From Calonectria ilicicola (taxonomy: Eukaryota > Ascomycota > Sordariomycetes > Hypocreales > Nectriaceae): 64,000 nucleotides of DNA. This document shows, in pieces, positions 1-64,000 of the stretch. Numbering within the stretch: the stretch's first letter is position 1; each line of letters begins with the position of its first letter. The position numbers were made by a program, and so were the translations under genes. Location: assembly GCA_020809705.1 (NCBI GenBank), contig CP085826.1:4960001-5024000 (forward strand). The letters run 5' to 3'. Under the pieces are notes generated by a model that did not search any database, was not told the origin of the DNA, and saw only the letters and a program-made list of their open reading frames with translations.

Positions 1-1049
1 AAATTATTTGATTTGCTTTATTTGTTTATTTCTTGGGCAAGCGAGAAAAGCAATGGCTACTTACATTCGCCTGTACTTTATAAATGACTGCACCATATGA
101 ACATGCACCCAAGACAAACAGCGGGCTACCATTTGTCGGTGATATTCCACTGAGTGATTAATTCCAGTTTCTCGGGTCAGTGTCACTAGTTGTTCCATCT
201 TTGTGTCCCCTTCCCGCATCATCACTTGGCACGATAAAACATTTCACCGATCTTTCAACCTCATGCCACTCCGCATCAAAGTCGTTCATATCGGCATGAC
301 TAGTACGACAAAACGGTCTCCTGAAATCCACGGCCGTGGTTCCCGTACTTCAGGCTAGCGAAGGAAATGGAATGGAAATAAAAGATAGATCAAGCGGCAT
401 AAAGTGGTGTAGGACTGGTAGCATGGGCTTTTATTAATTAATGTCCATTACTATTTCGAGCTGCTTGATTATACGTACCAAATATTTCCACTCCTCTATA
501 AAGTTAACACCCCTTGACTCTTCATTTAACCATCCCATCCATCCACTCGGTTTGAACACCCACTAATCAGTACCGTTGCGTTGGTACCAGGATTCGGGGG
601 CTGTGTTTTGTTCTTTTGTGTGAGACGCAATAAAAAGGAAGAACAAGACCTGGGCTCAGCCTTGTGTCGCAGTGTCGCACCACGTCACCAGGCGCTAGAC
701 AGCCAGTGTCTCCTCTCATTCAGCCCAGTTTCTTGGCAAGTGGTAAGGTTTGCAATACTGGTGCCCGAACAGATAGCGGCGGAGTGAATTCGGAACACGG
801 CTTCATTATAGGTGGGTCAAACTCGTTGAGCCAACCGGGCGCTCCGAGCTTGACGGCTCAGCGACAAGTGATGCGAAAAAAACAATGCGCAGCACCAAGC
901 AAACCTCAGGATGTTTTTGACTTGTTATTTACTGTACACTTTTCTTGCCTTCTCCCAGAAATCTTATTAATATGGGTGATGCGGAATGGGTATCAAGACT
1001 ATGTCATATGATTTTTAACGAGAAACAAATGTCGAAGACAGACCTAGTG
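1..1049. other. Intergenic, no gene recognised
   Basis: This is the 3' flank of the minus-strand gene that ends at 1050. The open frames here are short, overlap each other and show no family resemblance. I see no RNA gene or repeat. Confidence 0.5.
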
Positions 1050-2163
1050 TCACAGTTCGTCAAAGACTCGCAATCTCTCCCCACCATCGACGTGCCTCTT
1101 TCGTAAGTATGTACCATCGTCGTCCTCATGACTCTCTGCTGGAATCTCTGTGTGGCCTGCCTCTTTTCGAGATTCCATGATGGATTCAGCCATTCGAGAC
1201 TCCATGCCCTTGAACGACGTGCTTGGGGGTGTATACTGAGCCCCGAAGAAAAATAAAAGAATTAGAGCCAACATCGCAATAGACATGCAAATCCAGATGG
1301 CCTTGAGTCGTCGCCGAGTCTTTTCCTGTGATTCCTTGTCCAGTCGATCCCATGCTTCTACACGCCGACGAACAATGTCAACTCGATCGCTAAGGGACCG
1401 AATCTTTGCGCGGCCGCCTTGAATCCGAGCCTGGAGGGACTCAATGCTTGCTTGTTGCTCCTTGAACTGGCCTAGGGACGTTATTTGTGCCGTAATGTCA
1501 TTCTCAATCTCATTTGCCTCTCTGTCAAAATTATTATGGATGTTACGCGAGGTGACTGCCAAGTCTTTCAGGGCGGTCACGGTATTCTGGAGGGTACTCA
1601 TTTTCTCCAAGACGGCATAGTAGGTTTCGTCGAGTCGGAGGGACGTCGAAGTTGAAAAGGTGTGGAGATCCACGAGTGATTGTTTGAGCCCACTGGGATC
1701 AGAATCCTGTTAGCAAATAATTGGGCGAGCAAGGCGCGAGAACATGGCAGACTGCAACCTACTCGACTTGCGACGACGTCCTTTTCCGCTCATCTCTAAG
1801 TCTCTCCTCCTTGTTAAATTTAGGCTCGGGCTGGTGCACAGGCACGATGGGACTCGGGATCCGGTTGTCTTCCTCGCGCTGTAGCATGATGCTGGGCCGA
1901 CGGCTCTGGTCTGGGCTGATTAACGGCGTGACGCCCTCGGAGCGAGGCGTGTCGACAGAAGATCGGCCCCAGGTAAATGGATTCGCAGACATGGGCTGGG
2001 TGGTCCTCTCGTCATGGTATCGATCGCGGTCCTTGCGATGCGGGCGGGGGAGCTTGACAGGCGATGTGAGTTCGGTGATGGAGCGCTTGAGCTGATGTCG
2101 ACTGCCCGCCTTGGTCCGAGAGACGGACTCAGTCGAGCCGCGCGGGCTGCTCCAGGTGGCCAT
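1050..2163 (-). CDS. Coiled-coil, C-terminally membrane-anchored protein of unknown function
   Basis: I read two exons, 2163-1763 and 1692-1050, giving 347 residues. The intron (1693-1762) has a GTAGGT donor, a GCTAAC branch site and a CCAG acceptor, and removing it keeps the frame. The N-terminal ~130 residues are polar, basic and Ser/Pro-rich, so probably disordered. A long heptad-like helical region follows, then one hydrophobic segment (IWICMSIAMLALILLFFF) and a short acidic/basic tail. The layout of a cytosolic coiled coil next to a TM anchor recalls SNARE-like or organelle-tethering proteins, but I see no diagnostic SNARE zero-layer motif and do not assign one. The start is the first ATG of the open exon. 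The gene lies head-to-tail with cgr1 upstream, 766 bp away, with no sign of co-regulation. Confidence 0.75.
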
Positions 2164-2929
2164 TGCTCAAGACTGAGTGGTGCGTGGTGTGTCTGTCTCG
2201 TCCCCGATTCGTCCCTCAGTGAACACCCCATGCGGCGTCGCGCTCCTTGGGGGCTCCTTGGGGGCTCCCTGTGGGTGACGCAGAGCCTGTGTGACGCAAG
2301 GGGTCAGCAGCTCGCCGCCTTTGACTCAGCCCAGTCGCTAAATGGCCGAGTGGGGACCGTGCGCGACGCCTCTCAGCCAGCTGGTTTCACATGTCACATC
2401 CGTGCCGTCATTGATGTCTTCGGATGAATTCCAGATGTCAAGACACTCGTAGATTAATTAATTACTTTGGCCACGACAGAGAGGTTTCACTTGCGAAGTT
2501 ATTATACGTTGCCGTGGAGGAGCACCGGGTTATCATTACCCCGCGTATATTCATTAAACTCCAAACATGCTCGTTTTAGTATCTTCAGTACCGGATCCGG
2601 ATATAACACCTATCACCTTTTTCTGTTCCTAACAACCACTCCCAGCAAACGCCTTTGGCTCAAGTGATGAGACAGAAGCAACACCTCAGAACGAATAGCG
2701 ATTCTCTTTTCCCAAGGAGCGCTCATGAGATTGCATGCCGATCTCGTGTAACGGTGATGGATGAGTCGAAGTAACCTCTCAACTCATACTCGCGCAACCG
2801 CACGCAAAACGAAAAGCAAAAAACAAGGATGCCAAACCCTCTACCCAATCCATCCGAGGCGAAGTATCGTTGAATTATAACCTGTGGAGTGACCAAATTT
2901 CCCCAATGAATGTGGCAGGCCGAGTTGGA
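2164..2929. other. Intergenic (5' region of the coiled-coil gene, 3' flank of cgr1)
   Basis: This 766-bp stretch separates two minus-strand genes and should hold the promoter of the coiled-coil gene and the 3' UTR of cgr1. I recognise no further gene or repeat. Confidence 0.5.
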
Positions 2930-3396
2930 TCACGAATTGAGAAGCTTGTTTCGTTTCTCCTTGCGCTTCAAGCGTTCGACTCGCTTCTTGTGCATCTTCG
3001 CTGCCATCTGCTCGTATCTTTCCTTTTCTTCCTTCTTGGCGCGCTTGTCCTTAATGGACTGGATGCGTTGCTATATGCGATAATCAGAGTGTGTTCATGT
3101 AGAAATCAAGTTAGCATCTCGTACCTGGCGCTCCTGCTCCTTCTCCTCTTTCATCTCCTTCTCTTTTGCCTTCACTTGTGCCATAAGGGCTCGCTCCTGA
3201 GTTCTTCTCTCGTACGACTTGAGCCCAGCGGTTGGTCGGAATGCCTTCTTTGGCGCATGCCATTGTTTGCCTGACGGTATCAATTAGTTTGCTGAGAGCT
3301 TTGGGGCATTAAAGAAGACCTACCGTTTTTGCGCATTCCCATAGGTTTCGCCACCTGCGGCTGAACCGCCGGGGCAACACTTGTTTCGTCCGACAT
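2930..3396 (-). CDS. cgr1: rRNA-processing protein Cgr1
   Basis: Three exons (3396-3324, 3270-3125, 3070-2930) join in frame to give 119 residues, close to the ~120-residue yeast Cgr1. The introns have GTAGGT and GTACGA donors with CAG and TAG acceptors. The protein starts MSDETSVAP and contains the family's hallmark segment [20 protein letters not shown] in exon 2. A continuous Lys/Glu/Arg-rich helix follows and runs to the C-terminus ([15 protein letters not shown]). Cgr1 is a small nucleolar factor needed for pre-rRNA processing in 60S ribosomal subunit maturation, and the highly charged coiled coil fits RNA or pre-ribosome binding. The gene is too fragmented for its parts to show up as one open frame. 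I am confident of the family; the third-exon junction is inferred from frame and splice signals. Confidence 0.93.
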
Positions 3397-6300
3397 GGTT
3401 TGTGAGTAGCTTGATCCCAAGTTATGGCTTCAAGGACAACCTGCCACCAGCTTCGATCATTCAAAATTTCTGCCGTCAAAAAAAAAAGGCCAGTGGGGAT
3501 ACATCAAAGGCGGTGAGCCACAAAAATGTGGCTAGGTTAATTTACCCCACACAAAGAGTGGCTGAAATTCAGGGTCCCACACCCCACAAAGGGGAGGATT
3601 TAGAGAATCTCAAGTTGGTGCACATTCCGTTTCATGATTTTTAACATTGGCCATCCATTTCGCCGTTCATTTCGGCATTAGGTAAATCCACGTGCACCAG
3701 GAGGGATTGATCGGTGCCTCATCCTGGTACAGCATAAACTTGTATCGGTTGCATGAATGGGATGAACGGTCAGTTCCAGCACTCTGCCCAAAAATAGGTT
3801 TGGCAAATGATGATTGGCATGTTCGAAATCGAACGCCAGGGACTTCCATCCCCAAATTGCCCGTTATTGGGCCATGATGAACGTCGTCGAGGTCAATCAG
3901 GGACCGGGCGGCCTCCCAAGGATTCCACGGCATCCGGATCTTCCTCTAAAACAAGCACATCCGTTTCTGTCCAAGGATGGGGGCCCATGCGATGACAACC
4001 ACGCGTACAAGCGTCAAGAGAGGATAATAATAGACAAGCTACGAAGTCCGAATGCCTCACTGACGTACGATGGAGTGGATGTTGTCCATTAGTTTAGGCG
4101 TTGTGGCAGTAATTACGAGCTACGCTATCAAGAGAAGCAATAAGAGGGACCAGGGCCAGCAATACCGGATATGCCCCTGTAAAAGATTCACCACCGCTGT
4201 CCTGGGTGGGCATCGTATTGTGCGAAAGCGACACCCCTGAATCCAGTATATTCTTGTTTTCTTGTCCCCATGGGCACGGAGTCTGGTGCCAGCAGGTGGC
4301 CGAGCCCTTCTGATCCTCCCCAAAAGATTTTCCTTATGTTCCGGGATCCGAATTTGGCATTCAAGGGGTGGATGCACAGGCACGGATCTTGTGCACAATG
4401 AGGGAGAGCGCAAATTATTTGGCAGATTGCCTTATTACGGCGACATATGAAATGTCCGAGTAAATGATCATTATTATGAGAGCAATAATGAGTTGGCGAA
4501 ATTGGCTCGGCACAGTATGCAAGTCTGGATTATCAAGGTCTGAGTTGTAATTGGAAGATGGAATTCACAGATGCAGGCCTTGCAGTAGTTATAGCAGCTA
4601 AACAACTATACATCAAAGCCGCGCATCACATTGCTGTTCTCTCATCGTCACTGGGACATGGGTGAAATTGACCTGCTCAATGTGGAACCAAGCAAGACAG
4701 CGGCCTTGAAGCTCGGATGAAGGAGGATCCCTGGAGAGGCTTGGCGGGTGGAGATGACCAGAGGAGTCCATGAGCACAAATGCACCATTACGAGGAACAA
4801 GAGAGCCAGGGTGCATTTGAGAGTGTACCTGGGGCTCCAGGTCCCAATCGTCACGACAACCGAATGCGGGAGTGAGAGCACTCTGGCTGCCTAGTTTAGT
4901 GCTCAAAATTGTCCAGAGTGTCTTGCTGGGGTCGGGATGGCTATGTTCGGACCTAAATTGAGCGACATTACCGACGCGCCAAGGAGGGTGTTATCGTCTG
5001 TGCACCAACTCGCCGCTCCGCCGGGCGTTAGATCTGATCATCTGGTGCTCAATTTTGGTGAGACCAAGGACAAAAAGGCAGCTCTTTCCAAAAGAAGAAT
5101 TCGCCTTGAAGGGCGGGAGAGGCGCCACTACCCTTTACCGTCCATCGCGTCAATATCTGGTCCTGAATTGGCGAAGGTGTCGTTGGCGAATGAAACATGC
5201 CATTTTCGAGCGACAGATCTGTCAACTGCATGCTGTGAGACGGGCGTTGGGGCGCCAATCACATCCATGCGGCCGTTTGGCATGGCTCAGAGCGTCAATC
5301 CATTTCCACATTGGGTAGGGACTCAACTGCAGGTCCAGATTAAGAACCCGGGCCCGACTGACTGCACCCGTCATCTGCTGCATCATCATCAATTATCCTT
5401 ACAAGGGGCCGTGGCGAACGACAAGGAATGGCACCAGGGCCCTAGTCCCGTCGGCGCGGTGAGGGAGGTGTGAGTGGAAGCCAAACCATAGTTATACGAA
5501 TGACAGGAACTTTGGCGGACTCGTGTTGGGATGAACCGGCTCAACTTATTTTGGCTGAGGCATTCGGCGTCAGACGGAGCTAGGTGCCGTGCGAAGAAGA
5601 TGATGGAATTGTTCCCGCGCAACACGGAACGTGCCTCTACGTACTCGGGCTGGCCGGGTTGCTTTCTTTTCTAGCTGCCACTTGATGGTAATTTTGCGGA
5701 GTGCCTTGCCGCCCTCTCAAGTTGGGCTCGGCTGGTGGGACTGGAAAACGAGGCCAGCTAATCCAAGACAGATCTGGTGGATCGAGAGAGAAGCGAGAAA
5801 AAGCAAAATCGAAGAAGCATTTCATGAGCACCATGTCATGGTCGTTATCCTCTGGCTCTTGTGGCGTGGAGTAGTGCGCACTGGTTCTGGGGCCCCCGAG
5901 TCAATCGCGCAAGCCATGTCTCGCGGCGTGGGTGACACTGACCAGCCAAAGTGGTGGAGGGCGGCTTCAAGGGGGGACCGGTTCCAGATCCAAAGACGCC
6001 TAATTGGGGATGCGACGGTCGACTTGGCCCTAGAGCAATAAATCGCCGAACCATCTGAGAGTCCGAAGCCTCTAGGCTCTTCTGAACAATGATAGACTTT
6101 TGACTTGCATATTGTGCACTGTGTGTTGGTTGAGATGCTTGACATGGAGGGCAACTGAGTGGTGTTTGTTTTTTCCCTTGTTGCTTTTGTTTCCACCCAC
6201 CCGATGTTTTGAAGCAGTTGAGACCAGTGCAGATACGATGACTATGACGGTGGATGGAATACTCCTCTCTCCATCCCCCCAGACCGCGCTGGTGGCTATC

Positions 6301-8873
6301 TTCTGCACCTACAACTGTATTGCAGATTCGGTGTATCAAGCCGTGCTATCGTGCCTTGATGGTGAACGGACGCTGTGGGTAGAGGCGTTGTGCTCATGCA
6401 GGAATATGCGTGTATAAAAGCAGCTAACTCGTGTGAATGAAGCACGACATCGTGCAGCCCACAGCAGTCCGTCACCACTTCCACTGTCTCTCGGTTGTCT
6501 CATTCACCGCTCCCCACTCATTAGCCATGGCTCATGATGATAGACTATCTACGAGATATTCGCACTCTGATCTTCTCACTCTGTAGTCCCGGACTATGTC
6601 CTGATACAGGCTGGTTGCCACGGCTGCGCCGGGGATCAACCACTTCGTTTGGCTCGCTTGCAGACGGGTTTGGTTCGTTCGTCAGTTGACTGGCGCCTCT
6701 GCACCAGGACTGCGCTGTATTGCTGCATGCATGCACAAGTGCCTTTCAGGGTGCAGGTCCACCGCCGCCCGAGGGTGACATGGGCCAGGGTCGAGACGGG
6801 TGCAGACGTAGTGGGTGGCCCAGAAGAAACAGCGGGCAAATCGCAAGACCAACTCGAGCAGCCAGTGTTCGGGGAGACGCAGCGAGGAGCGACAGGGGTG
6901 TCATCAGGTTCCAACACAGTGTGCACGGTTTCGTGGGGGAGGGGAGGCCAAGAAAAAAGGGTGCGGGAGCTGAGCTGGGTTTGCAGTGTCGGAGCACATT
7001 GTTATTGTCCGTCTCATGTGTGTCTGGTGGCGACCGGCTGCAGCGGCGAGGGCGGGCATGGCGGCCACCATGAACCACCGACAACGCACCACGGATCGTC
7101 CGCTCCGACTAGGCATGGAGCCAATGGGTAGTTTCGGTGGCTAGAGGCATAGGTCTAATATGGATCCTCATGACTTGCGTCAGGCAACAAGCCAACGGTA
7201 ATGAGCAGCAGCACATAGCACGCGCAAACCCTGCTCCGCTCCCATCTTTTCTCCATGCACACGCAGGCGGCACAAAACCGACAGGCAGGCGCCCAATCCA
7301 ATCAATGCCGGATGCAAATGAAGGATTAATCTATCGATCGTGGGTTGTGGGGATGGCAGAGGAAGGGGGAATTGAGGGTGTACGTGTAGGATAGCGCGCT
7401 GCCAAAGGGACAAGATTCAATCGAGGGCGAAAGAGCCACCCACACAAAGACCGAGGAGCGCGCCAGACGCCTCGAGTCGGGCACCGCGACACAGTGCGTC
7501 AAAGGGGCCCATGAGCCAGATGGCCAGGATGCGAGGGATCAGATGGATGATGAGGGATTGGACAAGACAAGATGGGAGGGACGCAGTAGCGTGCACAGTG
7601 CCTTAGGTACTCCGTACTAATATGCTCACTGCAGGCTTTCAGGCACCGTACCTTGCACGACCAGGGTTGGCCGCAGTGATTGGTCCTCCAATGGCTGTCT
7701 CGCATCCGCGCGGGGCCCCTGTTGTTTAGCAGGTTGTTTTTTCCGGATTAACAGTAGCCAGGGCGGGGCAAAGGCCACCAATGCTTTGAAAACGGCACGA
7801 AATATCGATCGTGTGGCTTCGCCCATCAACTGCACGCGGCACCGTGTCATGACTGCGTCGGGCTGGATTTGACTCTGGCGGATCAATGGCCAGACAAAAG
7901 AACGGGGACACGATAAAAATGAGAGTAATGTCTCAGTATCAAGCGCACCGTGAAAAGGTGTGGTGCAAGCCAGAGCTCAAGCCCCAGCACTGGAGGGGAG
8001 GGAGGGTTCCAGGTTCGTATGCAAGGTACCTCACGCAGGCCTAGGCCGGCGCGGTACCTGGATAATCCGGTACGTACCGCTTAGGTATCTCGGTGCTCAG
8101 CAGTGATCACAGTGGGCACAGTGGAGCGCCAGCACTCTGGCGCCCTGGTCTCTCGCTCGCAGTGGGCGTTGGGTGGCTGAACCCCCCCATCCAAACCCCC
8201 GGTCTGGTCCCCATTTTACCTTTGCCCTCCATCCTCCATCTCAAACCCCCCATACCCCCCCCCCCCCCTTCCCCGTCTGGTTTCCGTCTCCGTCTGTCCC
8301 CATCTTTCTTCCTCGTTCATCCTCCCAAAAAGGACTTGTCTCCTCCTCCTCCTCCTTCTACATCTCATTCTTCCACCGCCGCCTCCAGCGAGCGTCAAAT
8401 TTCTTTTTGGTGCGATTCCAGTCGCTCTCTTCTCCCTAGAGTTGCGCTGGTCTTGGCCGTCCACTCCTTTTCTTCAATTTAATCCTGCTCCCAACTAGAC
8501 TTGTTCTGCCCTACCAGCGACTTCACAGCGCGCCTTGTCAAGCCATTTTCCGACTGGTCCGTCTCCCATTCTCGCGCCCTCTCAGTCTTGTCTTATTTTT
8601 ATTCGATTTAATGTTTTGTTCTCGCCTTTTGTGATATCGTCCATCCGATTGAGCAGCAAACTGATCAGTACTTGTCGGTTCAGAATTTGATCCAGCCATC
8701 CTTCACCAACGCGTTCAAAATCCACGCCCACGAACGACAACTTTGATCTCGCTTGAAGAGAACGAAGAATCAAGCGATCGCTCGACACCAACCCGAATCA
8801 TCTCGCCTCACTCCTATGATCCCTCGAATCGCTTAATCACCCATCGCTCTGTTGCCGCCGCGCGGCTGGGAAA
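3397..8873. other. Long intergenic region (5.4 kb) including the probable leader of the 945-aa gene
   Basis: No open frame here has domain signatures, and the longest (4937-5473 and 6649-7131) are low-complexity and unconvincing. From about 8170 to 8500 the plus strand becomes strongly pyrimidine-rich, with a run of 14 C at 8255-8268 and repeated TCCTCC blocks. That is typical of a fungal core promoter and 5' UTR and fits a long leader for the gene starting at 8874. Several GGTACC/TAGGTAC-like words occur around 8020-8090. The rest is unexplained, and unannotated non-coding RNAs cannot be excluded by eye. Confidence 0.45.
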
Positions 8874-11711
8874 ATGATGGCAACAACAGTTGGCCCTGAG
8901 CCGTTCATGCGGCCCACACCAAGTCCGGTTTTCGACAACGCCCCGGACCATCTCGCCGCCTCTATGGGTTCGTTCGCCGACGCCTCCCTCAGATCCCAGC
9001 CCTCACCGCGTGGTGGTCTACCTCCTCCGAACCCTCACTTCGTGTTTCCCGCCCAGCCCACCTTTTCATCAGATGGACCAATCTTGCCTCGACCAGCGGG
9101 CAGACGCCCAATGTCCGCTATCGAGTCTCCCAATCGACCATTTGGCCTATCCGCTGAAAATGCTGATGGGTCGTCAAGGATGGCTCTGCCTAGCTTCACA
9201 TTCAACCCAGGCGCAATGCTCCCTGCAGATCCGCACGGAGCTTTTCTCCTCAGTCCGCAAATCTCGCCCCGAAATGGTCCTTCCGCCCACCGACCTGTTG
9301 GGCATGGCCATCGTCGTGGCGGAAGTGAATTTGTCGGCGGCCGTCTCCGCGAAGGCAACTCCATCGCGGTCATGAGCACCAGCCCAACGAAGCCAGAAAG
9401 TGGATTCAACACAGCATCGTTGCAGCCTCCTCGAAGAGGACACCGCCGAGGAATCTCAGGTGCCATTTCCACCAACGATCTACCAATTCTCCAACCGCCT
9501 GTCTTCGACTCTTCTCTCAATCGTGGCAGCAGTGCGCCAACAAGTCCAACTTCATTTACTCCGCCAGATGATCAAGTTGCGGTCCCCCTTGAGGCATCAA
9601 ACCCAGATCAAGAGGAGCCTGTTCAGGAGCCTGAAGTGCCCGAAGAAGCCTCGAAACCATCACCAAGCTCCTCGCCAGAGGGTAGCCCCAAGCAAAACAA
9701 ACCCAACAACAAGGCTCGTGTTGGATTTTCTGATACTCTGGAATTCATTCCCAGGCCGTTGTCATTGGTTTCCACCGAAACATCAAGCACGATGACAGTC
9801 CGACCAGGACACGCTATTTCCGGAAGCATCTCATCTATTCTTTCCGGAGCTCTAGCCAGCGGCCGAAATAGTCCCGGGCCCATCGAAGAGGTGCCTTTGT
9901 CAAGAACCTCAACTCGGGATCCCTCTGAGTCGAGGCCAAGCACTGCAGGGGCGATCCTTGAGCGGACCCAAAATCTCCCAAGCCCAAATACTTCACCAAG
10001 GCGACGGAACTCCATTCCCACACTCATTCACCTGGCCGAGGCTTCCAAAATGGACCAGGCTGAACCTGGTTCCATGAAAACACCGAAACGGTGGTCCTTC
10101 TTTACCAGGGAGACTTCCAGTGCGAACTCATTGCCCTTGAAGGCAAGGCCTCAAAGCTCCAGCTCATCGGAGTCAATCGCTAAAGGCTCATCATCAGAGC
10201 ATGGCTCCGAATCAGCATCCGAGGCCCCAGTAGCAGTCTCCAAGAGCAAAAAGTCTGGCAAGAAGAACAAGAAAAAGAAGAAGGTCAAGGGCTGGGCTGG
10301 TGCAATCTTACCAAAGAAGCCCAAGGGTCATAAAAAGACCAAGCCAGAGGCAGAACGCCCTCTCACCCCACCTGCAGCGGTTGTCTCGCATGTCTACGAC
10401 GAGAATGAAGACGTCTTGATGGATGATCCAGAGTTGCTTGAAATGGAGCCTGCACCCACACCTACGGTGACAGTCACCGAGTCAGCCGACTCAACTGAGC
10501 AAGAGCCCAAAAAGCGCTCAGATGAGGAGATGTCATATCCGATGATCGATCTTGATGCAGCCCTAGGTCCATTTAATACACCTCTCCCCCTGAACCCGGA
10601 ATGGGAAGCTGCACAGCGAGCTGCAGGCAACATAACTAGCAAACGACGCCTTCACAGTGCCCAGGGAATGAAGGGATTCAGCGGCCCAGGCATGCACTAT
10701 CACCGACGAGCCGAATCTGCACCGGACTTGCCTCCTTTCGATCCTGGTAGGTCCGGTATCCATCGTTTCAACAGTAGCTCAACCATGGCAGACGTGTTTG
10801 AGGAAGAAGAGGAGGATGAAGACAAATCTAAATCTGCCGCGTCCAAAGCTGAGGATCATGTGGATTCTGATAGTGACGCCACACCACCTGCAGCAATTCT
10901 CAATGACCCTTTGCTTGATATTCAAGACAAGGGATCAATTAACAGCCCCGCACAGAGCATGAGACGTACCAACTCTAGCTTGAGCGACAAAGAACAGACT
11001 GCTGTGGCCTCGATCCGAGCCGAACGCTCAAGATCTTCTTTGCATGACAGTATCATTGTAGAGGAGATGCCGAGTGTCATCTTCCGAACGCCAAACATGT
11101 TTGTCGACCACGCCGACTCAGATTCTGGCACCCCCTCTCTCCGAAGGTTTTCAGGCAATAATGACTTGGCCCCTGTGGATATTGGTCCTACTCACATCCC
11201 TGCCCCACAGGCACCAAACAGCCCTTATGCCATCAGTCACACTTCGTCGTTCCCCTCTCCCCGGTCTCCAATGTCCGTGGATGTTCAGCATATCTCCACT
11301 GCACCCTCATCCATTGCCGACGAGAACAATTTCCAGTCGCTGTTACTGATGGGCGAGCCCGGCCCCGAGGTCCGAATTTCGATGGACTATGACATCCCTT
11401 CTCTGACTTCCAGCAACTCGACCATGACCCGTGACAGCATGTTTATACCGGGACAACGCATGTCCCAGCCTATGATGCGAGAGCCGCGCCCAGTGTCTGT
11501 CTCATCAGCTGCCTTCGGACGCCGAAGATCCAGCTTGGCCAGTCTGAGCCGTCTCATCAGCAGTTCTCATGGCGAGCGTAGCAAACTTTCCATGGAAGTA
11601 AGAATGGACAGCGAACCAATTACCAAGAAGGCCAAGAGCAGCCGGGCGAAGAGACTCAGTCGCATGATGCAATTTTGGAAACCTCATCACAAGGAGACAA
11701 CATCTCAGTAG
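8874..11711 (+). CDS. Large Pro/Ser-rich low-complexity protein ('cell wall proline-rich protein'-like)
   Basis: A single uninterrupted frame of 945 residues starts at the first ATG after a pyrimidine-rich leader; a second ATG follows immediately. The composition is rich in Ser, Pro and Glu with many SP/TP sites, including repeated short motifs of the type GHRRG(G/I)S. There is a strongly basic stretch near residues 455-490 (KKNKKKKKVKGWAG) and another at the C-terminus (KKAKSSRAKRLSRMM). I see no signal peptide, TM segment or catalytic domain. In Aspergillus annotations proteins of this kind are often called 'cell wall proline rich protein', but the basic clusters and missing secretion signal suggest an intracellular, phospho-regulated protein. 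Treat that name as inherited and not demonstrated. Confidence 0.8.
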   Translation: MMATTVGPEPFMRPTPSPVFDNAPDHLAASMGSFADASLRSQPSPRGGLPPPNPHFVFPAQPTFSSDGPILPRPAGRRPMSAIESPNRPFGLSAENADGSSRMALPSFTFNPGAMLPADPHGAFLLSPQISPRNGPSAHRPVGHGHRRGGSEFVGGRLREGNSIAVMSTSPTKPESGFNTASLQPPRRGHRRGISGAISTNDLPILQPPVFDSSLNRGSSAPTSPTSFTPPDDQVAVPLEASNPDQEEPVQEPEVPEEASKPSPSSSPEGSPKQNKPNNKARVGFSDTLEFIPRPLSLVSTETSSTMTVRPGHAISGSISSILSGALASGRNSPGPIEEVPLSRTSTRDPSESRPSTAGAILERTQNLPSPNTSPRRRNSIPTLIHLAEASKMDQAEPGSMKTPKRWSFFTRETSSANSLPLKARPQSSSSSESIAKGSSSEHGSESASEAPVAVSKSKKSGKKNKKKKKVKGWAGAILPKKPKGHKKTKPEAERPLTPPAAVVSHVYDENEDVLMDDPELLEMEPAPTPTVTVTESADSTEQEPKKRSDEEMSYPMIDLDAALGPFNTPLPLNPEWEAAQRAAGNITSKRRLHSAQGMKGFSGPGMHYHRRAESAPDLPPFDPGRSGIHRFNSSSTMADVFEEEEEDEDKSKSAASKAEDHVDSDSDATPPAAILNDPLLDIQDKGSINSPAQSMRRTNSSLSDKEQTAVASIRAERSRSSLHDSIIVEEMPSVIFRTPNMFVDHADSDSGTPSLRRFSGNNDLAPVDIGPTHIPAPQAPNSPYAISHTSSFPSPRSPMSVDVQHISTAPSSIADENNFQSLLLMGEPGPEVRISMDYDIPSLTSSNSTMTRDSMFIPGQRMSQPMMREPRPVSVSSAAFGRRRSSLASLSRLISSSHGERSKLSMEVRMDSEPITKKAKSSRAKRLSRMMQFWKPHHKETTSQ

Positions 11712-13347
11712 AGTTTGTGTCTTCAACAAAAAAACAATACCGGTTGATATTAGTCATTTGGCTCATATCTTTACGATTGTATATGGATATTATGTACAGC
11801 ACATTTCACATTTTTTGCTCGCAAAGGATCTAGCCAGTCGGGTAGCTATCTATAAAAGCGGGTTTCGGGTACGGGCGCTTTAACCTTGGTGAGGGACGTG
11901 GGAGACAGATTTCATCGTGGATCCTTGTAGGGATCCAGTATTTTTTTCAAGGGATGGGTCGCATCGCTTTTTTAATGATAGCATGATTAGCATTTGGTTC
12001 TTGGTACTGGCGAGCCCTGGCTCCCTGGGTAATGGCCACGGTTCAGTGCAGGGTTCGCAGGCGGAAAGGGAGAAGACCACTTCTCGGGGCTCCAAGCCAG
12101 AAGGGTGGAGATTGGATGGAACACCCTTGTCCAATGTTGTTTTGGGGAAGGGTTTGGCGGGTAGATCAAGTGCTTGAATGGCAAGAGTAAATAGTTGGGT
12201 TGATTGATTGATACAGACTATTAATGAATATAGCTCTGAAACGAGGCTTCTACTCACTTTGTGTGAGTGGTTGGTGCCATGTTTCAAGTTGATTGAACTC
12301 GAGCTCCGTATAATCTAGATTTGCATCTCTTCATAATTGTGAATGTGTCCAGTTCGGGTGAGACTGGCATTATCCTCGTGTAGGTGACTGCCATATGCCA
12401 TCGTCCGATTCATCATGCGTGGTCCTAGCATTCACTTGCCCTTGATGGACAAAAATGGCCGAGTTTTTAAATGCTGGCAATGTGTAAAAACGTATCCGAC
12501 TGCACGCAGCATAGGATGATGTTGACTCTGGAAATGCCCTGCCCTATAACCTTCAAACATTGCTCGCTCTGCCATCCTCCTAAAAATGTGTCGGGCTTGT
12601 GCTTATAATGGTCTCTATTTCATTGAGAGATCTGGAGGTACAGGCGCAGGCCAACCAACGTCAATGTCCACTCTGCGACTACACGGCCATGGATCTCATG
12701 TGACAATGAAAAAAAGCTCGCTCCACAACTCTTTCAAGAAATCATACTCAACAGGCTTTGAGCTTCATCAATTGATTGGGCCATGCTTATTTCTACTCTT
12801 TTTTTAATTAAGAGACTCGAATCAAATCCCTATCGATCTTACAGGACCTTGTATGCAATCAGAGCACTCCAGTCCATGACTTCGTCCCCCAACGGGATTC
12901 CTCTTTTTTTTCACTCTCATAAACGTCCCGTCCCACTGGTGATCGAAGGAGTATGGTACAAAAAGGACAACCCTTAAGCGGGAACGCACTTATAATACAA
13001 TCAATTTTATACTATCGGCAGTGCCGTTATTAGGTTTACCTTGCAACCGTGCACAGCACAAACATGAGGGGAGCTCTTGCGGTATCACCAATCCGTAATC
13101 ACAGCAGCAAACAATTACTTATTCATAACACCAGTAATTTATTCAAAATCAAAGCATGTCTGTCTTTGTCTAGAAACACAAGTTCTGTCTCTCTAATTGG
13201 TATAGCAAAAGCACGCCCATAGCCAGGTGAAGAATTTGAATAGAAAAAAAAAGCAAAAGGCCCATCCCATGACGCCGGTAAATTTAAAATAGCAAAAAAA
13301 AAAAGCAGCTAGCTCTAGGTCAAGGTCTCGTTACACGTTTCAATGCA
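11712..13347. other. Convergent intergenic region (3' UTRs)
   Basis: The region lies between the ends of two convergent genes. It contains A/T-rich 3'-end-like sequence, including an AATAAA-type stretch near the end of the minus-strand gene. I recognise no gene or repeat. Confidence 0.5.
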
Positions 13348-14132
13348 TTACATGAACTTCTTGGCCATGCTGGCCAAACCACCCCAGCTGTCGCTGTCGC
13401 TGCCGTAGGCAAGAGAGTGCTCCTCGCGCTCCATGCGAACCTTGGTGGTGGTGCCGCCGTTGTTGAGGCCGCCCGAGGCCATCTTGACAGCCTCGCCGAC
13501 GAGACCGGCAGTCGAGCCGCCGGAAGCAGCCTTGGAGGCAGTGTTCATCATGCGCTGGATGGCTGGAGGAATGCGCAAGCCAAACCGGGCGAGCAAGGCG
13601 GTTAAGAAGCCGCCGGTAATGAGGGGCAAGATGACCATGAAGAAGACCTTCCAAGGGTGGCGCTTGGCCCAATGGACGAGGTCGCGAAAGATGCGTTTCA
13701 CATGCTTGTAGGACTTCTGCAGGAAACCTTGGCGAGGGGAGCGCTTGTAGTAAGAAGATCGGTCTGTGAATGAACAGAGATTAGCAACGTAGTCCCATGT
13801 TTGTTGGGGATGGTGGCGGGCCCACCTCCACGCGAGGCGAGACGTGTGGAATGGAGGGGGAGAAGTGACGTACTGGTGCCGAAAAAGCTGGAGCGGCTGG
13901 CATTTCCTCCTCCGAGGCCGAAGAAGGACGAGCGAGACGAGTTGTGCCTCTCGTGGCCGCCAAAGACGGAGCCAGCGCTGGAGCGGGTGCCGCGACGGCG
14001 AGAAGTCGAGCGGGATCGCGATCGCGAGCGCGAGCGCGAACGACGCTTCTTGTGGTGGCGCGGGCGGCGATGAGATGTCGTGCGGCCCGAGATGATGGAG
14101 GCGCCGTCGTTGAACGAGTCGAGGAAGCCCAT
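13348..14132 (-). CDS. SR-rich protein with a single transmembrane segment, function unknown
   Basis: Two exons (14132-13874 and 13763-13348) give 224 residues. The intron has a GTACGT donor and CACAG acceptor, and the codon it splits becomes Asn. The N-terminus MGFLDSFNDGASIISG is followed by a basic patch with an uninterrupted Arg-Ser repeat (residues ~30-50), then a Ser/Gly/Phe-rich linker. After the splice comes a basic helix, a hydrophobic segment (WKVFFMVILPLITGGFLTALLA) and a glycine/serine-rich tail. The RS repeat resembles splicing-factor tails, but coupling it to a TM segment argues against a nuclear SR protein. It looks like a small conserved fungal membrane protein. Basic residues on the N-terminal side of the TM suggest that this side faces the cytosol. 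Confidence 0.75.
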
Positions 14133-15714
14133 GTTTGCGAATTTTTTGTGCGTGCGTGCGTGCGCGCGTGGACAAGGGACCGTCTCGTTTGTGTCTGTTT
14201 GTCTTGTGGGCGGGCTTTCGCGAGCGAGGTGCGAGTAAGAATTGAGGCTGCAGTTGCGGCTCGCTAAAGCTTGGGTGGGTACCGTGTTAATTGAGAGAGC
14301 AAGGCACAAGCTCCTTGGGAAAAGCAAGACACCTAGGTCAAGTCAAGGTCAAGGTCGCTGCCAATGTCAATCACAATGGCCCGGGCGGTCGATTGTGGAT
14401 GGCCCTGGGGGGGAGGGAGGGAGGGAGCTGGCGGGGGAGGGGGAGGATGGAGAAGTGATTAAAAGGAAACGACGAGGAACAGGTCGAATTTGCCGACGCG
14501 AAGTGCGGTACGTTCGATATGCAAGGACTTGCAGCCGAGAATGCAAGTCAGTTGAGCAAGTGAGCGATTGAGCTGCGAGTTTTGGGTTTGAGTGGGCTGC
14601 TGGTTCCCTTCACCGTAAATTCGAGTGGCTGGAGGGGTTCCCCTTGGCGGAGCTGGACGCGCGGATTGGCGGCCGGGGGAGACACATGCGGGGGGTGGCC
14701 AGGAGGGCCCTCCTCCAGAGTACGTCCCAGGAGGGGCGCAGGGGACGACGGGGCCGCACTAACGCCGGGTGGGTGGCCACCACCTTCTGGCTCCTCCAGT
14801 GGTCGGTCCCCTGAGCGCAGAACCCACTGTGCTGTAACCACTCGCCAACGCTGGTCATGTCTCGCCCGCTCGCCCGCCCGCTTGCTCGCTCGTTAGCTAG
14901 CTAGTGGGGGGGATGTGTCGTGAACCGAGAGCACAGTCCATGGCTTTTTTATCCAGCTCCGAAGCTCCTTCAAGGGTCTGAGAGCTTCGTGCGCTCAAGT
15001 ACGTGACGCTGCCGCTGTAGCGCGGCGCGGCACGTTGCGGGCCATTAACCACTGATCGCCCACCATTACCATCGCCTTCATGCATCCACCCAGTTTTTTT
15101 TTTCCCTTTCGGTCTTCTATAACCGCTAGGTTCCGTATCCTGCAGCTTGTCTTATGCGTGGGAAATCCTCGGCTATACTGATACTTGGGTGCCACCTGTT
15201 ATTCTGCCTCTCTAAAAGGAAGCTCTCTCTGTACGAGCCTCTGGATGGTGTCATATTCCATCTTCTTGGGTGTAGTAACCATATATGTATACATGTATTC
15301 CAACAATCATATTGCAAACAGTATAAGCTCGCGTTTTGTTCCTACCGTAAGATGTATGACAGTTTTAGGTAAAATCATAACTCGCTTGGCAACAACCATG
15401 TCATCTGTGTCAATACGAGGTGCGTCTTGTATAGGGTAAGTAAATGTGATGGTCCAAAGTTTCACAAACATCCATTCTGAACATCATGAAGCTACAAACT
15501 TGCTAATTTAGACTCTTTTTAACGTGTTAATTGTCCAGGTGAGGTGTAATTGTCGAATCGTAATTCGAGGTCACAAACTATCACGTGACCATTGTTCCCA
15601 GAGTAAAAAAAAAAGCCAGCCCCCACTGATGATGGAGCACAAGTCTCCGCCAAGGGCTAGGGCATTGTGTAAGTTGATAACGGTCATTAAATCCATCCAA
15701 GGACCACCCAAGAA
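14133..15714. other. Intergenic, promoter of the SR-rich TM gene
   Basis: The first ~700 bp are GC-rich with G-runs (for example 14409-14450) and probably form the promoter of the minus-strand gene starting at 14132. The remainder up to the tRNA gene is AT-richer. A CACGTG box lies at about 15580. No protein gene is recognised. Confidence 0.5.
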
Positions 15715-15739
15715 AGCAATTTGGCGCAGTGGAAGCGCG

Positions 15740-15791
15740 GTAAGTTCAAATTCAAAATACAAATCAATGTCACATTACTAACTTGCTCCAG
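15740..15791 (+). other. Intron 1 of the initiator tRNA (spliceosomal-type)
   Basis: This 52-nt insert begins GTAAGT, contains a perfect TACTAAC branch box whose A is 13 nt before the end, and ends CTCCAG. These are textbook fungal spliceosomal signals. It separates the D arm (after position 26) from the anticodon stem. I see no obvious bulge-helix-bulge at its borders. Confidence 0.88.
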
Positions 15792-15811
15792 CCGGGCTCA
15801 TAACCCGGAGG

Positions 15812-15865
15812 GTAAGCCTCTCTCATTCGACTCCTCATCCGCAACACCAACTAACATACCTCGAG
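15812..15865 (+). other. Intron 2 of the initiator tRNA (spliceosomal-type)
   Basis: This 54-nt insert begins GTAAGC, contains AACTAAC with the branch A 12 nt before the end, and ends CTCGAG. It interrupts the variable loop so that its removal leaves exactly AGGTC, the expected five-base initiator variable loop. The GAG acceptor is weaker than the usual (C/T)AG. Confidence 0.82.
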
Positions 15866-15907
15866 TCGCACGATCGAAACGTGCAATTGCTAGCACATCT
15901 CCCATTA

Positions 15908-15915
15908 TTTTTTTT
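15908..15915 (+). terminator. Probable Pol III terminator of the tRNA gene
   Basis: A run of eight T begins 15 nt downstream of the last tRNA base and is the first T-run of this length after the gene. It implies that Pol III reads through both introns and stops here. Confidence 0.75.
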
Positions 15916-16663
15916 GACCTCGTGAAACATTAAAATCCATTGTTATCTATTTTTATACGTTGTGTCCTGTGCGTAAGTAGCATAGGTTGCACTGTGGCAT
16001 TGCATGACATTGTTCCATGCCATTTAATCTTATGAATAAGTCGCACATTTCGCCATGCCGTGCGGCTACTTCAATGTACACATATACTAGGAGGATATTG
16101 AAAAGAATGAAGGTGGATAAAAAGACTTCTTCACCCGAAACCATGAACCATTTGTCGATGTAATATATTAACTATGAGAGTGATTGGGTGTGTTTCGAAT
16201 GGTCTAAATGTGGATCGAGAAGGAAGTGTAGGTGTAGCTCGGCTTGAGTGAGAGACCACCACCCAGAGAGAGGAGGCACAAGTATCGCAAGCAACGAACG
16301 CAATATATTTTTCAACCTACCAATGCGTTTAGACCTGGACTTAGGCAAGATGTTGACTATGGGGTAACTGGTTAGATAATTGAAATAGGCTCTGATTGTT
16401 TACAAGCTCTTTTGGACCGGCGGTGTGCTGCCCACCCACTTATTTACAAAGCGATTCTTCTAGGCATTTGGTAACAAACTTACTCATTTGACATTATCAC
16501 AAAAGCAGAGAGGAAGAAGTACACGGGCATCATTATTTTCAAATCCTGACCGAGAACACCTAAATTCTAGAAAAAATCCCCACCACGCAGCACGTTCTTC
16601 TATTTTGAGGTAGCATATAACCAGGCAGCTCTCTAAACATGAACACTCCCGTGGTCTCGTGGT
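15916..16663. other. Intergenic, 3' flank of the J-protein gene
   Basis: AT-rich sequence between the tRNA terminator and the end of the minus-strand J-domain gene. No gene or repeat is recognised. Confidence 0.5.
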
Positions 16664-18014
16664 TTACTTCTTCTTTCCCTTTCTCTTGTTGGCCTTGCCA
16701 CTTGCCTGGGCGCCAGATGCCTTGGCCTTGGTCAATAAGTCGGTGCTCTTGTCAAGAATCTCATAGTCCTCGCCAGCGGAGTCAGTGCTAGGTGTGTGCT
16801 GAGGGGCATCCGACTCATCATCTTCAGCAGCAACGTCAATCTCGAAGTCGTCAGACTTCTTGGTCACGAAGCGGCCGACGGTCAAGTTGAAGAACCAGAT
16901 GGGTGCGCGGAAAACAGCGGTGTCCTTGATAGTGGGCTGAGCAATCTCGTTGGGCTGTTGAAAGTTAGCATCCGTTTTCATAAAACATGGGGGTTGTGAC
17001 TAACGTCGAGGAGAAACTCGTTGACATTTCCTTCCTCGTCCTCCTCCTCTAGGTACACATCACCCAAAGAGTCAACGACGAGAATCTTGCCGTTCTCGGC
17101 GACAATCCTCTTTCGAGCACCAGAGGGGGCAGGGGAACCAGTAGATGTCTCTCGGGCCACGGTTGGGGCCTTGCGGGCCTTCTTCGCAGCAGGACGATTG
17201 CCTTCGCGCTTCGACTCCTTCTCCTGCATTCGCCTCTCTCGTCGGTTCCTTGGCACAGGAGGGCCTTCATCTTCATCAGAAGCAGGAGCAGGAGCTGGCG
17301 CGGGAGCGGGAGCGGGATCGGTATTAGGGATGTTGAGGCCACTGCCCCAAGCAGCTTCTCGCGCAAACTTGATGTAGCGCTCGATGAACTCCTTTTGACG
17401 CTTCCAGTTCATGTACATGATCAAATAGTGGATGCCTCCACCAACAGAGAGGAACAGGCCGACAAGAACAGTTCCCAAACCGGGGCGATAGCGGTTGTAG
17501 TAGTAGTCAGTACCCTTCCACATGGGGAAGCCATGGCTGAGGAAGTAGTCGTAACGATCACGTTCAGCACCACGGAGAATGTTGACAATGAGAGAGAGAC
17601 GAGCTTGAGCCTCGCCGGCCTGCTTGACAGCCTTCTTGATTTCCGAAGGAGTGGGGGCCTTGACATTGACACCGGACTTCTTCTTGGTGTTGTGGTCGGC
17701 TCTGATCTTCTGCTTAACCTTGTCGGGGTGCAGGTTCTTGCTCATCTTGCGGTAGGCTTTGGTAATATCATCCTGCGAGGCAGAGGGAACGATGCCGAGA
17801 ATGTCGTAGAAAGTAGCCGCGGTGTTAGTCTCGTGGGCCATGATCTCGTCTCGAATGCGAAAGATTTCGCGATCTGGTCGCAAATAAGCGTTAGCGGCCT
17901 GGTTCACGACGAATAGAAATCTTCTTGGTTTCCAAACACACCTTCCTTGGACCATGCTGCCGTCAGAGGACTCATAAGGGCCAAAAGCCCAACCGAAAGG
18001 AATGAGAACTTCAT
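16664..18014 (-). CDS. ER-membrane J-domain protein (Erj5-like)
   Basis: Three exons (18014-17942, 17873-17005, 16954-16664) give 410 residues. The splice sites are GTGTGT/CCAG and GTTAGT/CAACAG, and frame is kept. An N-terminal signal peptide (MKFSFLSVGLLALMSPLTAAWS) precedes a J domain that begins FYDILGI near residue 46 and has the HPD motif at 73-75. HPD is the Hsp70-activating tripeptide. Between HPD and the last J helix lies a long basic insert (~76-110). One TM segment follows (~156-178), then a charged tail with an (Ala-Pro) repeat, acidic patches and a lysine-rich C-terminus ending KRKGKKK. A signal peptide, a J domain inside and a TM segment match yeast Erj5, a lumen-facing partner of BiP/Kar2 in ER protein folding. 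The orthology call is by architecture. Confidence 0.88.
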
Positions 18015-19499
18015 TTTTGCATTCTATGTCGAGCTCGGCCGTCGGTGTGTGTCCGGGGTGGCGAGTTTGCCAGCAGCGCCCAGCGATTGAGCGCGAACAA
18101 GGGCAAAGGCCGGTTCACCGAGTACCACGAGAGCGGATAGGCGGGCAAACTGCCAGTGCAGAGTCAATGGACCAGATCGAACCAAGCTCAGACAATGTTG
18201 GGGGAGTAGAAGGGAGAAAAAAAAGTGACTGCGACTTGAATGTCGTGGCCACTTGAGAAGGGACCCCTTGTGCTCTGTTAGTCTTATGCGACAGGGGTAA
18301 CTGATTTAAGAAAAGGCCAGCGTGGGGCTAAGCGGAGAGCTACCCTGGACGCTCACTAGCCACAGAGGACAGATCGGCGTCAGCCACACAGGGCACATTG
18401 ATAGCGGTCAACTTGACAGTCACAGTCAATTCAAGTGTGAATGAGTGAGATTCTGTTGTTGGCTCTCCCAGGCCCCAAAACAAAAAAGTCCCAGCCACCC
18501 ACACACTTTCTCGTAATGAGCATATGTTTGTGAAAATACTTGCTTGATTGAGATGTTTTCATGAAGTGATCTGGATTTCTGTTTTTCATCAAAAATGGGT
18601 TCCCCATTCATTACTCTTAAGCATTCTATTCACAGTTAGCAAGGATGGATAGTCGAATTATTGGATTGTATGTTCATGCATGGACACTTGGTAGTCTTCT
18701 TTTTTCCCTGCCTTTTTTTCTCTGCCTTTTTTTACGGGGCCATTAGACGATAAGATGATGATAAAGGGTCAACGTCTTCCTTCGTACACATGTGGACAAT
18801 GGACGAACCTAATTCCCGGCGCCGTACAGCAAAATGATCTAGCCGGAACGCCATACTAACGTGGCCAATAGCTTCCACGGTAAACGCGTTCAAGGTTTCC
18901 TAGTGACGGATAAAATTGGACAGCTCAGATAGCTAGCGTCGTATTTGGGCATGTGCTTCACTCATCTTCAGCTTCAAGCTCATTCGCTTTGGGGTCGAGG
19001 AGACGCCACGAGCACCGATAGCCCTCATGGTGGACTCAACTGAACCTTATACATTCTAGCCCACCAATCTATTCACCTAATTATTGAACGAAAATTAGAG
19101 TGCGATTAGTGGACGGAAACGACACTACCTATTTTCCTTTGCCTGTCCCCACTCCCAGGCCGTGGATGAGAGCAAGGCGGTCCCAAAGAGGAATCTATGA
19201 TGATCTGTGGGTCGTTTGGCTTGTGGGCGTGCTTCTGGTGGCTCCTCGAGCAAAGAAAACCAAAAACTAATACTCCCGAGCACTAGGGCCTTGGCCATAT
19301 ATGTTGTCGTTCTAGACGTAGAGGTGGAGCGAAATAAATCGACAATGGAATGTCTTCAACAGCGTTTTCTAATGCTTGCGGCTGTTGAGCCGGTCCTGAT
19401 ATAATCTCACAAGTCTGTGCTTTAGCAAAACCCGCCGAACTTGGGAAAAAGTATAGGTCACCACCGGTGGGTAGTTTAAACTCTCAGCTCTTCAGCCCG

Positions 19500-19505
19500 G
19501 GCTAG
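19500..19505 (+). promoter_or_regulatory. Possible XlnR/Xyr1-type site (GGCTAG)
   Basis: GGCTAG matches the GGCTAR core bound by the fungal xylanase/cellulase activator XlnR/Xyr1. It lies 263 bp upstream of the GH6 start codon. A six-base match is weak evidence; it is listed because the downstream gene is a plausible target. Confidence 0.3.
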
Positions 19506-19624
19506 ACATTGTGCGATAGGAATGCAACACGGAACCGGTTCTGGACATAGCTCCTCTGGAATGAAGCGGCGCTTTTTTAAGCTATCTCAGTTTAATTCGG
19601 CCGCGGAAGCTGCCAGCTGCAGCT

Positions 19625-19630
19625 TATAAA
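19625..19630 (+). promoter_or_regulatory. TATA box of the GH6 gene
   Basis: TATAAA lies 138 bp upstream of the GH6 start codon, between a GC-rich stretch and a pyrimidine/A-rich leader. It is the only good TATA match near the start. Confidence 0.5.
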
Positions 19631-19767
19631 CCTGAACCAGGATCTCCCTCGACAACCTCAAAACAGCTCTGCAATCCAGACGACCTCCCGAGACATTAAA
19701 AGCGAGACACAGGCAACGTGGTAAAGAGTGAAAACAGCGACATTTACTTTCGAAATTGGCAGACATT

Positions 19768-21139
19768 ATGAAACATCCGACTTTGCTCTTGTTGTCTCTG
19801 CTGGTCTGCTCTCAGACACTGGGAACTACAGCTGAGCACTCAGTTGGGGTACATGAGCACAAAAGTAAGTGCATGAAGAGGCTTTGATGTCTTGGTGCTT
19901 AGGGGTCTAACAATGGGGACAGGCCATGCAAGAGATGGGGGGTGCTTAGCATCAAGGAAGCGGGATTTGGCGGGACGCTGGCTTCCTGACGGTCATCCCA
20001 AGCCCGTTATAAGCATGCACACCCATGCAGGTCGTCAATTGTCCAACCCTTGGGTTGGAAAGAAGCTCTCTCCAAGCCCACAATGGGCTGAGAAGCTTGA
20101 GACAGTATACCGTGCCTTCAAGCACAGGGGAGATAAGAGGAACGCTGCCAAGGTCAGGGTTCTTCAGAGAACGGGCAATTTCGTCTGGGTTTCCTCCATC
20201 GGAAACCTGTCAGAGATAGACAGGGCCATCAGCGCTGCGCGCGAGGCACAGCAAGCAACAAACACGACTCAAATTGTCGGGTTGGTTCTATACAACATCC
20301 CCGGCAGGGACTGGGATGGAAAGATGAGTGGCGGGGAGCTTCCGCCGACCAATCTGGGATTGGAGACTTACAAGAACAAGTTTGTTAAGCCGTTTGCTGA
20401 CAAGATCAACTCCGCACAAGACGTGACATTTGCGGTCATCGTGGAGCCTGATGCGATAGGAAATTTGGTAACTAACAAGGGGGACTCGTTCCGTCGCCGA
20501 GTTGCCCGCTTCTATGAGCAGGGAGTTGCATATGCCATCAAGTCGCTGCAGTTTCCCCACGTCCATGTCTATGTCGACGTGGCCAATGGTGGATGGTTAG
20601 GCTGGGATAATACACTGCAGCCGAGTAAGATATTCCTTTTGACATTTTCTTGATGCTTGATACTAAGTCACAATTTAGCTGTTGATGCGCTGGGCAGGGT
20701 CCTGAGTGCAGCCAAACAGCAATCTGGAAATTCCACAACTATTCGCGGATTTTCAACCAACGTGTCCAACTTTAATCTTTTCAACGCTAATACGCGAGAG
20801 GCCTTTACGAAGGGATCTCGCTCCTGGGACGAGTCGCACTACATTCTCGCACTCGCGCCTCTTTTACAAAGGGCAGGGCTCCCTCAACGCTTCATTGTCG
20901 ACCAGAGCCGTGTTTCCTTGCCAGGAGCAAGAAAGACATGGACGCAATGGGCAAATGTGGCCCCTGCTGCTTTCGGAGTCGCCCCCGGTTCATCTGTGGG
21001 GAATGTTCATGTCGATAGCATTGTATGGGTGAAACCCGTGGGAGAGAGTGATGGACCGGATGGATTTCCGGGAGCACCTGCTGCTGGAGTCTGGTTTCCC
21101 CAGTATGCTCAGATGATGATCAAGAACAGCAAAATTTAA
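19768..21139 (+). CDS. Secreted glycoside hydrolase family 6 (cellobiohydrolase-like), without CBM or disulfides
   Basis: Three exons (19768-19864, 19923-20624, 20679-21139) give 419 residues. Both donors are GTAAG and the acceptors are ACAG and TTTAG. A signal peptide (~1-20) precedes the catalytic domain. Family 6 landmarks are LYNIPGRD (D162, matching the pKa-modulating Asp of Trichoderma Cel6A), VIVEPDAIGNL (D209, the catalytic acid position), GGWLGW, GFSTNVSNFN, and VWVKPVGESDG (K385, E389, D391). GH6 enzymes release cellobiose from cellulose non-reducing ends or cut internally. There is no cellulose-binding module. Apart from Cys in the signal and one near residue 40 the protein has no cysteine, so both disulfides that close the active-site loops in Cel6A are absent. 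DAGHAGW-type and DQGR-type motifs are altered (DVANGGW, DQSR). It is therefore a divergent member whose substrate cannot be called. Confidence 0.92.
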
Positions 21140-21436
21140 AAGGTGTAACTGAATGTGGGAGGGGAAAAAATGAATTTAGCGTTGGGAGTTGATCTGCATA
21201 GCCGTAATTACATAGCCTCTCTTTTAATAATAATTTTCCCTTTGTTCAACTGACTCTGGAACTAAGTCTACAAATCTACGATGCTATTGCCATATCACCA
21301 ATGATAATAAACCACGATACGATTGCGCCCAAAAATGGTCTTTGATTCATCGACTACTGATGTTACATTTGAATTTTTAAGTGAGAATAAAATTATGTAC
21401 AATAGTTAATTAGTAAAAAGGCACTGTTAGGGGCCA

Positions 21437-22388
21437 CTATTGGTGGTTTTGAACAGGGCTAATTATGGATGCTGTTGTGTTTGGTACGTTTGTTGTATTT
21501 GTCTGCGCGGCCGCATAGGTCTGATGCTGCTGTTGGACGGGCAGCGGAGGTTGAGGGTATCCAGGTTGGTAGACTTGAGCCATCTGGAAGTTGGGTGGGG
21601 GGTACATGACGGGACCACCTGGGGTAGGCTGGACGTAAACGACCTGCTGGTTTCGGTTGCGAATGTGAGTTTCGTAGCAGCCGATGATGAATAGGGTCAG
21701 ATGGGCGATGCTAATGACGGAACCTGTTAATTGTGGAAGAGAGATGGGTTGATAGCGATCACTTACACTTCTAGAGCACCGAAGCCAAGAGTGGCGCGAT
21801 AGAGCGACAAGCTTCCGTAATAGTCATCGTAGTAGCTATAGTAATAATAGTCGTATCCCAGTCCGAAAAGACCTTGGAAGACACAGCATATGATGTAGCC
21901 GAGCCAAAGGAGCAAGTCAACGCCGACAATGGCACCTGGATGAATGCCGCGATGACCTCGACGCACACACAGACATATGCTCTCAGCAAAATTCCAGATG
22001 AAGGCAACGACCACCTAGGAAGTGTTAACATTGGTATGAAAAAAAAAATGAAATCGAGATAGGGAAGCGGAATATCACGTACAGGACCGCCAAAGATGAT
22101 GATGGGGATTGCAGTAAATTGCACCGCGAGGGCGGCAGTCATGCCGATGAGAATGAGACACGAGATCATAGAGGCGATGCGCAGGGTCAGTTTGCTGGAC
22201 CACATGCCACGCGGAGAGATGTGGACAGCGGGCACGCCATTGCCTTGGGGATATTGGTAAGGCTGCTGATATGGTTGATACTGCTGATATTGGCCAGGAG
22301 GCAGGTATTGGACAGGCTGCATATGTGATTGTTGTGGAGGCTGTGGTTGCTGCTGCTGCTGTTGCTGGGGAGGGCCTGACTGTTCCAT
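21437..22388 (-). CDS. Four-transmembrane fungal protein (MARVEL-like layout)
   Basis: Three exons (22388-22083, 22014-21767, 21710-21437) give 275 residues. The Gln/Pro-rich N-terminus contains a poly-Gln run and YQPY repeats. Four hydrophobic segments follow: IASMISCLILIGMTAALAVQF, VVVAFIWNFAESICLCV, AIVGVDLLLWLGYIICCVF and GALEVVIAHLTLFIIGCY. A basic turn (THIRNRNQQ) and another Gln/Pro/Tyr-rich tail complete the protein, so both termini are probably cytosolic. This resembles fungal MARVEL-type plasma-membrane proteins, without a diagnostic motif. For the last intron the acceptor must be CATTAG (21711-21712), because the nearer AACAG would lead to an early stop. The gene is the last one before the transposon block; the outer element begins 857 bp upstream of its start codon. 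Confidence 0.78.
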
Positions 22389-23242
22389 GATGGGCGAGTT
22401 GAGCAGAGCGCTCAACTTGAGCGCTGAAGGTGAAAACGATCTTCGAGATAATGAGAAAACTCGACCAAATGGAACAGAATCTGGAGGCAGAGTACGGCAC
22501 AATGGGATTCAAAGGGAGGAGCGAGCAGAAATGAAACTCGGGGGGTGGTAGCATGGCCCAGCTCATCTTAAACGCCTTTAAGCATACACGCACTAATAAG
22601 AAACGGCGCTGGTGCAGCGAATCGTCCCGTCTGGAAAGCTCCGCTCCCACAAGCGGGTTGGACGAGTCGATGCCAAGCCCAGGTTGGACAAGGGCTAGTT
22701 CAGCTCGTGTGAGGCTGAGGCAGCATGGGGCCAAAGACGGCGCGTCTTGTTGGCTGGACACATCTCTGGGAGATCAAACACGGAGCAAAGCGTGGCCGCG
22801 GTGGCGCCAAGGATTCCATTGATCTGTGTTTGAGGTATGGAAGTGAGATTTTTATTCATCAAGCGAGAAATTGACTAAGATGGAGGTGATTGAAATAGGG
22901 CTCTAGTATTTGGGAGGCTTATGTTTATGGGTGCTGTTTTGATGCACAGAGTCGGTTGTTCAACGTTGTGCCCATCTTTCATTTGCTCGTAGGGCTGGGC
23001 ATTGATCGCCAGGGGGAGGGCAATTTGCGTATACTGGAGTCGTTGTGGGCGTAATTTTCGGATAACGCCACGAAGTGCCACGTACGAGAAGACGAATGAA
23101 TGGCAACACGGGAAAAAAAAAAGATCGTGCACTCAGACTGCTATGCAGAGTGAAAAGGAAAATGGTTGATTTTGTTGCGCGCGACTTGGTCTTGAAAGAT
23201 GACTTGTTGAGGTTGACACAATTTGCGGAAAGATAGACAGCA
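22389..23242. other. Promoter region of the four-TM gene up to the transposon border
   Basis: The sequence has normal base composition until the inverted repeat at 23245. No other gene is recognised; minus-strand frames at 22875-23322 look non-coding. Confidence 0.5.
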
Positions 23243-23244
23243 TA

Positions 23245-23356
23245 CCCGGTGGGTTGACTGACTAAGCCGACAGCGGGCAGTCGGGGCAGGCCCCCACCTC
23301 TCCTCTGGAGAGGTGGTGACACAACCCGTATCTGCGTCGCATGCGTATCCAGCTTT
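23245..23356 (+). repeat. Left terminal inverted repeat of the Fot1/pogo-like element
   Basis: It matches the reverse complement of 52263-52371: an outer 13-bp block CCCGGTGGGTTGA, a diverged ~30-bp spacer, then a ~65-bp almost identical block running from CCCCCACCTCTCC to GTATCCAGCTTT. It keeps normal GC content although the interior is AT-rich. Confidence 0.88.
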
Positions 23357-23675
23357 GATATAGTAACTCGTTTACAACTATCTTATTTTGTGATTAAATT
23401 GCCTTAAATTTTAAATATTATTAATTTTATATATAAATTTAATATGTTAGAAATTTTAGCTAAATTGTGTGTAGTTGCGGCGAGTGTAGCCTGCGTCTTT
23501 CTGTTAGGTGAAAATTTTATATAGATAACTTGGGGGAATCTTTTATTGCTTTAGGTACTTATAATAATGGAAATAATTATTGTATATTATATTATTGTGC
23601 CTTTTATTAAGAAATATATATCTTTATTGAGGGTAGGAAGACTGCTTTCTTTGATAGCTAAGAAGGGAGGCTAGT

Positions 23676-23680
23676 AAATG
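23676..23680. repeat. Target-site duplication AAATG of element A (left copy)
   Basis: AAATG directly precedes the left LTR and recurs at 30585-30589 directly after the right LTR. It is a 5-bp duplication typical of Ty3/gypsy integration. Confidence 0.9.
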
Positions 23681-24075
23681 TGTAACGGTCTGGTCAATTC
23701 CCAACTTGATGAACCAATCAGAACGAAGGGTTTATTGTTGGCAGGATGGTTAGGCGCGTTATGGTAAATAGAGCAATGGAAGTGTTACGTTAGGTAATAG
23801 TCAATCGCAATTGAGGTAACCAAGTTGTATTGAAAGCTGGCTAGTATCGGCCATAAGGGCGGATTCTAACCTGTCTATATACTATTATCGTAGTAGGCGC
23901 TCACTGTGTTGGTTCTATCTAAGTATTGGTGATCGGATGGGTGATCACAGGGTGATCACCAACATTATGGGTGATCGCGAGTGAGCGCTTCCTTATTGGT
24001 TGGTGTGGGGCTATAGGGTAGGTAGGTGTTAGTTCTGCCGTCGTAGACCGCCTAGGCGTGTCATGGGTCATAACA
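23681..24075 (-). repeat. 3' LTR of element A
   Basis: This is the 395-bp LTR at the downstream end of the minus-strand element. It contains four direct copies of GGTGATC between 23928 and 23976, flanked by the inverted pair GCGCTCACT (23897-23905) and AGTGAGCGC (23980-23988). Confidence 0.94.
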
Positions 24076-24171
24076 CGATGTCCCCCCTCTGTTGGTCTTG
24101 TCCTCAAGGCCCGTTAGTTCGACCTTGTGTGTGAGTTTCCCCATTTTTAACCTTCAAAATATTTTCTAATT

Positions 24172-24792
24172 ATGCCTCGTGGTCCAGGTGATTCCAAACA
24201 GCGTCTTCGTGCCAAGGCCCGAGCTCAGCTTATTAACTCAACGGGTTTTGAAATCATGCCGTGTTCATTCTGTTCCTCTAAGGGTTTGCGATGCAAGATG
24301 TTGCCGGATTCTGGTGACCGTTGCGGCGAGTGCACTCGTCGTGGTAGGACCTGTGATGCTTCAGAGGCGTCTTTGGCTGCGTGTGCGTCATTTTATGGTG
24401 GTGAATGTGGTTGGTTGCTGACTTTGGTAGTAAACCGGATAAATCGGGAGTCCGATCGTTTGGATATAGAGGAAGAGGTCGCTGAGGAGGAGTTCCTTCG
24501 TGTACAAGCGGAGGCGCTTGCGGCTCAGGCCAAGGTTCAGGAATCCTTGAACCGTTTATCCCGTCTTCGTCGTCAGAAACGTCAACTCAAGACGAAGGGT
24601 GTGGAGATGGTGCGTCGTGGGCTTTCTTCTTTGGATGAGTTGGAAGAGGCGGATCGGGTAGAGTCGGAAGCCGTTGTTCAGGCGCAGTCTTTAGGGGCAG
24701 TGGATGTTATCGATTGGAACGCTGTTGACCTCGATGGTTTGCTTGGCGTTGTGTCCTCAGGAACGCTTCCAGCAGCTTCGAGCAGTGCGTGA
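24172..24792 (+). CDS. Antisense ORF in retrotransposon A: Zn2Cys6-like cluster plus coiled coil
   Basis: This 206-residue frame runs opposite to gag-pol, starting 97 bp inside the left LTR, and its 3' end overlaps the end of the integrase frame by about 85 bp. Residues 31-61 contain six cysteines spaced CX2C-X6-C-X9-C-X2-C-X6-C, the Zn(II)2Cys6 binuclear-cluster pattern of fungal transcription factors such as Gal4. A Lys/Arg-rich segment (residues 9-17) precedes it. A long acidic then basic coiled coil (about 95-150) follows, as in Gal4-type dimerisation regions. I recall similar cysteine-rich ORFs as abundant orphan proteins in repeat-rich ascomycete genomes, but have not verified this. The frame is undamaged, like gag. 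A DNA-binding or capsid-associated role is inference. Confidence 0.72.
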   Translation: MPRGPGDSKQRLRAKARAQLINSTGFEIMPCSFCSSKGLRCKMLPDSGDRCGECTRRGRTCDASEASLAACASFYGGECGWLLTLVVNRINRESDRLDIEEEVAEEEFLRVQAEALAAQAKVQESLNRLSRLRRQKRQLKTKGVEMVRRGLSSLDELEEADRVESEAVVQAQSLGAVDVIDWNAVDLDGLLGVVSSGTLPAASSSA

Positions 24793-27700
24793 GATGTTTC
24801 GCGGGTTCCCATGTTGTTTCTTTATAGCCTTTCCATTTAATTTCAAATTTCCCGTCTTCTTCTCTCCTTTGTAGGATTTTTTCGACTTCCCACTGATCTT
24901 CTGGGTTTTCTATTTGTGGTTTGTAGCTGGGTCCTGTATTGACTTGGATGCCGTCACCGGGTTCTAGCAGTGAAATGTGGAAGATAGGGTGCACTTTAAT
25001 GTTGTCTGGGAGGTCGAGTTCATAGTTGTTTTCTGATATTTTTCTTTTAATGGGGTATGGTCCAATCTGCGTGAAGTCGATTTTTTTGTTTTGTCTTTTT
25101 GTTGCAAGATTTTTTGTTGCTAGGTAGACCATGTCTCCCTCCGAAAAGGTTGGTCCCTTCAGCCTTTTGAGGTTGTAATGTCTCTTCATGATGTTACGGA
25201 CGAACTCAAGTTCTGTCTTCATTTCTTCATGTAATTTTCTTAGATCATCTGACTTGATCATAGCTTTTGCTTGGATTGTGCCTTCTAAGGGGGCTCGGTA
25301 AGCATCTGGTGTGAAGCCAAAATTGGCTTTTGCTGGTGTTGTCTTAATGCTGTGATTGTAGGATGTGTTATGTGCTAGCTGTGCGATAGGTAACTTTTCT
25401 ACCCAGTCGGTTTGTTCGTAGTTAATGTAGCATCGTAGATATTGCTCAATTTCCTGGTTTTGGCGTTCGGTTTGTCCGTCTGTTTGGGGGTGGAAAGCTG
25501 TGCTTAGCTTGTGGTTTAACCCCATTAAGGACATCAGGCTTTGCCAAAACTTAGATGCAAATGGTTGTCCTCTATCCGATATGATTTCGGTTGGTAGGCC
25601 GTGTATAGCGACTATATGTCGAAAGAAAAGGTAGGCGAATTGTTCTTCTTTTGTTGCTTTATTATATGGGAGATAATATGCTGCTTTCGTGAAGCGATCA
25701 ACAATAACGAAAATACTATCATAGTATACTCCTGTAGCAGGGTCTGCTGACAAGGGAGGTTGGTAATAAAGTCCATTGTGATTGAGTCCCATGGTCGTTG
25801 TGCGACAGGGGATGGTTGCAATAATCCGTATGGTTTGTGTCTTGGTTTTTTGGAGTGTCGACATAGGCTGCATTCCTTACATACTTGTTCAACTTTCTTT
25901 TTCATCTTACTAAAGGAAAATGTCTGTTTGACTCGTTCAAGGGTTTTGTTGATGCCTTTGTGGCCATGCAAGGGGTGTTCGTGAATGTCCCTTATTAACT
26001 CCATTTGGTGTTCTTCTGGCACTTGTAGGTAGTCCGTTTTTCTTCTTCTGGAAGTGCTAGATTGTATTCTTCGATTTTCCTTAGTAGTGGATTGCCCTGT
26101 TCCACTCGTTGTGTGGGTATTTCCGCAGTAGTGGTTCTGGTTGCACGCGGCAATCCTCCTATTCTCATAGCGGCGATTATTTTCTTTGTTTCTATTGTCA
26201 TTCCACTGATTGGGGCTTGTTCTAGTCCTCCGTTGGTGTTGTAGATCAATAGTTTTTCTTGTGTTTTTGGTTTTTCTGTGTTGTAGTCAGGTCGGCGGCT
26301 GATCGCATCGGCGCGGCCATTCTCAGTTCCTTTAACATGAACGATTTGATAGTCGAATTCGGATAGGTATTCTGCATATCGTAGTTGCCTTCCACTGAGT
26401 TTTTGAGTGGTTGCGAAGTAGGCAATGTTTTTATGGTCGGTGTATACTGTGATTTTGTGGTTGCTTCCTAAAAGGTATTGTCGGAATTCTTTGAAAGCGT
26501 TGACAATAGCAAGGAATTCTTTATCGTAGATGGGGTAGTTTAGCTCAGGGCCATGTAGCTTATGCGAGTAGAATGCTATAGGATGTAGGTTTCCTTGTTC
26601 ATCTCGTTGTCCGATCTGGGCCCCTAGGGCGAAGTCCGATGCATCGGTTTCTAGCTCTATAGGCTTATCAGGGTCGAACATTGCAAGGATGGGTTCTTCT
26701 AAAATAGCATTTTTTATGGCTTCGAATGATTGTTGTGCTTTATTTCCCCATCGAAAGGTAATTCCTTTCTTAGTTAGTTCTGTCATGCCTGAGGCGATTT
26801 TACTAAATCCCTTAATGAATCTTCGGTAATAGTTAGCAAATCCGAGGAAGGCTTGTACTTCCTTCACATTAGTAGGTTCCTTCCAATCTTTTACTGCAGC
26901 AACTTTCTTTGGGTCCATGCGAATTTCGTTAGGGCTGATAATGTGTCCTAGAAATTCTACTTCTTGAGTGTGGAACTTGCTTTTTTCTGGTTCAACCAGG
27001 AGTTTGGCGTCTTGGAGGGCTTTTAAGACCTTATGAACGTGTTCTTCATGTTCTTCCTCGTTTTTGGAGAAGATGAGGATATCGTCCAGGTAGCAGACAA
27101 CAAAGATATCTAAGTGTTCTCGTAATACATTGGTTATCATTCGCTGAAATGATGCCGGTGCATTTGTGAGTCCAAAAGGCATAACTAGGTATTCAAACAG
27201 TCCAAACTTAGTTCGGAAAGCGGTTTTCCATTCATGTCCTTCTTTAATGCGAATAAGATTGTATGCTCCTTTAAGATCCAGTGCAGTAAAGATGTTGGCT
27301 CCATGAAGGCGATCCTTCATTTCATTAATCAATGGTAGTGGAGTGCGATCTTTAATGGTGATATCGTTGAGCTGTCGGTAGTCCACGACGAGGCGTAGCT
27401 TCCCGTTTTTCTTAGGCACAAACATGACAGGGTAACCAGCTTCGGAGTTTGAAATACGGATATATCCCTTTTTGAGCATATCTTGGATGTATTCCTTCAG
27501 GGTATCAAGCTCGATTTGGTTGAGATTATAAATAGGGTAAAATCGGGTGTTGGATCCGTCTTTAAGGACGATTTCGTGATCCCACTGGCTAAACTCAGGT
27601 AGTCCAGTGTCTAGTTCTTCTGCGAAGAGCTTTTCATAGATTCGGTACTGTGGGGGTACATTGTGCAGTCTGTCTGTTTCTGCTTCAGCCTTCATTTCTT

Positions 27701-28383
27701 TGAGGCTTTTATCGATTTGTTGGAACTGTGTTCTAAGGCAGGCGATCGTTCGTTGTCTTTGCCTTTTCTGACCGTTCTTGTGTTTATGTTTTGTTCCTTT
27801 GGGTGGCGAAGATTCTCCTTCGCTCATGTCTCCTGCTTGGTCAGGGCTAGGAGTTCGAGATCTCTCATCGTGTTTTATGGAAATATCGCTGGCTGCATCA
27901 TACTCCTCGGGTATTTGCACCTGGCCAGTACGCCAGCAGATATTAGGGTTGTATCGGTATAACCATGGGTACCCTAAAACTAGGTCGTGTTGTCCGATAT
28001 CAACAATATCGAAGGTTATTCCTTGGTTCTTTCCTTCAACGAAGACTTTCAGGTGATCAATCTTTTTGTCTATAATACCGTTGTTATATCCAAAGGGTGT
28101 TCCTTCTATATTGATGATTTCGTACGGGTCGACTTTCGTTGTCCATGGTAGCTGAAGTTCGTTAACTACTCGAGGATTCACGTAGTTTCGCTCAGCTCCG
28201 CTATCCACCATAGCGTTACACCACTTCCCTTTAATCCTTACTTCTATTTCTAATCGTCGTCGGGGTTGCTCTTTAGTTGTAGAGTATAGAGCTTTTTTAG
28301 GGAGTTCTTTCGGTAACTCCGGGGGTCGTTGCCCTAGCCGCTCCTGCTGCTCTTCTACAGGGGGCTCCGCTCGTTTTTTGGTT
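24707..28383 (-). pseudogene. pol of element A (protease, RT, RNase H, integrase, chromodomain) with two 1-nt shifts
   Basis: The pol frame is open from the gag overlap (about 28383) and continues down to 24707. The protease has the MVDSGAERNYV active site (28211 onward). RT shows LVVDYRQLN, AFRTKFGLFEYLVMPFGLTNAP and the catalytic YLDDILIFS. RNase H shows LETDASDFALGAQ and YTDHKNIAYF. Integrase has HPLHGHKG with CKECSLC (zinc-binding HHCC), then IVDRFTKAAYYLPY and FHPQTDGQTERQNQ. The C-terminus has a chromodomain with WEVEKILQRREEDGKFEIKW. The frame changes once near 26040 (RNase H/integrase linker) and once near 25770 (before the integrase core). Each is one base short compared with the parallel positions of RIP-decayed element B. 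Both lie in or beside homopolymer runs. Expression of full pol would also need a -1 shift at 28373-28379. Confidence 0.9.
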
Positions 28384-30136
28384 TTGTTCGGTGCCAGGCC
28401 ATTGCTTTATCTATCATGTGGATATCGCATTTGGGGTCTTGACATTCATTCCAGGGCAGCTCGCTGCAATCGGGGAACTCAGGCTCACCTGGTTCCAACA
28501 TAGTGAACTGGTAGTGGGGGTTTCTTCCCGTTACTTCGTGTCGGTCGAAGTGTCTCCCATAGGCGCGGTGGATGACCACGTCTTCTACCCTAATGGGAAA
28601 GCATGCTGCATGCTGCTTTTGTTCCATGTGTTGGAGGCAGTCGTGGTCGTAGCAGCTTACCCATGAGATGTTCTTATGTTCTTCGTGTACCGTGTTTAGT
28701 CTAGGGTCATCCTCCTTATGTTGGATAGGTCGGGGGTCGCGGTTTCCTGGTTGCCATTCGCTTCGCGCAAGTAGGAAGACTTTGTCTCCGTCCCACGAGG
28801 GTTCCCTGACTTGTTGGGCCATTCTTTTAATACTAGTTGTCCATTTCCTGTTTCCATTTTCGTCATAAGTGCAGGTATCCCACCATGCTGGTGCTTTGTC
28901 GGTATACACATCTAGGATGGATGCAGGGATTCCTATCTTCTTGGCTCGTTCCAACCATTCGTGGGGAAGGCAGGACTGGCCTTCTTGTCGGGTTGACCAT
29001 GCTTTTCGGATGGCTTCATCGATTTCTTGTTGCGGAGTGAGTTTTACCTTGCGCAACTCATGGTTTTCCGTACATTGCTTAACTATGGTGGTTGGTTCAT
29101 GTTTCTTAATGACAGCAAGAACAACTTTTCCTGTGGTATCCTCTTTTCCTTCTGGTACCGGGGTCCATTGAGTTTTCATAGTGTTGAGTTGTTTCTGTCC
29201 TTCTGGTATGGGTTTGAACTGATTTCCTGTTTTCGGGGAGCGGCATTCGAAGGATTTATGTCCTTTTTTCCCGCAGTTGAAGCAGGTAATCTTACTTTTG
29301 TCATACCCCTGGGTGGCGCCGAGTTCCATTGGCCCTGAATGAGTCCCGTGTGCGGTGCTTTGTTGCTTATTCTGGGTTTTTCCTTTATTCGGGATATATG
29401 GGTTTTTGTTATCTCGGGCGCGTTCCTTGCGTCGGTTAAATTGTCTTTCGTCGATCTTGACAGCACTTTTGATATACTCCGAGAGTTTTTCTGGCCGGTC
29501 TTCTTTATAGATTTCGTCCTTGACTTCGCCCTTCAGGCCTCTATAGTAGAGTTCCATTAGTGCGTCGTCATCCCAGGCTGTTCGTGCTGCAATCCTTTTG
29601 AACTCGGCCGAATACTGGCTGCAGGATTTTGTTTGTTTAAGTTCGTATAACTGGTTTACAGCTTGTTGTTCCATATCGATCGTGCCGAAATTGTCTTTAA
29701 TAGCGGTTTCGAAATGTTCCCAGTCTCTGAAGATCTCTCGGGTCTCTTCATTTTGGTCGGCGTCGTCCTCGTTTTCCAGATAGTCTCTCATGATGGGTTC
29801 AAACCATACTCCTGCGTCTCCTTGGAGGAGGGTTTTGGTGTATAGTACCTGGGCTTCGGGGGTTGCAAGTCGCGTTGGGAAAAAGCGGAAGTATCCCTTC
29901 ATTCGGGTGAGGAAGGGGACTACATCGGCAGCCTTTCCTAGGAAGGGCTCTGGGACCGGGGGTCTCAGAATTTCACCAATGTCTTTACCCTTGTTTCCTT
30001 CAACCGTGGTGGTTCCGGCTTTTTCTGCTTTAAGTTGTGCTTGTGCATCTGCGAGTTTCTTCTTAACCTGCTGCAGTTCCGTAGTCAACTCGGCGTTGCT
30101 AGGAGGAGCAGTGGCGGCGGGGTTCTTTCCGGACAT
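28355..30136 (-). CDS. gag polyprotein of element A
   Basis: The 593-residue frame begins with a Ser/Pro/Ala-rich N-terminus and a Lys/Ala/Gln coiled coil. A Ty3-type capsid region follows (FLTRMKGYFRFFPTRLATPE ... ALMELYYRGLKGEVKDEIY). A single CCHC zinc knuckle, CFNCGKKGHKSFEC, lies near residue 290. The ~290-residue tail after the knuckle is unusually long for gag and contains Cys/His-rich stretches (CTYDENG, CYDHDC, CDIH) of unknown role. Gag forms the virus-like particle and packages element RNA. The frame is undamaged and ends in TAG inside the overlap with pol. Confidence 0.92.
   Translation of the reverse strand: MSGKNPAATAPPSNAELTTELQQVKKKLADAQAQLKAEKAGTTTVEGNKGKDIGEILRPPVPEPFLGKAADVVPFLTRMKGYFRFFPTRLATPEAQVLYTKTLLQGDAGVWFEPIMRDYLENEDDADQNEETREIFRDWEHFETAIKDNFGTIDMEQQAVNQLYELKQTKSCSQYSAEFKRIAARTAWDDDALMELYYRGLKGEVKDEIYKEDRPEKLSEYIKSAVKIDERQFNRRKERARDNKNPYIPNKGKTQNKQQSTAHGTHSGPMELGATQGYDKSKITCFNCGKKGHKSFECRSPKTGNQFKPIPEGQKQLNTMKTQWTPVPEGKEDTTGKVVLAVIKKHEPTTIVKQCTENHELRKVKLTPQQEIDEAIRKAWSTRQEGQSCLPHEWLERAKKIGIPASILDVYTDKAPAWWDTCTYDENGNRKWTTSIKRMAQQVREPSWDGDKVFLLARSEWQPGNRDPRPIQHKEDDPRLNTVHEEHKNISWVSCYDHDCLQHMEQKQHAACFPIRVEDVVIHRAYGRHFDRHEVTGRNPHYQFTMLEPGEPEFPDCSELPWNECQDPKCDIHMIDKAMAWHRTKPKNERSPL
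28373..28379 (-). promoter_or_regulatory. Candidate -1 frameshift slippery site A AAA AAC (gag-pol)
   Basis: Read on the minus strand in the gag frame, the heptamer A AAA AAC fits the X XXY YYZ rule exactly. It lies six codons before the gag stop, and shifting back one base here enters the open pol frame (AAA CGA GCG GAG ...). It is the only such heptamer I noticed in the overlap. A downstream GC-rich stretch could form a stimulatory structure, not tested. Confidence 0.7.
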
Positions 30137-30178
30137 TGTTATTGCTCAATTGTTGACGCGGGTAACCAACTGAACAAG

Positions 30179-30187
30179 AGCTTTCAA
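30179..30187 (-). promoter_or_regulatory. Self-primer-type PBS of element A
   Basis: Two bases after the 5' LTR, the coding strand reads TTGAAAGCT. This is the exact reverse complement of AGCTTTCAA inside the same LTR (30339-30347), which lies roughly 45 nt downstream of a TATATA on the coding strand, near a plausible RNA 5' end. No tRNA 3'-end complement (TGG start) is seen. This matches the Tf1/sushi self-priming arrangement. Confidence 0.6.
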
Positions 30188-30189
30188 CG

Positions 30190-30584
30190 TGTAACGGTCT
30201 GGTCAATTCCCAACTTGATGAACCAATCAGAACGAAGGGTTTATTGTTGGCAGGATGGTTAGGCGCGTTATGGTAAATAGAGCAATGGAAGTGTTACGTT
30301 AGGTAATAGTCAATCGCAATTGAGGTAACCAAGTTGTATTGAAAGCTGGCTAGTATCGGCCATAAGGGCGGATTCTAACCTGTCTATATACTATTATCGT
30401 AGTAGGCGCTCACTGTGTTGGTTCTATCTAAGTATTGGTGATCGGATGGGTGATCACAGGGTGATCACCAACATTATGGGTGATCGCGAGTGAGCGCTTC
30501 CTTATTGGTTGGTGTGGGGCTATAGGGTAGGTAGGTGTTAGTTCTGCCGTCGTAGACCGCCTAGGCGTGTCATGGGTCATAACA
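30190..30584 (-). repeat. 5' LTR of element A
   Basis: This 395-bp LTR appears identical to 23681-24075 by eye. It is followed by the AAATG target duplication at 30585-30589. Confidence 0.94.
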
Positions 30585-30589
30585 AAATG

Positions 30590-31396
30590 GCACTTATAGT
30601 TAATAAAGAGTGTACTTTAATTATATTTATTACTAGTATTAAAAGAAGTACTTTTGCTATTATTAAGCTATATATATAGAATTATATGTGTTTTTTAAGA
30701 AAATATTATCTTTAAGGGCTTAAAATAGAGGTATTTAAAGCTTAGATTAGGTAGTTTTTTAAGTGGTATTTAAAGTTTTAATTTAGAAAGCTTAAGATTA
30801 AAGAGATTATAAGAGCTGGGGTAGAGCTTGATATGCTTAGAATGGAGTGTTAGTATGAAGAATTGGAAGCTATTATTACTCAATTTGATATCTATAAAGT
30901 CAATCTATGGAATTTTGATGAGATCCTATTATAAATTGGCTAGGTTGACTGTGTTTTGAAGCTATTTTTGATTAAGAAGAAAAAAAATATTAAATTAGTG
31001 ATTTTTTAATTGGGTAATAAGGAGTTATTTACTTTTATTAATATAATTAATGCTACTGGTCAAGTAGTTCCTTTTTTCTTATCCTTATAGCAAAAGTCCT
31101 CTTAAAGGAATATATTATGGCTGATATTAATGAATGTATTATATTAATTATAATAGTTGTTAGAGGTTATAATACAGTGGAAGGTAAAAAGGATAAGCTT
31201 AAAATTAAACTTATTAAATAAGTATATATTGTATTGTTATTTTATTTTAGAGGGGCTATATGTTATATATATATAGATGAATATTTCCTTTATTAATCAG
31301 CAATTTCAATATTTTAATTTCTAAGCAATTATATTATAAATCAATGATTTATAAGTTTTTATATTATAAATCAATGGATTTATAATCATTTATTAT
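30590..31396. pseudogene. RIP-decayed interior of the Fot1/pogo-like shell (between elements A and B)
   Basis: Extremely AT-rich sequence dominated by TA dinucleotides, with no frame surviving. By position it belongs to the outer DNA transposon and may be the 5' part of its transposase, but no motif is readable. Confidence 0.5.
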
Positions 31397-31795
31397 TGTT
31401 ATGACCCAAACACCCAAAGGCGGTGACCACAGGCAGAACCCTAACCAATTATAACAAAACTACCCTAGACCCACATAACCAGCTAATAAGAGTAAAGTCG
31501 AACAACCCCCATTCAATATTATCAAAGATTGCAACAAACATTATCAAACTAACTCCATTTAACCATTATAATAATAGAATCTTAGATATAGTAGTATATA
31601 GATAGATTAGATCCTACTATAAAGAATAAAATTAATTAATTTTTAATATAACTTGATTATTTTAATTGCAATTAACTATTACCTAATATAATACTTCTAT
31701 TACTTTATTTACTATAATATACTTAATTATCCTACTAATAATAAACCCTTTATTTTAATTGGTTTATTAAATTAGGAATTAATTAGATTATTATA
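31397..31795 (+). repeat. 5' LTR of element B
   Basis: This 399-bp LTR differs from its partner at 37892-38290 almost only by C/T and G/A changes, as expected when RIP acts independently on two copies. Confidence 0.88.
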
Positions 31796-34700
31796 TATTA
31801 AAAACTTTTATTTAATTAATTACTTATATTAATAATTAAATAATAATAATATTTAAAAAAATCTTATTATAATTACTCCTTCTAATAATACTAAATTAAT
31901 TATAAAATTATAGTAAGTTAAGAAGAAACTTACAAATATATAAGCCTAGCTTAAAGTAAAAAAGCTAGAATCACTATAGTTGAAGGAAGTAAGGGTAAAG
32001 ATATTAGTAAAATTCTAAGACCTCTAGTTCTAGAACCCTTTCTGGAAAAAGCTGCTAATATAGTCCCCTTCCTTACTTAAATGAAGGGATACTTCTGCTT
32101 CTTCCTAACCTAATTAGCAACTTCTAAAGCCTAAGTACTATATATTAAAACCTTTTTTAAGAAGATGTAGGAGTATAGTTTGAACCTATTATAAGAGATT
32201 ATTTGGAAAATAAGGATAATATTAAATAAATTAAAGAAATTTAAGAAATTTTTAGAGATTAGGAAAATTTTAAGATTACTATTAAAAATAACTTTAATAT
32301 AATTAATATAGAATAGTAAGTTGTAAATTAATTATATAAGCTTAAATAAATAAAATCCTATAACTAATATTTAGCTAAGTTTAAAAGAATTATAATATAA
32401 ATAGCCTAGGATAATAATATATTAATAGAACTCTATTATAAAGGCCTAAAAAGTGAAGTTAAGAATAAAATCTATAAGGAAGACTAGCTAAAAAAACTCT
32501 TAAAATATATTAAAAGTACTATTAAAATTAATAAAAAATAATTTAACTAATATAAAAAATATACCCAAGATAATAAAAACCTATATATCCTAAATAAAGA
32601 AAAAACCTAAAATAAGTAATAAAGTATTATATATAGAACTTATTTAGGACTAATAGAACTTAGTATTATCTAAAGGTATAATAAAAGTAAGATTACTTAC
32701 TTTAATTATAGAAAGAAAAGATATAAATCTTTCGAATACTACTCCTTAAAAATAGGAAACCAGTTTAAACCTATATTAGAAGAATAGAAATAACTTAATA
32801 CTATAAAAACTTAATAAACCTTAGTATTAGAAAGAAAAGAGAATACTATAGGAAAAGTTATTCTTACTATTATTAAGAAATATAAATTAATTATTATAAT
32901 TAAGTAATATATAGAAAACTATAAGTTATATAAAATAAAACTTACTCCACAACAAAAAATCAATAAAGCCATCTAAAAAGCATAATCAATCTAACAAAAA
33001 GGCTAATTCTATCTTCCCTATAAATGGTTAGAATAAGCCAAGAAGATAGGAATCCTTATATCTATCCTAGATATATATACTAATAAAGCACTAGTATGGT
33101 AGGATACTTATACCTATAATAAAAATAGAAATAGGAAATAGATAACTAATATTAAAAGAATAGCCTAATAAGTTAGAGAACCTTTATAAGATAGAGATAA
33201 AGTCTTCTTACTTATATAAAGCGAATGGTAATTAAGAAACCATAACCCTTGATCTATCTAATATAAGAAAAATAACCTTAGATTAAATATAATATATAAA
33301 AAATATAAAAATATTTTATAAGTAAATTATTATAATTATAATTACTTTTAATATATAAAATAAAAATAATATATAATATACTTTCTTATTAAAGTAAAAG
33401 ATATAATTATTTATTATACTTATAGAAAATACTTTAATTAATATAAAATAATAGAAAAAAACCTTTACTATTAATTTATTATATTAAAACTAAATAAGCT
33501 TAAGTTCTTTAATTATAATAAACTACTTTAGAATAAATATTAAAATCCTAAATATAATATCTATATAATAGATAAAGTAATAGCTTAATATCAAATAAAA
33601 TTAAAAAATAAATAAAGCCTTTTATAGAAGAGTAATAAAAGTGGCTAGGGCAATAATCCCCGGAATTATTAAAAGAACTCCTTAAAAAGGCTTTATATTT
33701 TATAATTAAAGAGCAACCTTAATAATAATTAGAAATAGAAGTAAGAATTAAAAGGAAGTAATATAATATTATAGTAGATAGTAGAGCTAAATAAAATTAT
33801 ATTAATCCTTAAGTAATTAACTAACTTTAGCTACTATAGATAATAAAAGTCAACCTATATAAAATTATTAATATAGAAGGAACCTCTTTTAATTATAATA
33901 ATAATATTATAAATAAAAAGATTAATTATCTAAAAGTCTTTATTAAAAAAAACTAAAAAATAACCTTCAATATTATTAATATTGGATAGTATAATCTAGT
34001 TTTAGAGTATCTATGGTTATACTAATATAACCTTAATATCTACTAGTATACTAGCTAGATATAAATACTTAAGGAGTATAATATAGCTAGTGATATTTTT
34101 ATAAAATATAATAAAAGATCTTGAACTTCTAGCCCTAATTAAGTAGAAAATATAAGTAAAGAAGAATCTTTATTACTTAAAGAAATAAAATATAAATATA
34201 AGAATAATTAAAAAAGATAAAAATAATAAATAATTGCCTACCTTAAAATATAATTCTAATAAATTAATAAAAACCTTAAAGAAATAAAAGCTAAAGTAGA
34301 AATAGATAGATTATGCAATATACCTCTATAATATCAAATTTATAAAAAGCTCTTTATAGAAGAACTAGATACTAAACTATCTAAGTTTAGCTAGTAAGAT
34401 TATAAAATTATCCTTAAAGATAAATCTAATACCTAATTTTACTTTATTTATAATCTTAACCAAATTAAGCTTAATATCTTAAAAGAATATATCCAAGATA
34501 TATTTAAAAAGAGATATATCTATATTTTAAACTCTAAAGCTAATTACCCTATTATATTTATATTTAAGAAAAATAAGAAGCTATACCTTATTATAAATTA
34601 CTAATAGCTTAATAATATTATTATTAAAGATTACACTTTACTATTATTAATTAATAAAATAAAGGATTACCTTTATAAAGCTAATATCTTTATTATATTA

Positions 34701-37700
34701 GATCTTAAAGGAGTATATAATCTTATTTATATTAAAAAAAGACATAAATAGAAAACTATTTTCTAAATAAAATTTAAATTATTTAAATATCTAGTTATAT
34801 TTTTTAAACTTATAAATATATTAATATTATTTTAATAAATAATAACCAATATATTATAAGAATATTTAAATATCTTTATTATCTACTATCTAAATAATAT
34901 TCTCATTTTCTCCAAAAATAAAGAAGAATATAAAGAATATATTTATAAGATCTTAAAAGCCCTCTAAAATACCAAACTCCTAATTAAACTAAAAAAAGTA
35001 AATTCTATACTTAAGAAGTAGAATTTCTAGGATATATTATTAGCCCTAATAAAATTCATATAAACCTAAAGAAAGTTATTATAATAAAAGATTGGAAGGA
35101 ACCTACTAATATAAAGAAAGTATAAGCCTTCTTTAGATTTATTAATTATTATTAAAGATTTATTAAGGGATTTAGTAAAATTACCTTAGATATAATAGAA
35201 TTAATTAAAAAGGAATTACCTTTTAATAAGGAAATAAAGTACAATAATTATTTAAAGCTATAAGAAATACTATTTTAGAAGAACCTATTTTTATAATATT
35301 TAACCTTAATAAGCCTATAAAGCTAGAAATTAATGCATTAGACTTCACCTTAGGGGCCTAGATCAGATAATAAGATGAATAAGGAAACCTACACCTTATA
35401 GCATTCTACTTATATAAATTATATAGCCTTAAGCTAAATTACCTTATCTATGATAAAGAATTCCTTACTATTGTTAATGCTTTTAAAGAATTCTAATAAT
35501 ATTTATTAAAAAGCAATTATAAAATTATAATATATACTAACTATAAAAATATTATTTACTTTATAACTACCTAAAAACTTAATAAAAGATAATTATAATA
35601 TATAAAATACCTATTTAAATTTAATTACTAAATTATTTATATTAAAGAAACTAAAAATAGCTATACTAATACAATCAGCTGCTAATCTAACTATAATACA
35701 AAAAAACCAAAAATATAAAAAAAACTATTAATCTATAATACTAATAGAGGACTAAAATAGGCCCTAATTAGTAAAATAATAATAGAAATAAAGAAAATAA
35801 TTGCTACTATAAGAGTAGGAGGATTACTACACGCAATCAGAACCATTACTATAGAAATACTAATATAATAAGTAGAATAAAGTAATCTATTATTAAAAAA
35901 ATTAAAGAATATAATCTAATACTTCTAGAAGAAAAGAAAACAGATTACCTACAAGTGCTAGAGGAATACCAAATAGAACTAATAAAGGATATTTATAAAT
36001 ATTCCTTATATAGCCACAAAGATATTAATAAAACCCTTAAATAAATCAAATAAATATTTTCCTTTAATAAGATAAAAAGAAAGTTAAATAAGTATATAAA
36101 AAATGTAGTTTATATTAATACTCTAAAAAACCAAGATATAAACTATACGGATTATTATAATCATCCCCTATTATATAATAACTATGAGACTTAATTATAA
36201 TGGACTTTATTACTAACCTTCCCTTATTAATAGACCCTATTATAGGAGTATATTATAATAATATTTTTATTATTATTAATTGCTTTATAAAAGTAGTATA
36301 TTATCTCCTTTATAATAAAATAATAAAAGAAGAATAATTTATTTACCTTTTCTTTTAAAATATAGTTACTATATATAGATTATTAACTAAAATCATTTTA
36401 AATAGAGAATAACTATTTATATCTAAATTTTAGCAAAGCCTAATATTCTTAATAGGATTAAACTATAAGCTAAGCATAGCTTTCTACCCCCAAATAAATA
36501 GATAAACCGAATACTAAAACTAGAAAATCAAGTAATATCTATAATACTATATTAATTATAAGTAAACCAATTAAATAAAAAAGTTATCTATTATATAGCT
36601 AGTATATAATACATCTTATAATTATAGTATTAAAATAATATTAATAAAGGCTAATTTTGGCTTTATATTAGATACTTACTAAGCCTTTTTAGAAAATATA
36701 ATTTAAGTAAAAGTTATAATTAAGTTAGATAATCTAAGAAAATTATATAAAGAAATAAAGATAGAACTTAAGTTTGTTTATAATATAATAAAAAGACATT
36801 ATAATCTAAAAAGGTTAAAGAGACTATCCTTCTTAGAGGGAGATATAGTCTACCTAACAACAAAAAATCTTATAATAAAAAGATAAAATAAAAAAATTAA
36901 CTTTATATAAATTAAATTATATCTAATTAAAAGAAAAATATTAAAAAATAACTATAAACTTGATCTCTTAGATAATATTAAAGTTCACTTTATCTTCTAC
37001 ATTTTACTACTAGAACCTAGTAATAGTATCCAAGTTAATATAAGATCTAATTATAAACCATAAATAAAAAACCTAGAAAACCAATAGAAAGTTAAAAAAA
37101 TCCTATAAAAAAAGAAGAAGATAGGAAATTTAAAATTAAATAGAAAGGCTATAAAGAAACAATCTAGGAACCTACCAAATACCTTATACATTACTTAAAG
37201 ATACTAAAAGTATTTCTCCAGAATCAATATAAAGGAAATCAGGCAAACTACTCCAGTCAATAACCTTATAATCCTCAAGCAATTATACTACCAATAATAC
37301 CAATACCTCCATATACTCCTTTTCTTCCAATTTATCCAAATCCTTATAACCCCAAGAAATCATCTCCTTTATCTTCTTATATAAATAATACTCCTAAGTA
37401 CATAAGCACTATAACCAAGCTAGAGCACTTATTAAATCTACCTTAGCTTTCTCTTTCTCCCTATTAATCCAATCCTTCTTATAAGAAACCCACTTAATTA
37501 AAAAGAAATAAGCATATAAAAACAAAAGAAGAAATATACTTATAAGCTTAAGTAAAAATATCCTTAAAATTATAATTAAAATATTTATTTTTTATATAAA
37601 ATTTATAATAACTTTTTCTTTTAATTATAATATAAGATAATTACTTAATATAAAAATAAGCTAAATAATAAAATATCTTAAAACTAAATTTATTAATTAA

Positions 37701-37891
37701 TTTAATAATATTCTTTTAATAAGCTTCAATTACCTTAAAATAAGGCACAACCTTGGTAATACAATCTAACATCCTATTAGTACCTGGACCACAAGAAGAT
37801 AAAAAAAGAAAAAAACATATAGTAGTTATAAGTGGGGAAACTAGCCTATTTACCTAGCCTTAGGACAAGACCAATAAGAGGGGAAGTATTA
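31796..37891 (+). pseudogene. RIP-destroyed gag-pol of element B
   Basis: Conceptual reading still follows gag and pol of element A: the zinc-knuckle region near 32.7 kb (FNYRKKRYKSFEYY, with the Cys codons turned to Tyr), RT near 34.5-34.9 kb, RNase H near 35.3-35.6 kb, integrase near 36.2-36.7 kb and chromodomain remains near 37.1 kb. The RT catalytic pair Asp-Asp reads Asn-Asn (YLNNILIFS, near 34.89 kb), the expected G-to-A outcome. Antisense remains of the cysteine-rich ORF lie before the 3' LTR (about 37.2-37.8 kb). No function is possible. Confidence 0.9.
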
Positions 37892-38290
37892 TATTATAAC
37901 CCAAACACCTAAAGGCAATAACCACAGGCAGAACCTCAACCAATTATAATAAAACTACCCTAGACCTACATAACTAGCCAATAAAAGTAAAATCAAACAA
38001 CCCCCATTTAACATTATTAAAGATTATAATAAATATTATTAAACCAATTTTATTTAATTATTATAATAATGGAATCTTAGATATAATAGTATATAAATGG
38101 ATTAGATCCTACTATAAGGAATAGAACTAATTAGCTTTTAATATAATTTGGTTACCTTAATTATAATTAACTATTATTTAATATAATACTTCCATTGCTT
38201 TATTTACTATAATACACTTAACTATCCTGCTAACAATAAATCTTTCATTTTGATTGGTTTATTAAGTTAGGAATTGACCAGACCGTTACA
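37892..38290 (+). repeat. 3' LTR of element B
   Basis: The partner of 31397-31795. It keeps the CCGTTACA end better than the 5' copy, and ATTAT follows as the target duplication. Confidence 0.88.
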
Positions 38291-38295
38291 ATTAT

Positions 38296-40073
38296 AAATC
38301 AAAATATTTGATTTTTCTATATAGTATATATAGTACTATTAATACTATATTAGCTTATAATAATAAGAAAAAATTCAGCTATTTAATAGTTTAACTTTTG
38401 TCTTTAAAAGTTTAATATTTGGAGAGTTATTTTAGCTTATTATATTTATTATTTTATAAGTTTTTATTTAACAATAGTAATTGGTTTTAATAATAATTAA
38501 TAAGTATATTAATAATTATAATACTTTAATTATTATTCTTTCTTATTAAGTAATAACTTTAAAAATCTTATTATTAAGGATTAGTTTAGCTATAGTTCTA
38601 TTATTAATAAAGAAAAGTAGAATTATTAAGTAGTAAATATAGTAGCCTAGAAGCTAAGAAAGGAAAAGCCAATCTATTAAATGCTCTTAATAGATGGATT
38701 TATTACTTATAAAGATCTTGATTTTATCTAGTATTATTATATTTTTGATATTATTTTATTTTACTTTTTTTTATATTAGTTATTTACTTTAATCTTTTAA
38801 TATTAGTATTTATTAGTATTTGAAGGTAGAATAATATTCCGCCCTTGCTGACTTTACTTAAGCTAGTAGTATATAGATAACTTGGTATAACTTTCTTAAT
38901 TAATAGAATTATCTTTATAGGGTAGCTTTTAAAGCTTATTATATATATATTGGCTTTAAGAAGAGTGAAATAATGCTATTTAATTTAAATATTGTCTTGG
39001 AACCTTTGTGATAAGTAGTTTAAGAGCTGGAAGAGCTATTGTTCTTTTAACTACTGTAAAAGCTAGTAATATTAAGGAAGATAAAATGATCACTTGATTA
39101 GGCTATTAAGGAAGGGTAATTTGAAGCTTTTAGTGAGCTAATTTGAGAGCTTGTTTATGATGCTGGGGTATATCTTAATATTGTTATTCTTATGTAATTA
39201 GCTTATAAAAAGATAATTAAGGTATAGTAGGAGTAAATGGAAATAGAGGTATATTGTATATATATATATTGCTGTATTTAGGTTGATAATGGGATATATA
39301 TAGTGGTAGAGCTATATTAAAAGATTAATAATAAAAATTATTATAATTAGGGTAAAAAGTTCTAGAGGTATATAAAAGATTAAAATAAGCTCTTTTAGTA
39401 ATTATAGTAAGATGAGTAAACTACTATATTAATAGCTGGCCCAAGTTAACCCTGTCTATAAGACTAGGTTAATATATAAGAGCAAATAGCATAAATAGCT
39501 ATAAAGAAGGCTAGCTAGAGGGAAACTTGTAAGAGGGTAATTATTAAGAAAGATATTTAAGTTATTAGAAGTCTAAGGATAGAGTGGATTGAAGCTAATA
39601 ATAAAAGATAAGCTTATTTATTATTAATATAGCTTAAAATACTCCTTTAATATATTCTTAAAATTATAAAGTAATGAGCAATTTAAGCTTAATATTTAAT
39701 CTTATTAAATAAGGTTAATAGTAATTTTTATAATTATATATTAATAATCTTATCTATTTAATTACATTTTTTATCTATTAAAAGTAATTATAATAATTTT
39801 AATATTAATATTTAATTAATAGTTAAAGTATTATAATTATATTAAGATTAGCTTTATTTATAAAGTATTTTATAAAAAAAGGGATAAGAGATAAAAAAGG
39901 AAATTAATTATAAAATATTAATTATAATAGTTTTAACTTTAAAAAGGCCTTAAATAATTACTTTAATAAAAAGGAATCTTAAACTTATATTTAGGTCATA
40001 GTTAATAGAACTACTAATATTCCACAATCAAGGTACCATTAGTAAACACCAACATTCTAATACTACAACACCT
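38296..40073 (+). pseudogene. RIP-decayed Fot1/pogo-type transposase (DDE domain remnant)
   Basis: Around 38690-38790 the plus strand reads LIDGFITYKDLDFI with IFDIILFYF after it. This matches the DGF-x-(T/S)-H ... ILFxLPPHTSHxLQPLD block of Fot1/pogo transposases, with His changed to Tyr. Near 38920-39000, in another frame, it reads YRVAFKAYYIYIGFKKSEIMLFNLNIVLEP, the family's GFRATGIxPFNPxxVL block after RIP. Transposition would need the DDE triad, which cannot be traced. Many stops and some indels make this a dead copy. Confidence 0.75.
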
Positions 40074-40224
40074 TGTCACAGGTCACACAGGTAGTCATAT
40101 GTGGAGTCACATGTGTACCACATATACATACAATGTTAATATTAGCCAACTGTAGTGAGAGCCTTCTGCCCTCTTCATCGCACAACACAGTTATTATACC
40201 TACCCCTGGCCTTATCTTATGATA
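40074..40224 (+). repeat. 5' LTR of element D
   Basis: A short 151-bp LTR, about 90% alike to 51983-52133, with differences mostly C/T or G/A. The well-preserved core includes GTGAGAGCCTTCTGCCCTCT. Confidence 0.88.
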
Positions 40225-43200
40225 GTTTATATAATTATTTAATTATACCTTATTATAATTATCTAAAATAAAAGATATTATTAAATTAAAAAAACTTAAA
40301 TTATATTACTATAATCTAGTAATAATAAAGACCCTTATAAAAATTAATTAAAAATCCCTTAACTTTATAAATAAAATAGTATTAGATTATTTTAAGTATA
40401 AGTAATAATTAATCTAAGTACTACTAAGAAAGAATATTTATATTAAAATAAGTAAAGTTAATATTATAATATTAGCTAGTAGTTATATAAACCCTAGAAT
40501 CCTAGACACATCCAACAGCTAGATTAAAGATATCTTATATATAAATTAGCTGATTATAGTAGAGATAATAAAAGGCTATATATTTATTAATAAAAATAAT
40601 CTATTATTTTTACTAAAATATCTCCTAATATTATTAAGTAATAATAACTATTATATAATTAATTATATAGCATTCTAGGCACTATTTATAAGTATTAAAA
40701 CTAGATTTTTAACTTAATATAATGATCTTACTTAAATATAAGAAGAAAACCAGAATCTACAAACAATAATTACTATATAGATCAATACTATTATCAAAAC
40801 CAACCAAATATTTAGATAAGTTAATATCCAAAATGTAGCTCTAAATGAAAAAGTCACCCAACTTAAGATCTAGCTAAGAACAATTAACCAAGACCTTACT
40901 TAAAGCTCTTAATAATTAAGATATATAATAATAAATCTAGAAAAGTTTATAGTTAAAGAATAGAAAATAGAAAAGCACTAAGTAATCTACAAATAATAGA
41001 AAATATAGATCTAGTCTATACTTATAGTAAATACTAAATACTTCCTAATATTAATTAAAAAACTTACATTTATAATAAACCAATTTAAAAAATAAATATA
41101 AGATAATATTTAAAATAATATTAGAAAGATAAATATAAATCCTATATAGTCTACTATATAGGAATAGTAGATAATAAATGCACTATTAGATATATTAGAT
41201 AGCTAATATATCCTCCTTAACCTAACTCAAAGTGCTAAAAATACTTTTAATACCTTATACCAAAAGGACCGCATATATAAGGATTTTAAGGCTAATTTCA
41301 ACTATTATATAAATAAGGCCTAAATTGATAATCAAACTAAAGTTAACTATTTATAAAAATATATTAATAAAAAAATTATAATAGTTATTAATTTTTAAAT
41401 TAAGCTTTTAATAATTAATAATTATAAATTATAAAGTAAGATAATAAATAAAATTATAAAAAATTTATAATAAAAAAAGTATATTAATAGATTTAATAAT
41501 TAGAATATATACCTTATATACTTTAAAATAAACTAACTAGCAAATAAAGGGAATAGCAAACTAATAGACCTTAATCATATCTATATCACCAATTAAGAAC
41601 AAGAACAAAGACTTAACCTCAATCTATATATCATATACAATAGACCTAGCCATATCACTGCCAATTACCACCAACCAGATAATCCTATCCTTATATCCTT
41701 ATAATTAATAGACCAAAACCACATCAATCAGACCTATTATTAAGGCTAAGGCTAAGGCTATAGCTATAGTTATAGCTTTAGAATATATAATTAAGAAGCT
41801 TTTACTTAAAATTATAATAGCAACTACACATAATTACAGCTAACTTACAGCCAAAACTAATAAAGAAACTGGTAAATAATGCCTCAATTATAGCCCCTAT
41901 TATAACCTTTATAATAAGTATATCTAATATAATAAGGATATATAATTAAAGAAATAATCTTAAAAATATCTAATATTATAAATAATAAACTAACTTAATT
42001 AATTAAGATATAAGACCACTAGCTAAAAGATCTACCTTTAGTTTAAATTATAACTAGAGATTAATATTATATAAAAATAAAGATAAATTAATTAAAATTA
42101 TATTACTAGATAATACTCTACTTAAACTCCACTCATTATCTAATATAATAAACTCTTTCCTTATTAAAATCTATCTCTTTAACCTATATAATCTAATACT
42201 ATCTACTTTCTTTAAAACTAGTAGCTTAATTAATAATAATTTAATTATATTTATATTTACTAATAAAAAAAAGTAATCTAAAAATATAATTTAATTATTA
42301 AATTATTAAAGAAATTAAAATATATTTACCTTACTAATAATATAACCTAATCTATAATCTTATATTATTTTATTATTTAACTATATATTAGAAATTATAC
42401 AGAGATCTTACCTATATTTATTACAAATCTAGAAAAAAGTAACCTAATTATCCTTAGTCTACTATAGCTAGACCGCCATAATCTGGACTACAATTGGCTG
42501 CAGAGATAGCTTATCTTTAAATCTAAATACTATCTATATAAGTATTTACTCTAAAGAATATTAAAAACCAGCTATAATACACCCCGGGAACTATAACATA
42601 TACCTAAAGCTACAATTATTAAAAAGCCTCTATTAAAGATAATAATAAAGATAATACTTCTATAGAATTGATTGGACCTTTTATTAAAGACTAGACTATA
42701 AACCCAATAAAGACTAAAATAACTAAATATTAAAATAAAAGGCCTAAAAAATATCTACTACTAGCCCAATTTCTTATAAACTTATATTACTTAAGAATAA
42801 ATAAATAATACTTATAAATAAGAAAAATAAAAGATAAACTAAGCTAAATACTTATATTAAATCTATATAATATTTAAACTACTAAAGTAAGTAATTTTAT
42901 ATAATTCTATAAATAAAAAGAAATAAAAGTAATAGTAATTTATTTATTAGAATTATAGTAATTAGTTAAAAAAGAAGAAACTAGATAGATATTTAATAAA
43001 CTTTTATAAGGCTTATTAGAAGTCCTATAGCTACAAGAGGAATCCTTCCAATAGATTATAGCAGGTGATTATATAATGGAAGAAGCATATAAAGCCTTTA
43101 ACCCATATTTCCATAACTTTTTATAGATAAACCTAAAGGAGACTACAAAATCTAAAATATTATACCAAAAGATTATTTAGATTAATATAGATAAGTTCTT

Positions 43201-45294
43201 TAATATTAAAATAGACCTTATAATTAAAGAGATTAGAAAGAGATTATTATAGAAGTTCTACCATCTTTTAAAGTATTTTCTAAAATAAAATATAAATATC
43301 CTTCCACCACATAGACCTTAGGACCATAAAATTGAACTTATCCTTGGAAAAGAGGCACTATACCAAAAGAATCGACTATTTTTACTAAATAAACTTAAGT
43401 GCATTAAAAAATAAATAGATAAGATACTTATAAAAGGCTTCATTAGAAAATCATCATCATCTACTACTATACCATTACTCCTAGCAGCTAAGCCAGGTAG
43501 TAGGATACACATCTGCCAAAACTATCAGGGACTTAATATAATCACTATTAAAAATAGATACCTACTACCTCTAATCTACAAGACATTTAACTCTATTTAT
43601 AATATAAGATTTTATATTAAATTTAATATTATTATTATATTTAATTAAGTTTAGATTATAAAAGAATATAAGTGGATAATAGTATTTATTACTTGGTTTA
43701 GTCTTTATAAAATATTAATAATACTATTTGACTTATATAATATATTAGTAATATTTTAAAATTATATTAACTATATTCTTTATAATATACTTAATAAATA
43801 CTATATAATCTATTTAAATAATATATTTATTTATAATAAAATAAGAGCTAAATATATAAAGTATATATATAAAGTAATTAAAAAATTAAAAGAAATAGAT
43901 CTATAAATTAATATTAAGAAATCTAAGTTCTATATAACAAGAATAAAATACCTTAGCCTTATTATATCTACCAATAGCCTCACTATAGACCTAGAAAAGG
44001 TTAAAGCTATCATCAACTAACAAATACCTTTATCAATTAAATAATTATAATAATTCCTTAGATTTATAAACTTCTATCAAAGATTTATCTAAGACTATTC
44101 TTTAATTATCAAACTAATAATATAATTATTAAAAAAGAAAAGAAGTAGGAATAGATTAATACTTAAATAAAATACTTTAAACAATTAAAAAGGGAATTTA
44201 CACAAGTACCTACACTTATCTACTATAATTACAAAAAATATACAATAATAGAAACAGATGTATTAAACTAGGTATTAGAAGGTATATTATTATAATATAA
44301 TAAGAACAAGAGGCTTCACCTTATTACATTCTTCTCTTCAAAATATAATACTATAAAATATAATTATAAAATCTATAATAAAGAACTCCTAACTATTATT
44401 AAAGTACTAGAAGAATAATGACCAGAATTAGTAGGCTTATTAATAGCTTTTAAGATTATTATAAACTATAAAAACCTTTAAACCTTTATAATAATAAAAC
44501 AACTTAACTAAAGATAAATCAAATAATCTAAGTTCCTAGTATAATTCAATTTCTAAATAATATATCAACTAGGAAAAAAGATAACACTCCTAAATACACT
44601 TAGCCAACTCTTAAGGATAAAACCTATAAATAGTAATAATAAATATATCTAAGATTAAAAATATACAATCCTCCCCTAAGAGAAATTAAACTTTATAATA
44701 ATAAAAGAACTATTTAAATAAGTAAGAAATAATAATAATAAAGAACACCTTACATCTATAATAATTAATATTAATTAAATTATTATAATTAATTTTATAT
44801 ATAAAGGATATAATTATAATAAATTAATAATAAAGATAATAAAAGTACTATAGAATTAAATAGTACAAAAATAGCCTAAATAATTATAAGGTAAATTAAA
44901 ATATAATAAAATAGAATATAAGATTATCAAGAGCTTAATCTACTTTTATAATTATATCTTTATATTAGATCACCCTAACCTTTATTATACTATAATACAT
45001 AGAATACATATATTAGGCCTAGCAAGCTACCTAGGCTATATTAAAACAATTGACCTTATAAATTGTAGCTATTGGTGGCCTAGGATGTTATACTTTATTA
45101 TAGAGTTTGTAAAAGAATGCTTACTTTATAACCAAATAAAAATACTATATAGAGCGCCATTAGGTTTCCTTAAACTATTAAATATACTACTTTATATATA
45201 AGTAGATATATTTATAGATTATATTATTAAGCTATCAAAATATACCTAAAATAGCAAGACCTACTAATATATCCTAATAGTAGTGGATAGATTA
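40225..45294 (+). pseudogene. gag-pol remnant of element D, 5' part (to mid-integrase)
   Basis: Readable fragments include an RT N-terminus near 43.3-43.6 kb (KGFIRKSSSSTTIPLLLAAK, NYQGLNIITIKNRYLLPLI), a degraded YLDD region near 43.8 kb, RNase H near 44.25-44.45 kb, and the integrase zinc region and core start near 44.97-45.29 kb (GLASYLGYIKTIDLI, YWWPRM, ILIVVDRLI). The minus-strand frame at 43318-43512 is a shadow of this RT. Element C enters immediately after VVDRLI. Confidence 0.85.
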
Positions 45295-45299
45295 ATAAA
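45295..45299. repeat. Target-site duplication ATAAA of element C (left copy)
   Basis: ATAAA precedes the element and recurs at 50669-50673. Collapsing the two copies restores the integrase reading across the junction. Confidence 0.9.
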
Positions 45300-45511
45300 T
45301 GTCACAGGCTGAAGCCTGGCAGAGGATTACAGCTATGCCGTATCCACCTAGATTAAGCTTCATAACTATATTAATAGCAAGGGCACACCAAGGCATATAT
45401 AATCAGAAGAACACGTTCTTCTGATCGTCTTCTTCTCCTTCCTCCTTAGCTTTAGATAGACCAATATAGAGCACCCTTTAGGTTAAATAAACCTAGGACC
45501 AGCCCTTTACA
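45300..45511 (+). repeat. 5' LTR of element C
   Basis: A 212-bp LTR. It holds a TATATAA at about 45396, then the near-perfect inverted repeat AGAAGAAC-AC-GTTCTTCT, then AGCTTTAGATA at 45448-45458, which is complementary to the primer site. Confidence 0.92.
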
Positions 45512-45522
45512 TATCTAAAGCT
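45512..45522 (+). promoter_or_regulatory. Self-primer-type PBS of element C
   Basis: TATCTAAAGCT directly abuts the 5' LTR and is an exact 11-nt reverse complement of 45448-45458 inside that LTR. The match stops at exactly 11 nt on both sides. In Tf1 the first 11 nt of the RNA fold back to prime reverse transcription in the same way. Confidence 0.75.
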
Positions 45523-45568
45523 CAACCAACTTTAACATAAACTATTGGTTAAGATATTCGCGAGCACA

Positions 45569-48500
45569 ATGGCGGATCAAGGATCTAATAGCTCGGCGCC
45601 GAATGAGGCGACCCAACAGTGGCTAGCACAGCTCATACAGCAGGGATTAAGTGCGGCTTTGGCCCCGATCCAGGAGCAGATTGCGCAGTTGAGAGCCCAA
45701 CAGGGTAGTACAGCAGAGAGATCGATGCCGCCACAGGAATGCCCTGAGGAGAGCCCGAGGGCCTTAGTTAAGACGGAGTTATTAGGTTCAATTGGGCTGG
45801 ACATTGATGTCCCTTGACAGTCCCTTTTGAAGTGGAAGCCGCTTCCGAACCTACTAAAGTTTTCAGGTGACCGCCGCGAGTACCTAATGTGGTTACAGTA
45901 GATAAGAGATAAGTTAAAGCTGGATGCTTACCTTTACACATCAAACCAAGAGCTCTAGTACTTGGTCAACTCATGTTTAGCAGCAGGACCCCAGAAGGTA
46001 GTGGCTACCTTCTATGCTGCTAGAGGACCTAGAGGTTGTTACGATCCTGCAGACTTTATGCACTACTTAGATCGTATATATAAGGATGCTAATTCGCAGG
46101 TGCACGCAGTAGTATCCTTACAAACCCTTCAACAAGGTAAGAATACCTCTCTCACAAGCTTTCTACCCAAGTTTAAGTAGATTATAGCAGATGCAGGAGG
46201 CTCCCAGTGGGCTGATCAAGCCAAGATCACCTTTTTAGAAGGTACGCTGAACTCACAGTTGCAGCATAGCTTGGTCACAGTAGACCTACCGCACAATTAT
46301 GCAGGCTGGCTGGCTCGAGTACAGGATATAGCTTGGAAGCTAGAGAAACTCAGGAAGCCCGGGAAAAAGGAACCTACTGCCAGCCAAAGGCAAGATCACA
46401 TTTCTTGGGTCCCTAAAGTGACCAAGGACTATAAAGGTGATACGCCAATGACAGGCAAGGTAGCTGCTAAGAAACCGACCTCTCGCAAGCAGCCTGCTGG
46501 TAACCAAGACCGGGATGCGCGACGTTGCTTTGGCTGCGGAAGCCTTGATCACTTAAAGGCCTCTTGCCCAATTCGCCAATCAACAGTCCGACGATCTCAT
46601 GCAAAGAAAGCCAAGCAGGCTAGTAGTGCTGACTCTGCGGAGTTAGACTTATCTGCTAGCGAGGGTGAAGACTCGGAAAACGGGGAGCTCTAATACAAAG
46701 TCGGGTATTAGAGCCATCTAGGGAAGATCTCCAAGGGTGGGCAAAGCAAAAGCCTATGATGATTAGTGGATTAGCTCTAGTTGAAGTAAGAGTCAATGAT
46801 CAACCTATTCAAGCCCTTATTGATATAGGCTGTAATGCTTTTGCCCTTGTGAGTAAAGATCTAGCCAACCGGCTAGCCCTTCCGTATGTTGAGAAGAAGC
46901 CACGACAGTTCAGTGGCTTTACTGAGTCTAAGGAAAGGACTTATGCCTTCGGGGTTGTGGTATTAACCCTTAAGGTAGGAGGTTATGAGTAGAGGCTGTA
47001 TGCCTATATTGTAAAAGGCCTAGAAGAGGATTTATTCCTAGGCAAGCCTTAGTTAAAGGCAAATGAGGTTATTTATAATATAGTAAAGGAGTGCATTACC
47101 TATGGGGTAGCTAGAATCAAGCTATGGCTTGCTGGCGAAGAAGAAACCCTAGGGGTCCGTCAGATACAGGCAGCTCATTATATTACAACTATAACCTTTA
47201 CAGCTGAATATTGCCGCTTATGTAGGATATATGGTCTAGCAGCATTATTAGTGCAATCTATTAGCTTAAAAGATATTAAAAAAGCCCTTTAATAGAAGGT
47301 TAAGGAAGACCTAAAGAAATAGATTCCGGCTACATTACTTAATAAATTTGGAGAACTATTCTCAGCAACGGAGGCAGCTAAACTACCACCACACCGACCA
47401 GGCATTGATCATGAGGTTAATTTATAGTAAGATAAGTTCGGGGATGAACTACCGCTCCCTTGGGGACCTCTATATAATATGTCTAGAGAGGAATTACTAG
47501 TCCTCAGAAAGACTCTTAAAGATCTATTAGATAAGGGATTTATCTAAGCTAGTAGCTCGGCTGCTGGCGCCCCGGTATTGTTTGTTAGAAAGCCTGGAGG
47601 AGGACTACGCTTTTATTACAACTACCGTGCACTTAATGCTATTACATGGCGGGACCGGTATCCTCTTCCCCTGATCACAGAGACACTACGGAACCTATCT
47701 AAGGCTAAGTGGTTTATTAAGCTAGATGTGGTTGCTACCTTCTATAAGGTCCAAATAGCTAAAGGGCATGAGACTAAGACTGCCTTCCGGACCCGGTTTG
47801 GGCTGTATAAGTGGCTGGTATGCCCATTCAGCCTAAGCAGCACACCTACTACATTCCAAAGGTATATGAATAAGGTATTGCAAGACTTTTTAGATGACTT
47901 TGCTACAGTCTATTTGGATGATATATTGATCTATTCCAGCGGCTCAAAGAAGGATCATCTAGCAAAGGTATAGAAGGTACTCCATGCCTTAGCCGCTGCT
48001 GGACTACATCTAGATCTAAAAAAGTGCGAGTTTGCAGTCTAAGAGGTAAAATACCTAGGATTTATTATGCAGGCTGGGAAAGGAGTATCCTGTGATCTAG
48101 AGAAGTAGCGAGCAATTCGCAAATAAAAAGCACCCCAGACGGTGAAAGGCATACAGAGTTTTCTAGGCTTTGCAAATTACTATCGGATCTTTATACCGGA
48201 TTTTGCAAAGATATTAGTCCCTCTGATGATGTTAACTTAGAAAGGGGTTACCTTTAAATAGGGACCTAGCAAGGAAGCAGCTTTCCAGGAACTTAAGCAT
48301 AGGTTTTGCGAAGCTCCTATGTTGCAACAGTGGGATCCGGATAGACTAATATTTCTTGAGGCTAATTGCTTAGGTAATATATTAGGAGAAGTGCTAGCTC
48401 AAGAAGATGAGCAGGGCCGCCGTCGGCCAGTTGCCTTTCACTCACAATAGCTAAGCCCAGCAGAATACAACTACCCGATCTATAACAAGGAGATGCTAGC

Positions 48501-50352
48501 GATTATACATTGCCTAGATGCTTAGAGAGCAGAACTGTATAGCTGTGGCCCATTTACTATTATTATAGATTATAAGAATCTAATATACTTTATAAAATGT
48601 TAGTATCTTACAGAGCAATAGAGTTGTTAGGCAGGACAGCTATCAGAATATGATTTCCAGCTTGAGTATCGACCCGGCAGCAAGGCAGTAGCGCCAGATG
48701 CGCTAAGCCGCAGAGAGCAGGATATACCCAAGAAGGTCGAAGACCCTAGGGAGCAGGGCCGTTACCTGCAATTAATCCCTCAACTAGCTATTCCACAGGA
48801 TGGAGTGACTACGCCGGAGCAAGTTATTCTTCGGGTAGCCTAGGTAGAGATACCACAGATGGTAGTTTTCTTTAATCATCTAGAGCTACAGGATTTATAA
48901 GATCAAGCTATTGCTATAGATAAGACTTATGTAAGTATATATACTGCGGTATAGTAGTAGGAGCGAAGTCTGCCACCTAAGTTAGATCTGAAGGTTCAGA
49001 TCTCAGAATGTGCTTTAGATACTAAAGATCAGTTGACCTTCCGAGACCGGTTGTGGGTACCTGGTAACGAGATTGATGCAGAGGTATTGCGTACTCGCAT
49101 TATGCAGATAGAGCATAATACTACTACTAGAGGTCACCCAGGCCGTAATAGCACAATAGCCTTAGTATCAAGGCGATTCTTTTAGCCAGGACTATCGCAG
49201 CTAGTTCGCCAGTTTGTTGCTAATTGTTAAGTCTGCGGAAGAAGTTATATCTAGTGGCAGTTAAAGAGAGGGCTATTAAAGCCTTTGCTAGTTCTAGAAT
49301 AGCCATGGAGTGATCTAGCTATGGATTTTATAATAGATCTTCCTCCAACAGACAAGGATAAGTCTTAATATCTATAGGTAATAGTTGATTGATTTATACG
49401 AGCTATTATACTTGAGGTTATACCTACAATAAAAGTAAAAGCTTATGCAGAATAGTTCCTTAGCTGCCATTATAGATTATATGGGATGCCCCGGTCTATT
49501 ATTAGTGACCGAGGGAGCAATTGGACCAGTAGGTTCTGGCAAGCCTTCTGCAAGCTAGCTGGCATTACACAGCAGCTTAGCACGGCATACTACCTGCAGA
49601 CCGATAGGGGGCTAGAATGGATGAACTAGAAAATCTAAGTATACCTGTGAGCATATGTTTGCTATTTGCAGAAGGATTAGGGTTATTATCTCCTAATAGC
49701 GCAGTTAGCACTGAACAATTGTGAGAACTCGGCTATAAAGATAAGTCCCTTCTTCTTAAAGCATGGGTACCATATAGAGCCCTTTAAGGTCCAGAAGATT
49801 GCTGTAGAGTTACCACTAAGTAGCAATGAGGCCCGGGCTAGGAACCTACTACAGAAGATTCAAGACACTACAGAATTTGCATAGGCTGTAGTGATTGTAA
49901 CATAATAGCGCTATAAACAAGCAATAAATAAGAAGCAAATACCAGTGAAGAGGTTTAAGGTTGGAGATAAGGTCTAGGTTAATCTAACCAATTATAAGTC
50001 CCCTAGGTCTTGCAAGAAGCTAGATTGGCTACATTAGCAATATACTATAACAAAGGTAATAGGTATATATATGGTAGAGATTGATGTGCCTAGGGCAATA
50101 TACCCATAATTCCATATTAACCTCTTAAGAAGAGCATAGCAGGATCCCTTGCTAGGACAATAATAGGATGACTTCCAACCCCCGCCAATTTAGGTAGATG
50201 GTAAAGATAAGTGGATAGTTAAAGAAATCCTATATACTAAGTAGAAGTAATAAGGATAAGGCAAGATCTAAGAAGCTCTTATTTAATAGTATAGCTATAA
50301 AGAACTTACTTGGTAACCAGTAGAGTTTTTAATGGAGCTAGAAGCCCTAGAT
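45569..50352 (+). pseudogene. gag-pol of element C, interrupted by RIP-type stops
   Basis: Gag starts MADQGSNSSAPNEATQQWLA (45569) and is first stopped at the DVP-TGA near 45817. The CCHC knuckle CFGCGSLDHLKASC lies near 46.53 kb. The protease reads ALIDIGCNAFALVS (46.81 kb), with the catalytic Asp-Ser-Gly changed to Asp-Ile-Gly. RT keeps YLDDILIYS at 47911-47937 and a 131-residue open stretch (47578-47973). RNase H remains lie at about 48.4-48.7 kb. Integrase has HHCC remains at about 49.1-49.25 kb and a core beginning near 49.32 kb (MDFIIDLPP). A chromodomain-like end (DKWIVKEIL ... ELTW) is near 50.2-50.35 kb. Stops are scattered throughout, so the copy is dead. Confidence 0.88.
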
Positions 50353-50456
50353 ATATATAAAGCTACCTATGGGCTGATCATGGAATCAGACGGCCTGGTG
50401 AGCGAGTATATAGTACCGAAGTGGCGAAGTCGCCGCTTGAAAGAGAGAGGAGGTAA

Positions 50457-50668
50457 TATCACAGGCTGAAGCCTGGCAGAGGATTATGGCTATGCTGTAT
50501 TTACTTAGATTAAGCTTTATGATTATGTTGGTAGTGAGGGCACACCAAGGTATATATAATCAGAAGAACACGTTCTTCTAATTGTCTTCTTCTCCTTTCT
50601 CCTTAGCTTTAGATAGACCAATACAGAGCACCCTTCAGGTTGAATAAACCCAGGACCAGCCCTTCACA
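50457..50668 (+). repeat. 3' LTR of element C
   Basis: A 212-bp partner of 45300-45511. Differences are almost all transitions, and ATAAA follows as the target duplication. Confidence 0.92.
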
Positions 50669-50673
50669 ATAAA

Positions 50674-51982
50674 AATACAATATCTAATACCTATTTCTAT
50701 ATTAGATATAGAGGAATTGGTGGAATGCTTCGTTCAGAACATCTATAAACTATATAGTACGCTTAACTCTATAGTATTGGATAGAGGGTTAATATTTATC
50801 TTTATATTCTGAAAATAACTCAGCGAATAACTAAAGATTAAACTACATATCAGCTTAACTTTCCACCTAGAAACAGATAGCCAAACAGAAATTATTAATA
50901 TTATAATAAATAAATATCTCTATATATTTATCAGCTTCACTTAAGATAATTAGGTTGACTAGCTTCCCTTAGCCGAATTTACTATAAACAACCAAGTTAA
51001 TAAGACAATAAGGATATCACCCTTCTTTACTAATTACAATTTTAACCCACAAATTAGAATAGAATTACCTACCCCCTACCTACTAAATCTAGTAAAATAA
51101 GTAAAGTAGAAGTATATTAAAGTAAATATTATAATAATATAATTTAAGAGAATTTTAATATAATTTTAAGTATTAATAAGGTAATTATAAGAAAGATATA
51201 AAAATAATATAAATACTTATTATATAGAGGTACTTAAGTTTAAAGAAGGTAACTTAATAATAATAAGCTTAAAAAATATTATAATAAACTAGCTAAAAAA
51301 GAAATAAAATAATAAATAAAATAGCTTATTTAAAATATTAAAAGTATATAAAAAAGTAATAATTATCAACCTCCCCTAAACTTAAAGATTAATAATAATT
51401 TCTATATATTAAAAGTTTATATCTATAAATCACCTATAATCTTAAAATAAAATAAAATTAATAAAAATAAATATTAAAATATTATAAAATAAATAATATA
51501 ATAAAATAATTAAAAAATATTAAAAAATAATAAAAATTTAAAAATATTCTAAATATTTATAATAAAAATAATAAAAAACTAATCTATTTAATTAAATAGA
51601 AATACTAAAATAAACCTATATAATAACTAAAAACTAATCTAAAAAAATTAAAGAAATTAATAAAAAGATTCCACTAAAATTACCTAAACTAACCAAGCCC
51701 CCACTTTAAACACAAAATACAATCCCAAGTACCCAAAACAAAGCCCTTAAAATAGACAAAATAGTAAGCCTACCAGAATAAGATATAATAAGTATAACAG
51801 TAAAACCAGATATATAAAACAAATAACAAGTCCACTTAATAAACCAAGAACTAATACAAGCAATAAATGGATAGTGAAGATTATTGAGAAAATCAGAATA
51901 TATAGATTATATATCCTAGCTATAGATTAAAAGGGAAATAACTACAGTTTAGAAGACCAAATGAATTTAAGAGAGGGAATAC
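50674..51982 (+). pseudogene. gag-pol remnant of element D, 3' part (integrase end)
   Basis: The reading resumes the integrase core of element D (LVECFVQNIYKLY, LDRGLIF, FHLETDSQTE, WLPLAEFTINN), followed by an AT-rich decayed C-terminus up to the 3' LTR. It is the continuation of 40225-45294. Confidence 0.85.
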
Positions 51983-52133
51983 TATTACAGGTCACACAGG
52001 TAGTTATGTGTGGAGTTACGTGTGTACCACACATACGTACAATGTTAATATTAGCCGACCGTAGTGAGAGCCTTCTGCCCTCTTCATCGCACAACACAGT
52101 TATTATGCCTACCCCTGGCCTCGTCTTGTGACA
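51983..52133 (+). repeat. 3' LTR of element D
   Basis: A 151-bp partner of 40074-40224, ending TTGTGACA and followed by CACCT. Confidence 0.88.
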
Positions 52134-52262
52134 CACCTTAATCTATCAATAAAAATGGATAAGATTAATATCCTATATTAAATAAACTCTAGGCTATCTA
52201 ATAATATATTCATTTTTAATTTTCATCGACTATTAACAAAGTTATGGTATCGCAAGGTTAGA

Positions 52263-52371
52263 AAAGCTGGATACGCATGCGACGTAGATACGGGTTGTGT
52301 CACCACCTCTCCAGGGGAGAGGTGGGGGCTTATTTTGCCCAGCGCGCGAGCTAGTTACTCAACCCACCGGG
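52263..52371 (-). repeat. Right terminal inverted repeat of the Fot1/pogo-like element
   Basis: The reverse complement corresponds to 23245-23356. The border CCACCGGG is followed by TA (52372-52373). It marks the return to normal base composition. Confidence 0.88.
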
Positions 52372-52373
52372 TA

Positions 52374-53196
52374 CTCATAAGCATAAGCGCCCAGAAATGA
52401 ACGACGGATAATGATACGCTGCAGAAGGAAGCCGTCTTGGCGTAATGACCAGCAGCTAAAACGTGCCATGATGCTTATGCACATATGCTGCCGCTGCACT
52501 CTTCTTGGCCAACATGTAAGCGGAAAAGATCTTTTTTTAAGGTTAATACTTCACCCGACTTCACCCCGTCCACGCCGCCACCGCCTCTTCCACCCCCCAC
52601 ATGCGTATCATTGCGCGTTTCCTCATCTCCTCCATCGCCATTCGGCAATACAAGGCCGGCTACTGTCTTTTTTTTTTTTTCCCCTAAACTCCAATTGTAT
52701 ACGCGCGGCCAATAAGCTGCCTCCCTCCACATCCCTCCACCTCCCGCTTATACCCCACAATACCCGTTGCAGATGCCGGCCGCTACCCTCGCGGAAAACA
52801 ACTCTGACAGAGGAAACAGTCATCATCTCTGCAACCATGGACCCGCTCAATAGCTCTCTGCTCCCCATAGCTTCGACCTTATCGGCCAATGGAGCAGGGC
52901 GTCTGCTTCTAACGGCGCATTCCCCGTTCCCCCCCGGCTTCGGTCACCGATTGACCGGAATCCATGTTGCAATTCCGACTATCTGCTTGCTAATCCAAGA
53001 AAAAAGCGACCCTCTAAAAATTGCCATCCTCCCACCTTTGCCATTGCTCCTTTCTCCCAGTGACCAACCATGCCATGACTGCGACTGTTTCCCCCTTGGT
53101 ACCAAGAACTTGTCGTAGTTAGCAGCACGCCCTGGTTCCGAGTTGCTTGCCCACCCCCATCATCACCCCGGAACGGCCGTATTAATATCCAACGCC
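52374..53196. other. Promoter region of the MFS transporter gene
   Basis: Pyrimidine-rich sequence with an 11-13 nt T-run near 52670 and C-rich blocks, typical of fungal core promoters. The plus-strand frame 52411-53118 is low-complexity and not convincing as a gene. Confidence 0.5.
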
Positions 53197-54877
53197 ATGA
53201 CGGCCCCCCAGCCTGTTCCCGAAACGTCACCGTCTCCTCACACTGGAGACGAAAAAAGCGGGAGCCCTCATAAATCCTCAAGTCGCATCTCCCTCGAGCC
53301 AACCTTGCCAGCAGACTCGGACAACTCACCTACTTCAGGTGACGAGGCTGACTGTGGCCATCCAGTCCAGTCCAAATATGAGTCTAGCTGGTTTCGTAAA
53401 GTGACGACACCCCAGAATTGCCGATGGGACCCCAAATCACCCAAGCCACTCACAGTTGGCTACTGTATACTCTATGCCATGGTGAGTATAGCTGGCTATT
53501 TGGTAATTTGTTCCTGCTCTAATGTAGACTTCTAGGCCGGTGCATTCACTGTTGCCAATCTCTATTACAACCAACCAATTTTGAATAAGATGGCCGCTCA
53601 GTTCCATGTTTCATATGAGACTTCATCTCAGGTTGCTACCTTAATACAGGCTGGTTACGCCACAGGACTAGTCTTTGTTTTGCCCCTGGGTGATATTCTC
53701 GAGAGGCGACCCTTTATTATTACTCTTGTCCTCGCAACTGCCACAATGGTGAGTCGAAATGCTCTTCCACAGTCTACAGCTACTTGCTGATACGCCATAT
53801 TTAGTGGATTGGCATTTGCGTGACCCAAAATTTCACTACATTTCGTGCGCTCTCATTTGTTTGTGGAGTGACTACCGTGACGCCGCAGTTGATGATTCCA
53901 TTGGTGGGCGACTTTGCTCCCGCCCACCGCAAGTCATCACTTTTATCAATTGTCGTATCTGGCCTGGGCATTGGGCTCTTAACTGCCAGGCTTCTGTCTG
54001 GAGTTGTCTCCAACTTTACCAGCTGGAGAAACATCTATTGGTTTGGATGTGGTGTGCAATATTTGATTGCCTTGCTGCTTTTCTTCTTGATGCCCGATTA
54101 CCCTTCGACGAACCCCGACGGACTCAGCTACTTTCACGCGCTCTTCTCGATTCCAGGCATGATGGTCTCTGAGCCGGTGCTCATTCAAGCGTGCGCCGTT
54201 ACATTTTGTCTCTCATGCATCTTCACCTCATTCTGGACAACACTGACCTTCCTCCTTGCCTCGCACCCGTTCAACTTCTCGTCGCTAGAAATTGGCTTAT
54301 TCTCTTTGACAGGCCTCGTAACCATTGTCTGCATCCCAATAATCGGACGAATCATTGACAAATTCGTACCGATTGTGTCGACAATTGCTGGCTTGTCTGT
54401 GTCCATGACGGGTACTGTAATTGGTACAATCATCAGTCCCTGGACCGTTGCTGGTCCAGTCATCCAGGCAATTGGGATCGATCTCGGGAACCAAACCGCG
54501 CAAGTTGCAAATAGAGCCGCCATTTTCAACATCAACCCTAAAGCGAGAAATCGGGTCAACACTGCATACATGGCCTGCGGCTTTTTCGGCCAGCTGACTG
54601 GCACTGCTGTGGGGAATAGGCTATATGCACAGGGTGGATGGAGATATAGCGCTGGATGCAGCGGTAAGTCCCCCTACCATTGATCTTCTTTGCGCACTAT
54701 CACTGATGCGTTATAGTTGGAGTTGTCGGATTGGCAATGCTATTTGCTCTTTCCCGAGGTCCTCGGGAGACTGGATGGGTTGGATGGAAGGGTGGATGGA
54801 ACCCGCGAAAAGACTCAGCGGTTGCTGCAGCACGACAGAATATTGAATCAGGGACACAAACTAGACCGAACGAATGA
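53197..54877 (+). CDS. Major facilitator superfamily transporter
   Basis: Four exons (53197-53481, 53536-53748, 53805-54663, 54717-54877) give 505 residues. All donors are GTGAGT or GTAAGT and the acceptors are CTAG, TTAG and ATAG. A ~75-residue Ser/Pro/Asp-rich cytosolic N-terminus comes first. TM1 contains AGAFTVANLYYNQPI; TM2 is followed by the loop 2-3 motif GDILERRPFI (the MFS signature G-x-x-x-D/E-R-x-x-R). About 12 hydrophobic segments in two halves are visible, with a central loop near MPDYPSTNPDG. This YYNQPIL-type N-half is seen in the drug:H+ antiporter-like group related to bacterial YnfM, so export of small molecules is plausible but the substrate is unknown. It is the first gene beyond the transposon block and shows no RIP damage. 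Confidence 0.9.
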
Positions 54878-55033
54878 GGGAAACTTAGATAAATGCTAGC
54901 ATAGTAGAATAAACCCTAATTTCAGCGTCCGATGTTTGCCTTGCATGTCACCTTCTGACCTTGTATCCAACGTTGGTATATATGTCTCTCTACACTATTT
55001 TCCATCATATAACAAACAGCTGTTTATTATTAT

Positions 55034-56032
55034 CTAGTCGTGATCTTCTTCTGTCAACCCTGGGCATCCTTCCATTTCTCCATCAGGGTATGTCATTTTA
55101 CACCAGAAGCAGTAAAGATGTTTGTCTCGAAGATACTGGACCACTTGCTTTAGTCGCTCTCCAATCTCTAATGCATTAAACTCATCCAACTCTTCATCTT
55201 CCTCGTCCAAATCCTCTGCTGTGGCGTAGAAAGTCTGTCCCTTCCCTAGAGCTTTCTTATCGTCGGAATCCTCGTGGTCATCTTCATAAGTGGGAAGCCG
55301 GGACAATGATTGCTCTAGATCGTATCGCATCCGTCTGTCGCGTTCTTGCTCTTCACGGTATCGAATAAGGCCTCGGTATAAAATGGGAATAGACTTCAGA
55401 GGGCGCGAGGATATCGAACGTGGTTCGTTCTTTGAACCTTTGGGTGAAGACCCGGCAGAAGCAGCTTCCTGATCATTCGGTGTTTCGTCATCCATGCGTT
55501 CCGCAACGCGTTGTGCAGCAAAGAACTGCTTCTCCGTCCGTGCCTCTTCGCGCTCCTTTCTCACGCGATCGCGATATTCAATTGGATCGAGCTTGGCCAT
55601 TTTAACATCCCTCTCTTCTGCTGCTTCTCTTATTCTTCTCTTCTTTTCATTGTCCAAGCCAATGCCACCACGGTCGTCTTTCATACTGACTCTGATCGGC
55701 TCCGTCCTCCCCTGGCTCTGTCCGTCTTCCCCCTTTTTTCCTAGACCACCGCCTGTGAAGCCCATCTTCGCCATCATCGCGAGACCTTTGCTCTTCTTCG
55801 ATTTGGGGTCCTCAAGCATGGATGTTGACAATGCCTTTTCTCGGGCAGCCTCTTCTTCCTCTGCAATCTGTGCTTTGGATTTGATCACACCTCTGGCGCG
55901 AGATTCGCGTTTCAGTCGCTGGGTGCGTTGGAGAGATGTTTCTTTGGCAGGTGCTGCATCCTCAAATGTCATATTCATGTAGTCATCATCCTCATCAGGT
56001 GCACTAGCACTGGGTTGTTGTGAATTGCTCAT
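55034..56032 (-). CDS. G-patch domain protein, GPATCH11-like
   Basis: A single-exon frame of 332 residues. The acidic N-terminus (DEDDDYMNMTFEDA) leads to a basic coiled coil, then a G-patch at about 78-125 with MAKMGFTGGGLGKKG and GGIGL. G-patches bind and activate DEAH-box RNA helicases. A long charged helical region follows. The C-terminal ~45 residues form a DUF4187-type module (LKQVVQYLRDKHLYCFWCKMTYPD ... CPGLTEEDHD) with a Cys-X2-Cys pair. This combination defines the GPATCH11/CENP-Y group, nuclear proteins linked to RNA processing in animals; the fungal role is unstudied to my knowledge. It is convergent with the MFS gene (156 bp between ends) and lies downstream of nop14 on the same strand. 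Confidence 0.9.
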   Translation of the reverse strand: MSNSQQPSASAPDEDDDYMNMTFEDAAPAKETSLQRTQRLKRESRARGVIKSKAQIAEEEEAAREKALSTSMLEDPKSKKSKGLAMMAKMGFTGGGLGKKGEDGQSQGRTEPIRVSMKDDRGGIGLDNEKKRRIREAAEERDVKMAKLDPIEYRDRVRKEREEARTEKQFFAAQRVAERMDDETPNDQEAASAGSSPKGSKNEPRSISSRPLKSIPILYRGLIRYREEQERDRRMRYDLEQSLSRLPTYEDDHEDSDDKKALGKGQTFYATAEDLDEEDEELDEFNALEIGERLKQVVQYLRDKHLYCFWCKMTYPDGEMEGCPGLTEEDHD

Positions 56033-56510
56033 TGTGAAATGAATGATTTTGGGTCAGCTCGATTAGATAAGTGATGGTTTGTAAGAAGCTGGAATCAAAT
56101 GCAAGCCATATATTGATGAGAAATGAGTGGAAGGTGTGGAGTGGATAGGTGATGAAGGTTGATGAATATTTGGACTAGTGGATCTTTGCTTGGTCTGACT
56201 GTTGGACTCGGAAGGCAGAAATTCTTAGCCCCAGGCACGGTTAGTGGTACTGTAAGAAAATATTTATACACACTGTATTTTGAGAACTTTATAGTGGGCC
56301 TACACGCCTTGGCTCATGGGAATGGGAATGTATAAACAAAAATATAATGTAAATTAACAGTGTGAGTAGTTTTCTTGACGCAAGACGACATGTTTCTAAA
56401 CAATGTTCTGATATATTGAACCCCTTTGTGCTTTTAAGAAACCGCAGATATTTTGAACCCAATTGTAAACCAAAATAGATATTTTGGCATTGTGCATGTA
56501 TGATATTGTC
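56033..56510. other. Intergenic between nop14 and the G-patch gene
   Basis: A 478-bp AT-rich spacer containing the nop14 3' UTR and the G-patch gene promoter. A GTAAGA donor-like word overlaps the nop14 stop at its edge. Confidence 0.5.
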
Positions 56511-59300
56511 TTACCTGTTTTTCGCTCTCTTTCTTGCTGCCTTTTCCCGTTCGTATGCATTCGCCTCACGTCCCTCCTCGCTTTGAATCTCGGCAACCAA
56601 CCTCTTGTACTTCTTCTCGTATGCTTCATCCTTGGCCTTCTTGATGCGGAGCTTCTCTCTCGCCATGAAGTTAGCATCCTTCCTCAGTTCTCGCATTGCG
56701 CCCTTGCGTTCCTTCTTATGCTCAGCCTTCAGCTTGGCCAACTCAGCCCTCTCGCGGTCAGGATCATAGTGCTTATCAGGATCAAATGTTTCCTCAAACT
56801 TAGGAACGTATGTCTTGATAGCTAGTGGTCGATGATGGTGTAACTCCAGGGGTCGACGAGAGAGCTGTGCTACCTTAAGCATTCGCACAAGCTTGGCTTG
56901 TAGCTTTCCCAGCCTGTCGTTCAGACCTGAGGGTAGATGGGATCGACAGTTCTTGCTGTTGAGGTGTTTTAAAACGGAAAGCGCTTGAGAAAACGTCTCC
57001 AAGAACGCACTCTTCCCAGTCCACGTATCCGCAGCTGCTTCAACAACCTGCGATGTAGTATCCAGGATGGCTATCTTGAGTGTTTTAGCCTGGGTCTCCG
57101 AAACCGCAATGTCTCGACAGTCAGAAAAGTTCAATTTCCTAACGAGGATTTTCCCACTAGATTCGGCACGGATGTCCGCAGAGGCATTGTGAATGGGGAA
57201 GCTCCCAAGTTCCTTGGTAGGTGCCACTGGGGAAAGGGCATGCAAAGTGTTCAGAGAGAAATTGATGACTTCAGGGACGTATCTCTTGGCCAGCTTCTGA
57301 TAGCTAACGCCAAGAATTGATAGATATGTGCCAGTTGCATAGTCGGATAGCTTCTGGGGAACCTTTTGTCCAAGATATCGAGCAATTGTCAACATGGCCG
57401 GCGTGACAACTTGATGGAAATGGTCCGATGTTGGGAAGATAGTGCCTACGGCGGTAAGAAGAATTAAATCTCCAATCTCTAGGGCCAGGGGACGCGAGTT
57501 GCCCATCTCTTCGATGTTGACACGGAACTGCTGGCTAATCTCGAGGGGAAACATCTTGGCCAACGAGTGAATATGACGAACAATGCTCTCCAAAACAGAG
57601 AAGGAGGGTGAAGTTGTCGGGTCCCAAGCTGAACCTACAAAATCAACAAGGGCAGCAGAGAACTTAGCCAGTCGTTCCTTGTTCTTGCTGTCAAGCTTGG
57701 GGTGATACAGTGCACGAATTCTTTGCACAATTGTAGGTATGTTGTTCGAGGGATACGGTGCGATGATTGACTGGAATTCGTCGCAAGATTGGGGACAGGG
57801 AAAGGTGTACGGTAATCCCTGATCGTCTCCCTTCTTGATGGCAGAGGCTTTTGCTGAGGAGTCTGCGTCGAAAACAGGGTTTCTCGCCTCTTCCTCGTTG
57901 AGAAGCCCCTTAGTGAAGTCATCTTCATCTTCTTCTTCGTCATCATCCTGATCCTCACCAGACCCTTCAATCTCGGAATCGTCGTCCACATCAGAGAACT
58001 CAATATCGGAGCCACTTGCCACGAGGTTATCGTCAATGATAAAGTCATCTTCATCGTCAAAGCCCAGCTCTGTTGCAGTTGGTCTGGATTTGATGCCACC
58101 ACCAAGACCAAAGTCATCATCGTTGTCGTCCATATCCATGAAATCGTCTGGCGCGGTGTCGTTCTTTTCCGACTTAGAATCGTCCTCACTATCCGTGACC
58201 TCTTCACCCCGCATACGTCTCTGTCTCTTGTCCTCGAGCTCTTTTAATCTCTTGGAGTCCTCCTCAACTTTTTCCTCTTCCGTTTTCGTGCGATCAGAAG
58301 GCTGAGCCCTTTTGTCCTGGGCGAGTTTCTTGACTTGCATGTCAAAGTTTCTCTCAAAAGCGCCTCGATCCACGCCTGCAATAGTTTTGACGGCATTTGC
58401 TTCAGGACCCTGAGGTTTCGAGCCCTGGAGGCCCTGGGAAAGAAGCATCTGGATGTTGGGCAACTCCTTGTCGAGTTCTGCTCGCAGGTCGTCATCTTGA
58501 TCCTTGGCGGCCTGACGTTCATATTTGTGCATCTTTGACTTAGCAATAACCTCCTCCATAACTTCCTTCTTCGACTTCTTTCGCTCGGGTTCGTCGTTCT
58601 CGGCATCTTCCGCATCGCTACCCGTGCCTGCCAAGGATCGAAGGCGCTTCAGTCTCTGCCTCTCGCGGACCGAGCCATCGCTATCGTAATCCTCGTCCAG
58701 GTCTTCTTCTCGGAAATCATCAACAGGCATGTCCTCAAAAGTCAAGGACTTGCCCAGATGCGTCAAGCCTTCCGAGGGCTCATCATCTTCCAGGTCGAAC
58801 ATGGAGCCCTTTTTATGGCTCTTTTGTTTCTCTCGGGCGAATCGTTCCAGCATCTTCTCCTCCGGGGTCATGGTGGGATCGTTTTCACCGAATCGGCGAT
58901 CGATGATGCCTCCGACTTTGTTGCGTCGCTGCATCTCGACAAGCAAGGTTTCCCGTCGCTACATCTATGTTAGCCACGAAACGTGTGCATGTCAACTGGT
59001 TCATGTTACCCTCTCTTCACTCGCGGCTTTGGCTTGACCTGGGCGGCCTTTGATGCTCCCATTGGTAGCAGGGCGGTTTGTAGTGACCTCGAATTTCGGA
59101 CCGCGTGCGGCATGCTTCAAGTCGAAAGGATTGAATTGTTCGCGAATACCTTCGAGGACCACCCCTCTCTGTAGGCGCTTTTCGTTGCGACCACGTTCAT
59201 CTTGAACGGTACGGCGTTTCTGTTTTTTAGATTGTTGGGGGCCAATTATTCCCTGCTCCTTGAGGGACGCCTTGAGGCGCTTGAGTTGGGAACCAGCCAT
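56511..59300 (-). CDS. nop14: Nop14, U3 snoRNP / SSU processome component
   Basis: Two exons (59300-59010, 58958-56511) give 912 residues. The donor is GTAACA, the branch GCTAAC and the acceptor ATGTAG; an earlier ATAG would break the frame. The start reads MAGSQLKRLKASLKEQGI. Family landmarks are NPFDLKHAARGPKFEV near residue 65, the NKVGGIIDRRFGE motif just after the splice, and MTPEEKMLERFAREKQ. A long Asp/Glu-rich middle (DDEEEDEDDFT) and a C-terminal helical half follow, ending in a Lys/Arg-rich coiled coil (HKKERKGAMRELRKDANF, RKRAKNR). Nop14 is a nucleolar protein required for 18S rRNA maturation and 40S assembly, working with Noc4, Emg1 and Utp14. Length matches the family (about 810-950). 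Confidence 0.95.
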
Positions 59301-59796
59301 CTTAGCTTTGCTGAGGAAATGTTGCTAATGGACTGTCTGGGCCAAGGCCATGAAGCTGGGAATTTTTTCTTTGAAAATCCTTATCGTTATCGGTAGTGGA
59401 ATTGAACTGTGGGGCACATGGTATTCATTGGCTGTCGCAAACTAAAGAGCTATCCCCATTGCTTACTAACCTACCGACCAACTTTGAACCATCACAGCAC
59501 GATATAATGTGTGAAATAGAGGTTCTACATATGCTCTAAGGTTGAATTATCTATTAGTCTTATTTTTAAACTTGGCGTCATTGCGCATGTTTATTTCACA
59601 CACACCAGTGTTAGAATGGTTGATGTGACACCTTTAGATAGTTAAAGGCGGTGTACGAAGGCAGAATTGCTATGCCGTCAGCCCAGGAGCTACCTATTGA
59701 CCATTCTCTCTCCCCTGAAACCGCGAATGGCGTCTGGCGTCACACCTCTTCAAGTTTATGTTGATCATGAACTCTAGGGGTCATCACTGAGCAAAA
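59301..59796. other. Divergent promoter between nop14 and the 328-aa gene
   Basis: A 496-bp region between two start codons pointing apart. It probably drives both genes. No other feature is recognised. Confidence 0.5.
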
Positions 59797-60830
59797 ATGG
59801 GTTGGACAGACTCATTCCTCTCATTTGCCCGAGATGAGCGAGTCGTCCTCGTGAGTTTGGGCCTGGCCACGTTTGGCATCGTTAGCACAGTATTCACGGC
59901 ACTCACCATTATTCGAGATGACAATGAGATCCCCTCGCCACAACCAAAGACCCAGTACATCACCCAAGATACCGAAGACTCCCTACAGCTAGGGACCCTT
60001 GAAAAACTTTTAGATCATCCTAATTTTTCCATTCGAGAAATCGCTATCAAGATTCTCTGTGATAGGGCTGTCAACGATACTGACACCACTGAGAGTCTGC
60101 TCCAAGGCATTACCAGACCAAACTATGTCCAGCGTATGCAATGTCTACGTGCATTGGCACTTCTAAGTGGGCAAACTCTGGGTATATCTATAATCCACGC
60201 CAAATCTCCCTCGCAGCTAACTTGTTAGGACTTGATGGACTGTCAAAATTGAATAACCCGCGGGCATATTCCGCTCTTGTGAGATCTCTGGAGCTGAGCT
60301 TGGGAGATACCGAGCTGCCTAAGCTTGCTGATAGCTCCTGGGATGAATACTACGTTCGCGACATGGCAGAGAGGTTTTGCCTCATGTTCATTCTTGAACT
60401 TTGCAACAAGTACGGGGCTAGTATGCTTGTAAAAGCCGGCTTTGTGGAGAAATGGCTCGCAAGACAGGACTGGGGTGATACTCCGGAACAAAGGCGCTGT
60501 GCCTTCAAAGAGTATATGCAGTATAGGGGAAATCGAATCGTTGAAATTGTGGATAAGATTAGGCTTACAAGACGTGGCCTCAGGGCACTGGAGAAGGCGG
60601 GGTTGATTGACAAGGAAAACTCCAGACGTCGGATCCGGGAACTTCCTGATCTCATCATGGAGATTGAAGAAGATACACAGGGTCGACCACAGGTCCCACG
60701 CACTCGGGAACATTCTGCCGAGGAACAACGACTTCGACGACAGCATCGCGAAGCGATGGTTTTAAACGACGGAACACGGCCGCTAGGACGCGACGACATT
60801 ATCGAACGTGACCATGGCTCTCCGACTTAG
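59797..60830 (+). CDS. Conserved-looking membrane-anchored protein with helical-repeat domain, function unknown
   Basis: Two exons (59797-60181, 60229-60830) give 328 residues. The 47-nt intron has a GTATAT donor, a GCTAAC branch and a TTAG acceptor; it merges two frames that would otherwise look like separate genes and gives LLSGQTLGLDGLSKLNNPRAY across the junction. One N-terminal TM segment (VVLVSLGLATFGIVSTVFTALTI, ~17-39) is followed by a soluble helical region (LEKLLDHPNFSIREIAIKIL, resembling an ARM/HEAT helix pair) and a long charged C-terminus. The N-terminal anchor and helical repeats suggest an organelle-membrane scaffold. I do not recognise the family by name. Confidence 0.8.
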
Positions 60831-63412
60831 TAAGAGCGGCACTTATCCAACTAGGAACAGAGTTTAGGTCGCAGTCACATCAGAAGCACAGCGTCCGGTC
60901 ATCTTTGAAGCCAGATGGCTCTCAACGATTCAGACTAGCAACACTAGAGAGACACGCACGAGTAGGTGGAAAGAGTTGGTGACGAATTAACCGAACGCCC
61001 GGGCCCATCCGGGATGGTAGAATGCTACTACTCGAAGGTTAGTGTTAACAACCACATTAATCAAGACACTGAAGGGCGCCACGACCCTGTGCAGGAGTCT
61101 GCAATGCACCTAAGTGCTGGCAGGCCGAGTGGCGAGGGCGAGGCATGCAGTCAAGTGGCAATTAGGCATCCGATGTACAATAGGAGCGTGGTACGGGCAT
61201 CTCAGAATAGACCATAAAAATCCACGTATCAAAACATACAGCATTTGAAACCAAATTGCAAGCCTCACACCAACATTTTTGGCTACTTGTAATGGGTATC
61301 CAGGATTAGAACGACTCCACTTCGACAGGACCGGGATGTAACGCTTTACCAAGTGGGTTGGAGAGGAGGTGCCACATGTCTATCGTTTTGAGCCGGCAAT
61401 CGTGGATACAATTTTCCTGTCAATGTGTGTGTGTGTGTGCAGGTAACCAGGACCAGGGTGGTCGGGTGGGAAAAAAAGGAAAGAAAGGAGACACATCAAG
61501 GAATCAAGGAGTCTGTGGCAATATTCAAGTTGTGGGAGCATCTCTGTGGCCATGAGTTATTCCTAGCACAATGGAGTTCCCTGCAAAACCACACCCCACT
61601 CGGGCTCGAGCGTGATGGGGCAGTACGTTGCCCGATGAAGATACGAATAGATACTGGTCCATGTGTCTATATGACCACTTTTTGGCAAATTTGCTCATAT
61701 AAGCTGGGGCGGGTGCAGCATTGAAACGAGACCAAACAGACGACTCCAAGCACTGCTCCGAGTTGAGGCGGGGTTATTGGTGATCAAATCATGAGTGCTC
61801 AAACCAACTGCCCTCTCCTCCTATTCCGCGGCGTCAAAAACGGGACGGCGGGCAAGGAGCTGGTGGAGGTGGATCGGCTGAAGGACGAATAAGCATTGAG
61901 AGCCTAGGGTTAAGGCGGGTGGACTCGGCGGCGATTGCATCGGAGTGCATCGCCTGTCTGGTTTGCTATTGGAGCCAGGCGGGGGAGACCACCACGCGTG
62001 ATGCAGTGACTGCAGCGATGCCACGGCGACAGAGCTTAGGTGCAGGTAAACAGAACTGCGCCTGATGCATCATGACAACGGAGGTGCATGGGTGCGATTG
62101 TTTTGGTTTGGGCTCCTTGAAAGCAGGCTAAGTAAATAAAGGTGGAAATAACCCATTGTGTCTTGTGCAAGCGAGAGGATATCCAAGAAATTCCCAGGTT
62201 GGAATTATCAACACCAACGGCCCTCATCACCAAGTGAGCGCCACGAGGCCGCCATTTTCAGTTCCATTCTATTTCTCTTCATCTGATCAGCAGCAGCTCC
62301 AGCACCCCTGCACTTCCCCAGAGTGTTCTGGCCAGGTTCAACGGAACAAGATTGACATAGCAAGAAAGAGCATAACATCACACCTAACACCCCCCCAGGC
62401 ACCGGAACACCCTCGCTCCTCCGTCCATCCCCTGCGTTGTCCCTGGAACCTGTGTCGGAGGCTTGCAGGCGTGGAGCAAGACCCGTGCAGAGGCGGTGAC
62501 GGCAACGAACAATAACGAGTGAGGCTTACGAACTGGGGTAGCTGTGGTCCCTGGTTTCCCGGGAAGAAGAAAGAAGTCATAAGAGGAGCTGCCCCTCCTG
62601 CGCCCCCTTTTCGTTGACGTTGAAGAAGTTTGTCCATCAAGCAGTTTGTGCTTGTGTCTCAAGCACGTCGATTTCTTGAAAGTCTGCGGGATACCAACCT
62701 CCCTTTGGTATCAGGGCTCACATCCTCTCTTTCCCTCCTGCACAACATCATCAACAGCCTCGCTGGCCTCACTGGCCTCGCTTCCTCATTCTTCATCTAC
62801 CTTCTTTTTCTTTTCTTTTTTTCTTCTTGTTGCTTGCCGTCGCTCGCCAAACTCATCTCTTCGTCGCCATCAATTTCGACTACCCTCCACTCCCCCACCA
62901 AAGCCTACCGTGGTGCCTCTTGTTCTCCAGGGTCTTCACTCAGCAAAAATCGCAATCGAAATCAAATCAACCCCAGTCGTCCCGTGTCTCCACGTCTTTT
63001 CCATCAATAACCACACCTGTGCTCATCTCATTTCTTGCCGCAAATTTTTCCAGCTAGTCTCATTTAACACACAACCCGTTGCCACAGCCCCTACAGCTGC
63101 TGTTGTCCCTTGCCGCAGCGCAATAAGTCAGATTCAACTGGTGCACACCGTTGCTTTTCGTGGCCTCTCCTTGGACCCCTTTTGGCCCCTCTGGTGCTCG
63201 GCAACGCGCGCCTAATCGACAGGAGCTACTATCGGCAACGGAGCCAGTTCTGGCGCACTGTCGTTGCACCGCGCTGGGATCCCTCCTCGAGCTTTTGCCC
63301 CCCTATTTGCCGGATGCGGCTGCAGCGTGGGGTGTAAACAAATGAGACACGCCCTCTGCGAATCCTCTCCCAAAGAAAATAAGGCCCCAGCTGGGCCTGT
63401 CCGACGGCCACC
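60831..63412. other. Intergenic and probable long leader of the CAP-Gly gene
   Basis: This 2.6-kb stretch has no recognisable gene. A (TG)n tract lies at about 61423-61438. From about 62700 it becomes pyrimidine-rich (TTTTCTTTT and CTCCAC blocks), a likely promoter/5' UTR for the gene at 63413. Confidence 0.5.
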
Positions 63413-64000
63413 ATGCCTTCTGCCACAACAACCACCCACTTGCGGCCAAAGACGCCTTCAAGAGCTCTGCGACGACCGTCAAACACTGCTTCGACACCTA
63501 ATTTGAAGGCTACTTACGCCTCCCATTCACGATTTGCTGCTCCTCCTCCTCTCCCGCGCAAAGCCTCTCTGGCCGCACTCACACCCAGCTCGCTCGCCAG
63601 CATCCCCGATGTCAGTGAGAGTTACGCTGTCGAGTCAGTCCTGAACGATACCTCCGACAACATGATTCCTACCACACCTGGCCGCGGCTCCGGCGCCGAC
63701 GTAGCGCTCGGCGACACTGTCGATGTCCCCGGTGGCATGCATGGAACTGTTCGCTTCGTCGGATCCGTCCAGGGGAAAAAGGGTGTCTTCGCTGGCGTCG
63801 AGCTGCATCCAGATTTTGCGGCACGAGGCAAAAACAGTGGCGATGTTGATGGGTAAGCCAACTCTGTCCACTTTCTACTCATCACCAGCTTTGGAGCCAA
63901 TTCACTAACCGAACTCATTGCAGTGTATCCTACTTCAACACCACAATTCCTGGCGCCGGCATCTTCTTGCCCGTCGCCAAGGCCCTCGTGCGTCGCGACT
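63413..64000 (+). CDS. CAP-Gly domain protein (5' part, cut by the window edge)
   Basis: Exon 1 is 63413-63852 and exon 2 begins at 63924 and runs off the window (GTAAGC donor, TTGCAG acceptor). The start is in good context (CCACCATGCC). A ~90-residue Ser/Pro/Arg-rich N-terminus precedes a CAP-Gly domain from about residue 95: DTVDVPGGMHGTVRFVG, KGVFAGVEL, then GKNSGDVDGVSYF, which corresponds to the GKNDG-x-x-x-G-x-x-YF signature that binds EEY/F tails of tubulin and EB1. The Asp of GKNDG is replaced by Ser. CAP-Gly proteins (CLIP-170, p150Glued, tubulin cofactors) act at microtubule plus ends or in dynein transport. The N-terminal extension is unlike p150Glued; which member it is depends on the missing part. 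Confidence 0.88.

What the first reader, a model, noticed from the sequence alone, without database searches (positions are those of the whole stretch)
15715..15892. Initiator tRNA-Met gene split by two spliceosomal-type introns at non-canonical positions
Seen: the three pieces rebuild a perfect 72-nt initiator tRNA (all four stems fully paired; A1:T72, G29-31:C39-41, A54/A60, anticodon CAT). The inserts are GTAAGT...TACTAAC...CAG (52 nt, between positions 26 and 27) and GTAAGC...AACTAAC...GAG (54 nt, in the variable loop). Established: eukaryotic nuclear tRNA introns normally lie at 37/38 and are removed by the tRNA splicing endonuclease; a Pol III RNA with mRNA-type introns is known for U6 snRNA in some fungi, and ectopic tRNA introns in a red alga. 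Inference: here the spliceosome must process a Pol III pre-tRNA, and because the product starts translation, splicing would be essential if this is the only iMet locus. Programs modelling only 37/38 introns would miss this gene. I do not know of a description.
Basis: partly seen in the sequence, partly recalled or inferred. Interest (0 to 1): 0.96.

Follow-up and report, generated by a model that had tools for sequence, protein, structure and literature searches.

The report
Initiator tRNA genes with spliceosomal introns
In this fungus all nine copies found of the gene for the tRNA that starts every protein are interrupted, off the usual tRNA intron site, by an insert carrying the splice signals of messenger-RNA introns, so translation would likely depend on the spliceosome to make a working initiator tRNA.

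Summary
Confirmed, and larger than reported. Window 15715-15892 is an initiator tRNA-Met gene in three exons, interrupted by a 52-nt and a 54-nt GT...CTAAC...AG insert. The genome (69.9 Mb, 12 contigs; a Nectriaceae relative, not Aspergillus) has nine initiator loci. All nine carry a 52-55 nt insert between tRNA positions 26 and 27 with GTRWGT, CTAAC and AG (9/9 each). Exons are identical in eight of nine, while intron interiors have drifted (mean 37.5% identity, 0 of 35 columns invariant). Four searches found no intron-free copy. Only the window copy has the second intron. Endonuclease (bulge-helix-bulge) geometry is absent. Both U6 genes found also carry mRNA-type introns, so the spliceosome probably already works on Pol III transcripts here. 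Most likely the spliceosome removes these introns from a Pol III pre-tRNA, and all cytoplasmic initiator tRNA depends on it. Splicing itself is inferred: no RNA data could be consulted. A 2017 survey names U3 and U6 as the only small structured RNAs known to be often interrupted by introns; ten searches of the held open library found no tRNA case.

The parts
15653..15665 (+). Upstream element AGGGCTAGGGCAT, ending 49 bp before the gene
   Evidence: This exact 13-mer occurs 3 times in 69.9 Mb (1 hit for the reversed control), all three ending 37-49 bp upstream of initiator tRNA genes: window, C7:104708, C11:499045. Looser forms are seen by eye upstream of L003 and L005. Function inferred.
15715..15739 (+). 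Exon 1: initiator tRNA positions 1-26 (acceptor 5' strand, D arm, G26); holds the internal A box (about 15722-15733)
   Evidence: Identical 25 nt in 9 of 9 loci; joined tRNA recognised by ARAGORN; A-box label and standard numbering recalled
15740..15791 (+). Intron 1 (52 nt): GTAAGT ... ACTAAC ... CAG, between tRNA positions 26 and 27
   Evidence: Insert at the same site in 9 of 9 loci; GTRWGT 9/9, CTAAC 9/9 followed by 8-9 nt, AG 9/9; interior diverged
15792..15811 (+). Exon 2: positions 27-46, complete anticodon arm with CAT
   Evidence: Identical in 9 of 9 loci
15812..15865 (+). Intron 2 (54 nt): GTAAGC ... ACTAAC ... GAG, between positions 46 and 47 of the variable loop
   Evidence: Only in this copy (1 of 9); GT-AG boundaries restore exactly the sequence of seven other copies; GAG|T is of a rare 3' splice-site type (RAG|Y, 2.18% of 2022 Fusarium introns, PMC5677156)
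15866..15892 (+). Exon 3: positions 47-73, T arm and acceptor 3' strand; holds the B-box equivalent (about 15871-15881)
   Evidence: Identical in 8 of 9 loci, one substitution in L009; B-box label recalled
15908..15915 (+). T8 run beginning 16 nt past the gene: likely Pol III terminator
   Evidence: A run of T6 or longer begins 8-30 nt downstream in 9 of 9 loci; longest T run in any of the nine first introns is 3

Best explanation
Window 15715-15892 is one of nine initiator tRNA-Met genes in this Nectriaceae-like fungal genome, all nine interrupted between tRNA positions 26 and 27 by a short insert with messenger-RNA-type splice signals, which the spliceosome would likely remove from what is predicted to be a Pol III precursor, to make the cytoplasmic initiator tRNA. 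Steps: (1) Pol III likely transcribes the gene from its internal A and B boxes and stops at the downstream T run (inferred from sequence). (2) The precursor can fold the tRNA stems with the intron looped out between the D arm and the anticodon arm (predicted). (3) U1/U6 would recognise GTRWGT and U2 the CTAAC branch site, and the exons would be joined with G26 next to C27 (inferred from conserved signals). (4) In the window copy a second intron in the variable loop would be removed in the same way (inferred). (5) As no intron-free copy was found in the assembly, the whole supply of initiator tRNA would depend on the spliceosome, whose own U6 RNA also comes here from two intron-bearing genes (U6 introns shown in sequence; dependence inferred).
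For: Nine loci on six contigs, all with the insert. Splice signals constant (9/9 for each of GTRWGT, CTAAC, AG; 12 of 13 signal columns invariant) while intron interiors average 37.5% pairwise identity with 0 of 35 columns invariant: what has been kept is just what a spliceosome needs. Lengths of 52-55 nt, GT-AG ends and CTRAY branch sites fit 2022 introns of Fusarium core genes (PMC5677156; passages seen). Exons identical over 72 nt in 8 of 9 copies, one substitution in the ninth. No intron-free copy: junction pattern with up to 3 mismatches 0 hits (reversed control 2), although the yeast gene would match it exactly; 17-mer of exon 1 exactly 9 perfect hits, all nine intron-bearing; 13-mer of exon 2 ten hits = the nine loci plus one that is not called as a tRNA. 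No bulge-helix-bulge at any boundary. Elongator-type tRNA-Met genes in the same genome have their extra sequence in the anticodon loop. Both U6 genes found have GTAAGT...CTAAC...CAG introns of 55 and 58 nt, each holding a B-box sequence GGTTCGANTCC, so they likely lie in Pol III transcripts. A 13-mer upstream element occurs three times in the genome, all before initiator tRNA genes.
Against: No RNA evidence: splicing, Pol III origin and use of the product are untested. Insert 2 is in one copy of nine, ends in the rare GAG|T, and has donor GTAAGC, failing the strict signal test; [quoted passage not shown] The two introns stretch the A-to-B box distance in the window copy to 149 bp (start to start, from coordinates), which may weaken that copy. 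Two of nine first introns end in AAG rather than YAG, and the exon after all nine first introns begins with C, whereas the Fusarium table lists YAG|R. L009 has an A4-C69 mismatch, so not every copy need be fully functional. The predicted minimum-energy fold of the joined, unmodified tRNA shows the acceptor and T stems but not the D and anticodon stems. In some algae introns at odd places without a clear bulge-helix-bulge are excised by an unknown route (PMC3978253, PMC4090602; passages seen), so lack of that motif alone does not exclude an endonuclease. The genome may be incomplete; an unassembled intron-free copy cannot be excluded.
Confidence: 0.88

Rival explanations
1. The inserts are tRNA-type introns at unusual positions, cut by the tRNA splicing endonuclease and ligated by tRNA ligase, as in Cyanidioschyzon and nucleomorphs.
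For: Such ectopic tRNA introns exist in some algae, and many of those in Guillardia lack a defined bulge-helix-bulge.
Against: In both possible boundary frames the 4-bp central helix and the intron-side helix are incomplete in all 9 first introns and in intron 2. An endonuclease has no known need for GTRWGT, CTAAC and AG, the constant features of the inserts. Elongator-type tRNA-Met genes of this genome have their intron in the anticodon loop.
Confidence: 0.05
2. The nine loci are decayed or silent copies, and a normal intron-free initiator tRNA gene exists that is missing from or masked in this assembly.
For: The held genome may be incomplete and withheld stretches read N; one copy has a stem mismatch (L009).
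Against: Nine dispersed copies with essentially identical 72-nt exons and intact splice signals are not decaying. No intron-free copy by four searches in 69.9 Mb held as 12 contigs. Initiator tRNA genes are multicopy here, so losing all intron-free ones from an assembly is unlikely (inference).
Confidence: 0.05
3. The introns are spliced, but from Pol II read-through transcripts, and only part of the tRNA pool passes that way.
For: Spliceosomal splicing is normally coupled to Pol II (established knowledge).
Against: Exons keep the internal promoter boxes, and T runs fitting Pol III termination follow all nine loci; U6 genes of the same genome show mRNA-type introns with a B box inside. With no intron-free copy the whole pool would still need splicing.
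Confidence: 0.07
4. Self-splicing (group I or II) introns.
For: A group I intron is known in a cyanobacterial initiator tRNA gene (reference title seen in PMC8450103).
Against: At 52-55 nt the inserts are far too short (group I: 250-500 nt, abstract of PMC10964413 in the listing), and interiors share no conserved core (0 of 35 columns).
Confidence: 0.01

Closest known systems
mRNA-type introns in fungal U6 snRNA genes (Tani and Ohshima 1989; Canzler et al. 2016; both seen only as references in PMC5832005)
   Same: Short GT...CTAAC...AG intron in a small structured RNA likely made by Pol III; both U6 genes found in this genome have one, with a B box inside
   Different: The host RNA is a tRNA; none of the nine first introns holds a GGTTCGANTCC B box (L008 has the near form GGTTCGAGCTC), and the intron is in every copy found of a translation-essential tRNA
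Spliceosomal introns in fungal U3 snoRNA genes (PMC5832005, section 3.2 and passages seen)
   Same: Nearly the same signals: GTRWGT, RCTRAC, YAG; common in Pezizomycotina
   Different: Other RNA class; the three U3 genes found in this genome give hits of about model length (267-271 nt for 274 positions), so no intron
Canonical eukaryotic nuclear tRNA introns (37/38, tRNA splicing endonuclease)
   Same: Intron in a nuclear tRNA gene
   Different: Position 26/27 and 46/47, spliceosomal consensus, no bulge-helix-bulge; an elongator-type tRNA-Met of the genome (L031) has a 26-nt anticodon-loop intron without a GT...AG pattern
Ectopic tRNA introns of Cyanidioschyzon merolae and cryptophyte/chlorarachniophyte nucleomorphs (PMC4090602, PMC3978253, passages)
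   Same: Eukaryotic tRNA introns outside 37/38, sometimes several per gene
   Different: Those are discussed as tRNA-endonuclease substrates; no spliceosomal signals are mentioned in the passages seen

Membership tests
U2-type spliceosomal intron | GT-AG boundaries | tested here: met
   10 of 10 inserts (nine first introns, one second) start GT and end AG with restoration of the tRNA
U2-type spliceosomal intron | Extended 5' splice site GTRWGT and CTRAY branch site near the 3' end | tested here: met
   GTRWGT in 9 of 9 first introns (intron 2 deviates: GTAAGC); CTAAC in 10 of 10, followed by 8-10 nt
U2-type spliceosomal intron | Length and signals within the range of mRNA introns of related fungi | tested here: met
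   52-55 nt against 42-529 nt in Fusarium; there CTRAY 91%, YAG|R 94.31%, RAG|R 3.51%, RAG|Y 2.18% (PMC5677156 table). Deviation: the following exon starts with C (first introns) or T (intron 2), not R
U2-type spliceosomal intron | Excision as a lariat, dependence on the spliceosome | not testable with these tools
   No RNA data
Cytoplasmic initiator tRNA-Met | A1:T72, CAT anticodon, GGG/CCC in the anticodon stem, A54 and A60 in the T loop | tested here: met
   53 of 72 identical to yeast initiator without gaps (list of hallmarks recalled and as in the finding)
Cytoplasmic initiator tRNA-Met | Expressed, charged and used for initiation | not testable with these tools
   Inferred from exon identity among nine copies and absence of another gene
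Endonuclease-type (bulge-helix-bulge) tRNA intron | 3-nt bulges flanking a 4-bp helix at the two junctions | tested here: not met
   Central helix 1-3 of 4 pairs, intron-side helix 0-2 of 4, in both frames of all 10 inserts (geometry of the motif recalled)
Endonuclease-type (bulge-helix-bulge) tRNA intron | Position 37/38 (eukaryotic nuclear tRNAs) | tested here: not met
   26/27 and 46/47
tRNA pseudogene | Degraded stems, or intact functional paralogues elsewhere | tested here: not met
   All stems paired in 8 of 9 copies, one mismatch in L009; no intron-free paralogue found

The most novel reading that the evidence does not exclude
The whole cytoplasmic initiator tRNA supply of this fungus is made by the spliceosome from Pol III precursors: the first nuclear tRNA family with obligate spliceosomal introns. 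Every act of translation would hang on splicing capacity, and through intron-bearing U6 genes the spliceosome depends on itself as well. Because the introns of most paralogues have diverged almost completely, the arrangement is old and should be shared by many Nectriaceae or Hypocreales, in which standard tRNA finders would miss or mislabel the initiator gene.
Probability: 0.8. Interest if true: 0.96.

Novelty: new variant of a known kind. Interest (0 to 1): 0.93.

Why it matters
tRNA introns and mRNA introns are taught as two separate worlds with separate enzymes. Here sequence evidence from nine gene copies indicates that an essential tRNA has crossed over to the spliceosome. If so, splicing inhibitors, splicing mutants or stress would hit translation initiation directly; gene finders that allow only anticodon-loop introns would report genomes as lacking an initiator tRNA or give it a false identity (7 of 9 unspliced copies got a wrong name when long introns were allowed); and the statement that spliceosomal introns in small structured RNAs are a U3/U6 affair (PMC5832005) would need widening. 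It also offers a natural test of how the spliceosome works on an uncapped precursor with a 25-nt first exon.

Tried and rejected
Aspergillus/Penicillium origin: rejected. The NOP14 protein of the window is 84% identical to that of Mariannaea sp., and among the next named rows 80-81% to Ilyonectria and Fusarium and 78-79% to Neonectria (best 120 of 2296 matches listed). This rests on one protein; the species is not identified.

Introner or transposon origin of intron 2: the 201-bp query gave no second place for that stretch; no source found.

Other tRNA genes with such introns: a pattern for a branch site plus AG within 30 nt of a standard B box gave 3 places in the genome (reversed control: 8); none of the three is called as a tRNA by ARAGORN. 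This screen is narrow; other isotypes were not surveyed. The Rfam tRNA search scored only 63 of 2542 candidates, and the U6 and U3 searches scored 47 of 4404 and 24 of 1078.

Relatives: pattern scans of viral contigs and genome contigs gave 0 hits, as expected of collections of viruses, bacteria and archaea; so spread among fungi is untested here.

T-run avoidance in the introns as a Pol III signature: none of the 10 introns holds TTTT, but no adequate set of mRNA introns was available for comparison; the strict intron pattern has one other match in the window.

Literature: ten searches over the held open library listed no report of a spliceosomal intron in a nuclear tRNA gene, judged by titles, abstract starts and the passages opened. 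The library lacks most subscription papers, so prior description elsewhere is possible.

Full report
What was checked. The finding describes an initiator tRNA-Met gene at 15715-15892 cut by two inserts with mRNA-type splice signals. The sequence is as described. Exon 1 is 15715-15739, insert 1 15740-15791 (52 nt), exon 2 15792-15811, insert 2 15812-15865 (54 nt), exon 3 15866-15892. Joined, the exons give a 72-nt tRNA with all 21 stem pairs Watson-Crick, A1:T72, CAT anticodon, three G-C pairs next to the anticodon loop and A54/A60 (standard numbering recalled). The yeast initiator tRNA as printed in PMC7957392 (passage seen) aligns without gaps, 53 of 72 identical, with GAAGCGCGC on both sides of the first junction in both. 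ARAGORN and the Rfam gathering search see nothing in the window, while ARAGORN calls tRNA-Met(cat) on the joined exons.

The whole genome. The window lies in a genome of 69.9 Mb in 12 contigs. A search with the window gene found nine loci with initiator tRNA exons on contigs C1, C2 (two), C4, C7 (three), C10 and C11. All nine have an insert at the same place, between tRNA positions 26 and 27, of 52-55 nt. They start GTAAGT (2) or GTATGT (7), all have CTAAC followed by 8-9 nt to the end, and all end in AG (CAG 6, TAG 1, AAG 2). Only the window copy has the second insert. Exons are identical in eight copies; L009 differs by one base that gives an A4-C69 mismatch.

No intron-free copy was found. 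The 17-mer core of exon 1 has nine perfect matches in the genome, all in these loci (the reversed control has seven matches within two mismatches). Of its ten near-matches with one or two mismatches eight were fetched: three tRNA-Arg(cct) genes, one ARAGORN tRNA-Arg(ccg) call and four with no tRNA called. A search with the joined 72-mer found only separate exons, at eight of the nine loci; the window copy, cut twice, was not among its candidates. A pattern across the unspliced junction, which the yeast gene would match exactly, found nothing with up to three mismatches. The anticodon-arm 13-mer occurs ten times: the nine loci and one place on C9 where ARAGORN calls no tRNA. The assembly may be incomplete, so this is strong but not absolute.

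Chance and selection. None of 2,000,000 shuffles of the nine first inserts had all three signals. More telling is the comparison among copies: 12 of 13 signal columns are invariant, but 0 of 35 interior columns are, and interiors share on average 37.5% identity (range 21-97%). The 97% is the pair L002/L004, which must be a recent copy or conversion. Flanking DNA shows ungapped mean identities of 21-38% in the 60 bp upstream, except 71% in the last ten bases, and 36% in the first 20 bp downstream. So most of the loci are old copies in which the exons and the splice signals have been kept and the rest has drifted. This is the pattern of working introns, not of decay. For insert 2, which is in one copy only, no such comparison is possible; it rests on its GT-AG ends, branch site and exact restoration of the tRNA, and its donor (GTAAGC) and acceptor (GAG) are weaker.

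Which machine? The tRNA endonuclease route was tested by looking for the bulge-helix-bulge at both boundary frames of all ten inserts: no junction has a complete central helix or intron-side helix. The position is not 37/38. Other tRNA genes of this genome have their extra sequence in the anticodon loop: the elongator-type tRNA-Met L031 was called with a 26-nt intron there; L030 has the same exons and the same length, though ARAGORN put only 9 nt of it in an intron (ARAGORN looks for introns in that loop only). Lack of the bulge-helix-bulge alone is not decisive, because some algal tRNA introns lack it too (PMC3978253, passage). But the constant features here are just those read by U1, U2 and the 3' splice-site machinery, and they match 2022 introns of Fusarium core genes in length, 5' site and branch site (PMC5677156, passages). 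Two first introns end AAG|C and intron 2 ends GAG|T; both are of the RAG|Y type, 2.18% in that survey. The following exon starts with a pyrimidine in all cases, whereas the survey's table writes YAG|R (its consensus gives R 59%).

Precedent in the same genome. U6 snRNA is the classical Pol III transcript with an mRNA-type intron (recalled; references in PMC5832005). Two U6 genes were found and both have one: 55 nt between GAAACGAT and ACAGAGA, and 58 nt between ACAGAGAAGAT and TAGCATGG. Both introns hold a B-box sequence GGTTCGANTCC, so they likely lie inside Pol III units (the B-box reading is recalled knowledge). The three U3 genes found give hits of about model length, without room for an intron. 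The spliceosome of this fungus therefore probably already handles Pol III precursors.

Signs that the genes are active. T runs of six or more begin 8-30 nt after each gene, and the longest T run in the nine first introns is three. The element AGGGCTAGGGCAT occurs three times in the whole genome, each time ending 37-49 bp upstream of an initiator tRNA gene; looser forms stand before L003 and L005. In predicted folds of the unspliced precursors the anticodon and T stems are complete in 9 of 9, the acceptor stem in 8 of 9 and the D stem in 6 of 9. The minimum-energy fold of the joined tRNA itself lacks the D and anticodon stems, so these folds of unmodified RNA should not be pressed.

What remains inferred. 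No RNA data were within reach. That the precursor is made by Pol III, that the spliceosome cuts it as a lariat, that the product is charged and used, and that this is the only source of initiator tRNA are inferences. The organism is known only as a relative of Mariannaea/Ilyonectria/Fusarium from one protein. How far the intron is spread among relatives is untested; intron divergence among paralogues suggests an old gain.

Novelty. PMC5832005 (2017; [quoted passage not shown] tRNAscan-SE 2.0 (PMC8450103, passages) describes its search for such introns for archaea and says eukaryotic tRNA genes are limited to one intron. Ten searches of the held library listed no tRNA with spliceosomal introns (calls under Tried and rejected); papers outside the library may exist. 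The mechanism is of a known kind (spliceosomal intron in a likely Pol III RNA); the substrate, a whole essential tRNA family, is new as far as these searches go.

Noticed in passing
L017:1486-1540 and L018:1555-1612 (G000 C1 and C3): Both U6 snRNA genes found in the genome carry mRNA-type introns, at two different sites (before ACAGAGA and after ACAGAGAAGAT), and each intron holds a B box GGTTCGANTCC, as recalled for S. pombe U6.
   Followed up: partly
window 15653-15665; C7:104708-104720; C11:499045-499057: The 13-mer AGGGCTAGGGCAT is found three times in 69.9 Mb, each time 37-49 bp upstream of an initiator tRNA gene: possibly a gene-specific upstream promoter element, looking somewhat like telomere-type repeats.
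   Followed up: partly
L002-L006, L008, L009 (unspliced genes): With long introns allowed, ARAGORN gives 7 of 9 unspliced initiator genes a wrong identity (His, Val, Arg or Pyl): annotations of related genomes may hold such false tRNAs in place of the initiator.
   Followed up: no
L008 intron 1: One first intron holds GGTTCGAGCTC, one or two bases from a perfect B box; the other eight do not hold GGTTCGA.
   Followed up: no
L040, L041 (around C3:5931268 and C12:1280504): Two B-box-bearing places downstream of GGACTAACTA sequences that ARAGORN does not call as tRNAs; by eye they look like tRNA-derived repeats.
   Followed up: no
window 24707-30136 (-): ORFs that read like a Ty3/gypsy-type retrotransposon (gag-like with a zinc knuckle, reverse transcriptase/integrase-like, chromodomain-like end); judged by eye from translations.
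   Followed up: no
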